DNA from: Bryobacteraceae bacterium
GTDB lineage: Bacteria; Acidobacteriota; Terriglobia; Bryobacterales; Bryobacteraceae
Length of the DNA stretch: 64,000 nt
Direction: 5' to 3'
Assembly (NCBI GenBank): GCA_026002855.1
Contig: BPGD01000001.1
Coordinates: 1,205,972-1,269,971, forward strand
Numbering within the stretch: the first letter of the stretch is position 1; every line of letters starts with the position of its first letter. The position numbers were made by a program, and so were the translations under genes. The notes beneath the pieces are model-generated. The model had not been told where the DNA came from and ran no database searches. It saw only the letters and a list, made by a program, of their open reading frames with translations. Shown one piece after another: positions 1 to 64,000 of the stretch.

Positions 1-375
1 GAAATATCCGTAGGGCGCGGCAGCGGCGCTGATGTCCAGGTTCACGACGCCCGGCTCGACCACGGCGCGTTCGTTGAGCGGGTCGATTTCGAGGATCCGG
101 TTCATCCGCGCGAACGAGACCAGGATGCCGCCCTGACGGGCAATGGCGCCGCCGCTCAGGCCCGTGCCGGCGCCGCGGCCGACGATGGGAATGCCATGGC
201 GGCGCGCCAGTCGGACGATCTGGCTCACTTCGTGCGCCGTGCGCGGGAAGACGACGACGTCCGGGCGCGCCTTGTCCACGCCGCCGTCGTATTCATACAG
301 GCGCAGGTCCTCCGGCCGGTCCAGAACAGCCCGCTCGCCGACGATGGCGGCCAGCTCGCGTTTCCAGTCGGGCAT
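1..375 (-). CDS. glcD: FAD-linked oxidase, GlcD-type (5' part only)
   Basis: This is the first 125 codons of a minus-strand gene that runs off the left edge of the window. The protein starts MPDWKRELAAIVGE and contains an FAD_binding_4 (PCMH-type) segment: 'RPDVVVFPRTAHEV' followed by 'PIVGRGAGTGLSGGA', the glycine-rich loop that contacts the FAD pyrophosphate. These features match the glycolate/D-lactate oxidase GlcD family, which oxidises 2-hydroxyacids to 2-oxoacids. The C-terminal substrate domain lies outside the window, so D-lactate dehydrogenase or another 2-hydroxyacid oxidase cannot be excluded. The start at 375 fits the usual family N-terminus. The next gene on this strand starts at 919 and ends at 398, leaving a 22-base gap, so the two may be co-transcribed. 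Confidence 0.85.
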   Translation of the reverse strand, partial: MPDWKRELAAIVGERAVLDRPEDLRLYEYDGGVDKARPDVVVFPRTAHEVSQIVRLARRHGIPIVGRGAGTGLSGGAIARQGGILVSFARMNRILEIDPLNERAVVEPGVVNLDISAAAAPYGYF

Positions 376-397
376 GGCGCCCCTCCCTGCCTACAGG

Positions 398-919
398 CTA
401 CAGCAGCGCTTCGATGGACTGAAGCAGCTCCGGGTCCATCCAGTCCCGCGGCCCGATGTGCTTCTGGCGGACGCGGCCGCGGCTGTCGATCACATATGTT
501 TCAGGGTACTTGAACGTCCCGTAGCTCGAGCTGATCTTCGCTTCCGGATCCCGCGCCGTAAGAAAACTCACACGCATCTGGCGCAGGAAGCGTTCGTAAG
601 CATTCGCATTCCTGTCCACGCTGATGCCAAGCACAACCACGCCCTTCGGCCTCAACTGCTTCGCCATGGCATCGAGGGAAGGCATCTCGTCGACACACGG
701 CGGGCACCACGTGGCCCAGAAGTTCAGCACCAGTACCTTGCCGCCGAAATCGGATGGAGAGACCTGGCGGCCGTCATCGGTGACGATCGTGAAGGCGGGC
801 GCGCGGTCTCCCACGACGACCACCTTTTCCCGCAGCGAGTCCGCCACGATGAAGCAGAGCGCCACCAGAATGAGCGCCGCCGCGGTCTGGATCGACACCA
901 GCAGTTTGCGGTTTGTCAT
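398..919 (-). CDS. TlpA/ResA-like membrane-anchored thiol-disulfide oxidoreductase
   Basis: A 173-residue protein with one N-terminal hydrophobic segment (about residues 5-27), which acts as a signal anchor. It is followed by a thioredoxin fold with the redox motif W-C-P-P-C ('NFWATWCPPCVDEMPSL') near residue 70. 'GDRAPAFTIVTDDG' is the typical AhpC/TSA-Redoxin strand entry, and the cis-Pro lies in 'KYPETYVID'. Family members reduce disulfides outside the cytoplasmic membrane, for example in cytochrome c maturation. The substrate here cannot be told. A second TlpA-like gene lies at 4549-5022. The ATG at 919 sits just downstream of an AT-rich divergent promoter region. Confidence 0.85.
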   Translation of the reverse strand: MTNRKLLVSIQTAAALILVALCFIVADSLREKVVVVGDRAPAFTIVTDDGRQVSPSDFGGKVLVLNFWATWCPPCVDEMPSLDAMAKQLRPKGVVVLGISVDRNANAYERFLRQMRVSFLTARDPEAKISSSYGTFKYPETYVIDSRGRVRQKHIGPRDWMDPELLQSIEALL

Positions 920-978
920 AAAGGCTGGAATCTATAATTGTATCGAGGGACGGGCCCGCCGCATCTCACTGCTTGGGA
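920..978. promoter_or_regulatory. Divergent promoter region between tlpA-like and the pterin operon
   Basis: A 59-base gap between divergent genes. TATAAT at 933-938 reads on the plus strand and is a perfect -10 consensus, about 40 bases before the pterin-gene ATG. The reverse complement of 937-942 reads TACAAT, a good -10 for the minus-strand gene. No convincing -35 at ideal spacing is visible for either (TTGTCA at 913-918 is only 14 bases from TATAAT). The overlapping -10 elements suggest mutually exclusive divergent transcription. Confidence 0.45.
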
Positions 979-1398
979 ATGAAAGCAATGCTGCTGACGC
1001 GCCGGGTGGAGTTTTCCGCCTCTCATGTGTGCCGCCGTCCGGACTGGTCCGAGTCGGAAAACCGGGCGCTGTTCGGCGACGAGGCCCACCCACGTGGGCA
1101 CGGCCACAACTTCGTGCTCGAGGTGACGCTGGAGGGCCAGCCGGACCCGGTGACAGGCATGGTGGTGGATTTGAAGCAGGTAAAGGCGGTCCTCGAAAAA
1201 GAGGTCATCGGCCCGATGGATCACCGCCACCTGAACGAAGAGGTGCCGCCGTTTGACCGCGTGGTGCCCACGCCGGAAAACCTCGCCGTCGAAATCTGGC
1301 GCCGGCTCGAACCACACTTTCACGGCAGCGCCGCCCGCCTGAAGGCAGTGCGGCTGTATGAAAGCGAGGATTTCTTCGTCGAATATGAAGGCCGTTGA
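979..1398 (+). CDS. 6-pyruvoyl-tetrahydropterin synthase/QueD homologue A, catalytic Cys replaced by Glu
   Basis: A 139-residue T-fold protein of the PTPS/6-carboxytetrahydropterin synthase family. The three zinc-binding histidines are present (His16 in FSASH; His41 and His43 in RGHGHN), as are the Asp-His pair (Asp81-His82 in MDHRHLN) and the pterin-anchoring Glu100 (PTPEN). The position of the catalytic Cys in FGKCNNPNGHGHN of mammalian PTPS is here Glu35 (FGDEAHPRGHGHN). Cys18 is close in sequence but does not align. I chose ATG 979 because an upstream TTG at 973 has no better ribosome site. The 3' end overlaps the next homologue by 14 bases. GTP cyclohydrolase I follows, so the pair presumably acts on dihydroneopterin triphosphate, for queuosine-type or biopterin-type products. 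Confidence 0.85.
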   Translation: MKAMLLTRRVEFSASHVCRRPDWSESENRALFGDEAHPRGHGHNFVLEVTLEGQPDPVTGMVVDLKQVKAVLEKEVIGPMDHRHLNEEVPPFDRVVPTPENLAVEIWRRLEPHFHGSAARLKAVRLYESEDFFVEYEGR

Positions 1399-1900
1399 TC
1401 CGGGGCTGCCACTCGTCCGCGTGGGCCGGCGTTACCGATTCTCGGCCTCGCACCGCCTCCACGCGCCGCAGCTTGCAGCCGAGCGCAACCGCGAGGTCTA
1501 CGGGAAGTGCAACAACCCGTACGGCCACGGACATGACTACGTGATGGACGTCGTTCTCTCCGGCCGGCTCGACCCTGCCCGGGGGCGGCTCCTGCCGCTT
1601 GAAATGCTCGACGGGTTCGTGCGCCGGGTGTGGCTTGCGCAGGTGGACCGGCGCAACCTGAACGTGGATCTTCCCGAATTCGCCGCGCTGGTACCGACCA
1701 CGGAGAACCTCGCGCTGGTGGCGGCGCGGCGCCTGAAGCAGGCCTGGCCGCACTGGTTTGCGGGCTGGCCCGCGGAGCTGGAGAAGGTAAGCATCCGGGA
1801 GACGCGCAACAACATCTTTGAAGTGTCCGCTTCGGAAGCCGAAGCCCGGGGATCAGAAAGCCATGAAATCGTCGTCGAAAGCCGTCGTCAAGGTGCTTGA
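1385..1900 (+). CDS. 6-pyruvoyl-tetrahydropterin synthase homologue B, catalytic His replaced by Arg
   Basis: A 171-residue T-fold protein very like eukaryotic PTPS. With the ATG at 1385 its residue numbers coincide with mammalian PTPS: zinc ligands His23, His48 and His50, catalytic Cys42 ([13 protein letters not shown]), Asp88 and pterin-anchoring Glu107 (PTTEN). That coincidence supports this start over the ATG at 1358. The third triad residue, His89, is Arg here (codon CGG at 1649-1651, QVDRRNLN). The extra C-terminal 25-30 residues overlap the start of folE at 1863. The upstream paralogue keeps the Asp-His pair but lacks the Cys, so the two proteins may work as one hetero-oligomer. Alone, each would be expected to be impaired in classical PTPS chemistry. 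Confidence 0.85.
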
Positions 1901-2483
1901 GCACAAGCGGGAAGAAGGCGCCATCGCCGCCCACGTGCGGGAAATTCTGCGCGAGCTGGGCGAAGACCCGAAACGCGAAGGCCTTCTCGCCACGCCCTCT
2001 CGCGCCGAGAAGGCGCTGCGGTTCCTCACCAGCGGTTACACGGCCGATATCCACAAGATCGTCAACGGCGCCATCTTCAACGAGCGCTGCGACGAGATGG
2101 TGGTCGTCAAGGACATCGAGTTCTTCTCCCTCTGCGAGCACCACCTGCTGCCGTTCTACGGGCGGGCGCATGTGGCCTACATCCCGAAGAACAAGATCAT
2201 CGGGCTGAGCAAGATCCCGCGCATCGTCGACGTTTTCGCCCGCCGGCTTCAGGTGCAGGAGCGCATGACGCAGCAGATCGCCGCCTGCCTGCAGGAGGTG
2301 CTGGATCCGCTGGGCGTGGCCGTGATTACCGAAGCGCGCCACTTCTGCATGATGATGCGCGGCGTCGAGAAACAGCACTCCTCGACCACTTCCTCGGCCA
2401 TGCTCGGCGAGTTCCGCCGCCGCAAGGAGACCCGCGACGAGTTCCTCTCCCACGTGCGTCATCAGGGCTTGGCCGGCTGGTAG
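1863..2483 (+). CDS. folE: GTP cyclohydrolase I
   Basis: A 206-residue FolE that converts GTP to 7,8-dihydroneopterin triphosphate, the first step of folate, biopterin and queuosine precursors. Typical motifs are present: [17 protein letters not shown], the zinc and active-site segment '[20 protein letters not shown]', '[18 protein letters not shown]', and '[15 protein letters not shown]' with the second Cys ligand. The ATG at 1863 (MKSSSK) lies inside the end of the upstream PTPS homologue (38-base overlap), suggesting translational coupling. An in-frame ATG at 1818 would add 15 residues that the family does not have. FolE and the two PTPS homologues form a compact pterin operon. Confidence 0.95.
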
Positions 2484-2531
2484 CGGCGCCCGGTTGCCTT
2501 GTGGAGCGGTTCGGCTACGATGGTAGGTAGC

Positions 2532-2921
2532 ATGAGCCAGGATTCCCGCCATTTCCAGGTGGCCGACCCCTTCGGCAGGACGTGGGACGTCGAGTTCCGC
2601 TGGCAGCAGAACGCGATTTCCATCCGTCACGCCGATGCGGTGGACTGCAAGTACTACATCTCCTGCGGCGACGACAGGCGCGAGCTCGTGGTGGCGCTGC
2701 GGCACCCGGATCTGCTGAAACTGGCCGCCGAGCGCGGCCGGCCGCTCACCGACGCCTGGGTGATCCGGCTGGCCGGCCATCACGTGCGGCACATGATCTC
2801 CACCTGGGAGGACATGGACAAGGTCCTGGTCACGGCGCCTTACGGCGACCTGGTCCGGCACAGCCTGGCCATCGCCGAAGAGGAGGAACGGGAACGCGAG
2901 CGGGCAGCCACCTCGCGCTGA
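2532..2921 (+). CDS. Conserved-looking protein of unknown function
   Basis: A 129-residue soluble protein with no signal peptide or membrane segment. It is rich in charged and aromatic residues (DVEFRWQQNAISIRHADAVD; YYISCGDDRRELVVALRH) and ends in an Arg/Glu-rich helix. I do not recognise the family. Codon use and GC match the neighbours, so it is very likely a real gene. It begins 48 bases after folE and could be the last gene of the pterin operon. The start is uncertain: ATG 2520 (MVGSMSQD) is equally possible. Confidence 0.65.
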   Translation: MSQDSRHFQVADPFGRTWDVEFRWQQNAISIRHADAVDCKYYISCGDDRRELVVALRHPDLLKLAAERGRPLTDAWVIRLAGHHVRHMISTWEDMDKVLVTAPYGDLVRHSLAIAEEEERERERAATSR

Positions 2922-3008
2922 TTTTCCCCGTTGCATTTCCTCCCCGTCTTTGGCGACAATTCACACTGAACGCATTCAACACCCCTGGTGGGACGAGGTG
3001 AACAGGTC

Positions 3009-3248
3009 ATGATCGAGTGTCCCGAGTGCGGCGCTGACATCGACGTGGAAGAAGACGAGCTCGACGAGGGTGAAACCATCCTCTGCGAGGAGTGCGGGCG
3101 GAGCTTTCTCGTCGCCTCCGTCGACCCGCTCGAGCTGGAGCCGGAAGACGACGACTTCGATCTCGACGAAGAATTCGACGAGGACGAGGAAGACTTCGAC
3201 GAGGAGGAGGAAGAGGATGAGGAGGAAGAAGACGAAGACTGGCGTTAG
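3009..3248 (+). CDS. LysW-like zinc-ribbon protein with a hyperacidic tail
   Basis: A 79-residue protein. Residues 1-45 form a zinc ribbon (CPEC at 4-7, CEEC at 26-29) that resembles the amino-group carrier LysW, including the 'VDPLELEPED' segment after the ribbon. The remaining ~33 residues are almost all Asp/Glu with a few Phe, ending DEDWR. LysW ends EDWGE and its terminal Glu carries the substrate. That Glu is absent here, and no lysX, lysZ or argJ-like gene is near, so a carrier role is doubtful. The ATG at 3009 is preceded by GAGGTG. The tail's GAG/GAA codons overlap the start region of the next gene. Confidence 0.75.
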   Translation: MIECPECGADIDVEEDELDEGETILCEECGRSFLVASVDPLELEPEDDDFDLDEEFDEDEEDFDEEEEEDEEEEDEDWR

Positions 3249-3606
3249 CCGCTTCGCCTTCCTCCTGCTGGCGCTGTCTCTCCCGGCCCTGGCGGGGCAA
3301 AAGCCCGAGCCTGCCGTCATCGCCGGAACCGTGTTCAGGGATCCGGGTTTCGCCCTTCCTGGTGCGGAAGTGGAGCTGGTGCTCGTGTCCCCGGTTCAGG
3401 GCCGCAAGCCGCCCAAGCCGCTCCGCACCCGCACCGACGCACGAGGAGAATTCGCTTTTCAGTTGGCGCCGGATCCGGCAGAATATAAGGTAACCGCGCG
3501 CGCCCGCGGCTATGCTCCCGAAGAGCGGATGGTGCGCCTCTCGGGCGGCCCGGAGCGCGTGGATGTGTACCTGACGCTGAAGCCCGCCGGGAGCAACCAG
3601 AAATGA
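3217..3606 (+). CDS. Small secreted carboxypeptidase-regulatory-like protein
   Basis: A 129-residue protein with a clear signal peptide: MRRKKTKTGVSRFAFLLLAL, with probable cleavage after ALA at residue 26. One carboxypeptidase-regulatory/transthyretin-like beta-sandwich follows: 'AVIAGTVFRDPGFALPGAEV', 'TDARGEFAFQL', 'YKVTARARGYAPEER'. Such domains are structural or binding modules in secreted proteins. The start at 3217 overlaps the upstream acidic gene by 32 bases in another frame. A purine-rich stretch at 3201-3216, itself the Glu codons of that gene, provides the ribosome site. The end overlaps the next gene by ATGA. Confidence 0.75.
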   Translation: MRRKKTKTGVSRFAFLLLALSLPALAGQKPEPAVIAGTVFRDPGFALPGAEVELVLVSPVQGRKPPKPLRTRTDARGEFAFQLAPDPAEYKVTARARGYAPEERMVRLSGGPERVDVYLTLKPAGSNQK

Positions 3607-4004
3607 AACTCGCGCGACGCCTTCCTCTCCTTTTCCTGGCGGCTGCCCTGCTGGCTCCCGCCTTCCAGTGGACCAACCAGAAGAAGGACAAGCCCCGCGA
3701 CCGCACCATCCGCAACGTCACTGGCGTGGTGACCCTGCCGGATGGCTCGCCCGCCAACGGCGCGGTCGTCCAGCTCAAGAACCTGAAGACGCTACAGGTG
3801 CGCTCCTACATCACCCGCGAGGACGGCAAATACGAGTTCCAGAACCTCTCCACCAGCATTGATTACGAGCTGACCGCTACTTTTCACGATCTCGCAAGCC
3901 GGAAGCGGACCCTGTCCGTCTTCGACACCCGGCTCGACGCCGTGGTGAACCTGAAGCTGGAACCGAAGAAAGAGCAGACCAAGTCAGAGGAGAAACAGCC
4001 ATGA
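3603..4004 (+). CDS. Small secreted carboxypeptidase-regulatory-like protein (paralogue)
   Basis: A 133-residue protein with a signal peptide (MKLARRLPLLFLAAALLAPA) and one carboxypeptidase-regulatory-like domain: 'NVTGVVTLPDGSPANGAVVQ', 'SYITREDGKYEFQNLS', 'YELTATF'. It is a diverged paralogue of the preceding gene and overlaps it by ATGA. The C-terminus is Lys/Glu-rich (KKEQTKSEEKQP), perhaps a flexible linker. It probably acts in the periplasm or at the cell surface. No enzymatic residues are recognised. Confidence 0.75.
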   Translation: MKLARRLPLLFLAAALLAPAFQWTNQKKDKPRDRTIRNVTGVVTLPDGSPANGAVVQLKNLKTLQVRSYITREDGKYEFQNLSTSIDYELTATFHDLASRKRTLSVFDTRLDAVVNLKLEPKKEQTKSEEKQP

Positions 4005-4552
4005 CGACTTTGGCCGCATTCGCAGCCGCCCTGGCGCTTCTGGGAGCGCCGGGCAAAGTGGATGTCATCAAAGCGACGGATCTTCAGGGCAAACCCGTCG
4101 AGATTCAGACTGCCGGCAAGATCACCGCGGTCATCTTCATCTCCACGCAGTGCCCGATCTCGAACGATTACAACGAGCGCATGAAGGCGCTCTACAACGA
4201 GTTTCATGGCAAGGGCGTGCAGTTCGTCTTCCTCAACGCGAACTCGACCGAGTCCTCGGCCGAGGTCGCCGAACACGCCCGCAAGCACGCGTTCCCGTTC
4301 ACGGTGTACAAGGACGTCAACAATGTCGAGGCGGACCGCTTCAGCGCCGAGTTCACACCGCATGTGTTCGTCATTGGAAAGAACTCGGAGGTCATCTATC
4401 GCGGCGCCATTGACGACTCGCGTCCCGCCGACAAGGTGACGAAGACATACCTCAAGGACGTGCTCAATGCCGCTGTGGAAGGCAAACCGTTGCCGGTCGC
4501 CGAGACCAAGGCATTCGGTTGCACCATCAAAAGGGTGAAGAAGTCCACGTGA
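4001..4552 (+). CDS. Secreted redoxin / peroxiredoxin-like thioredoxin-fold protein
   Basis: A 183-residue protein with an N-terminal hydrophobic stretch (about residues 3-15), probably exported. A thioredoxin-fold core follows with 'VIFISTQCPISNDYNERM', where a single Cys replaces the CxxC pair, as in acidobacterial AhpC/TSA-Redoxin proteins. 'FVFLNANSTES' and the cis-Pro region 'FTPHVFVI' follow. A second Cys lies near the C-terminus ('KAFGCTIKR') and could be a resolving Cys. It overlaps the upstream gene by ATGA and the downstream TlpA by GTGA, so all are translationally coupled. Confidence 0.75.
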   Translation: MTTLAAFAAALALLGAPGKVDVIKATDLQGKPVEIQTAGKITAVIFISTQCPISNDYNERMKALYNEFHGKGVQFVFLNANSTESSAEVAEHARKHAFPFTVYKDVNNVEADRFSAEFTPHVFVIGKNSEVIYRGAIDDSRPADKVTKTYLKDVLNAAVEGKPLPVAETKAFGCTIKRVKKST

Positions 4553-5022
4553 AACAGTCCATCGCCATTTTGATTCTGCTTGCAGCCGGCCTCGTCCACG
4601 CAGCGGATCTCCAGCCGATCAGCGAGGCCGGCTACCAGCGCCTGCTTGCCTCGGCGAAGGGCAAGGTGTTGGTGGTCAACTTCTGGGCCACCTGGTGCGC
4701 CCCGTGCCGGAAGGAGATGCCGGAACTGGTCGCGCTGGCGGCGAAGTACCGCGCCAAAGGGATGCAATTTGCCGCCATCGCCATTGACGAAGAGAGCGAC
4801 GCGGCCACCGTGGCCGAGTTCGTCGCGAAGACGAAGATCCCTCAGCCCGCCTACATCAAACGCTTCCAGGACGACCAGAAATTCATCTCCATGGTCGACC
4901 CCCGATGGTCCGGCGGACTGCCGTTCACCGTCGTTTATGATCGCAGCGGGCGGAAAGCGCACGTCTTCCCGGGCGAGGTGAACATCCGCGAGCTGGAACA
5001 GGTAATCCAGAAGCTGCTCTGA
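4549..5022 (+). CDS. Secreted TlpA-like thiol-disulfide oxidoreductase
   Basis: A 157-residue protein with a signal peptide (MKQSIAILILLAAGLVHAAD) and a thioredoxin-fold domain with W-C-A-P-C ('NFWATWCAPCRKEMPEL'). The cis-Pro is in 'GLPFTVVYD'. The start is GTG at 4549, overlapping the upstream stop by GTGA; an in-frame ATG at 4519 would destroy the signal peptide. It is the last gene of the five-gene run from 3009. Together with the preceding redoxin it may handle disulfides in the envelope, possibly of the two small secreted proteins encoded upstream. Confidence 0.85.
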   Translation: MKQSIAILILLAAGLVHAADLQPISEAGYQRLLASAKGKVLVVNFWATWCAPCRKEMPELVALAAKYRAKGMQFAAIAIDEESDAATVAEFVAKTKIPQPAYIKRFQDDQKFISMVDPRWSGGLPFTVVYDRSGRKAHVFPGEVNIRELEQVIQKLL

Positions 5023-5030
5023 CGGCCGCC

Positions 5031-6278
5031 TCAGCCCTCTTCGCCCCGGATCAGGTCCTCATGGGTCTCTCTCCGGCGGACGACTCTCCATGTGCCGCCT
5101 TCAACGAGCACTTCGCAGGGACGCGGCCTCGCGTTGTAGTTGGACGCCATGACGAACCCATAGGCGCCCGCCGTTATGACCGCCAGACAATCGCCCGGCA
5201 GCGGCGCTTCAATTTCGCGTTCCTCGGCGAGAAAATCGCTGCTTTCGCAGACCGGCCCGACAATGTCGGCGGTGATGCAGGGCCGCCCCTGCCGCCGCAC
5301 CGGCACGATCTCGTGGTGCGCCTCGTATAAAGCCGGCCGGATCAGGTCCGTCATTGAAGCGTCCACGATGAGAAATTCCTTGCCGCCGCTCTTCTTCCGG
5401 TACAGCAGGGTCGTCAGCAGCACGCCGGCAGGGCCGGCGATGAAGCGGCCGGGTTCGAGCAGCAGTTCCAGGCGAAGCTCCTCGGCCACCCGGCGCACGT
5501 GCCGCAGATAACTGGCGACGTCCGGCGCTGGATCTTCCCTGCGATACGGAACGCCGAGCCCGCCCCCGAGATCCAGGAACTTCACGGCAATACCCTTCTT
5601 CCTGAGCAGCTGCACGAAGTCGGCCATGCGGTCGGCGGCTGCCATCAGCGGCGCAATGTCGAGCAGTTGCGAGCCGATGTGGCAACTGGCGCCTTCGAGC
5701 GCAATGCCCGGCAACGCCGCCGCCCGCAGGTAGAGCTCTTCGGCCTCCTCCATCGGGATGCCGAACTTGTGCCGCCGCAGCCCGGTGGAGATGTAAGGGT
5801 GCGTGGCGGCGTCAATGTCCGGGTTGACGCGGATGGCCGCGCGGGCCGTGCGGCCCGACCGTGACGCCAGTGCGCTGAGCAGACGAAGTTCTTCCTCGCT
5901 TTCGCAGTTGAAGGAGTGGATGCCGGCCTCAAGCGCCGCTTCGATCTCGTGGCGCGTTTTGCCGACGCCGGAAAAGACCACCCTGGCAGGATCCGCCCCG
6001 GCGCGCAACACGCGGTAGAGCTCGCCGCCGCTGACGATGTCGAAGCCCGCGCCCGCCTCCGCCAGCAGCCGGAGCACGGCGAGGTTGCCGTTGGCCTTCA
6101 CCGCAAAGCAGACCAGGTGCGGCAGCCCGGCGAGATCCTGTTCGAATGCGCGCCAGCCGTTCAGCAACGCGGCCGACGAATACACGTAGCACGGCGTTCC
6201 CGCCTGCGAGGCGATGTCCCTCAGATCCACGCCCTCGCAATGCAGCACGCCGTGGCGGTAGTCAAACGCTGCGTTCAT
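5031..6278 (-). CDS. lysA: Diaminopimelate decarboxylase
   Basis: A 415-residue PLP enzyme of fold type III that decarboxylates meso-diaminopimelate to L-lysine. The PLP Lys is Lys61 in 'VCFAVKANGN'. Other features are 'GAGFDIVSGGEL', 'HPYISTGLRRHKFGIP', 'SCHIGSQL', the phosphate-binding 'LDLGGGLGVPY', 'EPGRFIAGPAG', the active-site 'GPVCESSDF' and the C-terminal 'MASNYNARPRP'. The length is normal. It is the last gene of a tight minus-strand run (rpiB, deoC, phosphatase, lysA), ten bases after the phosphatase gene. Confidence 0.95.
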   Translation of the reverse strand: MNAAFDYRHGVLHCEGVDLRDIASQAGTPCYVYSSAALLNGWRAFEQDLAGLPHLVCFAVKANGNLAVLRLLAEAGAGFDIVSGGELYRVLRAGADPARVVFSGVGKTRHEIEAALEAGIHSFNCESEEELRLLSALASRSGRTARAAIRVNPDIDAATHPYISTGLRRHKFGIPMEEAEELYLRAAALPGIALEGASCHIGSQLLDIAPLMAAADRMADFVQLLRKKGIAVKFLDLGGGLGVPYRREDPAPDVASYLRHVRRVAEELRLELLLEPGRFIAGPAGVLLTTLLYRKKSGGKEFLIVDASMTDLIRPALYEAHHEIVPVRRQGRPCITADIVGPVCESSDFLAEEREIEAPLPGDCLAVITAGAYGFVMASNYNARPRPCEVLVEGGTWRVVRRRETHEDLIRGEEG

Positions 6279-6288
6279 CGCTTTCCCG

Positions 6289-8040
6289 TTACTCCACCCT
6301 CAGCACGATCACCGTCTGGTCGTCGTGCACCGGGCGTCCCTCGCGGAACTGTTCCAGATCGGCCAGCATGCCGTCGGCGATCTGCTGCGCCGACAGGCCA
6401 CAGTTCGTCTCCAGATACCGCCGCAGGCCCCGCCGTCCGTACTCTTCGCCTGCGGGGTTCAACTGGTCCTGCACGCCGTCGCTGACCAGCACGACCACGT
6501 CGCCGGGCTGCGTCTCAAAGACCGTCTCATCGTAGTCAACGTTTTCCAGCAACCCCACCGGCACGCCGGCAGCGTGAGGTTGCAGGATCCGGCCCCCGCG
6601 GCAGACGAGCGGCGTGGTGGACCCCGCATTGGCCATTACGAACTCGTGCCGCCGCGCGCGCCACAACAGCAGCAGCAGGGAAACATATCGCGCCGGCACC
6701 TGCCGCTCCATCAGCGTGTCGTTGAGCGCCCGCAGCAGTTGCGCGGGACTGCGGCGCCGCGGCGCCGCGCCGCGCAGCATGCCGGTGAACAGCGCCCCGT
6801 AGAGCGCCGCCGCCGCGCCCTTGCCGCTGGAATCGCCAAAGGCGATCATCATGTTCTCGTCGTCGTACTCAAAGAAATCGTAAACGTCTCCGCTGACCAG
6901 CCGGGCGGGTTTCATCCGCACACCGACCTCGAGCCCCTGCACCGGCGGCGGAGACTGCGGCAGCAGCACCGACTGAAGATTGTGCGCCGCCTGAAGGTCC
7001 TGCTGGATCTCGCGCTCGCGCTGCGCCAGCTCCTCATACAGCCGCGCGTTTTCAATCGAGATCGCCACTGAGGGCGCAATCAGCGACAGCATCCGCACGT
7101 GGTCGTCGTTGAAGTAGCCGAGGCGCCGGCTTTCGAGATCCATCACGCCGATCACCCGGTCCTTCACGATCAGCGGCACGGCGACCTCGCTGCGGATGCC
7201 AGGATGCCACTCCACATAGCGCGGATCGGCGGAGGTGTCCGGGCAGAGAACCGGATGGCGCGACTGCGCCGCCGCGCCGGTGATTCCTTTGCCCAGCGGC
7301 AGCGATTCGCTGGCCGCCGTCCGGTCGAAACGCTGGCTGTACAGGTTGCGCAGCAGGCCCGCCGTCTCGTCGATCACCAGCACCATGAAGGCGTCGTAGT
7401 TGATCAATCGTTTGATGCTGAGGGCGATCTTTTCCAGAAGCTGGTCCAGCTTCAGGATGGAGGAAAACTCCTGCGCCATCGCCGCCAGCGTGCGCTGCGT
7501 GCGGCTCTGCCGCTCGATGCGGCGATACAGCCGCGCGTTTTCCACCGCTGCCGCCACGCGCGAAGCAATCAGTTGCAGCAGGGCGCGGTCCTGCTCGGTG
7601 AAGGCGTGGGGCGTGGTCGATTGCAGGTCGATGACGCCCACCAGCTTCTGGTGCAGCACCATCGGGACGGCCAGCTCGCTGCGCACCGCGTCCATCGCAT
7701 TCAGGTAACGGCTGTCCTCGCGCACGTCGCCCACCAGAACGGGCTGCCGCGTCGCCGCGGCTGTGCCGGTGAGGCCCTCTCCCAGCCGGATGACGAGATT
7801 CTGCATCACCTCGCGCCGGTGGCCGACGGCGTAGCGGATGCGCAGCCCCTGCCGGCGCTCGCTGTAAAGGAGAATGGCGAACAGCTCGTGGGGGATCACC
7901 TGGCGGACGATGGCCGCCACGTTCTCCATCAGCTCGTTCAGGTCGAGCGTTTCGGAGGCAATCGAGGAGACTTCCAGCAGGAAGTCGAGCAGCTCGGCGC
8001 GGTCCCGGAACCGGACGCGGCTCCTTCGTTCGTCTTCCAT
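6289..8040 (-). CDS. GAF-GAF-SpoIIE (RsbU-like) serine phosphatase
   Basis: A 583-residue soluble regulator. The order is GAF domain 1 (about 20-170), GAF domain 2 (about 185-335, containing 'AVPLIVKDRVIGVMDLES'), a short coiled coil ('LYEELAQREREIQQDLQAAH'), then a PP2C-type SpoIIE phosphatase (about 375-583) with 'VSGDVYDFFEYDDENMMIAF' and 'GDSSGKGAAAALYGALF' carrying metal-binding aspartates, and 'DVVVLVSDGVQDQ'. Such proteins dephosphorylate anti-sigma-factor antagonists in response to signals sensed by the GAF domains. No partner STAS or kinase gene is adjacent. It lies five bases after deoC and ten before lysA. Confidence 0.9.
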   Translation of the reverse strand: MEDERRSRVRFRDRAELLDFLLEVSSIASETLDLNELMENVAAIVRQVIPHELFAILLYSERRQGLRIRYAVGHRREVMQNLVIRLGEGLTGTAAATRQPVLVGDVREDSRYLNAMDAVRSELAVPMVLHQKLVGVIDLQSTTPHAFTEQDRALLQLIASRVAAAVENARLYRRIERQSRTQRTLAAMAQEFSSILKLDQLLEKIALSIKRLINYDAFMVLVIDETAGLLRNLYSQRFDRTAASESLPLGKGITGAAAQSRHPVLCPDTSADPRYVEWHPGIRSEVAVPLIVKDRVIGVMDLESRRLGYFNDDHVRMLSLIAPSVAISIENARLYEELAQREREIQQDLQAAHNLQSVLLPQSPPPVQGLEVGVRMKPARLVSGDVYDFFEYDDENMMIAFGDSSGKGAAAALYGALFTGMLRGAAPRRRSPAQLLRALNDTLMERQVPARYVSLLLLLWRARRHEFVMANAGSTTPLVCRGGRILQPHAAGVPVGLLENVDYDETVFETQPGDVVVLVSDGVQDQLNPAGEEYGRRGLRRYLETNCGLSAQQIADGMLADLEQFREGRPVHDDQTVIVLRVE

Positions 8041-8045
8041 GGCGC

Positions 8046-8909
8046 TCAGCGGGAGGCCGCCTCCACGATCCGGACGCTGGCGCTGGCGCCGATGCGCGTG
8101 GCGCCGGCCGCGGTCATCGCCTTCAGGTCTTCGAGCGTGCGGATGCCGCCGGACGCCTTGACGCCCATCTGCGGGCCCACCACCCGGCGCATCAGCGCCA
8201 CGTCGGCGGCCGTCGCCCCTCCTTTCGAGAAGCCCGTGGAGGTCTTCACGAAGTCCGCGCCGGCCAGCTTCGCCAGCGCGCAGGCTACGGCCTTTTCGGT
8301 GTCATCGAGCAGCGCCGTTTCCAGAATCACCTTGAGAATCGCCCCGTGCCGGTGGCAGGTCTCCGCCACCAGACGGATGTCAGATTCGACCACGGCGTAG
8401 TCGCCGCTCTTCAGCGCGCCAATATTCATCACCATGTCGACTTCCTGCGCGCCGTCCCGCAGCGCCAGCTCGGCTTCGCAGACCTTGGCGGCAGTGGAAG
8501 TTGCGCCCAGCGGAAAGCCGACCACGGTGCAGACCTTCACTGCCGATCCTCGCAGCTCCCGCGCCACCAGCGGCACCCAGTACGGATTCACGCACACGCT
8601 GGCAAAGCCGTAGCGGCGCGCCTCGCGGCAGACGCGGATGACATCGTCCCGCGTCGCCTCCGGCTTCAGAATCGTGTGGTCGATCAGCGCCGCCAGCGAC
8701 GGATCCACTTTCGTCAGCCGTTCGCCTGCCGACACGCGGTCCGCGCCGGCGGCGACAATGGCCCGCGTCTTGGCAGCGCACATCTGGACGCACCGCTGCA
8801 CGCACCCCGGACAGACTTCGCCCTCGGCGGCCACGCCTTCGCCACAGACGCCGGCCAGAATTTCGTCCGCAATTTCCGCCGCTATTTTTTCGAGTTCTGC
8901 GGAGTCCAC
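8046..8909 (-). CDS. deoC: Deoxyribose-phosphate aldolase with a microcompartment-cargo-like N-terminal extension
   Basis: A 287-residue class I aldolase that splits 2-deoxyribose 5-phosphate to glyceraldehyde 3-phosphate and acetaldehyde. The canonical barrel starts near residue 73 ('[15 protein letters not shown]'). The Schiff-base Lys is Lys222 in '[14 protein letters not shown]', with Asp158 in '[10 protein letters not shown]'. The first ~70 residues are extra. An amphipathic helix (about residues 4-20, Leu6/Ile9/Ile13/Ile17) resembles the encapsulation peptides of microcompartment enzymes. It is followed by five Cys at 22, 33, 36, 40 and 44. I chose GTG 8909 because no ATG exists in the right region. 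It overlaps rpiB by 28 bases. Confidence 0.88.
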
Positions 8910-9517
8910 GATGAATACCGCCGTTCGATTTCCGTGATCTTCGCGGCGCGCGCGGCGTGCCGGCCGCCGCCGCACGGCGTGGCGAGCCAGGTGCGCACCA
9001 CGTCCTCGGCCTGGCTTGGGGTCAGCATCCGGCCGCCCAGAGTGAGCACGTTCGCGTGGTTGTGCTCGCGGCTGTTCCGCGCGGAAGCCCTATCATAGCA
9101 TAGGGCTGCGCGTACGCCCGGCACCTTGTTGGCGGCCATCGCGCTGCCGATGCCGGCGCCATCGGCGATGATGCCCAGCGCCGCCCGGCCTTCGGCCACC
9201 CGCAGCGCGACGGCGTGGGCGATGTCCGGGTAGTCCGCGGGTTTTTCCTCGTAAATTCCCACGTCCTCCACGCGCCAGCCGAGCCCGGCCAGCAGCGGTT
9301 TCAGCCGCTCCTTGAGCGGAAAGCCGCCGTGATCGGCGCCGATGGCGATGGTTCGCTCCGGCTCGGCCAGCGCCGCCAGTTCCTCGGCGTCCATCTCGAC
9401 GATTTCAACGCCCCGTTCGCGCGCCAGGTCGCGGGCCGACGGCGTCCACAGCGCACCGCGCTCAACGCGGAACACGCCCCCGGCGGGAATGTCCTGCACC
9501 GTGACCACGCGCCGCAT
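8882..9517 (-). CDS. rpiB: RpiB/LacAB-family sugar-phosphate isomerase with N-terminal extension and no catalytic Cys
   Basis: About 211 residues. From residue 56 it is a ribose-5-phosphate isomerase B fold: '[16 protein letters not shown]', '[10 protein letters not shown]', '[15 protein letters not shown]', '[16 protein letters not shown]'. In classical RpiB the active-site loop is C-G-T-G; here it is D-G-A-G (Asp119), so the catalytic base Cys is missing. Residues 1-50 are an added segment ('[20 protein letters not shown]', then [11 protein letters not shown]). It recalls the 'LTPSAR' stretch of the microcompartment protein EutT. The start may be 9541 instead. rpiB leads a four-gene minus-strand run and overlaps deoC. 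Confidence 0.8.
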
Positions 9518-9541
9518 CGCCTTGATGATCGCACACCCCAT

Positions 9542-9600
9542 GCCGATTCCGGGAACAGCGCGGGCCGCAATCCCGTATACTAAGGCGAAACGGAGGCACT
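9542..9600. promoter_or_regulatory. Divergent promoter region, rpiB / SPFH operon
   Basis: A short gap between divergent operons. TATACT at 9576-9581 is a near-consensus -10 for the plus strand, 19 bases before the ATG at 9601, implying a very short leader. A GGAGG ribosome site lies at 9591-9595 ('CGGAGGCACT'). No good -35 is visible at the expected place. Confidence 0.45.
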
Positions 9601-10665
9601 ATGCCGCTGGGCGACCAGATCCGCTCATTCATCAAGAAGCAGTTCATCGACGTCATCCAGTGGACGGACCAGGAGGAGGGCGTTCTCGTCTACCGGTTCC
9701 CCATGCAGGACATGGAGATCCAGAACGGCGCCCAGCTCACCGTCCGCGAGAGCCAGGCGGCGATGTTCGTCAACGAGGGCCGCTGCGCCGACATCTTCGG
9801 CCCCGGCCTCTACACGCTCAACACCCGCACGCTGCCGGTGCTGACCAACCTCATGAACTGGGACAAGCTCTTCCAGAGCCCGTTCAAGAGCGACGTCTAC
9901 TTCTTCAGCACGCGGCAGCAGATCGGCCAGCGCTGGGGCACCGCCCAGCCGGTCACCATCCGCGACCGGGATTTTGGCGCCATCCGCCTGCGTGGCTATG
10001 GCGTCTATAGCTGGCACATCGAGAACCCGAAACTCTTTCTGACCAAAGTGAGCGGCTTCGGCGAGAAGTACACTCTGGCCGAAGTGGAGCCGCAATTGCG
10101 GCAGATCATCGTCGCCCACATCTCCGACGCCTTCGCCGAAAGCGGGCTACCGTTTCTCGACATGGCGGCCAACTACCTGGAAGTGGGCGAGCGCATCAAG
10201 ACCACGGTGACTCCCGTGTTTGCCGAGCTGGGCATCGCACTGGATCAGTTCGCGGTGGAGAACCTCTCGCTGCCCGAGGAGCTCCAGAAGTATCTCGACA
10301 CGCGCGTCGGCATGAACATGATCGGCAACATGCAGCAGTACACGCAGTTTCAGGCGGCGCAGTCATTGCCGATCGCCGCGGCCAATGAAGGCGGCGGCGG
10401 GCTGGCCGGGCTGGGCGTCGGCCTGGGCGCCGGTCTGGGTCTCGGCAACGTGATGGCGCAGTCGATGGGTGCCCAGATGCAGCCGCCCACGCAGCCGCCG
10501 CAGGCGCCCCCGGCTCCGCCCCAGCCGCCCGCAGGCGTACCGCCGGCGGCCCCGGCCGCCGCGGCCGGCGCTGCCGCAGCAGCGCTGAAGTTCTGCCTCG
10601 AATGCGGACAGCAGATTCCGCGGCAGGCGAAGTTCTGCCCGGAGTGTGGCAAGCCTCAGGCCTGA
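9601..10665 (+). CDS. SPFH/Band-7 (virion-core-like) protein with C-terminal zinc ribbon
   Basis: A 354-residue protein. Residues about 1-240 match the SPFH-type family often annotated 'virion core protein/YdjI-like': 'QFIDVIQWTDQEEGVLVYRF', 'GAQLTVRESQAAMFVNEGR', 'GPGLYTLNTRTLPVL', 'DRDFGAIRLRGYGVYSWHI'. A Gly-rich then Pro/Ala-rich linker follows (about 258-325), then a zinc ribbon with two CxxC pairs (LECGQ and PECGK) at the C-terminus. There is no signal peptide or transmembrane helix; these proteins associate peripherally with membranes and form scaffolds. It is the first gene of an eight-gene run with polyamine enzymes and DUF350/DUF4178 proteins. Confidence 0.85.
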   Translation: MPLGDQIRSFIKKQFIDVIQWTDQEEGVLVYRFPMQDMEIQNGAQLTVRESQAAMFVNEGRCADIFGPGLYTLNTRTLPVLTNLMNWDKLFQSPFKSDVYFFSTRQQIGQRWGTAQPVTIRDRDFGAIRLRGYGVYSWHIENPKLFLTKVSGFGEKYTLAEVEPQLRQIIVAHISDAFAESGLPFLDMAANYLEVGERIKTTVTPVFAELGIALDQFAVENLSLPEELQKYLDTRVGMNMIGNMQQYTQFQAAQSLPIAAANEGGGGLAGLGVGLGAGLGLGNVMAQSMGAQMQPPTQPPQAPPAPPQPPAGVPPAAPAAAAGAAAAALKFCLECGQQIPRQAKFCPECGKPQA

Positions 10666-10690
10666 CGTTCGCGCGGAAACGGCATCCGCC

Positions 10691-11038
10691 ATGATGGCCG
10701 GTCTCGAGTGGGTTGTCGAAGCGGGAGGCTGCGATGCCGCCCTGCTGGCATCGCAGCCCGCGCTCGAGTCTCTGTTTGGCGAACTGATCGCCGCGCTGGA
10801 TCTCCATCCCGTGGCGCCGCCCGTGTGGCGCGAATTCCCCGGCACGGGCGGCCTCACCGGCGTGCTACTGCTCAGCGAGTCCCATCTCACTATTCACACC
10901 TGGCCCGAGCACGGCTTCCTCGCGCTGAACCTCTACTGCTGCCGGCCGCGCCCGGCCTGGGACTTTGAAACGCAGCTCGCAAGGCGCTTCCGCGCGGCGA
11001 ACGTCCGGGTCCGCCTGCTCGAAAGGGGCCTGCCGTGA
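10691..11038 (+). CDS. speH: S-adenosylmethionine decarboxylase proenzyme (prokaryotic class 1B type)
   Basis: A 115-residue pyruvoyl enzyme precursor that makes decarboxylated AdoMet, the aminopropyl donor. The self-cleavage and pyruvoyl site is Glu63|Ser64 in 'LLSESHLTIHTWPEHG', with the processing His and catalytic Cys region ('LALNLYCC') following. The length matches the short archaeal/Bacillus-type SpeH. The start is one of two adjacent ATGs, 10691 or 10694. It begins 25 bases after the SPFH gene and overlaps the next by GTGA. Its product is presumably used by the spermidine-synthase homologue at 13412. Confidence 0.9.
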   Translation: MMAGLEWVVEAGGCDAALLASQPALESLFGELIAALDLHPVAPPVWREFPGTGGLTGVLLLSESHLTIHTWPEHGFLALNLYCCRPRPAWDFETQLARRFRAANVRVRLLERGLP

Positions 11039-11667
11039 GGCGCACAGCGGAGTGCCCGTCTTGCGGGGCGCCGGTCCAGTTTGCCTGGTCCGGCGCGGTC
11101 CAGACGGCCTGCCCGTACTGTCACTCGATCCTTGTGCGGCATGACGTGAATCTGGAAAAGGTAGGCATCACCGCGGATCTGCCTCCCGATGCCAGTCCTA
11201 TCCAGCTCTTCACCGAGGGCGTCTTCGACAACCGGCGGTTCACCGTCATCGGCCGGATCCGCTACGAGTGGGAACAGGGCGGATGGAACGAATGGCACCT
11301 TCTGTTTCAGGACCAGACGAGCGGGTGGCTGAGCGACGCGCAGGCCGAGTACGCCATCAGCTTCCTCGTGGCTCCGCCCGCGCCGCTGCCCCCGCCGGAC
11401 CAGTTGGCGCCGGGCCAGCTCCTTCAGATCTCCGGCGCGCCGTTCTATGTCACGCACCTCACGCGCGTCCGCTATGTAGGCTTCGAGGGCGAGTTGCCCT
11501 TTACCACCGCTGACCGCTCCGAGTTCCTCACCGCCGACCTGCGCACCTTCGACGCGCGCTTCGCCACCATTGATTACTCCGAGCAGCCGCCATTGCTGTT
11601 CGCCGGGCGATTCGTGGAGTTCGACGAACTGCGGCTGGCCAACCTCCGGGAGTTCGAAGGATGGTGA
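11035..11667 (+). CDS. DUF4178-like protein with N-terminal zinc ribbon
   Basis: A 210-residue protein. It has an N-terminal zinc ribbon (CPSC near residue 7, CPYC near residue 24), followed by a DUF4178-type beta domain: 'FTEGVFDNRRFTVIGRIRYE', 'WNEWHLLFQDQTSGWLSDAQ'. No membrane segment is visible. The GTG start at 11035 overlaps the SpeH stop by GTGA. It is paralogous to the next gene, which has the same ribbon plus DUF4178 arrangement with membrane helices added. The biochemical role of DUF4178 is not known to me. Confidence 0.75.
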   Translation: MRRTAECPSCGAPVQFAWSGAVQTACPYCHSILVRHDVNLEKVGITADLPPDASPIQLFTEGVFDNRRFTVIGRIRYEWEQGGWNEWHLLFQDQTSGWLSDAQAEYAISFLVAPPAPLPPPDQLAPGQLLQISGAPFYVTHLTRVRYVGFEGELPFTTADRSEFLTADLRTFDARFATIDYSEQPPLLFAGRFVEFDELRLANLREFEGW

Positions 11668-12986
11668 CGCAGAACCGAGTGCCCGCCCCGAGGCCGCTCT
11701 CCTGCCCCAACTGCGGCGGGCGGATCGAGCTGCGCGGGTTCGCACACACCCGCACCGCCGTCTGCATCCAGTGCTGCACGGTGCTCGACACCTCCACGCC
11801 CGAACTGCGCATTCTTCAGCGGTTCGATGAGGCCATGCGCGTCCGCCCGCTCATCCCTCTGGGCACGCGCGGCACGCTTCAGGGGAAGAAGTGGGAGGTG
11901 ATCGGCTTCCAGGTGCGCGCGATCCGCGTCGACGGCGTGCCCTACAGCTGGCACGAGTATCTGCTGTTCAACCCGTATGCCGGCTTCCGCTATCTGACTC
12001 ACTACGACGGACACTGGAACTTTGTCTCCACCGTTCGCGCGCTGCCGGCCTTCACCAGCTTCCGCGGGCGCAAGGCCGCCGTCCTCGAAGGCAGAACCTA
12101 CCGCCACTTCCAGACGGCCACGGCAACGACGACGTTCGTGATGGGCGAGTTTCCCTGGGCCGTGCGCGTCGGCGAGACGGTCACCGCCGAGGACTACATC
12201 GCGCCGCCCTGGATCCTTTCGAGCGAATCCGACGGCAAGGAGATCAACTGGTCGAGGGGCATCTATCTGACGGGCGCCGAGATCTGGAAGGCATTCTCGC
12301 TGCCTGGCTCGCCGCCGCAGGCCCAGGGCGTCTACGCCAACCAGCCCAACCCGTATGCGGACGGGATGCGGCGCGCCTGGCGCACCTTTGCGGTGCTCGC
12401 GCTGTTGTGGGTGGCGGCGCTGGCCGCGCACTGGGCGCTCTCTTCGAACCGCGAGCTGTTCCGCGGCTCGTATCACTTTGCCGCGAACACTCCAGGCGAG
12501 CATTCGCTGGTCACCAACGTCTTCACCGTTCCCGGCGATGGCAACGTGGAGGTGCAGATCCGCACCGATCTGGACAACAACTGGGCCTACTTCCACCTGG
12601 CGCTGCTTGCCGAGGACGGCTCGCGCGGCTTCGATTTCGGCCGCGAGGTCAGCTACTATCATGGACGCGACTCCGACGGAAGCTGGAGCGAAGGCCGGCG
12701 CTCGGCGGCGGCAACGCTGGCCCGCGTGCCCGCCGGGCGCTATTATCTGCGCATTGAACCGGAGATGGATGCGCAGGCCAGCTTTGGTTCGCCCGCCGGA
12801 ATGAGCATGAATTATGAGATCATCGTCCGGCATGACACGCCACGGCCGTGGCTGTTCCTGCTGGCCCTGCCGCTGCTGCTGATCCCGGCGGTGGTCCGCT
12901 CCTTCAAGGCGATTGGCATGGAGACGGCGCGCTGGTCGGAGAGCGATTACGGTACCTCTGTCGGAATTTCGGGAGACGAGGAATGA
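11661..12986 (+). CDS. DUF4178-like membrane protein with zinc ribbon
   Basis: A 441-residue protein. It has an N-terminal zinc ribbon (CPNC near residue 14; a second pair, CIQC), then a DUF4178-like domain ('LGTRGTLQGKKWEVIGFQVR', 'YSWHEYLLFNPYAGFRYLTH'). A transmembrane helix lies near residues 236-253 ('TFAVLALLWVAALAAHWAL'). Next comes a probable extracytoplasmic beta-rich domain ('VFTVPGDGNVEVQIRTDL'), then a second helix near 395-412. The tail is cytoplasmic and acidic. It overlaps the previous gene by 7 bases and the next by ATGA. It probably anchors the polyamine/SPFH module to the membrane. Confidence 0.75.
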   Translation: MVTQNRVPAPRPLSCPNCGGRIELRGFAHTRTAVCIQCCTVLDTSTPELRILQRFDEAMRVRPLIPLGTRGTLQGKKWEVIGFQVRAIRVDGVPYSWHEYLLFNPYAGFRYLTHYDGHWNFVSTVRALPAFTSFRGRKAAVLEGRTYRHFQTATATTTFVMGEFPWAVRVGETVTAEDYIAPPWILSSESDGKEINWSRGIYLTGAEIWKAFSLPGSPPQAQGVYANQPNPYADGMRRAWRTFAVLALLWVAALAAHWALSSNRELFRGSYHFAANTPGEHSLVTNVFTVPGDGNVEVQIRTDLDNNWAYFHLALLAEDGSRGFDFGREVSYYHGRDSDGSWSEGRRSAAATLARVPAGRYYLRIEPEMDAQASFGSPAGMSMNYEIIVRHDTPRPWLFLLALPLLLIPAVVRSFKAIGMETARWSESDYGTSVGISGDEE

Positions 12987-13171
12987 AGTTTTCGCTGCCG
13001 TATCTTCTCTACGGGCTGCTGGTGCTGGGCGGAACGCAGTACGCTGCGCGCTCCGGCTGGTTCGCCGCGCCCGCCACCGAAGTGAGGAACGTGCCCAGAT
13101 CCATTCGCGAGAATCCGGGCGTCTATCGCTCGCACTATTCCTGGCTGCCCCGCTGGTTTGGAGGGAAATGA
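12983..13171 (+). CDS. Small (62 aa) membrane or secreted protein of the polyamine/SPFH module
   Basis: Starts at ATG 12983 after a GGGAGACGAGGA ribosome site and overlaps the upstream stop by ATGA. The N-terminus (MKFSLPYLLYGLLVLGGTQY) is a hydrophobic anchor or signal. The remaining ~40 residues are basic and aromatic ('SWLPRWFGGK' at the end). I do not recognise a family. Its place between DUF4178 and DUF350 genes, with tight coupling on both sides (three bases to the next gene), makes it a real component of this cluster. Confidence 0.7.
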   Translation: MKFSLPYLLYGLLVLGGTQYAARSGWFAAPATEVRNVPRSIRENPGVYRSHYSWLPRWFGGK

Positions 13172-13174
13172 CCC

Positions 13175-13390
13175 ATGAGCTCCATCGTGCATCTGGATGC
13201 GCTGCTGAACGCCGTCATCTTCGCGGTGCTCGGCGTGGTGATCCTGGTGGTCTCGTTCGTTCTGTGGGACAAGATCACGCCCTATGATCTCTGGCGCGAG
13301 ATCATCGAAAAGCAGAACACCGCCCTGGCGATCTTCGCCGGGTTCATGGCGCTTGGCATCGCCATCATCGTCGCCGCGGCGGTCCACTAG
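13175..13390 (+). CDS. DUF350 small membrane protein
   Basis: A 71-residue protein with two predicted transmembrane helices: about 11-31 ('LNAVIFAVLGVVILVVSFVL') and about 49-69 ('ALAIFAGFMALGIAIIVAAA'). The connecting loop 'WDKITPYDLWREIIEKQNTA' is the recognisable DUF350 (YjfL-like) signature. Members often occur in tandem-repeat form; this is a single repeat and probably oligomerises. Function unknown; it is located in the inner membrane. It sits three bases after the 62-residue gene. Confidence 0.8.
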   Translation: MSSIVHLDALLNAVIFAVLGVVILVVSFVLWDKITPYDLWREIIEKQNTALAIFAGFMALGIAIIVAAAVH

Positions 13391-13411
13391 CCGCGGGACG
13401 CGGAAAGCAGC

Positions 13412-14908
13412 ATGGCGTTCGCCCTGTTCCTTTCGGTGTTCCTGATTGCCGCCTGCGGGCTCGTCTATGAGCTCATCGCCGGGGCTCTGGCCAGTTACCT
13501 GCTTGGCGACAGCGTGCTTCAGTTCTCCACCGTCATCGGAACGTACCTGTTCGCGATGGGCGCGGGCTCGTGGCTGTCGCGATATCTGACGCGCGCGCTG
13601 GTGGCCCGGTTCATCACCATCGAGCTGATGGTCGGGCTGGTGGGCGGCTTCTCGTCCACAATGCTGTTTCTCGCTTTCGCTCACGCGAGCGGCTTCCGCT
13701 TCCTGCTGTATGGCGTGGTGCTGGTCATCGGCGTTCTGGTGGGGCTCGAGATCCCACTGCTGATGCGAATCCTGCGCGAACGCTATCAGCTCCGCGAGCT
13801 GGTGGCGAACGTGCTCACCTTCGACTATCTGGGCGCCCTCGGCGCATCGCTCCTGTTCCCGCTGTTTCTGGTGCCGCGGCTTGGCCTGGTGCGGGGCGCG
13901 ATGCTGTTCGGGCTGATCAACGCGCTGGTGGCGCTGTGGTCCACCTGGCTGTTCCGGCCGCATCTGCCGCAGCCGCTCCTGCAGCGCGCCGCGGCCGTGT
14001 CCGTGGTCGCCGTGCTGGGCGCGGGGCTGGCGCTTGGCCAACAGATCACCGACACGGCCGACGCTGCGCTCTATGCCGACGACGTGATTCTCGCCCGCAC
14101 CACGCCCTATCAACGCATCGTGGTCACGCGCTGGAAGGACGATTACCGGCTTTACCTGAACGGGCACCTGCAATTCTCCTCGCGCGACGAATACCGCTAT
14201 CACGAAGCGCTGGTCCACCCCGGCCTGGCCTCGCTGGCCCTGCCCCGCCGCGTGCTGGTGCTCGGCGGCGGCGACGGACTGGCCGCGCGCGAAATCCTCC
14301 GCTATCCGTCGGTCGAGTCAGTCACGCTCGTCGACCTCGACCCGGAAATGACGCGACTGTTTTCGACGCACCCGCTGCTCGTGCAGCTCAACCAGGGCTC
14401 GCTCCGCGACCGCCGCGTGCGCATCATCAACGCCGACGCGTTCCCCTGGCTGGAGGCCAACGGCGAACCGTTCGACTTCATTGCCGTCGACTTCCCCGAC
14501 CCGAACAATTACTCGCTGGGCAAGCTTTACACGACAGCCTTCTACCGGCTGCTGAAACGCGCCCTCGCCGCCGGCGGCGCCGCCGCCGTGCAGTCCACGT
14601 CGCCCATGTTCGCGCGCCAGTCCTTCTGGTGCATCCACGAGACGATGAAGTCGGCCGGGTTCCGCACGTATCCGTATCATGCCTACGTCCCGTCTTTCGG
14701 CGAATGGGGCTACGTGCTCGCCACGCATGGCGCCTGGCAGCCGCCGGCGCGGCTGCCTGCGGGGCTGCGCTTCCTCACCGCGCGGAACGTTGCGTCTCTG
14801 TTCGAGTTCCCGCCGGATCTGGCGCCCGTCCCCGCCGAGCCGAACCGCCTGTTCGACCAGGTGCTGGTCCGCTACTACGACCGCGAATGGCGCGAAATCG
14901 TACGATGA
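13412..14908 (+). CDS. Membrane-bound spermidine-synthase-like aminopropyltransferase
   Basis: A 498-residue protein. The N-terminal ~215 residues contain about seven hydrophobic helices. The C-terminal half is a spermidine-synthase Rossmann domain: 'RRVLVLGGGDGLAAREILRY' for dcAdoMet binding, 'SVTLVDLDPEMTRLF', and 'AVDFPDPNNYSLGKLY' in place of the usual D-x-x-D substrate loop. The altered loop and membrane part mean the acceptor may not be putrescine. Together with speH it could transfer aminopropyl groups to a membrane-associated substrate. It overlaps the next gene by ATGA. Confidence 0.85.
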   Translation: MAFALFLSVFLIAACGLVYELIAGALASYLLGDSVLQFSTVIGTYLFAMGAGSWLSRYLTRALVARFITIELMVGLVGGFSSTMLFLAFAHASGFRFLLYGVVLVIGVLVGLEIPLLMRILRERYQLRELVANVLTFDYLGALGASLLFPLFLVPRLGLVRGAMLFGLINALVALWSTWLFRPHLPQPLLQRAAAVSVVAVLGAGLALGQQITDTADAALYADDVILARTTPYQRIVVTRWKDDYRLYLNGHLQFSSRDEYRYHEALVHPGLASLALPRRVLVLGGGDGLAAREILRYPSVESVTLVDLDPEMTRLFSTHPLLVQLNQGSLRDRRVRIINADAFPWLEANGEPFDFIAVDFPDPNNYSLGKLYTTAFYRLLKRALAAGGAAAVQSTSPMFARQSFWCIHETMKSAGFRTYPYHAYVPSFGEWGYVLATHGAWQPPARLPAGLRFLTARNVASLFEFPPDLAPVPAEPNRLFDQVLVRYYDREWREIVR

Positions 14909-16440
14909 ACGGCGCGAACCGGCGCGAATTCGCCTTCTCGATCCTCGGGCTGCTGCCGAAATCCGAGCCGCGCATCGAGGGCGGCTTCGTTTTTGAGTCC
15001 GACAGCGAGGGCCCCGATCTCGGACACCGCCTGCGGGACCACGCGGCCTTCCCTGCCCCGCGCCGCACGGCGCGAATCGAAACCATCATCGTGGGCGGCG
15101 GTGTGGCGGGCCTGTCGGCCGCCTGGCATCTGCACCGCCGCGGGTTCCGCGATTTTCTCGTGCTGGAGATGGAAAAACAGTCCGGCGGCAATGCCCGCTG
15201 GGGCCGGAACGACGTCTCCGCCTTCCCGTGGGCCGCGCACTACCTGCCCGTGCCGGATCCGCGCCAGACGCTGACGCGCGAGCTCTGCCGCGAACTCGGA
15301 CTGCTCGAGGGCGACGAATGGAACGAGCGCCACCTGTGCCACGAGCCCCGTGAGCGGCTCTTCATTCACGGCCGCTGGCAGGAGGGCATCGAGCCCGCCG
15401 TCGGACTGGGCGCGGAAGACCTGCGCCAGTTCGCGCGCTTCCAGGCCATCATCGGCGAACTGCGGCAGACAGGAGCCTTCCGCATCCCCATGGAAGAGGG
15501 GCTTGAGCGCACGACGCCCGCCATCGGCCGGCTCGACCAGCTCAGCTTCGACCAGTGGCTGGACGATCACGGCTTCTCTTCCGGCTACCTGCGCTGGTAT
15601 CTCGACTACTGCACGCGCGACGACTACGGCACCCGGCTGGAGGCGATCTCCGCCTGGGCCGGCCTGCACTACTTCGCCGCGCGCGAGCCCCGCGAACTCG
15701 GACCGCTCACCTGGCCTGAGGGCAACGGCTGGATTGTGCAGCGGCTGCTCGACAGGCTCTCCCCATTTGTCCGCACCGGCGCCATGGCGCGGCGCATCCA
15801 GCGCCATGGGACACGGTGGGAGGTGATCGCCGGCGACACGCGCTACGAGGCGCGCTTCGTCATCTTCGCCGCGCCCACCTGGCTGGCCTCGTGGATCGTG
15901 GATCCGCCGCCGCCCCGCTGGCCGTTCGAGTATGCGCCCTGGGTGGTGGCCAATCTGACGCTCGACCGCTGGCCGCAGAACCGAGGGCTCGAATTCGCCT
16001 GGGACAACGTCTTCTACGGGTCACCCTCGCTCGGCTACGTGGTGGCCACGCACCAGAATGTGCGCATACACCAGCCGCAGACGGTCTGGACATGGTACAT
16101 GGCGCTCGCCTCCGGCCGCGCGGCCGACCAGCGCCGGCTGCTGCTCGGCGGCGACTTCGCCTGGTGGCGCGACACCGTGCTCGCCGACCTCGAGCGCGCG
16201 CATCCCGACATCCGCCATTGCGTGCGGCGTATCGACATCTTCCGTATTGGACATGCCATGCCCCGGCCGGCGCCGGGCGCCATCTTCCACCCGGAGCGGC
16301 GCCGCCGCGCGCGTCCCGCCGGCACGCTTGTCTACGCCAACAGCGACCTGAGCGCGCTCTCGCTGTTCGAAGAGGCGCTCTATTGCGGCGTCCGCGCGGC
16401 GGACCACGTGCTTCGCCTGGCGGCCCGCGCGGGCGCCTGA
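14905..16440 (+). CDS. FAD-dependent amine-oxidase-like protein
   Basis: A 511-residue protein. An N-terminal segment (NRREFAFSILGLL) resembles a twin-arginine signal but is atypical. An FAD-binding Rossmann motif follows ('ETIIVGGGVAGLSAAWHLHR', then 'LVLEMEKQSGGNAR'). 'RFVIFAAPTWLASWIV' and the C-terminal 'AGTLVYANSDLSALSLFEEA' recall flavin amine oxidases/protoporphyrinogen-oxidase-like enzymes. It is coupled to the spermidine-synthase homologue (ATGA), so it may oxidise the aminopropylated product or another polyamine. It is the last gene of the eight-gene run and converges with rlmH seven bases away. Confidence 0.82.
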   Translation: MNGANRREFAFSILGLLPKSEPRIEGGFVFESDSEGPDLGHRLRDHAAFPAPRRTARIETIIVGGGVAGLSAAWHLHRRGFRDFLVLEMEKQSGGNARWGRNDVSAFPWAAHYLPVPDPRQTLTRELCRELGLLEGDEWNERHLCHEPRERLFIHGRWQEGIEPAVGLGAEDLRQFARFQAIIGELRQTGAFRIPMEEGLERTTPAIGRLDQLSFDQWLDDHGFSSGYLRWYLDYCTRDDYGTRLEAISAWAGLHYFAAREPRELGPLTWPEGNGWIVQRLLDRLSPFVRTGAMARRIQRHGTRWEVIAGDTRYEARFVIFAAPTWLASWIVDPPPPRWPFEYAPWVVANLTLDRWPQNRGLEFAWDNVFYGSPSLGYVVATHQNVRIHQPQTVWTWYMALASGRAADQRRLLLGGDFAWWRDTVLADLERAHPDIRHCVRRIDIFRIGHAMPRPAPGAIFHPERRRRARPAGTLVYANSDLSALSLFEEALYCGVRAADHVLRLAARAGA

Positions 16441-16447
16441 GCGGCGC

Positions 16448-16867
16448 TCAGCGCGGATAGGGATGCCCGCGCAGCATCGCCAGCGCCCGGTAGATCTGCT
16501 CGGCGAGCACGGCGCGGGCCAGTTCGTGCGGCATGGTCAGGCGCGACAGCGCCAGCAGCAGGTGCGCCTTCGGCTTCCAGCTTTCAGGAAGCCCGTCATG
16601 GCCGCCGACAACGAAGACGAGGTCGCGCGCCTCGCGTTCGGCCGCTTCCACCAGCGCGGCGAACTCGCGCGAGTCCGGCTGGCGGCCTTGCGGGTCCAGC
16701 AGGACGTGGCGGCCTGAGGGATGGCGCGTGAACGGGTCGTAGCGGCGCGGATCAATCTCGCGCATCTCGCATTGCATGTAGCGCGAGCTGCGTTTGATGT
16801 ACTCCGCGGCAAGCGCGTTGGCATGCTCGTCGCGCGCCCGGCCCACATACAGCAGCCACAGCTTCAC
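16448..16867 (-). CDS. rlmH: 23S rRNA (pseudouridine1915-N3)-methyltransferase
   Basis: A 139-residue SPOUT methyltransferase: 'MKLWLLYVGRARDEHANALA' at the N-terminus, 'AAEYIKRSSRYM', 'LLDPQGRQPDSREFAALVEA', the AdoMet-knot segment 'LVFVVGGHDGLPES', and the C-terminal 'LSRLTMPHELARAVLAEQIY' followed by RALAMLRGHPYPR. The length is a little short for the family (~155) but the knot is complete. I chose the GTG at 16867 because it gives the normal N-terminus; the in-frame ATG at 16903 adds an unrelated 12 residues. Confidence 0.92.
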   Translation of the reverse strand: MKLWLLYVGRARDEHANALAAEYIKRSSRYMQCEMREIDPRRYDPFTRHPSGRHVLLDPQGRQPDSREFAALVEAAEREARDLVFVVGGHDGLPESWKPKAHLLLALSRLTMPHELARAVLAEQIYRALAMLRGHPYPR

Positions 16868-16947
16868 GCCCACAGTATCGCCCGCCCGCGCCCTTGAGTC
16901 CATTGCCGGTATCCTGTTACGGTGGAGGATGGCCCCGAGGGCCAGCC

Positions 16948-17805
16948 ATGGATTGGTTTAAAGCGAAAAAGATCGAGAAAGCCCCGGGCGAACAACGCCA
17001 CGTCCGCACCGAAGGCCTGTGGGTCAAGTGCGAAGGCTGCCGCCAGATCATCTGGCGCAAGGAAATTGAAGAAAACCTCCATTGCTGCCCGAAGTGCGGC
17101 TACCACTTCCGCATCGACGCGCGAACGCGCCTGAAGTACCTGCTCGATCCCGAACCGGCCTGGCAGGAACACGACGCCTCGCTGGTCTCCACCGATCCGC
17201 TGGAGTTCGTCGATTCGAAGCCTTACAAAGAGCGGCTCGCCGCCATGCAGCAGGAGCTCGGGCTGCGGGACGCCATCATTTCAGTCACCGGAAAGCTCGC
17301 CGGGCGCGCCGTGCATGTGTGCGCGCTGGAGCTGAAGTTCATTGGCGGTTCGATGGGCGCGGTGGTGGGCGAAGTGATCGCCCGCGCCATCGAGCGGTCC
17401 CTCCAGACGCGCGACCCGCTGATCATCGTCTCTGCCTCCGGCGGCGCTCGCATGCAGGAGGGCGCGGTGAGCCTGATGCAGCTCGGCAAGATCAGCGCCC
17501 TGCTGATGCGGCTCGACGAAGAACGCATTCCGTACATCAGCGTGCTCACGGATCCGACCACCGGCGGCGTGACCGCCAGCTTCGCCATGCTCGGCGATTT
17601 GAACATTGCTGAGCCGGGCGCACTGATCGGTTTCGCCGGCCCGCGCGTCATTGAACAGACCATCCGCCAGAAGCTGCCTGAGGGATTCCAGCGTTCGGAG
17701 TTCGTGATGCAGCACGGATTCCTAGACGCGGTGGTCAGGCGCGGCGAGCTGCGCGATTTCATCGCCCGCGCGCTCGACTTCCTGTGCGGTCCTCTCCCGT
17801 CATGA
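16948..17805 (+). CDS. accD: Acetyl-CoA carboxylase carboxyltransferase subunit beta
   Basis: A 285-residue subunit that, with AccA, transfers CO2 from carboxybiotin to acetyl-CoA to give malonyl-CoA. An N-terminal zinc ribbon (CEGC near residue 29, CPKC near residue 48) precedes the crotonase-like carboxyltransferase domain: 'KFIGGSMGAVVGEVIARAIE', 'SASGGARMQEGAVSLMQLGK', 'TDPTTGGVTASFAMLGD', 'IGFAGPRVIEQTI'. The ATG at 16948 is preceded by a plausible ribosome site. It overlaps the following D-aminoacylase gene by ATGA. folC, often next to accD, is not here. Confidence 0.95.
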   Translation: MDWFKAKKIEKAPGEQRHVRTEGLWVKCEGCRQIIWRKEIEENLHCCPKCGYHFRIDARTRLKYLLDPEPAWQEHDASLVSTDPLEFVDSKPYKERLAAMQQELGLRDAIISVTGKLAGRAVHVCALELKFIGGSMGAVVGEVIARAIERSLQTRDPLIIVSASGGARMQEGAVSLMQLGKISALLMRLDEERIPYISVLTDPTTGGVTASFAMLGDLNIAEPGALIGFAGPRVIEQTIRQKLPEGFQRSEFVMQHGFLDAVVRRGELRDFIARALDFLCGPLPS

Positions 17806-19369
17806 GAGTCGCGCTGCTTCTCCTTCTCGCCGCTTTTTCCGCCTCCGGCCAGTACGACATCGTGATCCGCAACGCGCGCGTCATCGACGGCACGGGCAAT
17901 CCCTGGTTTCACGCAAGCATCGCCATTCAGGACGGCCGCATCGCCGCCATCGGGCGGCTTGAGGGCGCCACCGCGCGCCGTGTCATTGACGCCGCCGGCC
18001 GCGTGGCCGCGCCCGGCTTTATCGACGTCCACACGCACGTCGAAGGGACCATCGAAAAAGTGCCGCGTGCGGACAATTACCTGCTCGATGGCGTCACCAC
18101 CATCGTCACCGGCAACTGCGGCGGCTCCACCCAGAACGTCGGCGCCTGGTTCCGGCGCCTGGAGGAGCTGGGCATCGGCGTCAACGTCGCCACGCTGGTC
18201 GGACACAACACCGTGCGCCGCCAGGTGATGGGCACGGAGAACCGCCACGCCACGCCGGAGGAGCTGGCGCGGATGAAAGAGCTCGTTCACGCGGCCATGC
18301 AGCAGGGCGCGGTGGGCCTGTCCACCGGGCTCATCTACATTCCCGGCGCCTACGCGCCCACGGAAGAAGTGGTGGAGCTGGCCAGATCCGCCGCCGTCTA
18401 TGACGGCGTCTACGCTTCCCACATGCGCGACGAAGGCGCTCAGATTCTTGACGCCATCCATGAGGCCGCGCGCGTGGGCGAGCAGGCGGGCATGCCCGTC
18501 CAGATTTCGCATTTCAAGATCGACACGCCGCGCATCTGGGGCTTCAGCGAAAAGTCGATCGCACTCGTCGAAGAGTACCGCCGCCGCGGCGTGGACGTCG
18601 TCGTGGATCAATACCCTTACGATCACTCCTCCACGAATCTCGGCATCACGCTGCCCGCCTGGGCGCTGGCCGGCGGCACGGAGGCGCTGCGGGAACGGCT
18701 CTCCAATCCCGAAACCCGGGCGCGTATCGCCGCCGAGATGCAACAGCGGCTGAAGGATCTGGGCCATCCCGACTACTCTTACGCGACGGTCGCCTACTTC
18801 GAGAAAGAGCATTCCTGGGAGGGCCGCAACATCGTTGAGATCACGCGGCTGCGCGGGCTGGAGCCCGTGCTCGCCAACCAGATCGAGACGATCTTCCACA
18901 TCCTGCTCAATGGCGGCGCGCAGATGATCTACCACTCGATGAGTGACGTCGACATCGAACGCATCCTGCGATACCCGAACACGGCCATCGCCAGCGACGG
19001 CGGCGTGCGCGTCTTCGGCGAGGGCATGCCGCACCCGCGCTCCTACGGCACCAATGCGCGCGTGCTGGCCGAGTATGTGCGCCGGCGCGGCGTGCTGACG
19101 CTCGAGGACGCCATCCGCCGCATGACCTCGCTGCCGGCGCGCACGTTCCGCTTCCGCGACCGCGGCCTTCTGCGCGAGGGCTTCGCCGCGGACGTCGTCG
19201 TCTTCGACCCCGCGCGCGTTCAGGACAGGGCCACCTACACCCAGCCGCACCAGTACAGCGAAGGGTTCGATTACGTGCTGGTCAACGGCGTGGTAATGGT
19301 CGACGAAGGCCGGCTGACCGATGCGCGCGGCGGGCGCGTGCTGCGCCATCGCCCGGAACCCGTCCAGCC

Positions 19370-19373
<4 letters not shown>
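17802..19373 (+). CDS. Secreted N-acyl-D-amino-acid deacylase (D-aminoacylase) family amidohydrolase
   Basis: A 523-residue protein with a signal peptide (MRVALLLLLAAFSASG). It is an amidohydrolase of the D-aminoacylase branch: 'YDIVIRNARVIDGTGNPW', metal motif 'GFIDVHTHVEG', 'VTGNCGGS', 'GHNTVRR', 'GLSTGLIYIPGAYA', 'YASHMRDEG', 'QISHFKID', 'AIASDGGVRVFGEG' and 'GFAADVVVFDPARV'. Members release D-amino acids from N-acyl forms or act on related amides. Export suggests a role in scavenging, for example peptidoglycan-derived compounds. It is coupled by ATGA on both sides to accD and the ABC-F gene. Confidence 0.88.
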
Positions 19374-21319
<1,946 letters not shown>

Positions 21320-21326
21320 AAAGCCC

Positions 21327-21361
21327 GGCCCGCTGCGGGCTCTACGGCCGCGCAGCGGGCC
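21327..21361 (-). terminator. Intrinsic terminator-like hairpin between convergent genes
   Basis: An 11-bp perfect stem (GGCCCGCTGCG at 21327-21337 with CGCAGCGGGCC at 21351-21361) and a 13-base loop. On the minus strand the stem is followed by GGGCTTTTC, a short T run, so it best serves the molybdopterin oxidoreductase operon ending at 21384. On the plus strand there is no T tract after the stem. Confidence 0.6.
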
Positions 21362-21383
21362 GGCGGCTGCGTCATGGAGTCGC

Positions 21384-23609
21384 TCAGACGGCTGGCTCGA
21401 TCGCGACCACCGCATCCATGATGCAGCCCGAGCCGAGCCAGTTGCCGTGTTGGACCAGCTCATCGATGGTCTGCGCGGGAATCAGATCGTTGTCGCAGAA
21501 ACCTTTCCCGCCGGCAACGCTGAGCCACGGCGAGCGATGGCCCAGGCCGTGCGGCACGGCCACCGCGTCCGGGCGGATGGTCTCTGTCAGCCGCGCCACG
21601 CCCACGGCTTCGCCCGCACGCGAGCGCACCCGCACGCGGGCTCCATCCCGGATCCCGTGCCTGGCCGCCGTGGAGGGGTGAATGTGAACGTAGGGCGTCC
21701 CGTCAATCTCGAAGAGAACCGGGTTGTTCTGCGTGGAATTGCGCTTGTGCGCGGCTGGCAGGTAAGTGATGAGGTAGTACGGGTAGTCTGCGCTCGGCAG
21801 GTCGCGCTTCGGCCGCCAGTTAGGCAGCGGATCGTAGTTCTTTGCCGCAAAAGCGGGAATGTAGATCTGGCATTTGCCGGAAGCAGTGGCGAATTTCGTG
21901 GCCGGAATGAACGGCTTCTCACCGGCGACGAAACCTTTTTTGCGGAAATCGGCAAAGTTCTGCCCGAGTCCCGACCGCCGGACCTGCTCGTCGAGAAGCT
22001 CGCTGGGGCTGATCCACGAGCCATCCGCTTTCCTGAAGTAATCCGGCGCCAGGCGCTTGCCCAGCTCAATGGCGATGTAGGCGGCGCTTTTTGCCTCGAA
22101 GGGTGCACCGACCACGGGCTGGCGGACAACCGCGAACGGGGATTTCGCCGCCATCTCCCGGACAATGATGTCGCTGCCTTCCAGGAACATCGTGCTCGGC
22201 AGCACCACGTCGGCGAAGTACATCGCGTCCATGGGCAGGATGTCGACAAGCACCATGAACTCGACCGTCTTCAGCGCCTCTTCCATCATTCGCCGCTGCG
22301 GTAAGCTGCTCAGGTTGTAGTTGTTCCAGAAGAGGAATTTCACCCGGCCCGGATACCGGTTCAGCATCCCGTCCGCCAGCGTGGAAAACATGCCATAACC
22401 GCCGGCCAGCGGCAGCTTCTCGCGTCCGTCCACGCGCTTCGCGGGCAGCTTCGGGTATGCAGGCGGCCGATAGATTGCGTCCAGGCCCGGGATCTCAAAG
22501 GTCCTTGGGAAGTAGTGGCCGCCCGGCCGGTCAATGTTGCCCGCCAGGATGTTCAGAATGGCGATGGCGTGGCATAGGGGCGCCGCGTTCTCGTAATTCG
22601 CAGCGAGGGTTTTCTTGTGCAGCGGCGCAACGGCCGGACGCGTCGAGCCGAATTGGCGTGCGATGCGTCGGATGACATCGGCCGGAATATCGCTCTCTTT
22701 TTCGGCCCACTCCGGAGTGTACTTTTCGAAATGCTCGCGGATTTGCGTCTCGTATTCCGGGAAATTCGTGTATTGGCTGACAAAGTCCCGGTCATAGAGA
22801 TTCTCTTTCAGCAACACGTGGATCATGGCCAGCGCCACCGCGAGGTCGCCGCCGGGCCGCACCGGGTGCCACTCGTCGGCAAACTTTGCCGTTGCCGTGT
22901 ACATCGGATTGAAATTGATGACACGGGCCCCGTTTTCCTTTGCGTGGAGAAGCCGGTTGGAAAGCGAAAGCTTGGCGCGTGCCACCATGTCCCAGCCGAA
23001 CAGCACGATGTACTTTGCGTTCTCCAGATCCCAGGCGAATGTGTGGCGGCCAATGGTCTGATTCGAGATGACTATGTCCACGCCATAGCAGAGATCGTTA
23101 TGGTCGACGCGCTCCATGCCGAGCGCGCTGTAGAGCCGTGCGAACCACGGCGGCCTTCCGCGTGAGATGGCCAACAATGCTTCCTGCCCGTACTTCGAGC
23201 GGATCTCAGTGTATTTCTCGGCGATGAGGTCGAGCGCTTCGTTCCAGCTGATCCGCACCCAGCGGGGATCCTCTTCCAGTCCCTTGCGCGGATTGGTGCG
23301 CTTCATCGGGTACTTCAGCCGGTCCGGGTCGTTCCGGATGTAGGCCGATGAAGTGCCCTTCGCACAAAGCCTGCCCTCGTTGTGCGGATCCTCCGGCAGC
23401 CCCTGGATGAAGCGGATGGTTCCGTCCTTGACGGTCACTCGCATCCCGCAGGCCGAGTCGCAGATCCCACAGGCGGTGACCAGCGACTCAGGCGGATAGG
23501 GAATCGCCTGCGACCGCTCAAAGAACTCGGCGAATGCCTCGTTCCACGGCAGCGTCCCCAGCACGGCCGCGCCGCCGGCGCCCTGCAATACGCTTCTTCT
23601 GGTGATCAT
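21384..23609 (-). CDS. Tat-exported molybdopterin oxidoreductase, PsrA/PhsA-like catalytic subunit
   Basis: A 741-residue DMSO-reductase-family enzyme. The twin-arginine signal is MITRRSVLQGAGGAAVLG. The N-terminal [4Fe-4S] ligands are Cys residues in 'CGICDSACGM' and 'EGRLCAKG'. The presumed Mo ligand is Cys in 'DHNDLCYGVD', as in thiosulfate/polysulfide and arsenate reductases rather than Ser (DMSO reductase) types. Further landmarks are 'LFGWDMVARAKLSLSN', 'WHPVRPGGDLAVALAMIHVL', 'ADVVLPSTMFLEGSDI' and the C-terminal molydopterin-dinucleotide-binding domain 'VHIHPSTAARHGIRDGARV'. The substrate cannot be named from the sequence. The Fe-S partner is encoded 11 bases upstream. No NrfD/PsrC-like membrane anchor gene lies on either side. 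Confidence 0.88.
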   Translation of the reverse strand: MITRRSVLQGAGGAAVLGTLPWNEAFAEFFERSQAIPYPPESLVTACGICDSACGMRVTVKDGTIRFIQGLPEDPHNEGRLCAKGTSSAYIRNDPDRLKYPMKRTNPRKGLEEDPRWVRISWNEALDLIAEKYTEIRSKYGQEALLAISRGRPPWFARLYSALGMERVDHNDLCYGVDIVISNQTIGRHTFAWDLENAKYIVLFGWDMVARAKLSLSNRLLHAKENGARVINFNPMYTATAKFADEWHPVRPGGDLAVALAMIHVLLKENLYDRDFVSQYTNFPEYETQIREHFEKYTPEWAEKESDIPADVIRRIARQFGSTRPAVAPLHKKTLAANYENAAPLCHAIAILNILAGNIDRPGGHYFPRTFEIPGLDAIYRPPAYPKLPAKRVDGREKLPLAGGYGMFSTLADGMLNRYPGRVKFLFWNNYNLSSLPQRRMMEEALKTVEFMVLVDILPMDAMYFADVVLPSTMFLEGSDIIVREMAAKSPFAVVRQPVVGAPFEAKSAAYIAIELGKRLAPDYFRKADGSWISPSELLDEQVRRSGLGQNFADFRKKGFVAGEKPFIPATKFATASGKCQIYIPAFAAKNYDPLPNWRPKRDLPSADYPYYLITYLPAAHKRNSTQNNPVLFEIDGTPYVHIHPSTAARHGIRDGARVRVRSRAGEAVGVARLTETIRPDAVAVPHGLGHRSPWLSVAGGKGFCDNDLIPAQTIDELVQHGNWLGSGCIMDAVVAIEPAV

Positions 23610-23620
23610 CGTGCACCTCC

Positions 23621-24166
23621 TCAGCTACGCCACGGCTCCGTTACAAACCGGATGTGCGGCCGCATCTGCCTCGGGTAGGCCATGCCCGGCAGCCGGTCGC
23701 TTCCCCGGCCTTCGATCGCGTCCCACTCGCCCCACTGCAATGCGCCTGTCGGACACACGGTGGCGCATGCCGGCGCGAGCCCCTGCTCGATGCGGTCGAA
23801 GCACATCGTGCACTTCGTCGTCTTCCGCGTCGCCAGGTTGAGCTGTGGTGCCCCGTAAGGACAGAAAATGTGACACTGCCCGCAGCCCACACAACGGTCC
23901 GTGTCCACGAGCACGATGCCGTCATCCCGGCGCCAGATGGCGCGCACCGGACACACCTTCTGGCAGAACGCGTTTTCGCAGTGGTTGCAGGCCATCGAAA
24001 CGGCGGTCACCTGAACGTTGGGGAACGTCCCTGACTCCTGCCGGAGCACGCGCCTCCACCGGACATTGACGCCGGTCTCCACCTGGTTCCATTGCTTGCA
24101 GGCCGCCTCGCAGGCGCTGCATTCGATGCAACGTTTCGGATCGAAGAGCCAGCCGTAAGACCTCAT
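23621..24166 (-). CDS. 4Fe-4S ferredoxin-type electron-transfer subunit (PsrB/PhsB-like)
   Basis: A 181-residue protein with four cysteine clusters typical of the NrfC/PsrB/DmsB family: 'CIECSACEAACKQW', 'CNHCENAFCQKVCP', 'CVGCGQCHIFCPYG' and 'CTMCFDRIEQGLAPACATVC'. That makes four [4Fe-4S] clusters carrying electrons to or from the molybdenum subunit. There is no own signal peptide, as expected for a partner that hitch-hikes through the Tat system. The gene precedes the catalytic gene, the reverse of the usual psrA-psrB order. A strong GGGAGGTGACTG ribosome site lies upstream of the ATG. Confidence 0.92.
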   Translation of the reverse strand: MRSYGWLFDPKRCIECSACEAACKQWNQVETGVNVRWRRVLRQESGTFPNVQVTAVSMACNHCENAFCQKVCPVRAIWRRDDGIVLVDTDRCVGCGQCHIFCPYGAPQLNLATRKTTKCTMCFDRIEQGLAPACATVCPTGALQWGEWDAIEGRGSDRLPGMAYPRQMRPHIRFVTEPWRS

Positions 24167-24281
24167 CAGTCACCTCCCTGGGCTGCCGCAAGAGGCGCCC
24201 ATATTCATACGATACGGTCTTTTTATCTGGAACGCAAGGGTTGCGCAACAGTGTAGGGAGTTACAGCGGATTTCCGGAAGG
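24167..24281 (-). promoter_or_regulatory. Leader/promoter region of the molybdoenzyme operon
   Basis: A 115-base gap between the MFS gene (ends 24282) and the Fe-S subunit (starts 24166), both on the minus strand. The centre (about 24203-24227) is markedly AT-rich for this genome and contains candidate -10 hexamers on the minus strand near 24205-24216 (TCGTATGAATAT). I do not see a consensus -35. It marks this as a separate transcription unit from the MFS gene. Confidence 0.35.
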
Positions 24282-25610
24282 TCAGGCCGCCGTCACCGGG
24301 TCGCGGAACTCGCCCTCGGGTTCCTGCCAGTCCTGCTCGGGTTCCGGCAGCTTTCCGGCCGCGTTCGCCCAGGCCCAGAAAACGGCCGTTGAGGCGCTCA
24401 GCGCGCCGGCGATGAAGCCAATCTGCCGCGGACTGTAAGTGGCGGCGGCGACTGCCGCCGCCGCCATCGAGATCATCATGACCCCGTTGGTGATGCCTTC
24501 GGCCGCGGTGAATACGCGGCCGCGGAGCCGATCCGGCACATGGAGCAGCAGCATGGTCCGGTTCATCACCGAGTTCAACGCCACGCAGAGACGGGACAGG
24601 AAGATGCACGCCGCCGCCTGCCAGAGGTCCGCCGAAACGCTGAACATCATGTAAAACAGCCCGTGCAGCAGGAATGTCACGGTCACGGTGTGTTTGTACA
24701 GGAGGAAGTTCAGGCGTGCCTCCAGGCGCCGCGCCAGCAGTCCGCCGGCCACCAGGCCGAAGCCGGCGGAGCCCCACAGAAATCCCGTTCCCGCCGGACC
24801 GCGCAGGAACACCTGCTCGCCGAACAGCGTGAAGAGGATCTGCGCCGCCCCTCCGCCGGTGGCCCATCCTGCTCCCAGCAACAGGATGCCGAGGATCAGC
24901 GGCCGGCTGCGGATAAAACGAATTCCATCGCGGAACTCGCCCCACCCCGAACGTGGCTTGTGTCCGGACGGGCTGCCGCTCGCCGGCGCGAAGCCGCCTT
25001 CGACTTGGAGCGTCGAGATCGCCCACGCGCTCCAGAGGAAGCTGGCGGCATTGATCAGGAACGCGCCACGGTAGCCCAGCCAGCTGGTGCTGAGCCCGCC
25101 CAGCATCGTCCCCAGAGCGACGGTCAGCCAGCCGGTCGTCTGTGTCAGCGCATTGGCGGCATGCAGTTCTTCTCTCGAGACGATGCGCGGCAGGATGGCG
25201 GCCCGGCCGCTGTTGAAAAACGGCGCCGCAAAGGTCAGCAGCGCGCTCAGCGAATACAGCAGCCAGGTGCTCGGATAAGCGAGAAGCAGGAGATGTGCGG
25301 CGGCGACGACGGCGCGGATCAGATCGGAAGCGATCATCACCCGGCGCCGGTCCAGCCGGTCCAGCACCACGCCGGCCAGCGGCGCGGCGGCCAGCGCCGG
25401 TCCCACGCGCGCCAGCATCGCCCCGCCCACGGTGGCCCCGCTGCCGGTGAGGTGAAGCGCCATCGAGAGCACGGCGATCGAGTTGAAATGATCGCCCATC
25501 TCGCTGACCACCTGCCCCAGCCAGCAGTTGCGGTAATTCCGGTTCCGCCTGAGCAGCGCGGAGAATCTGACCACCTTCCCATTAGACAGGCTCGGCGGGC
25601 GGGCGCTCAA
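24282..25610 (-). CDS. MFS transporter (multidrug/enterobactin-exporter-like)
   Basis: A 442-residue integral membrane protein with about 12 hydrophobic helices. The N-terminus 'RRNRNYRNCWLGQVVSEMGD' and the loop 'GVVLDRLDRRRVMIASDLIR' (the conserved motif A-like D-R-x-x-R-R between helices 2 and 3) match the MFS_3 group, to which the enterobactin exporter EntS belongs. It probably exports a small molecule by proton antiport; substrate unknown. The C-terminal ~25 residues are acidic and Gln/Glu-rich. The preceding gene on the strand ends at 25633, 22 bases away. Confidence 0.88.
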   Translation of the reverse strand: MSARPPSLSNGKVVRFSALLRRNRNYRNCWLGQVVSEMGDHFNSIAVLSMALHLTGSGATVGGAMLARVGPALAAAPLAGVVLDRLDRRRVMIASDLIRAVVAAAHLLLLAYPSTWLLYSLSALLTFAAPFFNSGRAAILPRIVSREELHAANALTQTTGWLTVALGTMLGGLSTSWLGYRGAFLINAASFLWSAWAISTLQVEGGFAPASGSPSGHKPRSGWGEFRDGIRFIRSRPLILGILLLGAGWATGGGAAQILFTLFGEQVFLRGPAGTGFLWGSAGFGLVAGGLLARRLEARLNFLLYKHTVTVTFLLHGLFYMMFSVSADLWQAAACIFLSRLCVALNSVMNRTMLLLHVPDRLRGRVFTAAEGITNGVMMISMAAAAVAAATYSPRQIGFIAGALSASTAVFWAWANAAGKLPEPEQDWQEPEGEFRDPVTAA

Positions 25611-25632
25611 ACCGCCGCGCGGCTGGCCCGCG

Positions 25633-26346
25633 TCAGGGCTTGGCGAATTTCGAATCCGGAATGTCGACGTTGGCCTTGATGTCGGTGATCCTCAGAATGA
25701 TTTCGCCCACCGGCAGCTTCTGGCGGATCAGGTGCGGCGCTTTCATTCCGGTTCCCGGCACTTCGCGGAACTCGCCAAACTCGCTTTCAATTTCGGCTTC
25801 GCCCTGATCGGTCACGCGGACGCCCGAGGTCTTCAGCATCAGGAACGTCTCGGCATCAAAGTACGCGGTGACAGGATTGCCCTTCTCCGGCGTCATCACC
25901 ACGATCCATGCGTCGCGGTCGCCCGCCTTGCCCTTGCCCTTCACCTCGATCTTCGGATACAGCTCTTTCAGGTGGAGCTCCGCGTGCATCGTCGCGTCGC
26001 GCCTGGCGTCTTCCAGCATCTGGCCGGTCATGTCGATGGAGCCCATGGGGCTGATGCTGAAACCGCGCTCGCCATCAAAGCCCTGGAAGATCTCGCCGAA
26101 GCCGTCGATGTTGATCACCGAAAGCCGCTTGTTCGGCGCCTTCTGGTAGATCGTGATCGTCCCGCTCGCCCCCATGGCGGGCAGCTCGAACGATCCGGTC
26201 ATGACGACGCTCGAGACCTTCGACAGGGCCTCGCGGCCGCCCACGGCGGCAATGTGTTTTTCGACCAGTTCATCCACCGACAGCGTGTCCTGGGCTCCTG
26301 GTGCAAGAAAGGCGGCGCCCAGCAGGAACAGAAGAGTGCGGTACAT
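25633..26346 (-). CDS. Secreted protein, outer-membrane-lipoprotein-sorting-like fold
   Basis: A 237-residue protein with a signal peptide (MYRTLLFLLGAAFLAPGAQ). It is followed by 'VDELVEKHIAAVGGREALSK', the helix that opens many acidobacterial secreted proteins resembling the LolA/LolB-like beta barrel. 'GSFELPAMGASGTITIYQKA' and 'FDAETFLMLKTSGVRVTDQG' are strands of that fold. It may bind a hydrophobic ligand in the periplasm. There is no lipobox Cys. Another protein of similar style is encoded at 34139-34921. The specific role is unknown. Confidence 0.7.
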   Translation of the reverse strand: MYRTLLFLLGAAFLAPGAQDTLSVDELVEKHIAAVGGREALSKVSSVVMTGSFELPAMGASGTITIYQKAPNKRLSVINIDGFGEIFQGFDGERGFSISPMGSIDMTGQMLEDARRDATMHAELHLKELYPKIEVKGKGKAGDRDAWIVVMTPEKGNPVTAYFDAETFLMLKTSGVRVTDQGEAEIESEFGEFREVPGTGMKAPHLIRQKLPVGEIILRITDIKANVDIPDSKFAKP

Positions 26347-26403
26347 GGGGCTGCGAACCTCCTTTGGATCAACCTGTCCATCCTACGCTGCCCGCGTCCC
26401 TTT

Positions 26404-27315
26404 TCACAAGGAGCCTGCCGCGCTGCCGTGCGATGCGCGCCCCACAGGCAGGATCTCGACTGTGACTTCCACGGGATAGTGATCTGCCGGCCGTACATCA
26501 TTTCGGATCCGCGCCCCGGAAGCGCGCGCCGGCCCGCGCACAAAGATCCAGTCCAGCGCCTGCCCGCGCTTCGTGGTGATGTCGCCGCCCGCGGCCACGA
26601 AAAATCCTTCCGCCAGGATCTCGCGGATCACCGGGCTGGCCGCGCCGGTCTTCGTGTTGAAGTCCCCGGCGATCAGAACCACCGCCCCGGGCGGCGCGTG
26701 CCGCGCGTCCTCGAGCACTTCGCGGATCTGCCCCAGGCGGAGCTCTTCCGCGCCACGGCTTTCCAGGTGCAGGTTGTATGCGATGAGAGGCACGCCCGCG
26801 GCCGTGTGTTCGGTGATCAACGCCAGACGGCCGCCCTCGCGCGGCTGGAACACGCTCCAGTGGGGCAGCCACGGCTTCGGCCGCCAGCTCGCGCTCTGGA
26901 CGCGGAAGTGAAGCAGGCGCGCGGCGCGCACCGGCAGGCGCGCCAGAGTGGCCTGGCCGTGCCAGGCGTCTTTGCCGCGGATGCGCTGTCCCAACTCGAG
27001 AAATTCCGGCGCGAAAACCCATTCGAGGCCGAGCGCGCTCGCCAGCTCTTCGGCGATCCGCCGCCCGCCGCTGCGCCGGGCCTCCCAGTCGGCCTCCTGC
27101 AACAGCAACAGGTCCGCCGCCTCACGCCCGAGATGCTGGCGGATCTCCGCGAACCGCACTCCACGCTCGATGTTCCAGCTCATCACGCGGAGCGTGGCCC
27201 CGGCATGGGCCCGCAGAATGGTGCCCCCTCGCCCGGGTTGCCAGGGCGGCCCGCCGCCCGGATCTGCGGCCATGCAGATCCCCACCGCGGCAAGAAGGAC
27301 ACTCCAGCGTGTCAC
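26404..27315 (-). CDS. Secreted endonuclease/exonuclease/phosphatase (EEP) family hydrolase
   Basis: A 303-residue protein with a signal peptide (MTRWSVLLAAVGICMAA) and an EEP domain: 'LRVMSWNIERGVRFAEI', 'DLLLLQEADWEARRSGG' with the metal-binding Glu, 'IAYNLHLESRGAEELRLGQI', 'VLIAGDFNTKTG' and the C-terminal 'ADHYPVEVTVEI' with the catalytic His. These are the catalytic motifs of metal-dependent phosphodiesterases acting on DNA, phosphoinositides or sphingomyelin. The target is unknown. The start is GTG 27315, overlapping the glycosyltransferase stop by GTGA. A long in-frame upstream extension exists but is antisense-like Arg/Gly-rich sequence and is not counted. Confidence 0.82.
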   Translation of the reverse strand: MTRWSVLLAAVGICMAADPGGGPPWQPGRGGTILRAHAGATLRVMSWNIERGVRFAEIRQHLGREAADLLLLQEADWEARRSGGRRIAEELASALGLEWVFAPEFLELGQRIRGKDAWHGQATLARLPVRAARLLHFRVQSASWRPKPWLPHWSVFQPREGGRLALITEHTAAGVPLIAYNLHLESRGAEELRLGQIREVLEDARHAPPGAVVLIAGDFNTKTGAASPVIREILAEGFFVAAGGDITTKRGQALDWIFVRGPARASGARIRNDVRPADHYPVEVTVEILPVGRASHGSAAGSL

Positions 27316-29711
27316 CAGGCAGCGCCTCCCTTGCTGGCCATGAGGCTTTCGAAGAGCTGAAAATAGCGCTCCAGCATGACCTCCTTGCGGTGCTCGCGGA
27401 GGGCATATTCGCGTGCTGCCGCCCCGATCCGGCGGCGCAGCTCCGGGTCGGCGAGCAGCGCGCAGATGGCCTCCGCAAATCCGCTGATGTCGCCGGGATC
27501 GCGGACAAATCCGGTGACGCCCTCCTCGATGACCTCCGGGATGCTTCCCGTCCGCGAGGCCACTACCGGTTTCATCAGCGCCTGGGCCTCGAAAAGGATC
27601 AGCGGCATCCCGTCCAGCCGCGACGGGACGACCACCACGTCTGCCGCGGCGATCCATGCGTGCACGTCGTCCACAAAGCCGGGCAGACAGAACACCTCTT
27701 CAAGGCCCCTGCCGCGGATCTCCGCCCGCACTGCTTCCGCCTCGGGCCCCTCGCCGGTCATGACGAAGCGTGCCTGCGGGGCACGCCCGTGGACTGCCGC
27801 CGCGATTCTGACAAAATCGGTGGGCCCCTTTTCCTTTGACCAGCGCCCGAAAAACGCCACAATCGGATGCCCGGAGAAATTTCGTCCCAAAGCAGAAACC
27901 AGGTTGGCAACGGCCCCCTTCGCGGGTTCGGGAAGGCTCACCCCGTGAGGAATGACGGCGACACGGGACGGATCCTCTCCGTGCTCCTCTCTCAGCCTGC
28001 GGGCGATGCGGGCGTCCGGCACGCAGGTGCAGTCAATAAATCGCGCGTAGGCGCGATTGGCCGGAAAGTAGTACTGGTCATTGAACAACTGGTCTACGAT
28101 GGCCATTTCCGGAAAATTCTCCCGGATCGACGGCAGCAGAGGATACAGGAAATGGCTTCCGGCAATCAGCAGCAGCCCCGGATGATAGCGGCGCAGGAGG
28201 AAATGCACAAATTCCGCCCGCAGCTCTTCCGATCCAGGGAAAATTTCGGCCAGAGCGTAGACATGAGACGTGTGCCTCCGCAGCGCGTCCGTGCGGTCCG
28301 GAATCCCGGGCGGCCGTGGCAAAGTGATGAGGACAACAACACGGCGCCCGCGCCTTCGCCACTCCTCAATGAGCGACAGCAACAGGAGCTCTGCCCCGCC
28401 TACCGTGAACAGTGGCACCGCCAGGACAACGGCAGGCCCCGCCGCTTCCAGGCACCGCCAGGCCAGACGCCGGTTTTTCTCCGGGGCGGCCGCCCCGCCT
28501 GCTGCCGGTTGTCCGGCGGCAACCTGAGGCAGGTCTCCAGGAAGCCGGACTTTCCCGTCACTTTCAACGGCACGCCCGGCAGGCGCTGTTGTGGCGCCTG
28601 GCGTTTCCACGATCCCTCGGCCGTAGGCCCAGCACCGCAACTGCCCATGCTCCGGGTTCTCAAGGGCGCTCCGCACGCAGACTGCCGACAAAGCTTCGGC
28701 GGGATCAGTCATCCCGCCCGCCAGCTCCCAGAAATGTTTCCGCAGGAAGACGCATTCAGCGAGCCGCGGCTCAACAGAAAGAAGCCTGCATTCCTGGCTC
28801 GATGCATCCTGTCCATCCGGATTTCTGACGGAAACTCCGCGATTTTCCTCCTGAATTACCGCATCCAAATCACGGAATTCTGCCAAAAACAGAGCGGTCT
28901 CCAGAAAAATTGGATCGGGCCTGCCTTCCGGATTCAATAGACACACGTACCGCCCCGCGGGCTCCGGCCGCACGGATTCCGGCAGTGTCTCCTCTCCCGC
29001 ACCGCCTCCTTGTGGAAACAGAACAAGCTGGGGCATGCCCCCACGGCCCGGGCGCCGCAGCCCGACCGCCGCATCCCCGCTCCCTACAAGCACGACTTCG
29101 ATGTCTTCGAGAGTCTGTTCCAGGGCGGCTGCGGCAGCCTCCTCGGACGGGCCGGAACCCTCCCGCAAGGGAATCAGAACGGAGACAAGCGGCGAGGCAT
29201 ACTCCACGCCTTCGTCCAAAAGCCCCCTGGGGGGCCTCCAGGAAGCGTCCTGAACCGCCACCGGAACGGCGAGTCGCCCTTCTTCTTTTCCGAAGACGAT
29301 GTAGTGGAGAAGCGGATTGATCCCGGCTGCTGCCACGTCCGGATGGTTGCTCCAGTACTGTGTCGACGAAAACGCCGGTGAAGGGTCGCTCCCTTCCCAG
29401 GCCCCCGCGAGCGCGTAATGGAAGGCCGCGCAAACACGCTCCCGGCCCACGTCCGGACGCAGGTCGAGATACCACAGAGGCTGGAACAAGTCACTCCAGA
29501 GGCGCCGCCACGGGGCGGATGTCAACACCCGGGCCAGCAAAAGCAGGTTCCTGGCATTCCGCCAGCGCTGCCGCGGATGCAGGGCATGAAGCGCCACCCA
29601 CGCCGCCGTCTTCAAAAGCGAACACCGCTCCGTCTTCCCGCACTCCTGCCCGCGCAGGCCCGCCTCCTGGCCTTGGGCTGCCCGCTCAGGATCTCTGATC
29701 CTGCCAATCAT
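27312..29711 (-). CDS. Two-domain glycosyltransferase: degenerate GT2-like region plus GT4 domain
   Basis: A 799-residue soluble protein. Residues about 100-165 ('SSTQYWSNHPDVAAAGINPL' then LHYIVFGKEEGR) are a repeat seen in surface-polysaccharide glycosyltransferases. Residues about 175-380 look like a GT2 domain ('PLVSVLIPLREGSGPSEEAA') that lacks a clear D-x-D motif. Residues about 425-790 are a GT4/group 1 transferase: 'VPLFTVGGAELLLLSLIEEW', 'VAVIPHGVSLPEP', 'FFGRWSKEKGPTDFVRIAAA', 'VVVPSRLDGMPLILFEAQAL', with the nucleotide-sugar-binding E-x7-E. It probably builds an envelope or exported polysaccharide. It is coupled to the secreted EEP gene. Confidence 0.85.
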   Translation of the reverse strand: MIGRIRDPERAAQGQEAGLRGQECGKTERCSLLKTAAWVALHALHPRQRWRNARNLLLLARVLTSAPWRRLWSDLFQPLWYLDLRPDVGRERVCAAFHYALAGAWEGSDPSPAFSSTQYWSNHPDVAAAGINPLLHYIVFGKEEGRLAVPVAVQDASWRPPRGLLDEGVEYASPLVSVLIPLREGSGPSEEAAAAALEQTLEDIEVVLVGSGDAAVGLRRPGRGGMPQLVLFPQGGGAGEETLPESVRPEPAGRYVCLLNPEGRPDPIFLETALFLAEFRDLDAVIQEENRGVSVRNPDGQDASSQECRLLSVEPRLAECVFLRKHFWELAGGMTDPAEALSAVCVRSALENPEHGQLRCWAYGRGIVETPGATTAPAGRAVESDGKVRLPGDLPQVAAGQPAAGGAAAPEKNRRLAWRCLEAAGPAVVLAVPLFTVGGAELLLLSLIEEWRRRGRRVVVLITLPRPPGIPDRTDALRRHTSHVYALAEIFPGSEELRAEFVHFLLRRYHPGLLLIAGSHFLYPLLPSIRENFPEMAIVDQLFNDQYYFPANRAYARFIDCTCVPDARIARRLREEHGEDPSRVAVIPHGVSLPEPAKGAVANLVSALGRNFSGHPIVAFFGRWSKEKGPTDFVRIAAAVHGRAPQARFVMTGEGPEAEAVRAEIRGRGLEEVFCLPGFVDDVHAWIAAADVVVVPSRLDGMPLILFEAQALMKPVVASRTGSIPEVIEEGVTGFVRDPGDISGFAEAICALLADPELRRRIGAAAREYALREHRKEVMLERYFQLFESLMASKGGAAW

Positions 29712-30113
29712 ATGGCTTCAAATGCGCTCGATGACGCCGAGAGCCGGTCTGGTGCTTCGGCCCGGAAACCACTTCCTTCACGACGGGCTGCCCGCGGCCT
29801 GCATCCTTCAATCATTGGTCTGAATCATTTCCCCTCAAGCTCCCACGTACGACATGCAATGCCGGTGCCCGCCTTCCCGCGGGCCGGCCGGAGCTGACCG
29901 CTTTCCGATCGCCACGCGGTCAGGCCCTGTCTGAGTTTCATCCCGCCAATCGCTCCCGTGAAGCCCGGATCCATCGATACGCCCCTCCAGCCAGCGGACC
30001 GCGGCCTGGATGCCACTTCCCTATTTTTCCACGCACTGCCGCCCGGCGCCGAAGCGCGCCCCGGCGCGGGAAGGCGCTAAAGGATTGTGTCTGCGCCGCC
30101 GATGGAAGAAGGG
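29712..30113. other. 402-base intergenic region without a supported gene
   Basis: This lies between divergent genes (glycosyltransferase, minus; secreted unknown, plus). It should hold both promoters, but I see no consensus elements. CTGACCGC (29894-29901) and GCGGTCAG (29916-29923) form an 8-bp inverted repeat around a 14-base loop. A minus-strand frame at 29825-30016 has no ribosome site or recognisable product and is not counted. AAAGGA near 30079 may serve alternative starts of the downstream gene. Confidence 0.5.
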
Positions 30114-31226
30114 ATGAATGCCATAGCCCGAGCGGTCCACCTCGTCCGATGGATATGGCTGGCTGGATCTGCCATGCTCCTCTCGCTACCAGCCGCACAA
30201 CCGGATGCGTCTTTGGATTTGTGGAAGCTGGTCCACCCGGAGGCAAAATGGATCCTTGGCGTGGACTGGACGCGCGCGAAGCAGTCCCCGGCCGGCCGGA
30301 TCCTTTCCCGGCAGTTTGTGGGTGCTGAGACCCGGCTCGAAGCCTCCGGGCTGGGGCTTCAGGCGGTGACGGCGCTCGAGCGCATCATCGCTTCCGGGGT
30401 CGCAGTCGATCTCTCCGATCATGCATCAGCGCAGGGCATGGTCGTCGCCATCGAAGGCATGATCGACCGGACCCGGCTCAAGAAGGGGTTGCCCCCCGGG
30501 ACGGCAATGGAGAAGTTTCGCGGAGCGGATCTGTTCGTTCCCCCGAAGGCAAAACCCGGAGAACCATTGATGGCAGTGGTGGCCAGCCGGCTCCTTCTCA
30601 TTGGCGACCGCGCGTCCCTGGCGTTGATCCTCGAAGGCAAAGGGGGCATCCGGGATCCGGATCTGTACGGGAAGGCCTCCCGCCTGGCGGCCGAGTCGGA
30701 AATCTGGCTGGCGGCTGCGAGTCTGGAAGCCCCGCCAGGAGAGCAGGCTGCCCCTGGAGGACTGAATTCGGTCCGCGACATGGAACTTTCGGTCTCCTTC
30801 CAGCGCGGTCTGCGCCTGCGCAGCGTGCTCACCGCGGCCAGCCCGGAAGCTGCCCAGCATCTGGCGGGAATCACGCAACTGGCCGGAGCCTTGGGCAAGG
30901 ACGGTCCGGCTGCATGGCTCAGACGGGCTCAGATCAAAAACACCAGCAATCAGCTCGCCCTCGACCTTGATATTCCGGCCACGGAACTGGAAGCCGGCCT
31001 CGAGCAGGCCCGGGCGGCGATCCGGGGAATGGGCCAGCGCACGATCCAGTCCGCGCTGGCATCGGCAACGTCTGCCGCAGCGCCTGATTTGAGGCCCGCC
31101 GTACGCGGCGCCCCGGTTGCGGCCTCCCCTCCGCCCGCCCCGAAGATTCAGACCATCCGGATCGTCGGCCTCGACGAAGGCACGAAAGAGATTCATTATA
31201 CGGCCCCCTCGGGCAGCCCGATCTGA
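30114..31226 (+). CDS. Secreted protein of unknown function
   Basis: A ~370-residue protein with an N-terminal signal (MNAIARAVHLVRWIWLAGSA, cleaved near LPAAQ). The mature part is mixed alpha/beta ('LWKLVHPEAKWILGVDWTRA', 'PLMAVVASRLLLIGDRASLA'), resembling acidobacterial periplasmic proteins whose domain is built like a repeat of DUF3352-type strands. That resemblance is tentative. The C-terminal ~60 residues are Ala/Pro-rich ('PVAASPPPAPKIQTIRIVGL'), suggesting a flexible tail. Possible alternative starts are GTG 30087 and ATG 30102. The gene stands alone, divergent from the glycosyltransferase. Confidence 0.7.
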   Translation: MNAIARAVHLVRWIWLAGSAMLLSLPAAQPDASLDLWKLVHPEAKWILGVDWTRAKQSPAGRILSRQFVGAETRLEASGLGLQAVTALERIIASGVAVDLSDHASAQGMVVAIEGMIDRTRLKKGLPPGTAMEKFRGADLFVPPKAKPGEPLMAVVASRLLLIGDRASLALILEGKGGIRDPDLYGKASRLAAESEIWLAAASLEAPPGEQAAPGGLNSVRDMELSVSFQRGLRLRSVLTAASPEAAQHLAGITQLAGALGKDGPAAWLRRAQIKNTSNQLALDLDIPATELEAGLEQARAAIRGMGQRTIQSALASATSAAAPDLRPAVRGAPVAASPPPAPKIQTIRIVGLDEGTKEIHYTAPSGSPI

Positions 31227-31410
31227 GGGTCCAAGCGGCCGTAATTCCACCCTCAGGTGTGGGCAACGCGATGCGCCGGGCGGACCGGGGCCATTCCTGG
31301 TGAAGCGATGGCAGACCCGGACAGGAACGTAGGCCGGCGCACTGACCTTACGATTGCGGCAACAGGATCCTGTAAAATTGCGTATAAGAGATGATATGGA
31401 GGTCTGATTT

Positions 31411-31743
31411 ATGACCAGATATCTTCGCCTGTTCATTCCGGTTGCGTTTGCGGGCCTGATCCTCGCCCCGGCCTTCGGTGCGGGGGACGCCGAAAAGGGG
31501 AAAGAGCTCTACATGAAGCGCTGCAAGACGTGCCACGCCGAGGACGGCGCCGGCACGCCGGCCATGCAGAAAAAGTTCGGCGAGAAGCTCCTCCCCCTCG
31601 GAGGCAAGGAAGTCCAGGCCATGAAGGACGCCGAAATCGCCAAAAAGTTCAACGAGGCCGCCAACCACAAGGCTCTCGTGAAGACCCTTCAGCCCGGCGA
31701 TCTCGACAACATCATCGCATTCATCCGCACCCTCAAAAAGTAA
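31411..31743 (+). CDS. Periplasmic class I cytochrome c without the usual distal Met
   Basis: A 110-residue protein with a signal peptide (about residues 1-24, ending AFGAG). It has one haem-binding motif, Cys38-Lys-Thr-Cys41-His42 ('MKRCKTCHAEDGAGTP'). The C-terminal helix is 'GDLDNIIAFIRTLKK', as in small soluble c-type cytochromes. The distal ligand Met usually lies about 25 residues before the end; here that position is His86 in 'NEAANHKALVKTL'. A bis-His haem of low potential is therefore possible. Met52 and Met71 lie too early. GGAGG precedes the ATG by nine bases, and the gene is followed by a clear terminator, so it is monocistronic. Confidence 0.85.
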   Translation: MTRYLRLFIPVAFAGLILAPAFGAGDAEKGKELYMKRCKTCHAEDGAGTPAMQKKFGEKLLPLGGKEVQAMKDAEIAKKFNEAANHKALVKTLQPGDLDNIIAFIRTLKK

Positions 31744-31767
31744 GCGAGCCTCGCTTCATCAATCCTC

Positions 31768-31809
31768 GGGCCCGTGCGGGCACGCGCCTCGCGCGGGCCC
31801 ATTTTCTTT
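31768..31809 (+). terminator. Rho-independent terminator of the cytochrome c gene
   Basis: GGGCCCGTGCG (31768-31778) pairs with CGCGCGGGCCC (31790-31800), with one G-T wobble, around an 11-base loop. ATTTTCTTT follows at 31801-31809. It lies 25 bases after the cytochrome stop codon and separates it from wecB. Confidence 0.75.
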
Positions 31810-31858
31810 GCCCGGGACAAATGCGTCCGCGGGGCGTGGCAAACTGAAAAGACGCAAA

Positions 31859-32974
31859 ATGACACAGCCGGCAAAGAAGCCCTCCCTGCGGGTGGTATGC
31901 GTGGGCGGGGCGCGGCCCAACTTCATGAAGCTTGCACCGCTGCTTGAAGCTCTGCACTCTGACAGCCGCTTCCACCCGGTGCTCGTCCACACCGGCCAGC
32001 ACTACGACCAGCAGATGTCCGGCGCCTTCTTCCGCGACCTCGGCCTGCCCGACCCGGACTACTATCTCGGCGTCGGCTCCGGCTCGCACGCTCAGCAGAC
32101 GGCGGAGATCCTCCGCAGCTTCGAACCCGTGGTGCTCGACACGCGTCCGGATGCGGTCCTCGTCGTCGGTGATGTCAACTCCACTCTGGGATGCGCACTG
32201 GTCGCCGCCAAGCTGTGCGTGCCCGTCATCCACGTCGAGGCCGGCCTGCGCAGTTTCGACCGCACCATGCCGGAAGAGATCAACCGCGTCCTCACCGACG
32301 CCATCTCCGATCTTCTGCTCGTGAGCGAGCCCAGCGGCGTTGCCAACCTCGAGCGCGAAGGCATCGACGGGGCGCGAATCCATCTCGTCGGCAACCTCAT
32401 GATCGACTCTCTCCGACGCCATCTCGAGCAGGCGCGCCAGGCGGACCTGCCCGCCGCCCTCGGCCTGGAGCCGCGCTCTTACGGCGTCGTCACACTGCAC
32501 CGGCCTGCCAACGTCGATGACGCCGCCGCTCTGGACAGCATCCTGGAAGCCCTGGCCGAAATCAGCCGCGACCTGCCCCTCGTTTTCCCGGTCCATCCGC
32601 GTACGCGTGCCCGGCTCCAGACCTCAGAAGCCTGGAAGCGTGGCCGCATTCGCCTGCTCGACCCACTCTCCTACATCGAGTTCCTCAGCCTGACGTCCGC
32701 TTCGGCTGCCGTCTTCACGGACTCCGGCGGCATCCAGGAAGAGACCACCGTGCTCGGCGTCCCCTGCTTCACGCTGCGCGAAAACACCGAACGCCCCATC
32801 ACGGTCGAACAGGGCACCAACGTGCTGGCGGGAGCCCGGAAGGACTCGATCCTCGCTGCCTGGCGGCAGCACGGGCTCGCGCGCCCCGGGGCCCGCGTCC
32901 CCGATCTCTGGGATGGTCAGGCCGCCGCGCGTTGCCTCGTGGCCATCTCAGCGCACTTCGCGCTGAAAGACTGA
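31859..32974 (+). CDS. wecB: UDP-N-acetylglucosamine 2-epimerase (non-hydrolysing)
   Basis: A 371-residue enzyme that interconverts UDP-GlcNAc and UDP-ManNAc for surface polysaccharide synthesis. Family motifs are 'GARPNFMKLAPLLEAL', 'HTGQHYDQQMSGAFF', 'GDVNSTLGCALVAAKL', 'IHVEAGLRSFDRTMPEEINR', 'TLHRPANVD', 'FTDSGGIQEETTVLG' and 'RENTERPITVEQGTN'. The length is normal. The ATG at 31859 (MTQPAKK) is preferred over the upstream ATG at 31808, which would start inside the terminator tail. It converges with the radical SAM gene 15 bases downstream. Confidence 0.93.
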   Translation: MTQPAKKPSLRVVCVGGARPNFMKLAPLLEALHSDSRFHPVLVHTGQHYDQQMSGAFFRDLGLPDPDYYLGVGSGSHAQQTAEILRSFEPVVLDTRPDAVLVVGDVNSTLGCALVAAKLCVPVIHVEAGLRSFDRTMPEEINRVLTDAISDLLLVSEPSGVANLEREGIDGARIHLVGNLMIDSLRRHLEQARQADLPAALGLEPRSYGVVTLHRPANVDDAAALDSILEALAEISRDLPLVFPVHPRTRARLQTSEAWKRGRIRLLDPLSYIEFLSLTSASAAVFTDSGGIQEETTVLGVPCFTLRENTERPITVEQGTNVLAGARKDSILAAWRQHGLARPGARVPDLWDGQAAARCLVAISAHFALKD

Positions 32975-32989
32975 CCCGCGGCGCTGCGC

Positions 32990-34033
32990 TCAGCGCCCCG
33001 CCGTGGTGATCTGAACAAGCTGCCGCTGCGGCTCCGCCAGAGCGCGACGCGGATCGGGCAGCGTCTGGGGGGCGCGAAAGAAATCAAAGTACGACACGTA
33101 ATGCACGCAGCTCACCGTGCAGTGCGGCGCGCAGTCCTTCTCGGTGAGATACTCGCGGCGGAAATCTTCCAGCGTGTATTCGGCCAGCGGTTTGGCCGGA
33201 TAACCGCGCTGTTGCGAACAGTAATGGACGAGCCCGTCCTCGCAGATGTACAGGTAGCGCGCGCCGGCGCGGCAGCGCCACCGGTTCGGCAGACCGCGGG
33301 CGATGTTTTCCTGGAAGAAGCTGAGCTGCGAATAATTGCGCTTCTCCAGTGCCTTCACCTGGAGGTAAATCTCCCGCTCGCGGTCGCTCAACGGCTTCAA
33401 CTGGCCCGTATGGTCGTGAATGATGCCGATCGTCGAACTGAACCCCAGCTCCAGCGCCCGCTTCGCAATCACCAGTGCGTCGTCCGGGTGCCGCACGCCG
33501 CCGCCCACCACCGAGTTGATGTTCACATGAAACAGCGCGTGCTTCGCCAGCAGTTGCAGCTTCCGGTCGAGCACCTTCAGGCTCTTCTTCGACACCTCAT
33601 CCGGCATCACGTTGTCGATCGAAATCTGCATGTGGTCGAGCCCCGCCTGGTTCAGGCGCTCGATGCGCTCGCTCGTCAGAAGATATCCGTTCGTGATCAG
33701 TCCGGCAATGGCGCCGTTGCGCCGGATCCGCCGGATCAGTTGGTCCAGATCCGGGTGCAGAAGCGGCTCGCCGCCGCTGATGGTGATGATCGACGTGCCC
33801 AGCCGCCCCAGCCGGTCGATCCGCTTGAGCATCACCACGGTGTCGACCGGTTTCGACACGTCGTCATACTCGTTGCAGTAGGCGCACGAGAGGTTGCAGC
33901 GCCGGATCGGCACGATGTGCGCCATCACCGGGTGCTCCACATGGATCGCACCCCAGGCGATCATCTTCAGCTCGCGCAACCGTCTTTTCAGTGCTGCCCA
34001 GTCTCGGCGGGCGCGGAACCCGTGGTCAGGCAT
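32990..34033 (-). CDS. Radical SAM protein with C-terminal auxiliary Cys cluster
   Basis: A 347-residue enzyme. The radical-SAM [4Fe-4S] motif is C-x3-C-x2-C in 'PIRRCNLSCAYCNEYDD', followed by 'IITISGGEPLLHPDLDQL' (AdoMet contact) and 'MQISIDNVMPDEVSKKSLKV'. The C-terminal third has further Cys ('CRAGARYLYICEDGLVHYCS', 'CAPHCTVSCVHY'), like SPASM/twitch domains that bind one or two auxiliary clusters. Such enzymes modify peptides or build cofactors and lipids. The N-terminal 'MIAWGAIHVEHPVMAHIVPI' recalls HpnH-like proteins, but the substrate is not evident. There is no precursor peptide or partner gene in the neighbourhood. Confidence 0.82.
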   Translation of the reverse strand: MPDHGFRARRDWAALKRRLRELKMIAWGAIHVEHPVMAHIVPIRRCNLSCAYCNEYDDVSKPVDTVVMLKRIDRLGRLGTSIITISGGEPLLHPDLDQLIRRIRRNGAIAGLITNGYLLTSERIERLNQAGLDHMQISIDNVMPDEVSKKSLKVLDRKLQLLAKHALFHVNINSVVGGGVRHPDDALVIAKRALELGFSSTIGIIHDHTGQLKPLSDREREIYLQVKALEKRNYSQLSFFQENIARGLPNRWRCRAGARYLYICEDGLVHYCSQQRGYPAKPLAEYTLEDFRREYLTEKDCAPHCTVSCVHYVSYFDFFRAPQTLPDPRRALAEPQRQLVQITTAGR

Positions 34034-34104
34034 GAACTACCAGTTATTATCTCTGACGCTCGCCCGGCGGGGTAAGATTCAGCTCCCAATAGCGAACAGG
34101 ACGG

Positions 34105-34134
34105 GTCGAATGGCGAAAAAACGGCGTCGAATGG
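34105..34134. repeat. Short direct repeat upstream of the radical SAM gene
   Basis: GTCGAATGG occurs at 34105-34113 and again at 34126-34134, a period of 21 bases, or two helical turns. It lies in the 105-base gap upstream of the radical SAM start (34033) and just after the end of the minus-strand gene 34139-34921. Position and spacing suggest a regulator-binding site, but it could be chance. Confidence 0.35.
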
Positions 34135-34138
34135 TTCC

Positions 34139-34921
34139 CTATTGTTTCTTTGCTGGCGGCTTGGCAGGGGCAGCCGGCTCGTCCACCCCCTCGAAGGTGA
34201 TCGTCGTCTCGGCCTTGAACTGCTTGTAGTCCCGGTAGGTCATCACCAGCCGGATCGGGATGGGGCCGTTTTCGAAGTTCAGCACGTCATTGGACACCGT
34301 GTAGGTCGGGAACCAGTACCTGCCGTCGATCTGTTCGCGCCAGGTCTCAAACTTCGGAAAGCGCTGGTTGGCCACACGCTTGCCCGTGCCCACGCCGCGC
34401 CCATAAGTCTTCACGATCTGGAGGTCGCGGTCGTCCACCCAGACGATGCCCGCAAAGTAACGCTGCCCCTCCACCATCGACTTCGGCTTCACCGCAAACA
34501 CGTAACAGTCAATCTCGTCGATCTTCTCCCGGCCCAGATAACGCACCCGATAGTTCGGCAGGTCCTTCAGCGTGAAGACGAACGGCTGCACGTTGCGCAT
34601 GTCCTGCTCGTCTTCCGGCGTGAAGATGATGTTCCGCAGGGTGTTCATCGGCGCATAGGTGACGCGTTCGATCCGCTTGCCGGCGTTGTCGAACAGCACG
34701 TCCATCTCCAGCTCCAGCTTGCCCACCGGCCGGCGGTCCGGCCCCAGCTCCTCGAACCGGTACCGCTGGTGCCAGATGTACCTTTCCCGCGCCCGCGCAA
34801 ACTCGGTTTCCTTCTCCGCCATGCGGCGGATGATGCGGTCAATCTCTTCCGGACTCGGGTCCGGCGCCTGCCACGCCAGTGCGGGCACGGCCATCGCCAG
34901 CAAAACAATGAACCGGCTCAT
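34139..34921 (-). CDS. Secreted protein of unknown function (outer-membrane-lipoprotein-sorting-like)
   Basis: A 260-residue protein with a signal peptide (MSRFIVLLAMAVPALAWQ). The mature part starts with a helix ('EEIDRIIRRMAEKETEFARA') and continues with many strands ('LELEMDVLFDNAGKRIERVT', 'YLGREKIDEIDCYVFAVKPK', 'FAGIVWVDDRDLQIVKTYGR'), typical of acidobacterial LolA-like secreted proteins. The tail is Pro/Ala/Lys-rich. The ATG at 34921, preceded by GGAGAGTGGG, gives a proper signal peptide; the ATG at 34993 does not and would overlap the acyl-CoA dehydrogenase. No function is assigned. Confidence 0.75.
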   Translation of the reverse strand: MSRFIVLLAMAVPALAWQAPDPSPEEIDRIIRRMAEKETEFARARERYIWHQRYRFEELGPDRRPVGKLELEMDVLFDNAGKRIERVTYAPMNTLRNIIFTPEDEQDMRNVQPFVFTLKDLPNYRVRYLGREKIDEIDCYVFAVKPKSMVEGQRYFAGIVWVDDRDLQIVKTYGRGVGTGKRVANQRFPKFETWREQIDGRYWFPTYTVSNDVLNFENGPIPIRLVMTYRDYKQFKAETTITFEGVDEPAAPAKPPAKKQ

Positions 34922-34970
34922 CCCACTCTCCACTTGATAGATGCCCGCCGCCAGCCGGCCGTTCCAGCGC

Positions 34971-36146
34971 TCACGAAAGCACATGCTTGGCAATCGTCAG
35001 CAGTTGCATGTTCGTCGTGCCCTCGTAAATCCGCCCGATTTTCGCGTCCCGGTAGAGCTTTTCCACCGGATAGTCACGGGTGAAACCCACGCCGCCGAAG
35101 ATCTCGATGGCGCGCGAGGCCACCGTCTCGGCGATCTCCGAGGCGCGGTACTTCGCCATCGCCGCCTCTTTCACGAAGCCGAGCCCCGCCTCGCGCCGCC
35201 GCGCCGCGTTGTAGACGAGCAGCCGCGCCGCCTCGATGTCGGTCGCCATCCGCGCCAGCTCCATCCGAACCGCCTGGAACTCGGCAATGGGCTGGCCAAA
35301 CTGCTTTCGCTGTTTCGCGTATCCAATGGCATGAGTCAGCGCGGCCGCGGCCAGCCCGGTCATCTGGGCCCCGATGCCGATCCGCCCTTCATTCAGCGTC
35401 TCCATCGCGATCCGGTACCCCTTGCCCGGCTCGCCCAGGACGTCCTGTTCCGACACGCGCACGCCGTCCAGAATCAGCTCGCAGGTCGAGGAGGCGCGGA
35501 TGCCCAGCTTGTCCTCCTTGCGTCCAACGGTGAGCCCGCGCGCCTCGCGCTCCACCACGAAACAGGTGATGCCGCGGTGGCCGGCCTCCGGGTTTGCGTT
35601 CGCAAACACCAGAAACAGGCCCGCCTCGGCCGCGTTCGTGATCCACAGCTTGCGGCCCGTCAGCACATAGTCTCCGCCGTCCCGCGCCGCGCGCGCCGCC
35701 AATGCAAACGCGTCCGACCCCGCGCCGGCCTCGCTCAGCGCATAGGCGCCCAATGTGTCCGCCGCCAGCCGCGGCAGCCACCGGCGCTGCTGCTCCGCGG
35801 TTCCCCAGCGGCGGACGGCGGTGTTGACCAGCGTGTTCTGCACGTCCACCACAACCGCCACCGCCGGGTCCACCTTCGCCAGCTCTTCAATCGCAATCAG
35901 CGCCTGCGTGAACGTGCCGCCCTGGCCGCCCAGCTCCTCAGGGATCTCGATCCCCATCAGCCCCACTTCAAACAACTGCCGCAGCAGCGCCGGCTCCAGC
36001 TTCCCGGCCTCGTCCATCGCCCTCACGCGGGGGGCAATTTCCTGCCGCGCGAACTCGGCCACGGCGGCGCGGAACATCGCTTCTTCCTCGTTCCATTCGA
36101 GCAGTGGCGCGGGCGCTCTTCCACTCGTCAGGTCGCGGATCGGCAT
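34971..36146 (-). CDS. Acyl-CoA dehydrogenase (short/branched-chain type)
   Basis: A 391-residue flavoenzyme introducing the 2,3-double bond into acyl-CoA. Motifs are 'YALSEAGAGSDAFALAARA', 'DYVLTGRKLWITNAAEAGLF', 'GRIGIGAQMTGLAAAALTHA', 'YAKQRKQFGQPIAEFQAVRM', and the C-terminal 'EIFGGVGFTRDYPVEKLYRD' then 'IGRIYEGTTNMQLLTIAKH', where Glu of IYEGT is the catalytic base position of the short/medium-chain type. The electron acceptor would be ETF, not encoded nearby. It is divergent from the GatC-like gene with only 14 bases between the two start codons. Confidence 0.93.
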   Translation of the reverse strand: MPIRDLTSGRAPAPLLEWNEEEAMFRAAVAEFARQEIAPRVRAMDEAGKLEPALLRQLFEVGLMGIEIPEELGGQGGTFTQALIAIEELAKVDPAVAVVVDVQNTLVNTAVRRWGTAEQQRRWLPRLAADTLGAYALSEAGAGSDAFALAARAARDGGDYVLTGRKLWITNAAEAGLFLVFANANPEAGHRGITCFVVEREARGLTVGRKEDKLGIRASSTCELILDGVRVSEQDVLGEPGKGYRIAMETLNEGRIGIGAQMTGLAAAALTHAIGYAKQRKQFGQPIAEFQAVRMELARMATDIEAARLLVYNAARRREAGLGFVKEAAMAKYRASEIAETVASRAIEIFGGVGFTRDYPVEKLYRDAKIGRIYEGTTNMQLLTIAKHVLS

Positions 36147-36160
36147 GCCATCATTAAACC

Positions 36161-36352
36161 ATGCCGTCTGCGTTCCTTCCTGACTGGAAGTCGGTGGCGG
36201 AAGCCCACCGGATCGAGTTGCCAGAGGCCGCGCTGGAACGCCTCAGGGCGATCTCGCGCACGCTGCTGGGCCTGCGCGGCATGCTCGATTGGGGCGAAGA
36301 GCCGGCCGAAATCTTCCAGGTGGACGCCAACCAGCCGGAGCCGCGCCCATGA
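36161..36352 (+). CDS. GatC/AtzG-like small subunit preceding an amidase
   Basis: A 63-residue protein (MPSAFLPDWKSVAEAHRIEL...). Two short helices around 'LPEAALERLRAISRTLLGLR', then an extended acidic tail ending 'IFQVDANQPEPRP', resemble GatC and the AtzG partners of AtzE-type amidases. The stop overlaps the amidase ATG (ATGA). In GatCAB and AtzGE the small chain wraps around the amidase and stabilises it; the same is inferred here. Similarity is by pattern only, and overall identity cannot be measured. Confidence 0.65.
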   Translation: MPSAFLPDWKSVAEAHRIELPEAALERLRAISRTLLGLRGMLDWGEEPAEIFQVDANQPEPRP

Positions 36353-37743
36353 CGATCATCGAAGCTGCTGAAGCGCTGCGCCGCCGCGCCGTCAGCTCCG
36401 TCGAGCTCACCCTGGACTGCCTGGCGCGCATCGAGAAGTGGAATCCCGAGCTCAGGGCGTTCATCACCGTGACGGCCGATCTGGCCCTGGAGCAGGCCCG
36501 GACGGCGGATGCCGAGCTTGCCTCCGGACTCGACCGCGGCCCGCTGCACGGCATCCCCATCGCCCACAAAGACCTCTTCTGCACCCGCGGCATCCTCACC
36601 ACCGGCGGCTCGAGGACTTTCGCCGATTTCGTCCCGGAATTCGACGCCACGGTGGTGGCGCGCCTGCGCAATGCCGGCGCCGTCATGGTCGGCAAGACCA
36701 ACCTCCACGAGCACGCCTACGGGATCACCTCCGAGAACCCGTATTACGGGGCGGTGCGCAACCCCTGGGATCCCGAACGCAGCCCTGGCGGATCCTCCGG
36801 CGGCAGCGCTGTCGCCGTCGCCACCGGAATGGCCCTCGGCGCCACCGGCACGGACACCGGCGGAAGCATCCGTGTGCCCTCCTCGTGGTGCGGCATCACC
36901 GGGCTCAAGCCCACCTTCGGCCGCGTTTCGAAATACGGCGTACTGCCCCTGGGCTACACGCTCGACCACATGGGCCCGATGGCGCAGACCGTTCGCGATG
37001 CCGCGCTCCTGTTCGAGGCCATGGCCGGCCATGATCCCAGGGATCCGGGCTCCGTCGACCGTCCCCTGCCACGCTGCCTGCCGCCAGACGGCGAGCCCTC
37101 ACTCCACGGCATCCGCATCGGCCTGCCACGCAACTTCTTCTTCGAGCGGATCGAAAAGGAGGTCGATGCGGCCGTCTATTTCATGGCCTATACCGCCGAA
37201 GATCTGGGTGCCGAGCTCCATCGCGTGCGCGTGCCCGACGGCGAACAGCTCAATGCCCTCGCCCACACCACTCTGCTCGTCGAGGCCGCCGCCGTCCACG
37301 AACCCTACCTCCGCAAAAAACCCTCTTCGTACAGCGCCGGCATCCGCACCCTCCTCGACATGGGCCGCCTGATCCCGGCCGTCGATTACGTCCAGGCGCA
37401 GCGGCTCCGGCGGCGGATCCTCGGCGTCTTCCTCGACATCCTGAAGAAAGTCGACGTGCTGCTCGTGCCCGCCACGCCCATGACCGCCCCACTCATCGGC
37501 CAGAAGGAGGTTGAAATCTGTGGCCAGGCGGAGGACACGCGCCTCGCCGCCACGCGCCTGCTGCGCGGCATCAACCTGCTCGGCCTGCCCGTTCTCTCTC
37601 TGCCGACGGGCTTTTCTCCGGCCGGGCTGCCCATCGGCTGTCAGTTGATCGGCCGCCCGTGGGACGAGCCTCTGCTGCTGCGGATCGGCGCCGCCCTCGA
37701 GGCCCGCACCGGCTTCGTCCGCCGTCCGCCGCGTTTCGCCTGA
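36349..37743 (+). CDS. Amidase-signature-family hydrolase (GatA/AtzE-like)
   Basis: A 464-residue amidase with the complete Ser-cisSer-Lys triad: Lys74 ('GIPIAHKDLF'), Ser149 ('PGGSSGGSA') and Ser173 ('GTDTGGSIRVPSS'). 'ITGLKPTFGRVSKYGVLPLG' is also typical. GatA itself would come with gatB, which is absent, so hydrolysis of a small amide or carbamoyl compound is more likely than tRNA amidation. It is coupled to the GatC-like gene by ATGA. The start at 36349 excludes a long Arg-rich upstream frame. Confidence 0.88.
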   Translation: MTIIEAAEALRRRAVSSVELTLDCLARIEKWNPELRAFITVTADLALEQARTADAELASGLDRGPLHGIPIAHKDLFCTRGILTTGGSRTFADFVPEFDATVVARLRNAGAVMVGKTNLHEHAYGITSENPYYGAVRNPWDPERSPGGSSGGSAVAVATGMALGATGTDTGGSIRVPSSWCGITGLKPTFGRVSKYGVLPLGYTLDHMGPMAQTVRDAALLFEAMAGHDPRDPGSVDRPLPRCLPPDGEPSLHGIRIGLPRNFFFERIEKEVDAAVYFMAYTAEDLGAELHRVRVPDGEQLNALAHTTLLVEAAAVHEPYLRKKPSSYSAGIRTLLDMGRLIPAVDYVQAQRLRRRILGVFLDILKKVDVLLVPATPMTAPLIGQKEVEICGQAEDTRLAATRLLRGINLLGLPVLSLPTGFSPAGLPIGCQLIGRPWDEPLLLRIGAALEARTGFVRRPPRFA

Positions 37744-37795
37744 CCCGGGCCGCACTGTTTGCACCGCTCCGCCGGCTGGCTCCATCCAATCCGGT

Positions 37796-38440
37796 ATGAG
37801 GTGGCCTGCGCTGAGCAGCCTGATTGTCGCCATGACCTGGAATGCACCCGCCGCACAGTTCCCGGATCCCCCCGTCGACGAGAAGCCCTCGCCCGGCCTG
37901 CGCAAGGCCGTGCTTGCGGGCGGCTGCTTCTGGTGCACCGAGGCGGTCTTCGAAATGGTGGAGGGCGTCAAAGAGGTCGTCGCCGGCTATTCCGGCGGCT
38001 CGAAAGAAACGGCCAATTACCGCCGCGTCTCCATGGGCGATACCGGCCACGCCGAGGCCATCGAGATTACCTATGACCCGATGGCGGTCACCTACGGCCA
38101 GCTCCTGCGCGTCTTCTTTGAGGTCGCCCACGACCCCACCCAGCTCAACCGTCAGGGCCCCGACGTCGGCCCTCAGTACCGCTCGGCCATCTTTTACATG
38201 AACGAAGAACAGAAACGGATCGCCGAAGCCTACATCCGGAAGCTGGAAGAAGCGAAGGTATTTCGCTCGAAAATCGTCACCGAGATCGTTCCATTCAGGG
38301 CCTTCCATCCGGCCGAGGACTACCATCAGGACTACGCGGCCAATAATCCGTCAAATCCTTATATTTTCTTCAACGCCGTCCCAAAGATGGAAAAACTGAA
38401 AAAGGCCTGTCCCCGGCTCGTGCGGAGCGGCGCGAAATGA
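37796..38440 (+). CDS. msrA: Peptide methionine-S-sulfoxide reductase, probably exported
   Basis: A 214-residue MsrA reducing methionine-(S)-sulfoxide. The catalytic motif is G-C-F-W-C (Cys44, Cys47 in '[20 protein letters not shown]'), followed by '[20 protein letters not shown]', '[12 protein letters not shown]' and 'PAEDYHQDY'. An N-terminal hydrophobic segment (about residues 4-20) looks like a signal peptide, suggesting repair of envelope proteins. It overlaps msrB by ATGA, and the two form a two-gene operon 52 bases after the amidase. Confidence 0.93.
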
Positions 38441-38925
38441 GACCATTCTTTTCCGGGCCAAAACGCGTGAAAATCGCCGAATTTGACGACTCGGGCCGGT
38501 TCCTTGGTTGCGCCGACCTGCCGCCGGTGAAAAAGCCCGACAGCGAATGGCAGAAGGAACTGCCTCCGCAGGTCTGCTTCGTCACCCGCCACAAGGGCAC
38601 CGAAGCGCCATTCACCGGCGAATATTGGAACCATCACGGCGACGGCATTTACCGTTGCGCCTGCTGCAACACGGCGCTCTTTGATTCTCAGGCCAAGTTC
38701 GACTCCGGCACCGGCTGGCCCAGCTTCTTCCAGCCGCTGCACGAAATCAACCTGCGGCTCGAAAAGGACTTCTCCTACGGAATGGTGCGCGTCGAGGTTC
38801 TCTGCGCCCGCTGCGAGGCGCACCTCGGCCATGTCTTCCCGGACGGGCCGCCACCCACCGGCCTCCGCTACTGCATGAACTCGGCGGCGCTGCGCTTCGT
38901 TCCGCGTGCGCCTTCCACGAGGTGA
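38437..38925 (+). CDS. msrB: Peptide methionine-R-sulfoxide reductase
   Basis: A 162-residue MsrB. The structural zinc is bound by Cys74/Cys77 ('[20 protein letters not shown]') and Cys123/Cys126 ('[18 protein letters not shown]'). The catalytic Cys is Cys146 in '[13 protein letters not shown]'. It complements MsrA for the R epimer. There is no obvious signal peptide, unlike msrA. The N-terminal ~35 residues precede the normal MsrB start and include an additional Cys. It is translationally coupled to msrA. Confidence 0.95.
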
Positions 38926-38975
38926 CTGGCGCGAACGCCCGCCATCCGATATAGTCTCCTGCGGAGGATTCCCGC

Positions 38976-39863
38976 ATGAACCGGCGCCAGTTCCTCGCCC
39001 TTGCGGCCACGCCCCTCGCCGCGCAGGACTCGCCCGAATACCAGCCCGTCCTCCAGGCGGGCGTCTATGTCTGGACGCAATTTTATGCGCGCTCCGGCGG
39101 GCGCGCGCAGGACCACATTCCGGAAATCTGCCAGGCCTTCGCCCGCGCCGGCTATCGCGACGTCGAACTGATGAGCCTGTTCTTCGCGCCCGGGCTGGAC
39201 CGCATCACATTCCGCGCTCTTGAGCAGGCAGGCCTGCGCTGCTCCACGGTCTACAACGGCGGCCCGATGCACACGCCACAGGCGGCGCGCCAGACCATTG
39301 CCGCCACCGTGGAACTGGCCCAGCGCATCCTCCGCAACCGTGCCTTGGACGCCATCGTTTTCAATCCGGACCCGCTCGGCCGCCCCAAGACCGGCGAGGA
39401 GCTGAAGGTCCAGGCCGAGGCCCTCAACACGCTCGGCTGGGCGCTGGGAAACTCGGGCGTCCGCCTCATGCTCCACCAGCACGCCCCGGAGCTGGCCGAT
39501 GACGCGCGCGAGTGGCGCTACATGCTCGCCAACACCGAGCGCCGTTTCATGAGCGTCTGCCTGGATACGCACTGGGTCTACCGCGCCGGGCTGGACGTGA
39601 TGACTCTTCTCCGCGAGTGCGGCTCCCGCCTCCGCGGCCTGCACGTCCGCAACTCCCGCGGCGGCGTGTGGATGGAGGATTTCGGCGATGGCGACATCGA
39701 CTATCGCGCCGTCGCCCGCCATCTTCGCAGCACCGGCTTCACCGGCTATCTTTCGGTGGAACTTGCCTGGGACAGGGAAACGCCCGTCACCCGCCCGCTC
39801 GAGGAAAGCCTCCGCATCAGCCGCGAATATGCTGAAAAGGTCTTCGGCATCGCCTCCCGTTAA
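38976..39863 (+). CDS. Sugar phosphate isomerase/epimerase family (xylose-isomerase-like TIM barrel), exported
   Basis: A 295-residue protein. The N-terminus MNRRQFLALAATPLAAQ is a twin-arginine-type signal. An AP_endonuc_2/xylose-isomerase-like barrel follows: 'CQAFARAGYRDVELMS', 'LMLHQHAPELADD', 'SVCLDTHWVYRAGLDVMTLL', 'RGLHVRNSRGGVW', 'YLSVELAWDRETPVT'. The His/Glu/Asp pattern fits metal binding. Acidobacteria encode many such proteins, probably acting on sugars or inositols in the periplasm. Ten bases separate it from the M13 peptidase gene. Confidence 0.82.
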   Translation: MNRRQFLALAATPLAAQDSPEYQPVLQAGVYVWTQFYARSGGRAQDHIPEICQAFARAGYRDVELMSLFFAPGLDRITFRALEQAGLRCSTVYNGGPMHTPQAARQTIAATVELAQRILRNRALDAIVFNPDPLGRPKTGEELKVQAEALNTLGWALGNSGVRLMLHQHAPELADDAREWRYMLANTERRFMSVCLDTHWVYRAGLDVMTLLRECGSRLRGLHVRNSRGGVWMEDFGDGDIDYRAVARHLRSTGFTGYLSVELAWDRETPVTRPLEESLRISREYAEKVFGIASR

Positions 39864-39872
39864 ACTGGAGGC

Positions 39873-41882
39873 ATGCGCAAGCTGACCGGCTTTCTCTTCG
39901 CCCTCGCGCTGGCCTCCACCCTGCCCGCGCAGAAGAGCGGCATCAACAGGCAGGACATGGATCCGTCCTGCAAACCCTGCGAAGATTTCTGGCGCTACGC
40001 CAACGGAGGGTGGATCGACCACAACCCCATGCCGCCCGACCAGTCGCGCTGGGGGACCATGGCGGTGATGAACGAGAAGAACCGCGAGCGCCTGAGGACC
40101 ATTCTCGAAGAGGCCGCCGCCGCGAAAGCGCCTGCGGCGCCGCACATCCGTCAGATCGGCGATCTCTATGCCGCCTGCATGGACACGGCCACGCTCGACG
40201 CCCGCGGCGTCGAGCCGATCCGCGACGAGCTCGACCGCATCGCAAAGATCTCGGGCCTCGACGACCTCCGCGCCGCGCTCACCCGTCTTCAGGTGACCGG
40301 CGGCGCCCCGGCCATGCTCATCGCCATGCAGGACATGAAAAACAGCCGCGAGATGATCGCCAACGTCGGCGCGGGCGGCATCTCGCTTCCGGACCGCGAT
40401 TACTATTTCCGCGAAGATCCGCGCTCACAGAAGATCCGCGAAGAGTTCCTCCGCCACGTCGAACGCATGTTCGTGCTGCTCGGCGAGCCGCAGGAACGCG
40501 CCGCCGACATGGCCCGCCGGGTGATGGCCTTTGAAAAGGAGCTCGCCGGCGCCATGCTCACCAATGTCGAGCGCCGCGACCCCTACGCCCGCTACCACAG
40601 GATGGACCTCGCCGGCGTCAACGCGCTCACGCCCAACTACGACTGGCGCCAAGCCTTCCGCCTCTTCGATCTGCCCGAGACCACGCCCGTCAACGTCATG
40701 GAGCCGAAGTTCCTCACGAAGCTGAACGAGCAGATCACCGCCGTGCCGCTGGAAGACTGGAAGATCTGGCTTCGCTGGCGCATTGCCAGCGCCGCCGCCC
40801 CGCAGCTTTCCAGACCCTTCCGCGATGAGGCGTTCCGCTTCTCGGGCATGGTGCTTACGGGCGCGAAAGAGCCACCGCCGCGCTGGCGGCAGTGCACGGA
40901 CATCGTGGACCGCACTCTCGGCGACGCCCTCGGGCGCGAATTCGTCGCGCGGTATTTTCCTCCGCAGGCGAAAAAACGCATGCTCGAAATGGTGGAAAAT
41001 CTCCGCGCTACGCTCCGCGAGGAGCTGGAAAAGGCGGACTGGCTTCAGCCCGAGACAAAGAAAAACGCCATCGCCAAACTGAACGCATTTTACGCGAAAA
41101 TCGGCTACCCGGACCGCTGGCGGGACTACACCGGCGTCAGTATCCGCCGCGACCGGTTCTTCGAGAGCGTCCGCTCGGCCGCCGAATTCAACCGCCGCTA
41201 CCAGATGTCGAAAATCGGCAAACCGATCGACCGCAACGACTGGGGCATGACGCCGCCCACGGTCAACGCCTACTACAACCCCCTCATGAACGAAATCGCC
41301 TTTCCCGCGGGCATCCTTCAGCCGCCGCTGTTCGACATGGAGGCCGATGACGCGGTCAATTACGGCGCCATCGGCGCCGTCATCGGCCATGAAATGGGCC
41401 ACGGCTTCGATGACCAGGGCTCGAAATACGACGCCGATGGCAACCTGCGCGAATGGTGGACGCCCGAGGACCGGAAGAAATTCGAGCAGCGCACCGCCTG
41501 CGTCATTGACCAGTTCAACAACCTCGATGTCGGCGAGGGTTTGCGTCATAATGGACGCCTGGTTGTCGGCGAGGCGCTCGGTGACCTTGGCGGCCTCACC
41601 CTCGCCTACCGCGCCTATCACCGCTCCCTGAAAGGAAAGGAGGGCCCCGTGCTCGACGGCTTCACCGCCGACCAGCGGTTCTTCCTCGCCTTCGCTCGCA
41701 CCTGGGCCGTCGTCGACCGGCCGGAAGCCATGCGGCTGCGGCTCAACACGGACCCGCACCCGCTGCCCCGCTTCCGCGCCATCGGCACGTTGCAGAACAT
41801 GCCCGAATTCCACAAGGCGTTCGGGTGCAAACCGGGGGATCCAATGGTCCGCCCGCCGGAGAAACAATGCCGGCTCTGGTGA
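39873..41882 (+). CDS. M13 (neprilysin/PepO) family zinc metallopeptidase, secreted
   Basis: A 669-residue protein with a signal peptide (MRKLTGFLFALALASTLPAQ). It is an M13 peptidase: 'DPSCKPCEDFWRYANGGWID' at the N-terminus; zinc motif His506-Glu-Met-Gly-His510 in 'AVIGHEMGHGFDDQGSKYDA'; third ligand Glu in 'VVGEALGDLGGLTLAYRAY'; 'VNAYYNPLMNEIAFPAGILQ'; and the C-terminal ending KQCRLW, like the C-x-x-W of the family. It degrades small peptides outside the cytoplasm. The end overlaps the next gene by 16 bases. Confidence 0.93.
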   Translation: MRKLTGFLFALALASTLPAQKSGINRQDMDPSCKPCEDFWRYANGGWIDHNPMPPDQSRWGTMAVMNEKNRERLRTILEEAAAAKAPAAPHIRQIGDLYAACMDTATLDARGVEPIRDELDRIAKISGLDDLRAALTRLQVTGGAPAMLIAMQDMKNSREMIANVGAGGISLPDRDYYFREDPRSQKIREEFLRHVERMFVLLGEPQERAADMARRVMAFEKELAGAMLTNVERRDPYARYHRMDLAGVNALTPNYDWRQAFRLFDLPETTPVNVMEPKFLTKLNEQITAVPLEDWKIWLRWRIASAAAPQLSRPFRDEAFRFSGMVLTGAKEPPPRWRQCTDIVDRTLGDALGREFVARYFPPQAKKRMLEMVENLRATLREELEKADWLQPETKKNAIAKLNAFYAKIGYPDRWRDYTGVSIRRDRFFESVRSAAEFNRRYQMSKIGKPIDRNDWGMTPPTVNAYYNPLMNEIAFPAGILQPPLFDMEADDAVNYGAIGAVIGHEMGHGFDDQGSKYDADGNLREWWTPEDRKKFEQRTACVIDQFNNLDVGEGLRHNGRLVVGEALGDLGGLTLAYRAYHRSLKGKEGPVLDGFTADQRFFLAFARTWAVVDRPEAMRLRLNTDPHPLPRFRAIGTLQNMPEFHKAFGCKPGDPMVRPPEKQCRLW

Positions 41883-43561
41883 TCGCTCTTCTGTGCGCCC
41901 TCGCGGCGGCGGGGCAGACCATTGAGGTCTCCCTGCCCGCCGCACAGGCCCCCAGGCCCCTCGACGGGCGCCTGCTGGTGCTGTTCTCCACCGACCCCTC
42001 CACCGAGCCCCGCTTCCAGATCACGGACGGGCCGAGAACACAGATCGTCTTCGGACAGGACGTCGAGTCCTGGCAGCCGGGTGCCTCCATCCGCTTCCGC
42101 CCCGACACGCCCGGCTACCCGCTGGAGCGCATCGAGGACCTCAAGCCGGGACGGTACTTCGTCCAGGCCGTTCTCGACATCTACGACACGTATCACCTGA
42201 AGGATGGCCGCGTTCTCAAACTCCCGGTCGACCGCGGGGAAGGCCGCCAGTGGAACCGCGCGCCCGGCAACCTCTATTCAAAGCCCCGCCAGATCCAGCT
42301 CGACCGCAATGCCCGCATCGCCATCGCGCTCGACCAGTCGATGCCGCCCATCGATCCTCCAAAAGACACGAAATACATTCGGCACGTCCGCATCCAGAGC
42401 CGCCTGCTCAGCGAGTTCTGGGGCCGGCCCGTTGATCTCGGGGCGCACGTCCTGCTCCCCCACGGCTTCGATGAGCACCCCGAGGCCCGCTACCCGCTGA
42501 TGGTCTTCCACGGCCACTTCCCCCACGACATCAGCGGCTTCCGCACCGAGCCCCCCGATCCGGACCTGAAGCCCGACTACAGCGAGCGCTTCCGCCTCCA
42601 CGGCTACAACCGGATTCAGCAGCGGGAGGCCTGGGAGTTTTATCAGAAATGGATTTCGCCCGGATTCCCGCGCTTTCTCGTCGTGGAAATCCAGCATGCC
42701 AATCCCTACTATGACGACTCCTACGCCGTCAATTCCGCCAATCTCGGCCCCTATGGCGATGCCATCATGCGCGAGCTGATTCCGGAAATCGAGCGGCGTT
42801 TCCGCGGCATCGGCCAGGGCTGGGCCCGCTTCACTTACGGCGGCTCCACAGGCGGCTGGGAGGCCCTCGCCGCGCAGGTCTTCTATCCCGACGACTTCAA
42901 CGGCGCCTTCGCCGCCTGCCCGGACCCCATTGACTTCCGGGCCTACACCCTCGTCAACATTTACGAGGACCGCAATGCCTACTTCACCGAAGGCCCGCAC
43001 CTCCGTGTTCCCCGGCCCGGCAAGCGCAACTGGCTGGGCGAGGTCTCCATCACGCTCGAGCAGATGAACCGCATGGAGCTCGCCCTCGGAACGAAATCCC
43101 GGAGCGGCCAGCAGTTCGACATCTGGGAGGCCGTCTACTCGCCGCCCGGCCCGGACGGATATCCGGCCAGGATCTTCGATAAAATTACCGGGGAAATCAA
43201 CCGCAAGGTCGCCGAATACTGGCGGGAAAACTACGACCTGCGCTACATTCTCGAACGGGACTGGCCGAAAATCGGTCACCGCCTGCGCGGAAAAATCCAC
43301 ATTTACGTCGGGGACATGGACAACTATTATTTGAACAACGCCGTGTACCTGATGGAAGAGTTCCTGAAGAAGGCGCAGAACCCGCCCGCCGATGCCACCG
43401 TCGCCTACGGCGACCGCTTTGAACACTGCTGGAACGGCGATCCGAACCTGCCCAACGCGATCAGCCGCCTCCGCTACAACACCATGTATCTGCCCCGGAT
43501 TCTCGAGCGGATCGAAAAGAACCACCCGCCCGGCGCGGATCTGAAGAGCTGGCGATACTGA
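41867..43561 (+). CDS. Secreted esterase-D-like alpha/beta hydrolase
   Basis: A 564-residue protein with a signal peptide (MPALVIALLCALAAAG). A beta-sandwich-like N-terminal part (about 20-190) precedes an esterase domain: 'RYPLMVFHGHFPHDISGF', nucleophile elbow 'FTYGGSTGGWEALAAQVF', 'GAFAACPDPIDFRAY', 'IHIYVGDMDNYYLN', and the final His in 'DRFEHCWNGDP'. These fit the enterochelin-esterase/esterase-D superfamily. The start at 41867 overlaps the M13 gene, with GGAG just upstream. The substrate is unknown. Confidence 0.82.
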   Translation: MPALVIALLCALAAAGQTIEVSLPAAQAPRPLDGRLLVLFSTDPSTEPRFQITDGPRTQIVFGQDVESWQPGASIRFRPDTPGYPLERIEDLKPGRYFVQAVLDIYDTYHLKDGRVLKLPVDRGEGRQWNRAPGNLYSKPRQIQLDRNARIAIALDQSMPPIDPPKDTKYIRHVRIQSRLLSEFWGRPVDLGAHVLLPHGFDEHPEARYPLMVFHGHFPHDISGFRTEPPDPDLKPDYSERFRLHGYNRIQQREAWEFYQKWISPGFPRFLVVEIQHANPYYDDSYAVNSANLGPYGDAIMRELIPEIERRFRGIGQGWARFTYGGSTGGWEALAAQVFYPDDFNGAFAACPDPIDFRAYTLVNIYEDRNAYFTEGPHLRVPRPGKRNWLGEVSITLEQMNRMELALGTKSRSGQQFDIWEAVYSPPGPDGYPARIFDKITGEINRKVAEYWRENYDLRYILERDWPKIGHRLRGKIHIYVGDMDNYYLNNAVYLMEEFLKKAQNPPADATVAYGDRFEHCWNGDPNLPNAISRLRYNTMYLPRILERIEKNHPPGADLKSWRY

Positions 43562-43573
43562 CCGGCCCGGCGG

Positions 43574-43945
43574 CTACAGCCGCCCCTCGCGCCGGGCGGC
43601 TTCGCACTCGGGACACGGGCAGATGCGCCGCAGGTATTCGTAGCTGTAGATTCCCGCATTGTGGCCGTCGTTCCAGTCCACCCTGAAGGCATACGCGCCC
43701 ACTTCCTCGATGCGCTCCATCTTCAGTTTCGGGCGGTACATCGGAAACGGGCTTTGCGCAGGCTTCGAATAGCTGGACGGCTGCGGCTCGGTACCATGCG
43801 CGCCGGTGCAGGTGGCGCAGGGGCAGTGGTCGCGAAGGTATTCGCAGCTGTAGTGACTCTGGTGCCCGTCGGCCCAGTCGATCGTCACGCCACGGGACTT
43901 CGACACGGCAATGTGCCGGGGATCGGTACAGAGAGTCATGTCCAT
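43574..43945 (-). CDS. DUF971 (GBBH-like N-terminal) domain protein
   Basis: A 123-residue protein: 'GVTIDWADGHQSHYSCEYLR' then DHCPCATCTG, and 'FRVDWNDGHNAGIYSYEYLR' then RICPCPECEA. It has the two-stranded W-x-D-G-H pattern and two Cys pairs of DUF971, the domain also found at the N-terminus of gamma-butyrobetaine hydroxylase. DUF971 proteins are often linked to Fe-S or cofactor insertion (Mrp/ApbC contexts), but the evidence here is only the domain. It lies 14 bases downstream of relA. Alternative ATG: 43939. Confidence 0.85.
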   Translation of the reverse strand: MDMTLCTDPRHIAVSKSRGVTIDWADGHQSHYSCEYLRDHCPCATCTGAHGTEPQPSSYSKPAQSPFPMYRPKLKMERIEEVGAYAFRVDWNDGHNAGIYSYEYLRRICPCPECEAARREGRL

Positions 43946-43959
43946 TCGCGCAAGGCTTC

Positions 43960-46197
43960 CTAGTGGATTCGTTCGATGTCGCGCACGCCCGGCACCCGCC
44001 GCATGGCCTGGACCAGCCGTTCCAGTTGTTTCTTGTCACGAACTTCGATGGTCATCTCCACCACGGCCGAATCGAAGTTCCGGTCGTCGGCGTGCGCCTC
44101 CACGCTGCGGATGTTGACGTTGTCGTCGAACAGGATCTGCGTCAGATTGTTCAGCATCCCGGCGCGGTCGTCGGTGCGCACCACGAGCCGCACATGGAAA
44201 CTCGTGTTCGCCGTTCGCGCCCACTCGACCTCGATCCGCCGTTCCGCCTCATACATCAGGTTCTGGACATTCGGGCAGTTCTTCGAGTGAACGGCCACGC
44301 CCTTGCCGCGCGTGATGTAGCCGACGATTGGCTCGCCCTTGATCGGATTGCAGCATTTGGCCCGGTAGGTGAGCAGGTCGTTGACTCCCTTCACCTGGAT
44401 GACGTAGTCGCCCTCCTCGCCCGGCCGGACCCGCGTCGGCGCCGTCTCCGGCGGCGGAGCAGTCTGTTCCTCCTGCGCTGCCTCGGGCGCCAGTTTGCCC
44501 AGCACCTGCCGCGCCGAGAATTTCCCCCAGCCCAGAGCCGCATGCAGGTCCTCGATCTTCGCGCACCCGTACTCGGACGCCACGGCCTCCATCTGCTGGC
44601 GGCTGATCCGGCTGAGCGTCACCCCGAGCCGCCGCGCCTCCCTCTCCAGCAGCCGCTGGCCAAGCTCGATCGCCTTCTCGCGCTCGGTCGCGTTGATCAC
44701 ATGGCGGATCTTGTTCCGCGCGCGCGCCGTCTTGACAAACGACAGCCAGTCCCGGCTGGGCCGGCTGCCGGCCTGCGTGATGATCTCCACCACGTCCCCG
44801 TTGCGCAGCGGATGCTTTAGCGGCACCATCCGGCCGTTGACACGAGCCCCCACGCAGGTGTGGCCCACGTCGGTGTGGATCGCATAGGCGAAATCGACCG
44901 GCGTCGCATCGCGCGGCAGCACGACGATCTTGCCCTTCGGCGTGAAGCAGTACACCTCCTCGGGGTACAGGTCCACCTTGAGGTTCGACATGAAGTCCGA
45001 AGGGTCGCGCATCTCGCGCTGCCATTCCACGAGCTGCCGCAGCCACGCGATGCGCTGGTCGTCCTCGCCCGGGCCTTTCTTGCCTTCCTTGTATTTCCAG
45101 TGGGCGGCAATGCCTTCCTCGGCCAGCCGGTGCATCTGTTCCGTGCGGATCTGCACCTCGAACGGCACCCCGCCTGGCCCCATCACCGAAGTGTGCAGGG
45201 ACTGGTAGAGGTTCGGCCGCGGGATGGCGATGAAGTCCTTGATGCGGCCGGGGATCGGATGCCATTCCTGGTGAATGATGCCCAGCGCCGCATAACAGTT
45301 CTTCACCGAGTCCGTGATGATCCGCACACCCAGCAGGTCGTATACCTGCTCGATGGTGATCTTCTGGCGGCGCAGCTTCTGGTAGACCGACCATGGCCGC
45401 TTGATGCGCGCCTCCACGCGGGCCGGAATGCCCTCCTCGGCCAGCCGCTTCTGAATGTGGCTGCGGATCTCTTCCAGATCCAGATGACTGCTGCGCCGCC
45501 GCTCTTCAATCGCCTCGGTGACTTCCCGCCAGGTGTCCGCGTCCAGGTACCGGAAGCCCAGGTCTTCCAGCTCCGCGCGCAGTTTGCCCATGCCGAGCCG
45601 GTGCGCGATGGGCGCGTACAGCTCCAGCGTTTCAGCGGCGATCCGCTCCTGCCGCTCGCGCGGCAGCGAATCGAGCGTCCTCAGATTGTGGAGCCGGTCG
45701 GCCAGCTTCACGATGATGACGCGGATGTCTTCCACCATCGCGAGCAGCATCTTGCGGACGCTCTCAGCCTGCCGCTCCTCGCGATTGTGCATCTCGATCT
45801 TGCTGAGCTTGGTGACGCCGTTGACGCACCGCGCCACTTCTTCGCCGAACTGTCTGCGGATCTCGTCGAGGGTCGCGGTCGTGTCCTCGAGCGTGTCGTG
45901 CAGCAGCGCCGTGACCAGGCAGACCTGGTCCATCTGCATCTCGGCCAGGATCTCCGCCACAGCCAGCGGATGAGCCATGTAGGGCTCCCCCGAGGCGCGC
46001 TTCTGGCCGGCATGGCGCTGTGCCGCAAACTCAAAGGCCCGCCGCAGCAGCGCCAGGTCTTCGTGCGGACGCAGCTCTTTCAGTTTTCCTTCGAGCTTTT
46101 CAAAAGCGGCGACGATTTCCGGCACGATCGCCGCAGCTGCCTCCCCGGTGGCTGGTGGCTCACTCACTGTCGCCGGTGGGGCTGGTCGTTTCGTCAC
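43960..46197 (-). CDS. Bifunctional (p)ppGpp synthetase/hydrolase, RelA/SpoT family
   Basis: A 745-residue stringent-response enzyme. HD hydrolase: 'YMAHPLAVAEILAEMQMDQV', 'LLHDTLEDTTATLDEIRRQF'. Synthetase: 'RIKRPWSVYQKLRR', 'YDLLGVRIITDSVKNCYAAL', and the R-x-K-D loop 'GRIKDFIAIPRPNLYQSLHT', which favours a bifunctional rather than RelA-only enzyme. TGS domain: 'VYCFTPKGKIVVLPRDATPV'. ACT domain at the C-terminus: 'SFHVRLVVRTDDRAGMLNNL'. The start is GTG 46197. A Pro/Ala/Thr-rich N-terminus precedes the HD domain. Both synthesis and hydrolysis of the alarmone are expected. Confidence 0.95.
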   Translation of the reverse strand: MTKRPAPPATVSEPPATGEAAAAIVPEIVAAFEKLEGKLKELRPHEDLALLRRAFEFAAQRHAGQKRASGEPYMAHPLAVAEILAEMQMDQVCLVTALLHDTLEDTTATLDEIRRQFGEEVARCVNGVTKLSKIEMHNREERQAESVRKMLLAMVEDIRVIIVKLADRLHNLRTLDSLPRERQERIAAETLELYAPIAHRLGMGKLRAELEDLGFRYLDADTWREVTEAIEERRRSSHLDLEEIRSHIQKRLAEEGIPARVEARIKRPWSVYQKLRRQKITIEQVYDLLGVRIITDSVKNCYAALGIIHQEWHPIPGRIKDFIAIPRPNLYQSLHTSVMGPGGVPFEVQIRTEQMHRLAEEGIAAHWKYKEGKKGPGEDDQRIAWLRQLVEWQREMRDPSDFMSNLKVDLYPEEVYCFTPKGKIVVLPRDATPVDFAYAIHTDVGHTCVGARVNGRMVPLKHPLRNGDVVEIITQAGSRPSRDWLSFVKTARARNKIRHVINATEREKAIELGQRLLEREARRLGVTLSRISRQQMEAVASEYGCAKIEDLHAALGWGKFSARQVLGKLAPEAAQEEQTAPPPETAPTRVRPGEEGDYVIQVKGVNDLLTYRAKCCNPIKGEPIVGYITRGKGVAVHSKNCPNVQNLMYEAERRIEVEWARTANTSFHVRLVVRTDDRAGMLNNLTQILFDDNVNIRSVEAHADDRNFDSAVVEMTIEVRDKKQLERLVQAMRRVPGVRDIERIH

Positions 46198-46293
46198 GGT
46201 ACGGCGCCGCCAATAGACGGAAGGCGAGGGATGGCTCCCTCGCCTTCATTGTATCGGATTCCTTCCGCTGGCCCCTGTGCGGGCGAGCGGCCT

Positions 46294-47142
46294 CTACTGC
46301 TCGCTGACGATCCCGCCCGTCTTCTTTGAGGCGCGTTCCGCCTTGATCTTGCGGGTCTCCAGCGTCTTGTTGATCCACTGGTCGGCTTCTTCGATGTCCT
46401 TCTTGTAAGCAGCCACGTCCTCCTGAAGGTCAGCCCGCTCGCGGTAGAGCAGGTTCAGGTACGCCATGGCGTCGTCGTATTCGGGATCGATCTCGAGCGC
46501 CTTGCGGAGGTTATTGATGCCGTCCTGGATCATGTCCCAATACTGCTGGCGCAGTTCTTCCCGGATCTTCTTGTCCTTGAAGGGGCCAGGATCGTTGGGC
46601 TGCATCTTCAGCTTGGCCCGCGCTTCCATCCATTTCGGATAGAACTTCGCCCAGGTGATCACCCCCAGCGAATAGTAGGCTTCTTTCTCTTTCGGATCCA
46701 CCTCGATCAGCCGCCGGTACCATTCGGCCGCCTTGTCAAGCCGCGCCAGCTTCTCTTCCATGGTGGGCGCGCCGCTGGACATCTGGTAGGCAAGCGAGGC
46801 CAGGGACTTGATGGCCGTGGTGTTCTTCGGATCTTCCTGCAGAACTTCGTTGAAGTACTTGATGGCGTTTTCGGCGAAGGCCTTGTTCTCGGGAGATTCG
46901 GCGCCCGGAATGTACTGGCTCATGTAGGCTGTGGCCAGGTACAGCTTCGCTGTCGGATAGGTGGGATCGAGTTCGATCGCCCGTTTGAAGAACTCCACGG
47001 CGTCAGCGTACTTGGCGCTCTTGAACGCGGCGACGCCCTTGTTCAGATTGTCGCGCGCCTCCAGCTTCTTGCAGCCTGCGGAAGCCCCGGCCAGCACCAG
47101 CACCGCGGCAGCAGTGAGCGTGATGAGGGTGTTGCGTTTCAT
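46294..47142 (-). CDS. TPR-repeat lipoprotein-like protein of the TonB/Exb operon
   Basis: A 282-residue protein with a signal sequence (MKRNTLITLTAAAVLVLAGA) that has a lipobox-like Cys ('GASAGCKKLEARDN', Cys24), so probably a lipoprotein. At least three tetratricopeptide repeats are visible: 'YADAVEFFKRAIELDPTYPT', 'AAEWYRRLIEVDPKEKEAYY', 'GINNLRKALEIDPEYDDAMA'. They form a protein-protein interaction scaffold. It lies 17 bases downstream of exbD on the same strand, which places it in the Ton complex operon. A role as an accessory envelope component is inferred. Confidence 0.82.
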   Translation of the reverse strand: MKRNTLITLTAAAVLVLAGASAGCKKLEARDNLNKGVAAFKSAKYADAVEFFKRAIELDPTYPTAKLYLATAYMSQYIPGAESPENKAFAENAIKYFNEVLQEDPKNTTAIKSLASLAYQMSSGAPTMEEKLARLDKAAEWYRRLIEVDPKEKEAYYSLGVITWAKFYPKWMEARAKLKMQPNDPGPFKDKKIREELRQQYWDMIQDGINNLRKALEIDPEYDDAMAYLNLLYRERADLQEDVAAYKKDIEEADQWINKTLETRKIKAERASKKTGGIVSEQ

Positions 47143-47159
47143 CCAGGGGTACCTCCGGT

Positions 47160-47585
47160 TTACTCGCCCGCCTCGACCTTGGCCGTCATCAGCCCGACCT
47201 TGTCCATCTGGGCGCCCTTGGCGATGTCAATCGCCTTGGCCACGTACTGGAACTCGAGGTCAGGATCCGCTTTCACGAAGACGATCCGCTCAGCCCGCGT
47301 CTTGAACACTTCCATCAGACGCTCCTGCAAACGATCCTCGCTGATCGGCTCCGTGTTGAGCATCATCGAACGATCCTTGTTGATGATGATGACCACGGTG
47401 CGGTCGACTTCAGGCGGCGGCGCGTTGGGCGGGGGCGGCTGCGGAATCAGCGCCTCAAGCCCCTTGGGCGTCAGCGGCGTAATCACCATAAAGATGATGA
47501 GCAGCACGAGCAGGACGTCGATCAGCGGCGTCATGTTGATGTCGGCCTTCGGGCCCTTGCCCGAGCCGCCAACTGCCATTCCCAT
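47160..47585 (-). CDS. exbD: ExbD/TolR-family biopolymer transport protein (copy 1)
   Basis: A 141-residue inner-membrane protein. The single transmembrane helix carries the proton-binding Asp: 'INMTPLIDVLLVLLIIFMVI'. The periplasmic domain follows, with a Pro-rich stretch ('ALIPQPPPPNAPPPEVDRTV'). With ExbB it uses proton motive force to energise TonB. The ATG at 47585 is preceded by AAGGAG seven bases away, better than the ATG at 47609. It is one of two consecutive ExbD genes. Confidence 0.92.
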   Translation of the reverse strand: MGMAVGGSGKGPKADINMTPLIDVLLVLLIIFMVITPLTPKGLEALIPQPPPPNAPPPEVDRTVVIIINKDRSMMLNTEPISEDRLQERLMEVFKTRAERIVFVKADPDLEFQYVAKAIDIAKGAQMDKVGLMTAKVEAGE

Positions 47586-47678
47586 AGCAAATCTCCTTTT
47601 GTTCTCCACCTGGGGCTTCTAAGGAGCCCCGCTGCCGGCTTCCGGCAACCGGAGGGCCGGGTTGACACAATCCTGTTT

Positions 47679-48149
47679 TTATTGGGATGGGGTCGCGGCG
47701 CCAGCCGCAGCCGCAGCTTCCATCCTGGCCTTGGCCTTTGCGTCAAGCTCAGTCAGCAGGCCAATGCTGTCCACGCCAGCGGCGCGCAGGTTGTCCACCA
47801 CTTCTACCACGCGCTCGTAGCGGGCCCGGGCGTCGGACTTGATGTAGCAGGTCTTGTCCAGCCGGTTCGCCAGCAGATCCTTGACTTTCGGCGCGAGGTC
47901 GGCCGGGTTGATCTGTTTCGAACCCAGGAACACTTTGCCATCGCGCGTGATGGCAACCACGACCGCATCTTCCTTGTCGGCGTCGTTCATGGGGATCGGA
48001 TTCATTGTCTTCGCCAGGTCGACGCTCACGCCCTTCGAAAGCATCGGCGTGACCACCATGAAGATGATGAGCAGCACCAGCATCACGTCCACCATCGGGG
48101 TCACGTTGATATCCGATATCGCCTGGATCGCTGGTTTCTTTCTTGCCAT
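47679..48149 (-). CDS. exbD: ExbD/TolR-family biopolymer transport protein (copy 2)
   Basis: A 156-residue protein with 'DINVTPMVDVMLVLLIIFMV' (transmembrane helix with the functional Asp) and the periplasmic TolR-like domain ('VVVAITRDGKVFLGSKQINP', 'CYIKSDARARYERVVEVVDN'). The C-terminus is an Ala-rich tail. The ATG at 48149 follows AAGGAGGCCAGGAA; an upstream in-frame ATG has no such site. Two ExbD paralogues with one ExbB are common in this phylum and could form a mixed stator. Confidence 0.92.
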   Translation of the reverse strand: MARKKPAIQAISDINVTPMVDVMLVLLIIFMVVTPMLSKGVSVDLAKTMNPIPMNDADKEDAVVVAITRDGKVFLGSKQINPADLAPKVKDLLANRLDKTCYIKSDARARYERVVEVVDNLRAAGVDSIGLLTELDAKAKARMEAAAAAGAATPSQ

Positions 48150-48279
48150 TTCCTGGCCTCCTTGGCAATCGCGATCAGATCCGGCCCCCGCCTCCCGGAA
48201 GGCGCCGCAGGCGCCTTCCGGGCACAGGAGATTCAACTCGCCGGGTCTACCTGCGGCCAGCCTGTGCCGGCGCGCAGAC

Positions 48280-49014
48280 TTACTTCACTGCTCCTGCGCG
48301 GATGCGCTTGATGAAGTAGTCGATCAGCTCGGAACTCGAGTTCGACATCTCCACATCAAACGCCTTGAGCCGCTCGTTGAAGTAGTTGAACATCCACACC
48401 GCGGGGATTGCGACGAACAGACCGATGGCCGTCGCCACAAGAGCCTCCGAAATGCCGCCCGCGACCGCGCCGAGACCGGTCGACTTTTCCGTCGAAATGC
48501 CCTTGAACGCGTTGATGATGCCCACCACCGTGCCGAACAGACCGACGAACGGGGCGCTCGATCCGATCGTCGCCAGACCACTGACGCCGCGGTCCAGTTC
48601 CGAACGGACGATGGCCTGGGCGCGTTCGAGGGCCCGGTTGGAGGCCTCGATGATGTCGCCCGGAATCTCGCTGCTCACTTCGTGGGCGCGAAACTCCTGG
48701 AGGCCCGCCACAACCACCTTCGCCAGGTGCGACTTCTTGTAGCGGTCGGCAATCTTGATCGCCTCGTCGAGCTTGCCTTCACGCAGCGCCCCCGCCACCG
48801 CCGGAGCAAACAGCCGCGACTGCTTGCGGGCCGCATTATACACGATCAGGCGGTCAATCATCACGCCAATCGACCAGGCCGACATGATGAACAGGATGAT
48901 GACGACCGCTTTCGCCATCCATCCCATCTGGTTCCACATCGACCGGAGGTCGAATCCCACGGCGCCAGCTTCCTGCAACAACAGGAACGACCAGACTTGC
49001 AATTGAAGAAGCAT
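48280..49014 (-). CDS. exbB: ExbB/TolQ/MotA-family proton channel protein
   Basis: A 244-residue inner-membrane protein with three hydrophobic regions: about 27-47 ('AKAVVIILFIMSAWSIGVMI'), about 140-160 ('GLATIGSSAPFVGLFGTVVG', the conserved ExbB signature) and about 185-210 ('ISEALVATAIGLFVAIPAVW'). The loop between helices 1 and 2 is large and cytoplasmic. It forms the pentameric stator around ExbD. The AGAGAAAGAAG upstream is a weak ribosome site. It is separated by 70 bases from the TonB gene upstream and by 130 from exbD copy 2 downstream. Confidence 0.92.
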   Translation of the reverse strand: MLLQLQVWSFLLLQEAGAVGFDLRSMWNQMGWMAKAVVIILFIMSAWSIGVMIDRLIVYNAARKQSRLFAPAVAGALREGKLDEAIKIADRYKKSHLAKVVVAGLQEFRAHEVSSEIPGDIIEASNRALERAQAIVRSELDRGVSGLATIGSSAPFVGLFGTVVGIINAFKGISTEKSTGLGAVAGGISEALVATAIGLFVAIPAVWMFNYFNERLKAFDVEMSNSSSELIDYFIKRIRAGAVK

Positions 49015-49084
49015 CTTCTTTCTCTCCTGCGAGTTGAATTGAGATAAACGAACTGTGAACTGTCAAAGACCGCCGCCAACCGCC

Positions 49085-49849
49085 CTACTGGCTGAGGGTG
49101 AAGTTGACGTCGATCTGGGTGACCACCTCGACCGGCTCGCCGTTGAGCAGCGTCGGCTTGTACCGCCACTGCTTCACGGCTTCGGTCGCCGCCTGCACCA
49201 GCAGCGGATGGCCGGAGACCACTGTCAGGTTCTGAATGCTGCCGTCGCGGCCGATGATGGCGGTAAAACGAACCGTCCCCTGAATGCGCGCCTGCTTGGC
49301 AAGCGGCGGGTAAATCGGCTTGGGCGCGTAAACCAGCATCGCCTGCTGCACGTTGCCGCCTACGGTAATGCGACGCGGCGCCTGGGGCTTCACTTCCTGC
49401 TTGACCGGAGGCGGAGGCGGCGGAGCTGCCGTGGGCACGCTGCTGATGATGCCGCCAATGACACCGCCGGGGCTGCCGCCGGGCACGCCGCCGGGCACGC
49501 CGCCGACAACGCCCACACTCGCGGCGGGAGGAAGCTCGTCCTCCTTAATGATGGCGATCTCTTTCGGGATCTGCTTCGGCGCCAGCAGCCGGGAGCCGTC
49601 GAACTGGCGCGGAATCACCTTCTGCACCCGCACCATCTGCGTCGCCGGCGGAGGCGGCGGAGGCGGCGGAGGCGGCGGAGGCGGCGCCACCAGCATCGAC
49701 TGCAACGCCGTCTGCGGCAGCATCTCCGGATTCAGCAGCGGAATGATAATCGCCACCACCACAAGCAGAACCTGAAGGATGGTGGAGAGGATTACCGTCC
49801 AGCTCTTGTTGGTCTTGGCGCGACCTTCCACGAGGGACTGTTCAAACAT
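49085..49849 (-). CDS. tonB: TonB-family energy-transducing protein
   Basis: A 254-residue protein. A single N-terminal helix ('NKSWTVILSTILQVLLVVVA', about 12-36) anchors it. A run of 13 prolines and further Pro/Gly-rich sequence ('GVPGGVPGGSPGGVIGG', 'TAAPPPPPPVKQEVKPQ') spans the periplasm. The TonB C-terminal domain is recognisable: 'YPPLAKQARIQGTVRFTAII', 'GHPLLVQAATEAVKQWRYKP'. It transduces energy from ExbBD to outer-membrane receptors such as the one at 58192. The ATG at 49849 is preceded by GGGAGGTCAT; a longer frame starting at 49891 is not supported. Confidence 0.9.
   Translation of the reverse strand: MFEQSLVEGRAKTNKSWTVILSTILQVLLVVVAIIIPLLNPEMLPQTALQSMLVAPPPPPPPPPPPPPATQMVRVQKVIPRQFDGSRLLAPKQIPKEIAIIKEDELPPAASVGVVGGVPGGVPGGSPGGVIGGIISSVPTAAPPPPPPVKQEVKPQAPRRITVGGNVQQAMLVYAPKPIYPPLAKQARIQGTVRFTAIIGRDGSIQNLTVVSGHPLLVQAATEAVKQWRYKPTLLNGEPVEVVTQIDVNFTLSQ
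49646..49684 (-). repeat. Polyproline-coding trinucleotide repeat within tonB
   Basis: On the plus strand a GGCGGA-type repeat; on the coding strand 13 consecutive Pro codons (CCG/CCT in a repeating triplet-triplet pattern). It is a candidate for slipped-strand length variation and would change the reach of TonB across the periplasm in 3-base steps without a frameshift. Confidence 0.8.
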
Positions 49850-50002
49850 ATGACCTCCCTGTTCTTTCGGTCCGGGCTGCCGCCATGGCACGGGCCGAGA
49901 CCGTTTACAACCCTATGGACACCATCTGGAGCGGCAGGTTCCCATTTCTGCCCCGCTCCGCAAATCTTCTTTCGCGCCGGCCTGCCACGGAAGCTACCCT
50001 TA
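49850..50002 (-). promoter_or_regulatory. 153-base leader upstream of tonB operon
   Basis: The gap between secF (ends 50003) and the tonB ATG (49849), both on the minus strand. It presumably holds the promoter of the tonB-exbB-exbD-exbD-TPR operon. I see the strong ribosome site next to 49849 but no consensus -35/-10 pair, and no terminator hairpin for secF with a T tract. Confidence 0.35.
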
Positions 50003-51175
50003 TCACTTCGCGGCCGCCGGCGCCGCCGCCCGCCGCTTCTTCTGGAACCGGTCATGCCAAAAGACGAGAATCGGGCTGGCAATGAAAATCGAGGAATACG
50101 TGCCCACGATCACACCCACGACCAGAGCGAATGCAAACCCGTTCAGAACCGGCCCGCCGAACAGCCACAGAGCCAGAGCCGAGATCAGCGTAAGCCCCGA
50201 GGTGAGCACCGTCCGGCTGAGCGTCTGATTAATGCTATCGTTGACGATCGCCGGGGTCAACTCCCTTCGCGACAGCTTCAGCACCTCGCGAATCCGGTCG
50301 AAGACGACGATCGTGTCGTTCATCGAATAGCCGACCAGCGTGAGCAGCGCCGCCACCACGTTCAGGCTGATCTCCTTGTCGGTCAGGCTGAAGAACCCCA
50401 GCGTGATGATCACGTCGTGGAAGACGGCCAGCACCGCCGCCAGGCCGTAAACGAATTCAAACCGCAACGCCAGGTACACCAGCATCCCGCCCAGCGCATA
50501 CAGCACTGCCAGCACCGCCTTGTTGCGCATCTCGGCGCCGATCTTCGGGCCGATGACCTCGGCGCTGCGGATGGTGAACGGCGCCAGATAGCACTGCTGG
50601 CGGATCACCTCGATCATCTGCGGCGTCACGCCCTCCACCTCGCGGAGCTGATCAAAGCTGGCGAGCAAGCCCGAGCGCGGAGGCGAATTCCTGAACTCGA
50701 GGATGCGTTGCGCGAGCGCCAGCAACTGCTCGTCGTTCATCGGGATCGCCGCCCGCTGAAACGGCTCGCGGAGGCGCTCGGCCAGCGCCTGCGCGTTGGC
50801 ATTGTTCAGATCCAGGCGGTCGGTCTTCTCGCCGAAGGTCTGCGTAAGCGTCTCGACCACCGCCTGCCGCTCCTGCTGGAGCGCCTTGTCTTCCTTGAGC
50901 GGGATGCCGATGATGACCTCGTTTTCGCCGGTGACCTCCTGCACGGAGACCTCGCCCGGGATGCGGGCGCTGACGGCGGCGCGGATGCGGTCAATCGGCG
51001 GCTTCGAGGCAAAGCGGACATTGATGTTGGCGCCGCCGGTGAAGTCGATGCCGTACTTCAGCCCGCCCTTGGCCGCCCAACTGCCCACGCCGATGGCGAT
51101 CAACAGCAGCGAGAGTCCGATGAAGTACTTCTGCTTGCCGAGGAAGTCGATGTTGGTGTTCTTGAATAGCTCCAT
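50003..51175 (-). CDS. secF: Protein translocase subunit SecF
   Basis: A 390-residue RND-type membrane protein. Helix 1 and the first conserved motif are 'YGIDFTGGANINVRFASKPP'; a periplasmic domain follows. Five more helices include 'ALGGMLVYLALRFEFVYGLA', 'AVFHDVIITLGFFSLTD', and the conserved 'VGYSMNDTIVVFDRIRE'. SecF and SecD use proton motive force to complete preprotein export. It is somewhat longer than the usual ~320 residues because of an enlarged first periplasmic domain ('REPFQRAAIPMNDEQLLALA'). It is 46 bases after secD in the canonical tgt-yajC-secD-secF order. Confidence 0.95.
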   Translation of the reverse strand: MELFKNTNIDFLGKQKYFIGLSLLLIAIGVGSWAAKGGLKYGIDFTGGANINVRFASKPPIDRIRAAVSARIPGEVSVQEVTGENEVIIGIPLKEDKALQQERQAVVETLTQTFGEKTDRLDLNNANAQALAERLREPFQRAAIPMNDEQLLALAQRILEFRNSPPRSGLLASFDQLREVEGVTPQMIEVIRQQCYLAPFTIRSAEVIGPKIGAEMRNKAVLAVLYALGGMLVYLALRFEFVYGLAAVLAVFHDVIITLGFFSLTDKEISLNVVAALLTLVGYSMNDTIVVFDRIREVLKLSRRELTPAIVNDSINQTLSRTVLTSGLTLISALALWLFGGPVLNGFAFALVVGVIVGTYSSIFIASPILVFWHDRFQKKRRAAAPAAAK

Positions 51176-51221
51176 GTAGCTTCCCGTACAGAAAGCGCGC
51201 CGCCCGGGCGGCGCGCCGCAG

Positions 51222-52847
<1,626 letters not shown>

Positions 52848-52874
52848 GGGATGTCGGTTCTCGCTCTCGTCAGG

Positions 52875-53189
52875 CTAGGCTTTCTTCTCCGCACCGAGCT
52901 TGCTGGCCACGGCGCCGCGCGCGAAGGTCAGCTTCACGTTGTCGGGCTTGACCCGAAGGACAATCGTGTCGTCGCCCTGGAGGGCCACGATGGTGCCGAC
53001 GATGCCTCCGTTGGTGAGCACCTCGTCGCCGGGCTGGAGCTCGGCGAGCATCTTCTGCTGCTGCTTTTTCTGCCGCTGCATGGGCAGGAACAGCAGGAAG
53101 TAAAAGATGGCGAAGATGAGGAGGATCGGCAGGAATTGCAGCAGCGGGCTGGGCGCCTGCGGCGACTGCTGGAAAAGAAGGAATGTCAT
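52875..53189 (-). CDS. yajC: Preprotein translocase accessory subunit YajC
   Basis: A 104-residue protein with one transmembrane helix ('LLQFLPILLIFAIFYFLLFL', about 16-36) followed by 'PMQRQKKQQQKMLAELQPGD' then 'EVLTNGGIVGTIVAL', the conserved YajC cytoplasmic domain. I chose ATG 53189 (MTFLLFQQSP) because the longer frame runs into the tgt gene. It is ten bases downstream of tgt and 27 upstream of secD. Confidence 0.95.
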   Translation of the reverse strand: MTFLLFQQSPQAPSPLLQFLPILLIFAIFYFLLFLPMQRQKKQQQKMLAELQPGDEVLTNGGIVGTIVALQGDDTIVLRVKPDNVKLTFARGAVASKLGAEKKA

Positions 53190-53199
53190 GGCGGTCCGT

Positions 53200-54428
<1,229 letters not shown>

Positions 54429-54435
54429 GCCTCCC

Positions 54436-55836
54436 ATGGCACTGCGCTTCTACAACACGCTCACGCAACAGCTGGAGAAGTTCCGGCCGCTCGACGGCGA
54501 GACGGTGCGGATGTACACCTGCGGCCCCACCGTCTACCACTACGTCCACATCGGCAACTTCCGCACCTTCAGCTTCCAGGACGTGCTGCGGCGCGTGCTG
54601 CGGATGCACGGCTGGAAGCTGTTCCACGTGATGAACATCACCGACGTGGACGACAAGATCATCCGCAACGCGGTGGCCGAAGGCAAGTCGCTGAAGGAAT
54701 ACACCGAGCCCTATACGCAGGCCTTCCTCGAAGATTCGGCGAAGCTCCGGCTGGAGCGGCCCGAAAAGCTCGTCTTCGCCACCGACCACATCCAGGACAT
54801 GGTGGAGGCGATCCGGAAGCTCGGCGAGCGCCAGCACACGTATGTGAGCGACGGTTCGGTGTACTTCCGCATCGCGAGTTTTCCCGAATACGGCAAGCTC
54901 TCGCACACCAACTTCAGCGGCAACATCGCCGGCGCGCGCGTTGACGTGGACGAGTACGAGAAGGCGGACGCGCGCGACTTCGTGCTGTGGAAGGCGCGCA
55001 AGCCGGGCGAGCCGTACTGGGACACGCCGCTCGGGCCGGGACGACCCGGCTGGCACATCGAATGCTCGGTGATGGCGATGAAGTACCTGGGCGAGACCAT
55101 CGACATCCACGCCGGCGGCGTCGACCTGATCTTTCCGCATCACGAGAACGAAATCGCCCAGAGCGAGTGCATCACCGGCAAGCCGTTCGCCCGCTTCTGG
55201 CTCCACTGCGAACACCTGATGGTGGAGGGCCAGAAGATGTCGAAGTCGCTGGGGAATTTTTATACGCTGCGCGACATCCTCGCCCGCGGCTGGGCGCCGG
55301 AGGCGGTGCGCTACCTGCTGATCTCGGCGCCGTACCGCAAGCAGCTCAACTTCACCTTCGACGGGCTGAAGGCGGCCGCGGCCGCCATCGAGCGGTTGCG
55401 CAATTTCCAGACGCGGCTGGAGACGGAGCGCTTCGATCCGGGCATCGACGAAGAGCAGGAAAAGCGGGCCGCCCGCGCGCTGGCCGGGTATCACGAAGGG
55501 CTCGACGACGACCTGAACACGGCCGACGCGCTTGGGGCCGTTTTTGAATTCATCCGCGAGACCAACATCGCGATGGACCACGGCCGGTTCCGCGCCGGCA
55601 ATGCGGCGAGCGCGAGGCGGCTGCTCGAAGACTTTGACCGCGTCTTTGACGTCCTGCGGCCGACGGTGGCTGAAGGCGCGCTGAGCGATGAAGAAGTGGA
55701 GGCGCTGCTGCGCGAGCGCACCGAGGCGAAGAAGGCGCGCGATTTCGCCCGCGCCGACCAGATCCGCGCGATGCTGCTTGAGAAGGGCATCGTCGTCGAG
55801 GACACGCGCGACGGCGTGCGATGGAAACGCCGGTGA
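54436..55836 (+). CDS. cysS: Cysteinyl-tRNA synthetase
   Basis: A 466-residue class I synthetase. The HIGH signature is 'YTCGPTVYHYVHIGNFRTF'. Zinc ligands include Cys in 'MYTCGP', 'WHIECSVMAMKYLG' and 'HHENEIAQSE'. 'KMSKSLGNFYTLRDIL' (KMSKS at 267-271) is followed by a helical anticodon-binding domain ending 'RADQIRAMLLEKGIVVEDTR' then DGVRWKRR. The family length is normal. The ATG at 54436 directly follows the 16-bp palindrome. The trans-sulfuration gene follows after 30 bases, so cysteine supply and use may be co-transcribed. Confidence 0.97.
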   Translation: MALRFYNTLTQQLEKFRPLDGETVRMYTCGPTVYHYVHIGNFRTFSFQDVLRRVLRMHGWKLFHVMNITDVDDKIIRNAVAEGKSLKEYTEPYTQAFLEDSAKLRLERPEKLVFATDHIQDMVEAIRKLGERQHTYVSDGSVYFRIASFPEYGKLSHTNFSGNIAGARVDVDEYEKADARDFVLWKARKPGEPYWDTPLGPGRPGWHIECSVMAMKYLGETIDIHAGGVDLIFPHHENEIAQSECITGKPFARFWLHCEHLMVEGQKMSKSLGNFYTLRDILARGWAPEAVRYLLISAPYRKQLNFTFDGLKAAAAAIERLRNFQTRLETERFDPGIDEEQEKRAARALAGYHEGLDDDLNTADALGAVFEFIRETNIAMDHGRFRAGNAASARRLLEDFDRVFDVLRPTVAEGALSDEEVEALLRERTEAKKARDFARADQIRAMLLEKGIVVEDTRDGVRWKRR

Positions 55837-55866
55837 CGATCATCGAAGGGGCTGAAGCGTAGACCC

Positions 55867-57045
55867 ATGAAGATTCAGACGAAAGCCGTGCACGCAGGCG
55901 ACCGGAAGCGCCCGCAGGAACAGATTCCCGTTTCCACACCGGTCCATTTCGCCGCCTCCTGGATCTGCGCCGACCAGGCCGAGCAGGACCGCATCTTCGC
56001 CCACGAGCAGAAGGGCTACGCGTATTCCCGCTACGCGAACCCGACCAACGATGCGCTGGAGGAACTGGTGGCGTCGCTTGAAAACGGCCACGGCGCGCTG
56101 GCCTGCTCGTCGGGCATGATGGCGTTGCAGCACGCGCTGTGGTGCGCGCTGGCCGAGCGGCCGAAGCGCATCCTGTGCGCCCGCGACATCTATGGCGCGA
56201 CGCTGAAGCTGCTCTACGACGTGATGGGGCCGTTCGGTTTCGAGACCGAACTCGTGGACGCCAACGACCAGGCCGCCACCGAAGCGGCTCTCGACCGCTT
56301 CCAGCCGGGAGCGCTGCTTGTGGAGACGATCTCGAACCCGCTGCTTCGCGTGGCAGACATCGAGGCGCTGGGGCGGATGTGCCGCGCGCGCAACGTGGCG
56401 CTGATCGTCGACAACACGTTCGCCACGCCGCTGCTGGTGCGGCCGCTCGAGCTCGGCGCGCATCTGGTGGTCCACAGCTCCACAAAGTATCTGGGCGGCC
56501 ACGGCGACACGCTGGGCGGGCTCATCGTCAGCGACGAGGCGCACTTCGAAACGATGCGGCGTTTTTCGCGCGTCAACGGCCCGGTAATGGGGCCGATGGA
56601 GGCCTATCTGACGATGCGCGGGATCAAGACCTTCCCGCTGCGCATGGAGCGGCAATGCCAGAACGCGGCGGCTCTGGCGGAGTGGCTGCGGCAACATCCG
56701 CGCGTGGAGCGGGTGTTTTATCCGGACGACCCTGCGCACCCGGACGCGGCCATCATCCGCCGCCTGCTGCCCGACGGACTGCGGGGCGGCATGGTGAGCT
56801 TTGAGATCCGCGGGGCGCGGCGCGAGCAGGTGTTTGCGTTTCTGGACGGGCTGAAGCTGTGCGTCCGGGCGACGTCGCTCGGCGACGTGCACACGATGGT
56901 GCTGTATCCGTGGATCGCCTCACACCGCGACGTGCCGCCGGAGCAGAAGGCGGCGATGGGGCTGCGCGAGAACCTGGTGCGCTTCTCGGTGGGCATCGAA
57001 GCAGTGGACGACATCATCGCCGACATCGGGCAGGCGCTCGGCTGA
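55867..57045 (+). CDS. Cys/Met metabolism PLP enzyme (cystathionine gamma-synthase-like)
   Basis: A 392-residue fold type I PLP enzyme. The PLP Lys is in 'VVHSSTKYLGGHGDTLGGLI' (about residue 207). Cofactor contacts are 'LACSSGMMALQHALWCAL', 'YSRYANPTNDALEELVASLE', 'ETISNPLLRVADIEALGRMC' and 'LIVDNTFATPLLVRPLELGA'. The C-terminus 'LVRFSVGIEAVDDIIADI' is typical. Members make or split cystathionine, or act as methionine gamma-lyase; the sequence alone does not decide. Its position after cysS suggests sulfur amino acid metabolism. The spacing of 30 bases is consistent with co-transcription. Confidence 0.9.
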   Translation: MKIQTKAVHAGDRKRPQEQIPVSTPVHFAASWICADQAEQDRIFAHEQKGYAYSRYANPTNDALEELVASLENGHGALACSSGMMALQHALWCALAERPKRILCARDIYGATLKLLYDVMGPFGFETELVDANDQAATEAALDRFQPGALLVETISNPLLRVADIEALGRMCRARNVALIVDNTFATPLLVRPLELGAHLVVHSSTKYLGGHGDTLGGLIVSDEAHFETMRRFSRVNGPVMGPMEAYLTMRGIKTFPLRMERQCQNAAALAEWLRQHPRVERVFYPDDPAHPDAAIIRRLLPDGLRGGMVSFEIRGARREQVFAFLDGLKLCVRATSLGDVHTMVLYPWIASHRDVPPEQKAAMGLRENLVRFSVGIEAVDDIIADIGQALG

Positions 57046-57051
57046 GGCGCT

Positions 57052-57906
57052 TCAGTCGGACCCTTTCCACTGTTCCATCAGCGCGCGGCTGCGGGCGCGG
57101 GCGTGGTTGGTGGCGGTCTCGACGGCAGAGATCAGCATCGCCCTCAGGCCGTGCCGTTCGAGTTCGTGGATGGCCGAGATGGTGACGCCGCCCGGCGTGA
57201 TCACCTGATCGCGCAGGATCGCCGGGTGGATGCCGCTTTCCTTGACGAGCCGCGCCGCGCCGAGCACGGTCTGCTCGGCCAGCCGCGTGGCGACTTCGTG
57301 CGAGAGGCCCATCTTGAGCCCGCCGGCGATGAGCGCCTCGATCACCATATAGACGTAGGCGGGGCCGCTGCCGGAAAGCGCGGTGACGGCGTCCATGGCG
57401 TCTTCGTCGACGAAGCAGACGACGCCGACGGCGCGGAAGATGCGTTCGACGAGGGCGCGGTGTTCCGGCGTGGCGACGCTGTTGGCGCTGATGGCGGTGG
57501 CGCCTTCCTCGATGATGACCGGGATGTTGGGCATGGCGCGGAAGACGGGCATGCGGCGCGCCACGAGACGCTCGATGAGGCGGATGGGGGCGACGGCGGC
57601 CAGCGAGATGAGGATCTGGCCCTCGTGCAGCACGTCGCGGATCTCTTCGAGCACCGTGCCCAGCACGCCGGGCTTCACGGCGAGCAGGATCAGGTCGCTT
57701 TCGGCGGCGGTCTCGCGGTTGCCGCCGGCGCGGGCGCGGATCCCGTAGCGTTCGGCCACTTCGGCGGCGCGCTCCGACGAACGCGTTGTCGCCATGATTT
57801 CGCCAGGTTCGGCCACCTTGGCCTTCAGGATGCCGCCGATCAGGGCGGCGCCCATGTTGCCCGCGCCGAGCACCGCGATGCGCTTCTTTTCCTGCATCGA
57901 GCCCAT
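57052..57906 (-). CDS. proC: Pyrroline-5-carboxylate reductase
   Basis: A 284-residue enzyme reducing pyrroline-5-carboxylate to L-proline with NAD(P)H. The Rossmann motif is 'IAVLGAGNMGAALIGGILKA'; then 'DLILLAVKPGVLGTVLEEI', 'FRAMPNIPVIIEEGATAISA', 'DAVTALSGSGPAYVYMVIEA' and the C-terminal 'ITPGGVTISAIHELERHGLR'. The length is typical. Starts at 57906 (MGSMQEKK) and 57897 (MQEKK) are both possible. It converges on the trans-sulfuration gene six bases away. Confidence 0.95.
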   Translation of the reverse strand: MGSMQEKKRIAVLGAGNMGAALIGGILKAKVAEPGEIMATTRSSERAAEVAERYGIRARAGGNRETAAESDLILLAVKPGVLGTVLEEIRDVLHEGQILISLAAVAPIRLIERLVARRMPVFRAMPNIPVIIEEGATAISANSVATPEHRALVERIFRAVGVVCFVDEDAMDAVTALSGSGPAYVYMVIEALIAGGLKMGLSHEVATRLAEQTVLGAARLVKESGIHPAILRDQVITPGGVTISAIHELERHGLRAMLISAVETATNHARARSRALMEQWKGSD

Positions 57907-58097
57907 TGTAGCCGCGGCCGCGCCACGACCGTGGATGATCCGAATCAGTCCCCATTTCCCTGCTGGACATCCGCAGGCATGAAAATCGCCGCCGGCGGTG
58001 CGGCCGCACCATGGCCGCTCGTGCCCGCAGCGCTTCGCGGGGCTTCACTCGCGGCTCCGGGGCGCCAGTGCAGGAGCCCAGAAGCCGGTGATGATGC

Positions 58098-58126
58098 TTG
58101 ACGCCGAAATGCGGCTCGGATAGAGT
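58098..58126 (+). promoter_or_regulatory. Sigma-70-type promoter of the TonB-dependent receptor gene
   Basis: TTGACG at 58098-58103 and TAGAGT at 58121-58126 are separated by exactly 17 bases, a good match to the vegetative -35/-10 arrangement. The transcript would start near 58133, giving a ~60-base leader with a small GGCGG...CCGCC stem-loop and an AAAGGAGGT ribosome site right before the ATG at 58192. The rest of the 285-base gap (57907-58097) shows nothing I can name. Confidence 0.6.
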
Positions 58127-58191
58127 CACCCGCGGATGGGAGATCCAGGCGGATCCTCCCGCCTATCTGGAATGCTGAAAGGAGGTCCCTT

Positions 58192-61100
58192 ATGCAGAGA
58201 TTTCGCACTCTGCTTCCGCTCCCGGTTCTCGCCCTGGCGGCGGGAATCCTCCTCGGCCAGTCCTACACGGCGAGCATTCGCGGCACGGTGACCGACGCAA
58301 GCGGAGCCGCCGTGCCCGGCGCGAAAGTGACGGTGACCGAGGCCGAGCGCAACATCCCCCGCACGGTGACGACGGACGAGGCGGGCCGCTACCTGGTGAC
58401 CGCCCTTCCCCCGGGCAAGTACACGCTGACGGTGGAAGCCAGCGGCTTCAAGAGGTATGTGCAGAGCGATTTTCCGCTCGCCGTGCAGCAACAGGCCACG
58501 ATTGACGTGCAGTTGCAGGTGGGCGAAGTGACGACGGCAGTGGAGGTGACCGGCACGGCGCCGCTGCTGAACACGACGATTGCGGCGCTGGGCCAGGTGG
58601 TCGAAAACAAGTACATTCTGACGCTGCCGAACCTCGGGCGCGACTCACTGGTGCTGGCCTACCTGACGCCGGGCGTGGTGGGCAGCGCCGGGCGCCGCGG
58701 AGACACGAACACGAACTTTGTCGCCAACGGTGCGCGCAACTCGACCTCGGACGTGCTGGTGGACGGCGTCACCGTCACGACCGTCGAGCAGAACTCCGGC
58801 ATCACCGATCTCAAGTACAAGCCGAGCGTCGATGCGGTGCAGGAGTTCAAGATGCAGACGAACTTCTTCCCCGCCGAGTATGGCCAGACAGGCGGCGCCG
58901 TGATCAACATGGTGACGCGCTCGGGGACGAACGAATTTCACGGCACGGGCTACTATTTCTTCCGCCACTCGGACCTCAACGCCAACGGCTGGTTCGCCAA
59001 CCGCGCCGGCAGCGCGCGGCCCTACTACCGGCGCGATCAGCTTGGCGGCGTGCTGGGCGGCCCGATCAAGAAGAACAAGACGTTCTTCTTCGCCAACTAC
59101 GAGTACACGAAGTCGAAGAGCCCGCTCAGCTACACGGCGACCTTCCCGACGCCCGAGCAGCGCCGCGGCGACTTCTCGAAGACGTTCTACGGCGATGGCC
59201 GGCTGATCCAGATCTATGACCCGTTCGACACCTTCATCAATGCGAGCGGGCAACTGGAGCGGCGGCCCTTTGCGGGCAACATCATTCCGGAGTCGCGCTG
59301 GGACCCTGTGGCCAAAGCGGCGTTGAAGTACTTTCCCGAACAGAACCAGGTGACCAACCCGATCACGAACACGAACAACTGGTTTGCCCAGGGGATCAAT
59401 GAGGGCATCAGCCACGGGTCCCTGATCAAGGGCGACCACAACCTGAACGACAAGATGAGGGTGACGGTGCGCTACAGCTACGGCCGCAGCAGTGGAAACC
59501 CGCCGAATCTTTTCGGCAAGGGCAACCCGGCCTATACGTTCAACGATGGCCCCAGCGGGACGCGCGTTCATCAGGGCGTTGCGGACTTCACACGCACCGA
59601 GACGCCGACGCTGATCTGGACGGTCCGCTACGGGCACACCTATTCGAGCTACTTCCGGAACCCGATGGAGCCGTTCGACCTGACGACCCTGGGATTCCCG
59701 AAATACATGAAGGACAACGCGCCCTACCTGGTGTTCCCAACGCTGGCGCCCGAGGGCTACACCGACATCGGGACCGAAGGCTGGCTGATCATGGACCGGC
59801 AGGAGGGCGTGCATCACCTGACCGGCTCGGTGACCAAGATTCTCGCCGGCCACAACCTGAAGTTCGGCGGCGAGTACCGGAAGAACTACCTGGACTACCT
59901 CCAGCCCGGCTATCCTAGCGGCCAGTTCAGCTTTGGCTCGCAGGTAACACGCAGGCTCCAGAACGTGGGCAGCAACTACGAGGGCAACGGCCTGGCCACG
60001 ATGTTGCTCGGCTGGGGCACCGGCGGGCAGTTCCACATCGACCCGAAGGCGTTCACGCGCTCCCGCTACGCCGGAATGTACATCCAGGACGACTGGAAGG
60101 TGACGCGGAAACTGACGCTGAACCTGGGCCTGCGTTACGAGTTTGACGTGCCGCGCTGGGAGACGCTGTACCGGCTCAGCTATTGGGATCTGGACGCGCC
60201 GGCTCCCTTCCAGGTGCCGGGCTTCGACCTTCGCGGCGTCTACCGGTTCGTTAACAAGGACCGCAAGTCGGACTTCAAGGGTGACTACAACAACTTCAGC
60301 CCGCGGATCGGATTTGCGTACGCGCTGGATCACAAGACGTCGATCCGCGGCGCCTGGGGCCTGCTGTATCAGCTTTCGCGGGCGACGGTGTACGGCCATA
60401 CGGGGTCGGGCTTCAATGTCAACTCGACGCCGACCTTCTCGCTGGATTCCAATGCCACGCTGTTTGCGCGCCTGAACAACCCGTATCCGAACGGGATGCT
60501 GTTGCCGCCCGGGAGCTCGCTGGGCGACTGGACGTTCATCGGGCTTGGCGCCGGCACGGTGGTCCCGGACTGGAACCGGAACCCCGAGTACTACTCGTGG
60601 AACATCTCCGTTCAGCGGGAGATTGGCTGGCAGTCTCTCGTGGAGATCAACTACACGGGGAGCCGCGGCGCGCACCTCTTCGTGCCGTTCACGAGCCTGA
60701 CGCCGCTGCACCCGATGTACTGGAGCGAAGGGCGCACGAAACTCCAGTCGCAGGTGCCGAATCCGTTCTATGGCAAGATCACCGATCCCCGCGCCGTCAA
60801 CCTGAACCGTCCTACGGTGCAACTGTTCCGCCTCTACCGCAACATGCCCCACTTTGACGGCGCCTCCAGCGGCACGGCGGAACCGCCGGCGGGCAGCAGC
60901 TATTACCACGCCTTGCAGATGAAGTGGGAGAAGCGGCTGTCACACGGCTTCACGTTCCTCGGCCACTACACCTGGTCGAAGATGATCGATGACGCGTCGA
61001 TCGGCAGCGGCAACCTGGCCTGGCTGGGCGGAAGCACGGCGATGCAGAACCCGCTGAACCGGAAGCTGGAAAAGTCGCTCTCCGCCCATGACATTGCCCA

Positions 61101-61635
61101 CCGTGCCGTGCTGAGCGGCGCCTACCAGCTCCCGTTCGGCAAGGGCAAGAAGTTTTACGGCGACGCCAACCGGCTGCTCGATGCCTTGATCGGCGGCTGG
61201 GAGATCAGCGCCTTCTGGCTGCTGCAAGGGGGCAACCCGTTGCAGGTGTCGCAGTCTGGCGGCGTGCTGTGGAACGGCACACAGCGGCCGAACCTGATTG
61301 GCGACCCCTCCACTTCCGGCCGCCTGCAAGACCGGTTGAACGGCTATTACAACCAGAGCGCGTTCTCGCGGCCCGATCCGGACACGTTTGGGACGGCGCC
61401 GCGGTATCTGAACTACCGCGGCCCGGGCATCCGCACCATTGACGCCGCGCTGCTGAAGAACTGGACCACGAAGGAAGGCCAGCGGCTGGAGTTCCGCCTG
61501 GAGGCGACCAACGCCACCAACACGCCGGTCTTCAGCGACCCGGCCTCCAGCTACGGCGCATCCAACTTCGGCCAGATCACCGGGACGAAAGTCGGACCGC
61601 GCAACGTGCAGCTCGGCTTCAAGTATTACTTCTGA
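58192..61635 (+). CDS. Oar-like TonB-dependent receptor with carboxypeptidase-regulatory N-domain
   Basis: A 1147-residue outer-membrane protein. It has a signal peptide (MQRFRTLLPLPVLALAAGIL), then a carboxypeptidase-regulatory-like domain ('YTASIRGTVTDASGAAVPGA', 'YLVTALPPGKYTLTVEASGF', about 24-105). A plug-like region ('NFVANGARNSTSDVLVDGVT', 'VQEFKMQTNFFPAEYGQTGG') precedes a long beta-barrel with many aromatic strands, ending 'RNVQLGFKYYF' with the C-terminal Phe needed for barrel assembly. This architecture is strongly expanded in Solibacter-type acidobacteria. It probably imports or binds large organic substrates and is energised by a TonB such as that at 49085. It is expressed from its own promoter with its own terminator. 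Confidence 0.92.
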   Translation: MQRFRTLLPLPVLALAAGILLGQSYTASIRGTVTDASGAAVPGAKVTVTEAERNIPRTVTTDEAGRYLVTALPPGKYTLTVEASGFKRYVQSDFPLAVQQQATIDVQLQVGEVTTAVEVTGTAPLLNTTIAALGQVVENKYILTLPNLGRDSLVLAYLTPGVVGSAGRRGDTNTNFVANGARNSTSDVLVDGVTVTTVEQNSGITDLKYKPSVDAVQEFKMQTNFFPAEYGQTGGAVINMVTRSGTNEFHGTGYYFFRHSDLNANGWFANRAGSARPYYRRDQLGGVLGGPIKKNKTFFFANYEYTKSKSPLSYTATFPTPEQRRGDFSKTFYGDGRLIQIYDPFDTFINASGQLERRPFAGNIIPESRWDPVAKAALKYFPEQNQVTNPITNTNNWFAQGINEGISHGSLIKGDHNLNDKMRVTVRYSYGRSSGNPPNLFGKGNPAYTFNDGPSGTRVHQGVADFTRTETPTLIWTVRYGHTYSSYFRNPMEPFDLTTLGFPKYMKDNAPYLVFPTLAPEGYTDIGTEGWLIMDRQEGVHHLTGSVTKILAGHNLKFGGEYRKNYLDYLQPGYPSGQFSFGSQVTRRLQNVGSNYEGNGLATMLLGWGTGGQFHIDPKAFTRSRYAGMYIQDDWKVTRKLTLNLGLRYEFDVPRWETLYRLSYWDLDAPAPFQVPGFDLRGVYRFVNKDRKSDFKGDYNNFSPRIGFAYALDHKTSIRGAWGLLYQLSRATVYGHTGSGFNVNSTPTFSLDSNATLFARLNNPYPNGMLLPPGSSLGDWTFIGLGAGTVVPDWNRNPEYYSWNISVQREIGWQSLVEINYTGSRGAHLFVPFTSLTPLHPMYWSEGRTKLQSQVPNPFYGKITDPRAVNLNRPTVQLFRLYRNMPHFDGASSGTAEPPAGSSYYHALQMKWEKRLSHGFTFLGHYTWSKMIDDASIGSGNLAWLGGSTAMQNPLNRKLEKSLSAHDIAHRAVLSGAYQLPFGKGKKFYGDANRLLDALIGGWEISAFWLLQGGNPLQVSQSGGVLWNGTQRPNLIGDPSTSGRLQDRLNGYYNQSAFSRPDPDTFGTAPRYLNYRGPGIRTIDAALLKNWTTKEGQRLEFRLEATNATNTPVFSDPASSYGASNFGQITGTKVGPRNVQLGFKYYF

Positions 61636-61659
61636 GCCGGGCCGTTCGGCCTGAGGGAC

Positions 61660-61703
61660 AGGCCCGCCTCTCCCGAACGGAGGGGCGGGCCTTCTGTTTT
61701 TTT
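61660..61703 (+). terminator. Strong rho-independent terminator after the TonB-dependent receptor
   Basis: A stem of 14 to 15 base pairs (61660-61673 with 61679-61692; GC-rich, one T-G pair) has a 5-base loop and is followed by TTCTGTTTTTTT (61692-61703). It lies 25 bases after the receptor stop codon at 61635, and the minus-strand gene ends just beyond it. Confidence 0.9.
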
Positions 61704-61723
61704 CGGCGCGGCTGCGGCACGCC

Positions 61724-63157
61724 TCAACACACGGCCGCGAGGGGCAGGCGGCAAAGGCGGCTGAATTTGGCGATCACGGAGGACCAGCGGCCTGCGCCGA
61801 GGGCGAAGTGGTGGGTGGGCGCCTGCTGGCACCAGCGGTTGACGAATTCGGCCGGCGGGAGCGGGAAGCGGACGCGCGTGTTGGTGTTGCCGATGCGGAG
61901 GATGGGGCCGGGGATGGATTCGCCTTCGGCGGTGATCAGTTGGAGACTGCCTTCGGCCGTCTGAGTGACGGCGAGCAGCGTGACCGGGCCGTGGCGGACG
62001 CTGAATTCGACGCTGACGCCGTGGCCGCGCTTGCCGTGATAGAGGCCGAGGCCGCGCAGGACGGGCTTTTGTGAACAGAGGGCGAGGTGGCCCGGCCCGT
62101 CGTGGCCGACGAGGACGAAGTGGTCGATGAAGTCCATGGCGTAGAGCTCGGTGAAGGCGCCGCCGGCGCCGAGCGAGTCGAGAATCTTCATCGCCACGAG
62201 GTTCTTGAGGTCGCCCTCGCCGCTGGCGGGGACGCCACGGGCGGTGAGGAGGGAGTTGCCGAGGATCATGCCGGCGGCGAGGCGCTCGTAAGGGTTGCCA
62301 TCGAGGCCGCGGTAGTAATAGGCGAGGCCCTGGAGGTCGAACTCCCGGACGAGCCGTTCCAGCGCGGCGGCGACCTGGGCAGCCCAGCGCAGGTCTTCTT
62401 CGGGGCAGTCTTCGAGGGTGAAGATTTCGCGGGCCAGCGCCAGTTTCGATTCGGCCTCTGCGGGCGGAGTGGTGCGCAGGCAGCGGTCGAGGTCGCACAT
62501 TTCGAGCACTTCGACGTGGGCGCCGGTCTGGGCGCTGATCATGGTGAAGTCGGAGTACATGTCGAGCATGCCCGGATAAGTGTGACCGAGGAAACCGAGG
62601 CGGGATGTGCGCAGGGCGCGCCAGGCGCGGGCGGCGGCGCGCCACTCGCTGATTTCGCGCTCGGCGTCCGGATCGTCATGGAGCATGCCGCTGACGACCT
62701 GGAACGGGACGCGCGAGCGAGCGAAGGCGTTGGCGATCTCCGGCACGCAGCAGGCGGAACAGTTGGCGAGCCACTCGCCGGTGGTGCAGGTCTCGTAGTC
62801 GAGCCGCGGAGAGGGCTGGAGGTTCAGGACGACGACAGGCACGCGCGAGCGCTGGACGACGGGAAGCACCTGGCTGGAGGTGGCGTAGGTAGCGGCGTGG
62901 CAGAAGATCAGGTCGAGATCGGAAGAGGCGAAGAGGGCGCCGGCCTCGGCGGCGCGCGGGGCGGTATCGACGAGTCCGGCGGAGACGATCGTGTCGCCGG
63001 TGGCGGCCAGGCGCCGTTGGATGTCGCCGAGATAGCCTTCCAGCCGCTCCTTCAGTCCCGGGAACTGGGCCCAGTAGGCTTCCAGGCCGATGGCGAAGAG
63101 CCCGATGCGCGCGGGAGGGTTGGGTCTGATCGGTGCGAGAAGATCCTCCATGACCAT
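61724..63157 (-). CDS. L-fucose/L-arabinose-isomerase-like protein
   Basis: A 477-residue cytosolic protein. The N-terminal part ('ARIGLFAIGLEAYWAQFPGL' then KERLEGYLGDIQRRL; 'DLDLIFCHAATYATSSQVLP') is the Rossmann-like N1 domain of the fucose/arabinose isomerase superfamily. 'GFLGHTYPGMLDMYSDFTMI' and 'SGEGDLKNLVAMKILDSLGA' precede the C-terminal beta domain 'LYHGKRGHGVSVEFSVRHGP'. Enzymes of this group interconvert aldoses and ketoses with Mn2+. The exact substrate and the full set of metal ligands are not certain. Possible starts are 63157 and 63151. It converges with the receptor gene across a terminator and could use a sugar that the receptor helps import. Confidence 0.8.
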   Translation of the reverse strand: MVMEDLLAPIRPNPPARIGLFAIGLEAYWAQFPGLKERLEGYLGDIQRRLAATGDTIVSAGLVDTAPRAAEAGALFASSDLDLIFCHAATYATSSQVLPVVQRSRVPVVVLNLQPSPRLDYETCTTGEWLANCSACCVPEIANAFARSRVPFQVVSGMLHDDPDAEREISEWRAAARAWRALRTSRLGFLGHTYPGMLDMYSDFTMISAQTGAHVEVLEMCDLDRCLRTTPPAEAESKLALAREIFTLEDCPEEDLRWAAQVAAALERLVREFDLQGLAYYYRGLDGNPYERLAAGMILGNSLLTARGVPASGEGDLKNLVAMKILDSLGAGGAFTELYAMDFIDHFVLVGHDGPGHLALCSQKPVLRGLGLYHGKRGHGVSVEFSVRHGPVTLLAVTQTAEGSLQLITAEGESIPGPILRIGNTNTRVRFPLPPAEFVNRWCQQAPTHHFALGAGRWSSVIAKFSRLCRLPLAAVC

Positions 63158-63382
63158 GCAGCATACCCGAGCGGGGAAGGCTCGGGGAGCGCGAGGAAAC
63201 CGGGAACATGGAGGCGGGCATTCACACGAGTTGGGAGAAAAATTCGCGCGAAAAAAGTTTTGTTTTTGCAGTGCGTTAAGCGAGGGGCCGAAAAATGGTC
63301 CGGGCCAGAGGCTGGCAGCGCTGCGCTATGGTATCGCCCGCTGGGAGTTCCCCGGCAAGACGCGATGGAGGTGGGCAAGGAA
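63158..63382. promoter_or_regulatory. Divergent promoter region with a palindrome
   Basis: A 225-base gap between the isomerase-like gene (minus) and the truncated secreted protein (plus). It contains an AT-rich block at 63238-63270 with the perfect 10-bp palindrome TTCGCGCGAA (63243-63252), flanked by A runs on both sides, which looks like a repressor site for the minus-strand gene. No consensus -35/-10 pair is obvious. A GGAGG at 63367-63371 and AAGGAA at 63378-63383 lie before the plus-strand ATG. Confidence 0.4.
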
Positions 63383-64000
63383 ATGTCTTGGGCGCGGCGG
63401 GCGGCGAGAGCGGCGGCATGGCTGTGGGCAGGCATGGCGTGGGCGGCGCCGCCGCTGACGCAGGTGCAGGATGTGCTGTACAAGGCCGACGGGACGCCGT
63501 TTCAGGGCTCGGCGGTGATCAGCTGGCGTTCGTTCATCGCGGCCGATGCGTCCAACATCCCGACCAACCAGGTGACGGTGCAAATTGTGGGCGGGCTGCT
63601 GCGGGTGCGGCTGGTACCGACGACGAATGCGCGGGAGACGGCGTATTACATTGTCAAGTTCAACGCCGAGGGCCGGACGCAATTCACGGAACTTTGGGCG
63701 GTGCCGCCGAGCGCGACGCCGGTGCGTGTGGCCGACATCCGCATCCCGTCGCCGCCGGGTTCGAATGTAACGCCGCCGCCAAGCGTGGTGCAGATTGCCG
63801 ACGTGATGGGGCTGAGCGAAGCGCTGGCAGCGCGGCCGACCAAGAGCATTGCGTTTGCGCCAGGGCGAGTGGCGTTCATCGATGCGATGGGCGAGATTGC
63901 CGCGGTGAGCGGCGCTCCGGGCGATTGCGTGCGGGCCAACGGAACGGTGGGCCCGTGCGGCGGGGCGGCGACGATTGGATTCATCGACATGGAAACGCCG
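63383..64000 (+). CDS. Secreted protein of unknown function (3' end outside the window)
   Basis: The first 206 codons of a gene that runs off the right edge. A signal peptide (MSWARRAARAAAWLWAGMAW, cleaved near AWAAP) precedes 'QVQDVLYKADGTPFQGSAVI', 'NQVTVQIVGGLLRVRLVPTT' and 'AYYIVKFNAEGRTQFTELWA' then VPPSATPVRVADIR. This is a beta-rich, immunoglobulin-like or phage-tail-like domain. I do not recognise it. 'TDAMGEIAAVSGAPGDC'-like sequence follows (IDAMGEIAAVSGAPGDC is what is encoded). Alternative start: ATG 63365. It is probably a large secreted or surface protein. Confidence 0.65.
   Translation, partial: MSWARRAARAAAWLWAGMAWAAPPLTQVQDVLYKADGTPFQGSAVISWRSFIAADASNIPTNQVTVQIVGGLLRVRLVPTTNARETAYYIVKFNAEGRTQFTELWAVPPSATPVRVADIRIPSPPGSNVTPPPSVVQIADVMGLSEALAARPTKSIAFAPGRVAFIDAMGEIAAVSGAPGDCVRANGTVGPCGGAATIGFIDMETP

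Follow-up and report, generated by a model that had tools for sequence, protein, structure and literature searches.

Within the 64,000 nucleotides of Bryobacteraceae DNA analyzed here (the window), two overlapping genes, called A and B in the following, encode homologues of PTPS that each lack a different part of the catalytic Cys-Asp-His triad. In rat PTPS, a dimer of trimers, Cys42, Glu133, and the zinc ligands are contributed by one subunit and Asp88-His89 by another; the intersubunit triad of PTPS is reportedly also the subject, by its title, of a 1995 study by Burgisser et al. The locus raises the question of whether A and B are two separate enzymes, an enzyme with a helper, or the two halves of a single active site.

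Two PTPS-type genes in front of folE

979..1398, + strand: gene A, PTPS-II-like subunit without the catalytic Cys (139 aa, by translation and alignment)
1081..1083, + strand: codon GAG of A Glu35, aligned to rat Cys42
1219..1224, + strand: codons of A Asp81-His82, aligned to rat Asp88-His89
1385..1900, + strand: gene B, PTPS-II-like subunit with Cys42 and the zinc ligands, and with Arg at the position of His89 (171 aa)
1508..1510, + strand: codon TGC of B Cys42
1646..1651, + strand: codons GAC CGG of B Asp88-Arg89
1863..2483, + strand: folE, GTP cyclohydrolase I, overlapping B in the same direction (ATG at 1863, stop at 2483)

Both proteins match PF01242 (A with 111.7 bits, B with 79.7 bits; cut-off 22.4), and HMMER alignments to rat PTPS (1b66) score 106.6 bits for A and 105.7 bits for B. 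These alignments identify the zinc ligands as His16, His41, and His43 in A and as His23, His48, and His50 in B, where Cys42, Asp88, Arg89, and Glu107 carry the mammalian numbers. The whole triad is found in neither polypeptide, since A is without the Cys and B without the His. The frames of A and B overlap by 14 bases and those of B and folE by 38 bases; the folE product was recognized by TIGR00063 (263 bits; cut-off 181.6). An initial annotation made from the letters of the DNA had given the same account of the pair (Glu35 for Cys in A with the zinc histidines and Asp-His intact, Arg89 for His in an otherwise mammalian-numbered B, overlapping frames, and folE downstream), and our translations and alignments bear it out on each of these points.

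The motif of PTPS-II is CxxxxxHGH and that of PTPS-III is ExxHGH (PMC5041015); for QueD (PTPS-I), we used CxxxHGH as the motif criterion. B possesses the PTPS-II motif, which is absent from A (EAHPRGHGH), and both A (60.8 bits) and B (37.3 bits) miss the QueD equivalog cut-off of TIGR03367 (89.25). The best solved-structure matches of both proteins are animal-type PTPS-II enzymes (rat 1b66 and human 3i2b), which they resemble in the motif of B, in the zinc ligands and glutamates, and in the position of the pair next to folE. In the rat enzyme, however, one gene holds the whole triad, whereas here the triad is divided over two genes. The genome (4.44 Mb, one contig) contains one further PF01242 copy, located 85 kb from the pair, which is of the QueD type (112.6 bits against the same TIGR03367 cut-off; motif CSRLHGH). 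Metagenome assemblies labeled Bryobacterales, Solibacter, and Acidobacteria (L035-L037) contain relatives that share 61-64% identity with B; the first two of these assemblies (L035 and L036) have the lineage Acidobacteriota, Terriglobia, Bryobacterales.

Two further genes lie downstream of folE. The protein encoded at 2499-2921 (+) matched neither Pfam nor NCBIfam models at E values up to 0.01, and the loci fetched from 13 other genomes contain relatives of it. In the small protein encoded at 2988-3248 (+), a zinc ribbon resembling LysW (PF21344, 37 bits; cut-off 27) is combined with a tail that is very acidic.

The half of the triad kept by each copy

We assessed the conservation of the pair in a phylum sample of 297 genomes, 115 of which contained a match to B. 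The tandem pair was present in 38 of the 38 genomes of the class in this sample, with a folE match in each fetched locus. Denser sampling covered 61 genomes of the bacterium's own family (58 with a match) and 61 genomes of the class. Altogether, we analyzed 114 tandem pairs of the class: 58 from the own family (f1), 35 from family f2, and 21 from other families. The f1 pairs derive from 64 listed genomes, 59 of them with a PTPS-II row and 58 with a readable pair (a run of N interrupts the B gene of G329), and a readable pair was obtained from 21 of the 23 genomes of the other families. A folE match lay within the fetched locus for 111 of the 114 pairs. The dS filter was passed by 58 of 412 close pairs, and among the 40 of these 58 that were listed, dN/dS ranged from 0.014 to 0.22 for A and from 0 to 0.35 for B, indicating purifying selection on both genes. 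Since the pair is in tandem in all 38 class genomes and both of its genes are under purifying selection, its presence reflects more than chance. The duplication behind A and B is old. Pseudogene decay of the two genes is ruled out by the low dN/dS values where these were measured.

Across the 114 pairs, A without exception kept Asp-His and B without exception kept Cys42. The complementary positions were far more variable. Cys42 was kept by A in 55 of the 114 pairs, namely in none of the 58 from f1, in 35 of 35 from f2, and in 20 of 21 from the other families; Asp-His was kept by B in 64 of 114 (24/58, 25/35, and 15/21, respectively). Among the 58 f1 pairs, position 42 of A was occupied by Ala (29), Glu (13), Ser (6), Gly (4), Asp (4), or Asn (2), while the zinc histidines of A were kept in 57 and position 133 was Glu in 56 and Asp in 2. 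A catalytic site that is dead should decay, yet the zinc histidines and Glu133 of A are conserved, which argues that the A site has some further use. In the sister families, A was complete in 55 of 56 pairs, and pairing therefore need not be obligate there.

To count changes rather than genomes, we used a pair tree built with the scored catalytic columns masked. Parsimony placed 24 changes at Cys42 of A, one each at His23 and Glu133, and none at His48, His50, Asp88, His89, or Glu107. For B, it placed 28 changes at Asp88 and 24 at His89, and none at His23, Cys42, His48, His50, Glu107, or Glu133. Treated as a two-state trait, Asp-His of B changed 21 times, with at least 21 losses, of which 12 fall within f1 and 9 elsewhere in the class. 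These data demonstrate that the positions free to change are exactly one half-triad per copy. Loss of Asp-His from B appears enriched in f1 (34/58 against 16/56 in the other pairs; Fisher p 0.0014, kinship ignored), but we do not lean on this excess, since kinship is ignored and the count by events is 12 against 9. Cys was lost from A in about two events in the class, and few independent pairs are informative on the relation of this loss to that of Asp-His from B.

Fusions, dispersed pairs, and lone copies

Complementary halves were also found in other arrangements. In five genomes of family f13, A and B are fused in one frame in the order A-B: the first half has Arg or His at position 42, has lost Glu133, and keeps Asp-His, and the second half keeps Cys and has Gln-Gly or Ser-Gly at 88-89. 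A fusion in G005 combines Lys42 and Asp-His with a second half carrying Cys and Asp-Cys. In families f33, f63, and f75, the paired copies are present at separate loci; the A-like copy has lost Cys42 and Glu133, has Tyr in place of the zinc ligand His48, and keeps Asp-His, and the Cys-bearing copy has Asp-Arg, Asp-Cys, Glu-Arg, and similar combinations, with Asp-His in G410. Five f73 genomes (L320-L324, corresponding to G461, G472, G466, G408, and G402) encode three PTPS domains in one frame, in proteins whose length, counted from the Met selected as the start, is about 405-414 aa. Domain 1 has lost all three zinc histidines and the Cys, and domain 2 has lost the Cys and His23, with Asp-His kept in both; domain 3 has the full zinc site and the Cys, and its positions 88-89 are Asp-Arg, Asp-His, Asp-His, Asp-Gly, and Gln-Met across the five genomes.

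In our trees, the Cys-bearing copies of the f33 group stand among single-copy enzymes and apart from the B clade of the class, which argues that pairing in this group arose independently. The Cys-bearing halves of G005, f13, and f73 cluster together; resolution on the A side is poor. By our count, the complementary split has at least three origins (the own family; f13, G005, and f73; the f33 group) and possibly as many as five. We excluded a mixed alignment of fusions and single-domain proteins because MAFFT aligned every single-domain sequence, along with the fusions L052 and L038, to the first half. Confident AlphaFold2 models were obtained for a two-domain f13 fusion (pLDDT 90.5, pTM 0.86) and for a three-domain f73 protein (pLDDT 90.6, pTM 0.89), and Foldseek matched one half of the f13 fusion to human and rat PTPS with a TM score of about 0.92 by target.

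Position 42 of one rat PTPS subunit meets position 89 of the next, and in the pairs studied here A42 and B89, the sites of the two substitutions highlighted by the initial annotation, co-vary. Among the f1 pairs, Arg89 of B occurred in 6 of 17 with an acidic residue at A42 and in 0 of 41 others. A Pagel test on the f1 tree, chosen after the pattern had been seen, gave LR 13.9 and p 0.008 for acidic A42 against Arg89 of B; the results were borderline for Arg at 88 or 89 (p 0.057) and for loss of Asp-His (p 0.052). All eight Asp-Arg cases of B in f1 and three named relatives pair with Glu (7) or Asp (1) in A, and on the f1 tree the Glu/Asp-Arg combination appears in the clade of the window and separately in G395 and G333. 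Independent pairs informative on acidic A42 and the states of B were too few for such a comparison. In f63 and f75, Arg89 is present in 5 of 5 B copies, and the A-like copies have loops (YG[EDS]E..) shortened by one residue; an acidic residue at position 42 was read there by hand and is ambiguous in G401. When the 81 pairs with a lost Cys were pooled, Arg89 was found in 13 of 25 with acidic and 3 of 56 with other residues (Fisher p 4.5e-6, kinship ignored). In f33, A-like copies with Ala42 are paired with B-like copies that have Arg (3), Phe (1), or His (1) at position 89. Gly42 was accompanied by Cys89 in 4 of 4 f33 pairs (L056/L057, L327/L328, L325/L326, and L329/L330), as if the cysteine had changed sides.

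Genomes with a single PTPS-II copy served as controls. All eight scored residues were kept in 50 of the 54 lone copies read; the other four belong to G329, G399 (96% complete), G425 (83%), and G431 (75%). The latter three, all from one other lineage, carry a B with broken Asp-His for which no A partner was found. A Cys-less A that is truly alone was not found among these genomes, the sole candidate being G329, whose partner B is interrupted by the run of N. Other PF01242 copies in the genomes checked were QueD-like or had unrelated motifs. Of 150 multi-copy genomes, G422 and G434 were read in part and dropped. Among the remaining 148, 59 possess both halves and no complete copy, 43 possess complete copies only, and 46 possess a broken copy beside a complete one (28 with the Cys lost, 16 with Asp-His lost, and 2 doubly dead); in these 46, pairing need not be obligate, since a complete copy is kept. 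By copies, 132 of 303 keep both halves, 94 have lost the Cys only, 75 have lost Asp-His only, and 2 have lost both, against about 24 double losses expected under independence (kinship ignored).

Both cases of a doubly dead copy beside a complete one, G047 and L038, are not complementary. L038 is a fusion from Eisenbacteria with a dead first and a complete second half, and it is a single match from outside the one phylum that our survey covered. G047 (L081; domains at 2671-3165 and 4271-4774) encodes one complete PTPS-II copy, which is followed at a distance of about 1.1 kb by an altered copy with Tyr42, His-Tyr at 88-89, and all zinc histidines kept.

The proposal of the initial annotation that Cys from B and Asp-His from A rebuild a site at their interface gains good support from these sequence comparisons: tandem pairs occur throughout the class, the half kept by each copy (Asp-His in A, Cys42 in B) is invariant, A42 and B89 co-vary, and A-B fusions are present in other families. 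A lone gene with the same substitution, which the annotation saw as telling against a split site, is encountered nowhere in the own family, but the three broken B copies for which no partner was found do occur in another lineage. The annotation also called obligate pairing of two impaired paralogues unusual for this family; this understates the matter, as the complementary pattern recurs in other lineages, and in the sister families pairing need not be obligate.

We regard it as quite improbable that A and B form independent homo-oligomers, each with a new reaction needing part of the triad. The zinc ligands and glutamates of A are nearly invariant even where its Cys is gone, as if the A site works, and its Asp-His could come from another A subunit. 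However, the fusions and the complementary losses in separate lineages speak against such independence, as do the wide drift of B at 88-89 and of A at 42 and the co-variation between A42 and B89.

Folate supply and a predicted split-site enzyme

The Cys-to-Glu exchange in A recalls PTPS-III, known from Plasmodium and the bacterial folate bypass, and A might accordingly be a folate-bypass enzyme making 6-hydroxymethyl-7,8-dihydropterin next to a separate or decaying PTPS, B. In the excerpted text of PMC2229834, a Plasmodium PTPS with Glu38 for Cys yields this product and its E38C variant does not; moreover, FolB is missing from 45 of 61 class genomes. Against this reading, which we hold to be very improbable indeed, stand the spacing of the A motif (ExxxxxHGH rather than the ExxHGH given in PMC5041015), the drift of A42 over six residues in f1, and the FolB of the window genome itself (PF02152, 98.2 bits; cut-off 31.8); on these three grounds, A was rejected as a PTPS-III. 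It would also leave unexplained the fusions and the invariant Cys of B beside a broken Asp-His. Furthermore, FolB-less class genomes mostly carry Glu in their QueD-type copy instead: within the 55 of 61 class genomes in which this motif was read (L001, L178-L206, L266-L280, and others), Glu (CExxHGH; TEPIHGH in one) was present in 35 of 41 without FolB and in 0 of 14 with FolB. Since FolB is present here and the FolB-less genomes carry Glu in the QueD-type copy, the folate supply is accounted for apart from A and B.

FolB and the QueD-type Glu are mutually exclusive, with 35 genomes having Glu only, 14 FolB only, 6 neither (G303, G310, G316, G322, G337, and G341), and none both. This distribution suggests that FolB and a PTPS-I/III hybrid have replaced each other repeatedly in the class. 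The window genome has no aromatic amino acid hydroxylase (PF00351), which 9 of the 61 class genomes encode.

That A is a regulatory or structural pseudoenzyme, activating B allosterically and donating no catalytic residues, has precedents in the AdoMetDC/prozyme pair (PMC5201418, in excerpt) and in the metformin hydrolase MetCaCb (PMC11271267, in excerpt), but we give it next to no credence, as the retention of Asp-His by A in 114 of 114 pairs would not be expected from it, nor would the persistence of Asp-His even where A has lost the zinc ligand His48 and Glu133.

The residue states, their distribution, the fusions, and the co-variation can be read directly from the DNA, and they make it quite likely that A and B are subunits of one hetero-oligomeric PTPS-type enzyme with a split active site; the formation of the complex, its stoichiometry, its activity, and its product are what we infer from them. 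The B site would be the working one: Cys42, the zinc ligands, and the glutamates that bind the pterin would be supplied by B, and the Asp-His pair activating Cys42 of B across the subunit interface would come from A. At the reciprocal site, where the zinc ligands and Glu35 of A would face Asp88-Arg89 of B, the triad is lost, and its role may be structural or one of binding at most; a salt bridge between A Glu35 and B Arg89 probably replaces the former contact between Cys42 and His89. Since the neighboring folE makes dihydroneopterin triphosphate, A and B most likely act on this compound as a PTPS, and the product would most likely be 6-pyruvoyltetrahydropterin or a close relative.

With regard to its origin, Cys42 of A would have been lost at or near the base of f1, followed by repeated decay of Asp-His in B, with the reverse taking place in other lines; by this ratchet, a homo-oligomer would have become an obligate hetero-oligomer. 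On balance, we think it probable that PTPS has taken this path several times by a neutral ratchet, which left one paralogue with the nucleophile and the metal site and the other with only Asp-His, as tandem genes, dispersed genes, two-domain fusions, or a three-domain chain (maybe a complete ring with one working site), and which rewired Cys-His to Glu-Arg at the reciprocal site.

A heteromeric or split-site PTPS was not among the top matches listed in our search of the open-licence PubMed Central literature, but related arrangements have been described for other enzymes. Trypanosomatid deoxyhypusine synthase is likewise active only when an impaired paralog and an inactive one form a hetero-oligomer; it is an unrelated enzyme, and recurrent origins and complementary residue loss are not seen in the excerpted account (PMC3663545). 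The heterohexameric MetCaCb consists of paired bacterial paralogues that are each inactive alone, but in the excerpt of PMC11271267 its metal cluster resides in one subunit only and the other is a binder, whereas in the present pair A is predicted to contribute residues to catalysis. Bimodular tunnelling-fold enzymes (uricase and GTP cyclohydrolase IB) also have two T-fold modules per chain; over its whole length, the f13 fusion model matches them weakly (Foldseek; TM about 0.34-0.46, rmsd 6.6-12.3 A), and since the fusions are PTPS by sequence, the likeness in arrangement is only suggestive.

For annotation, our findings carry the warning that most such proteins would individually be called PTPS, though neither copy alone should work, and that Cys-to-Glu in the PTPS family need not signal PTPS-III. 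If the proposed split is true, the family would offer a natural replicate series of the passage from homo-oligomeric enzymes to obligate hetero-oligomers, in which sister families show both copies whole, one half lost, or complementary halves lost, and in which fusions freeze the arrangement. Constructive neutral evolution, by duplication, degeneration, and complementation, would then become testable at single catalytic residues.
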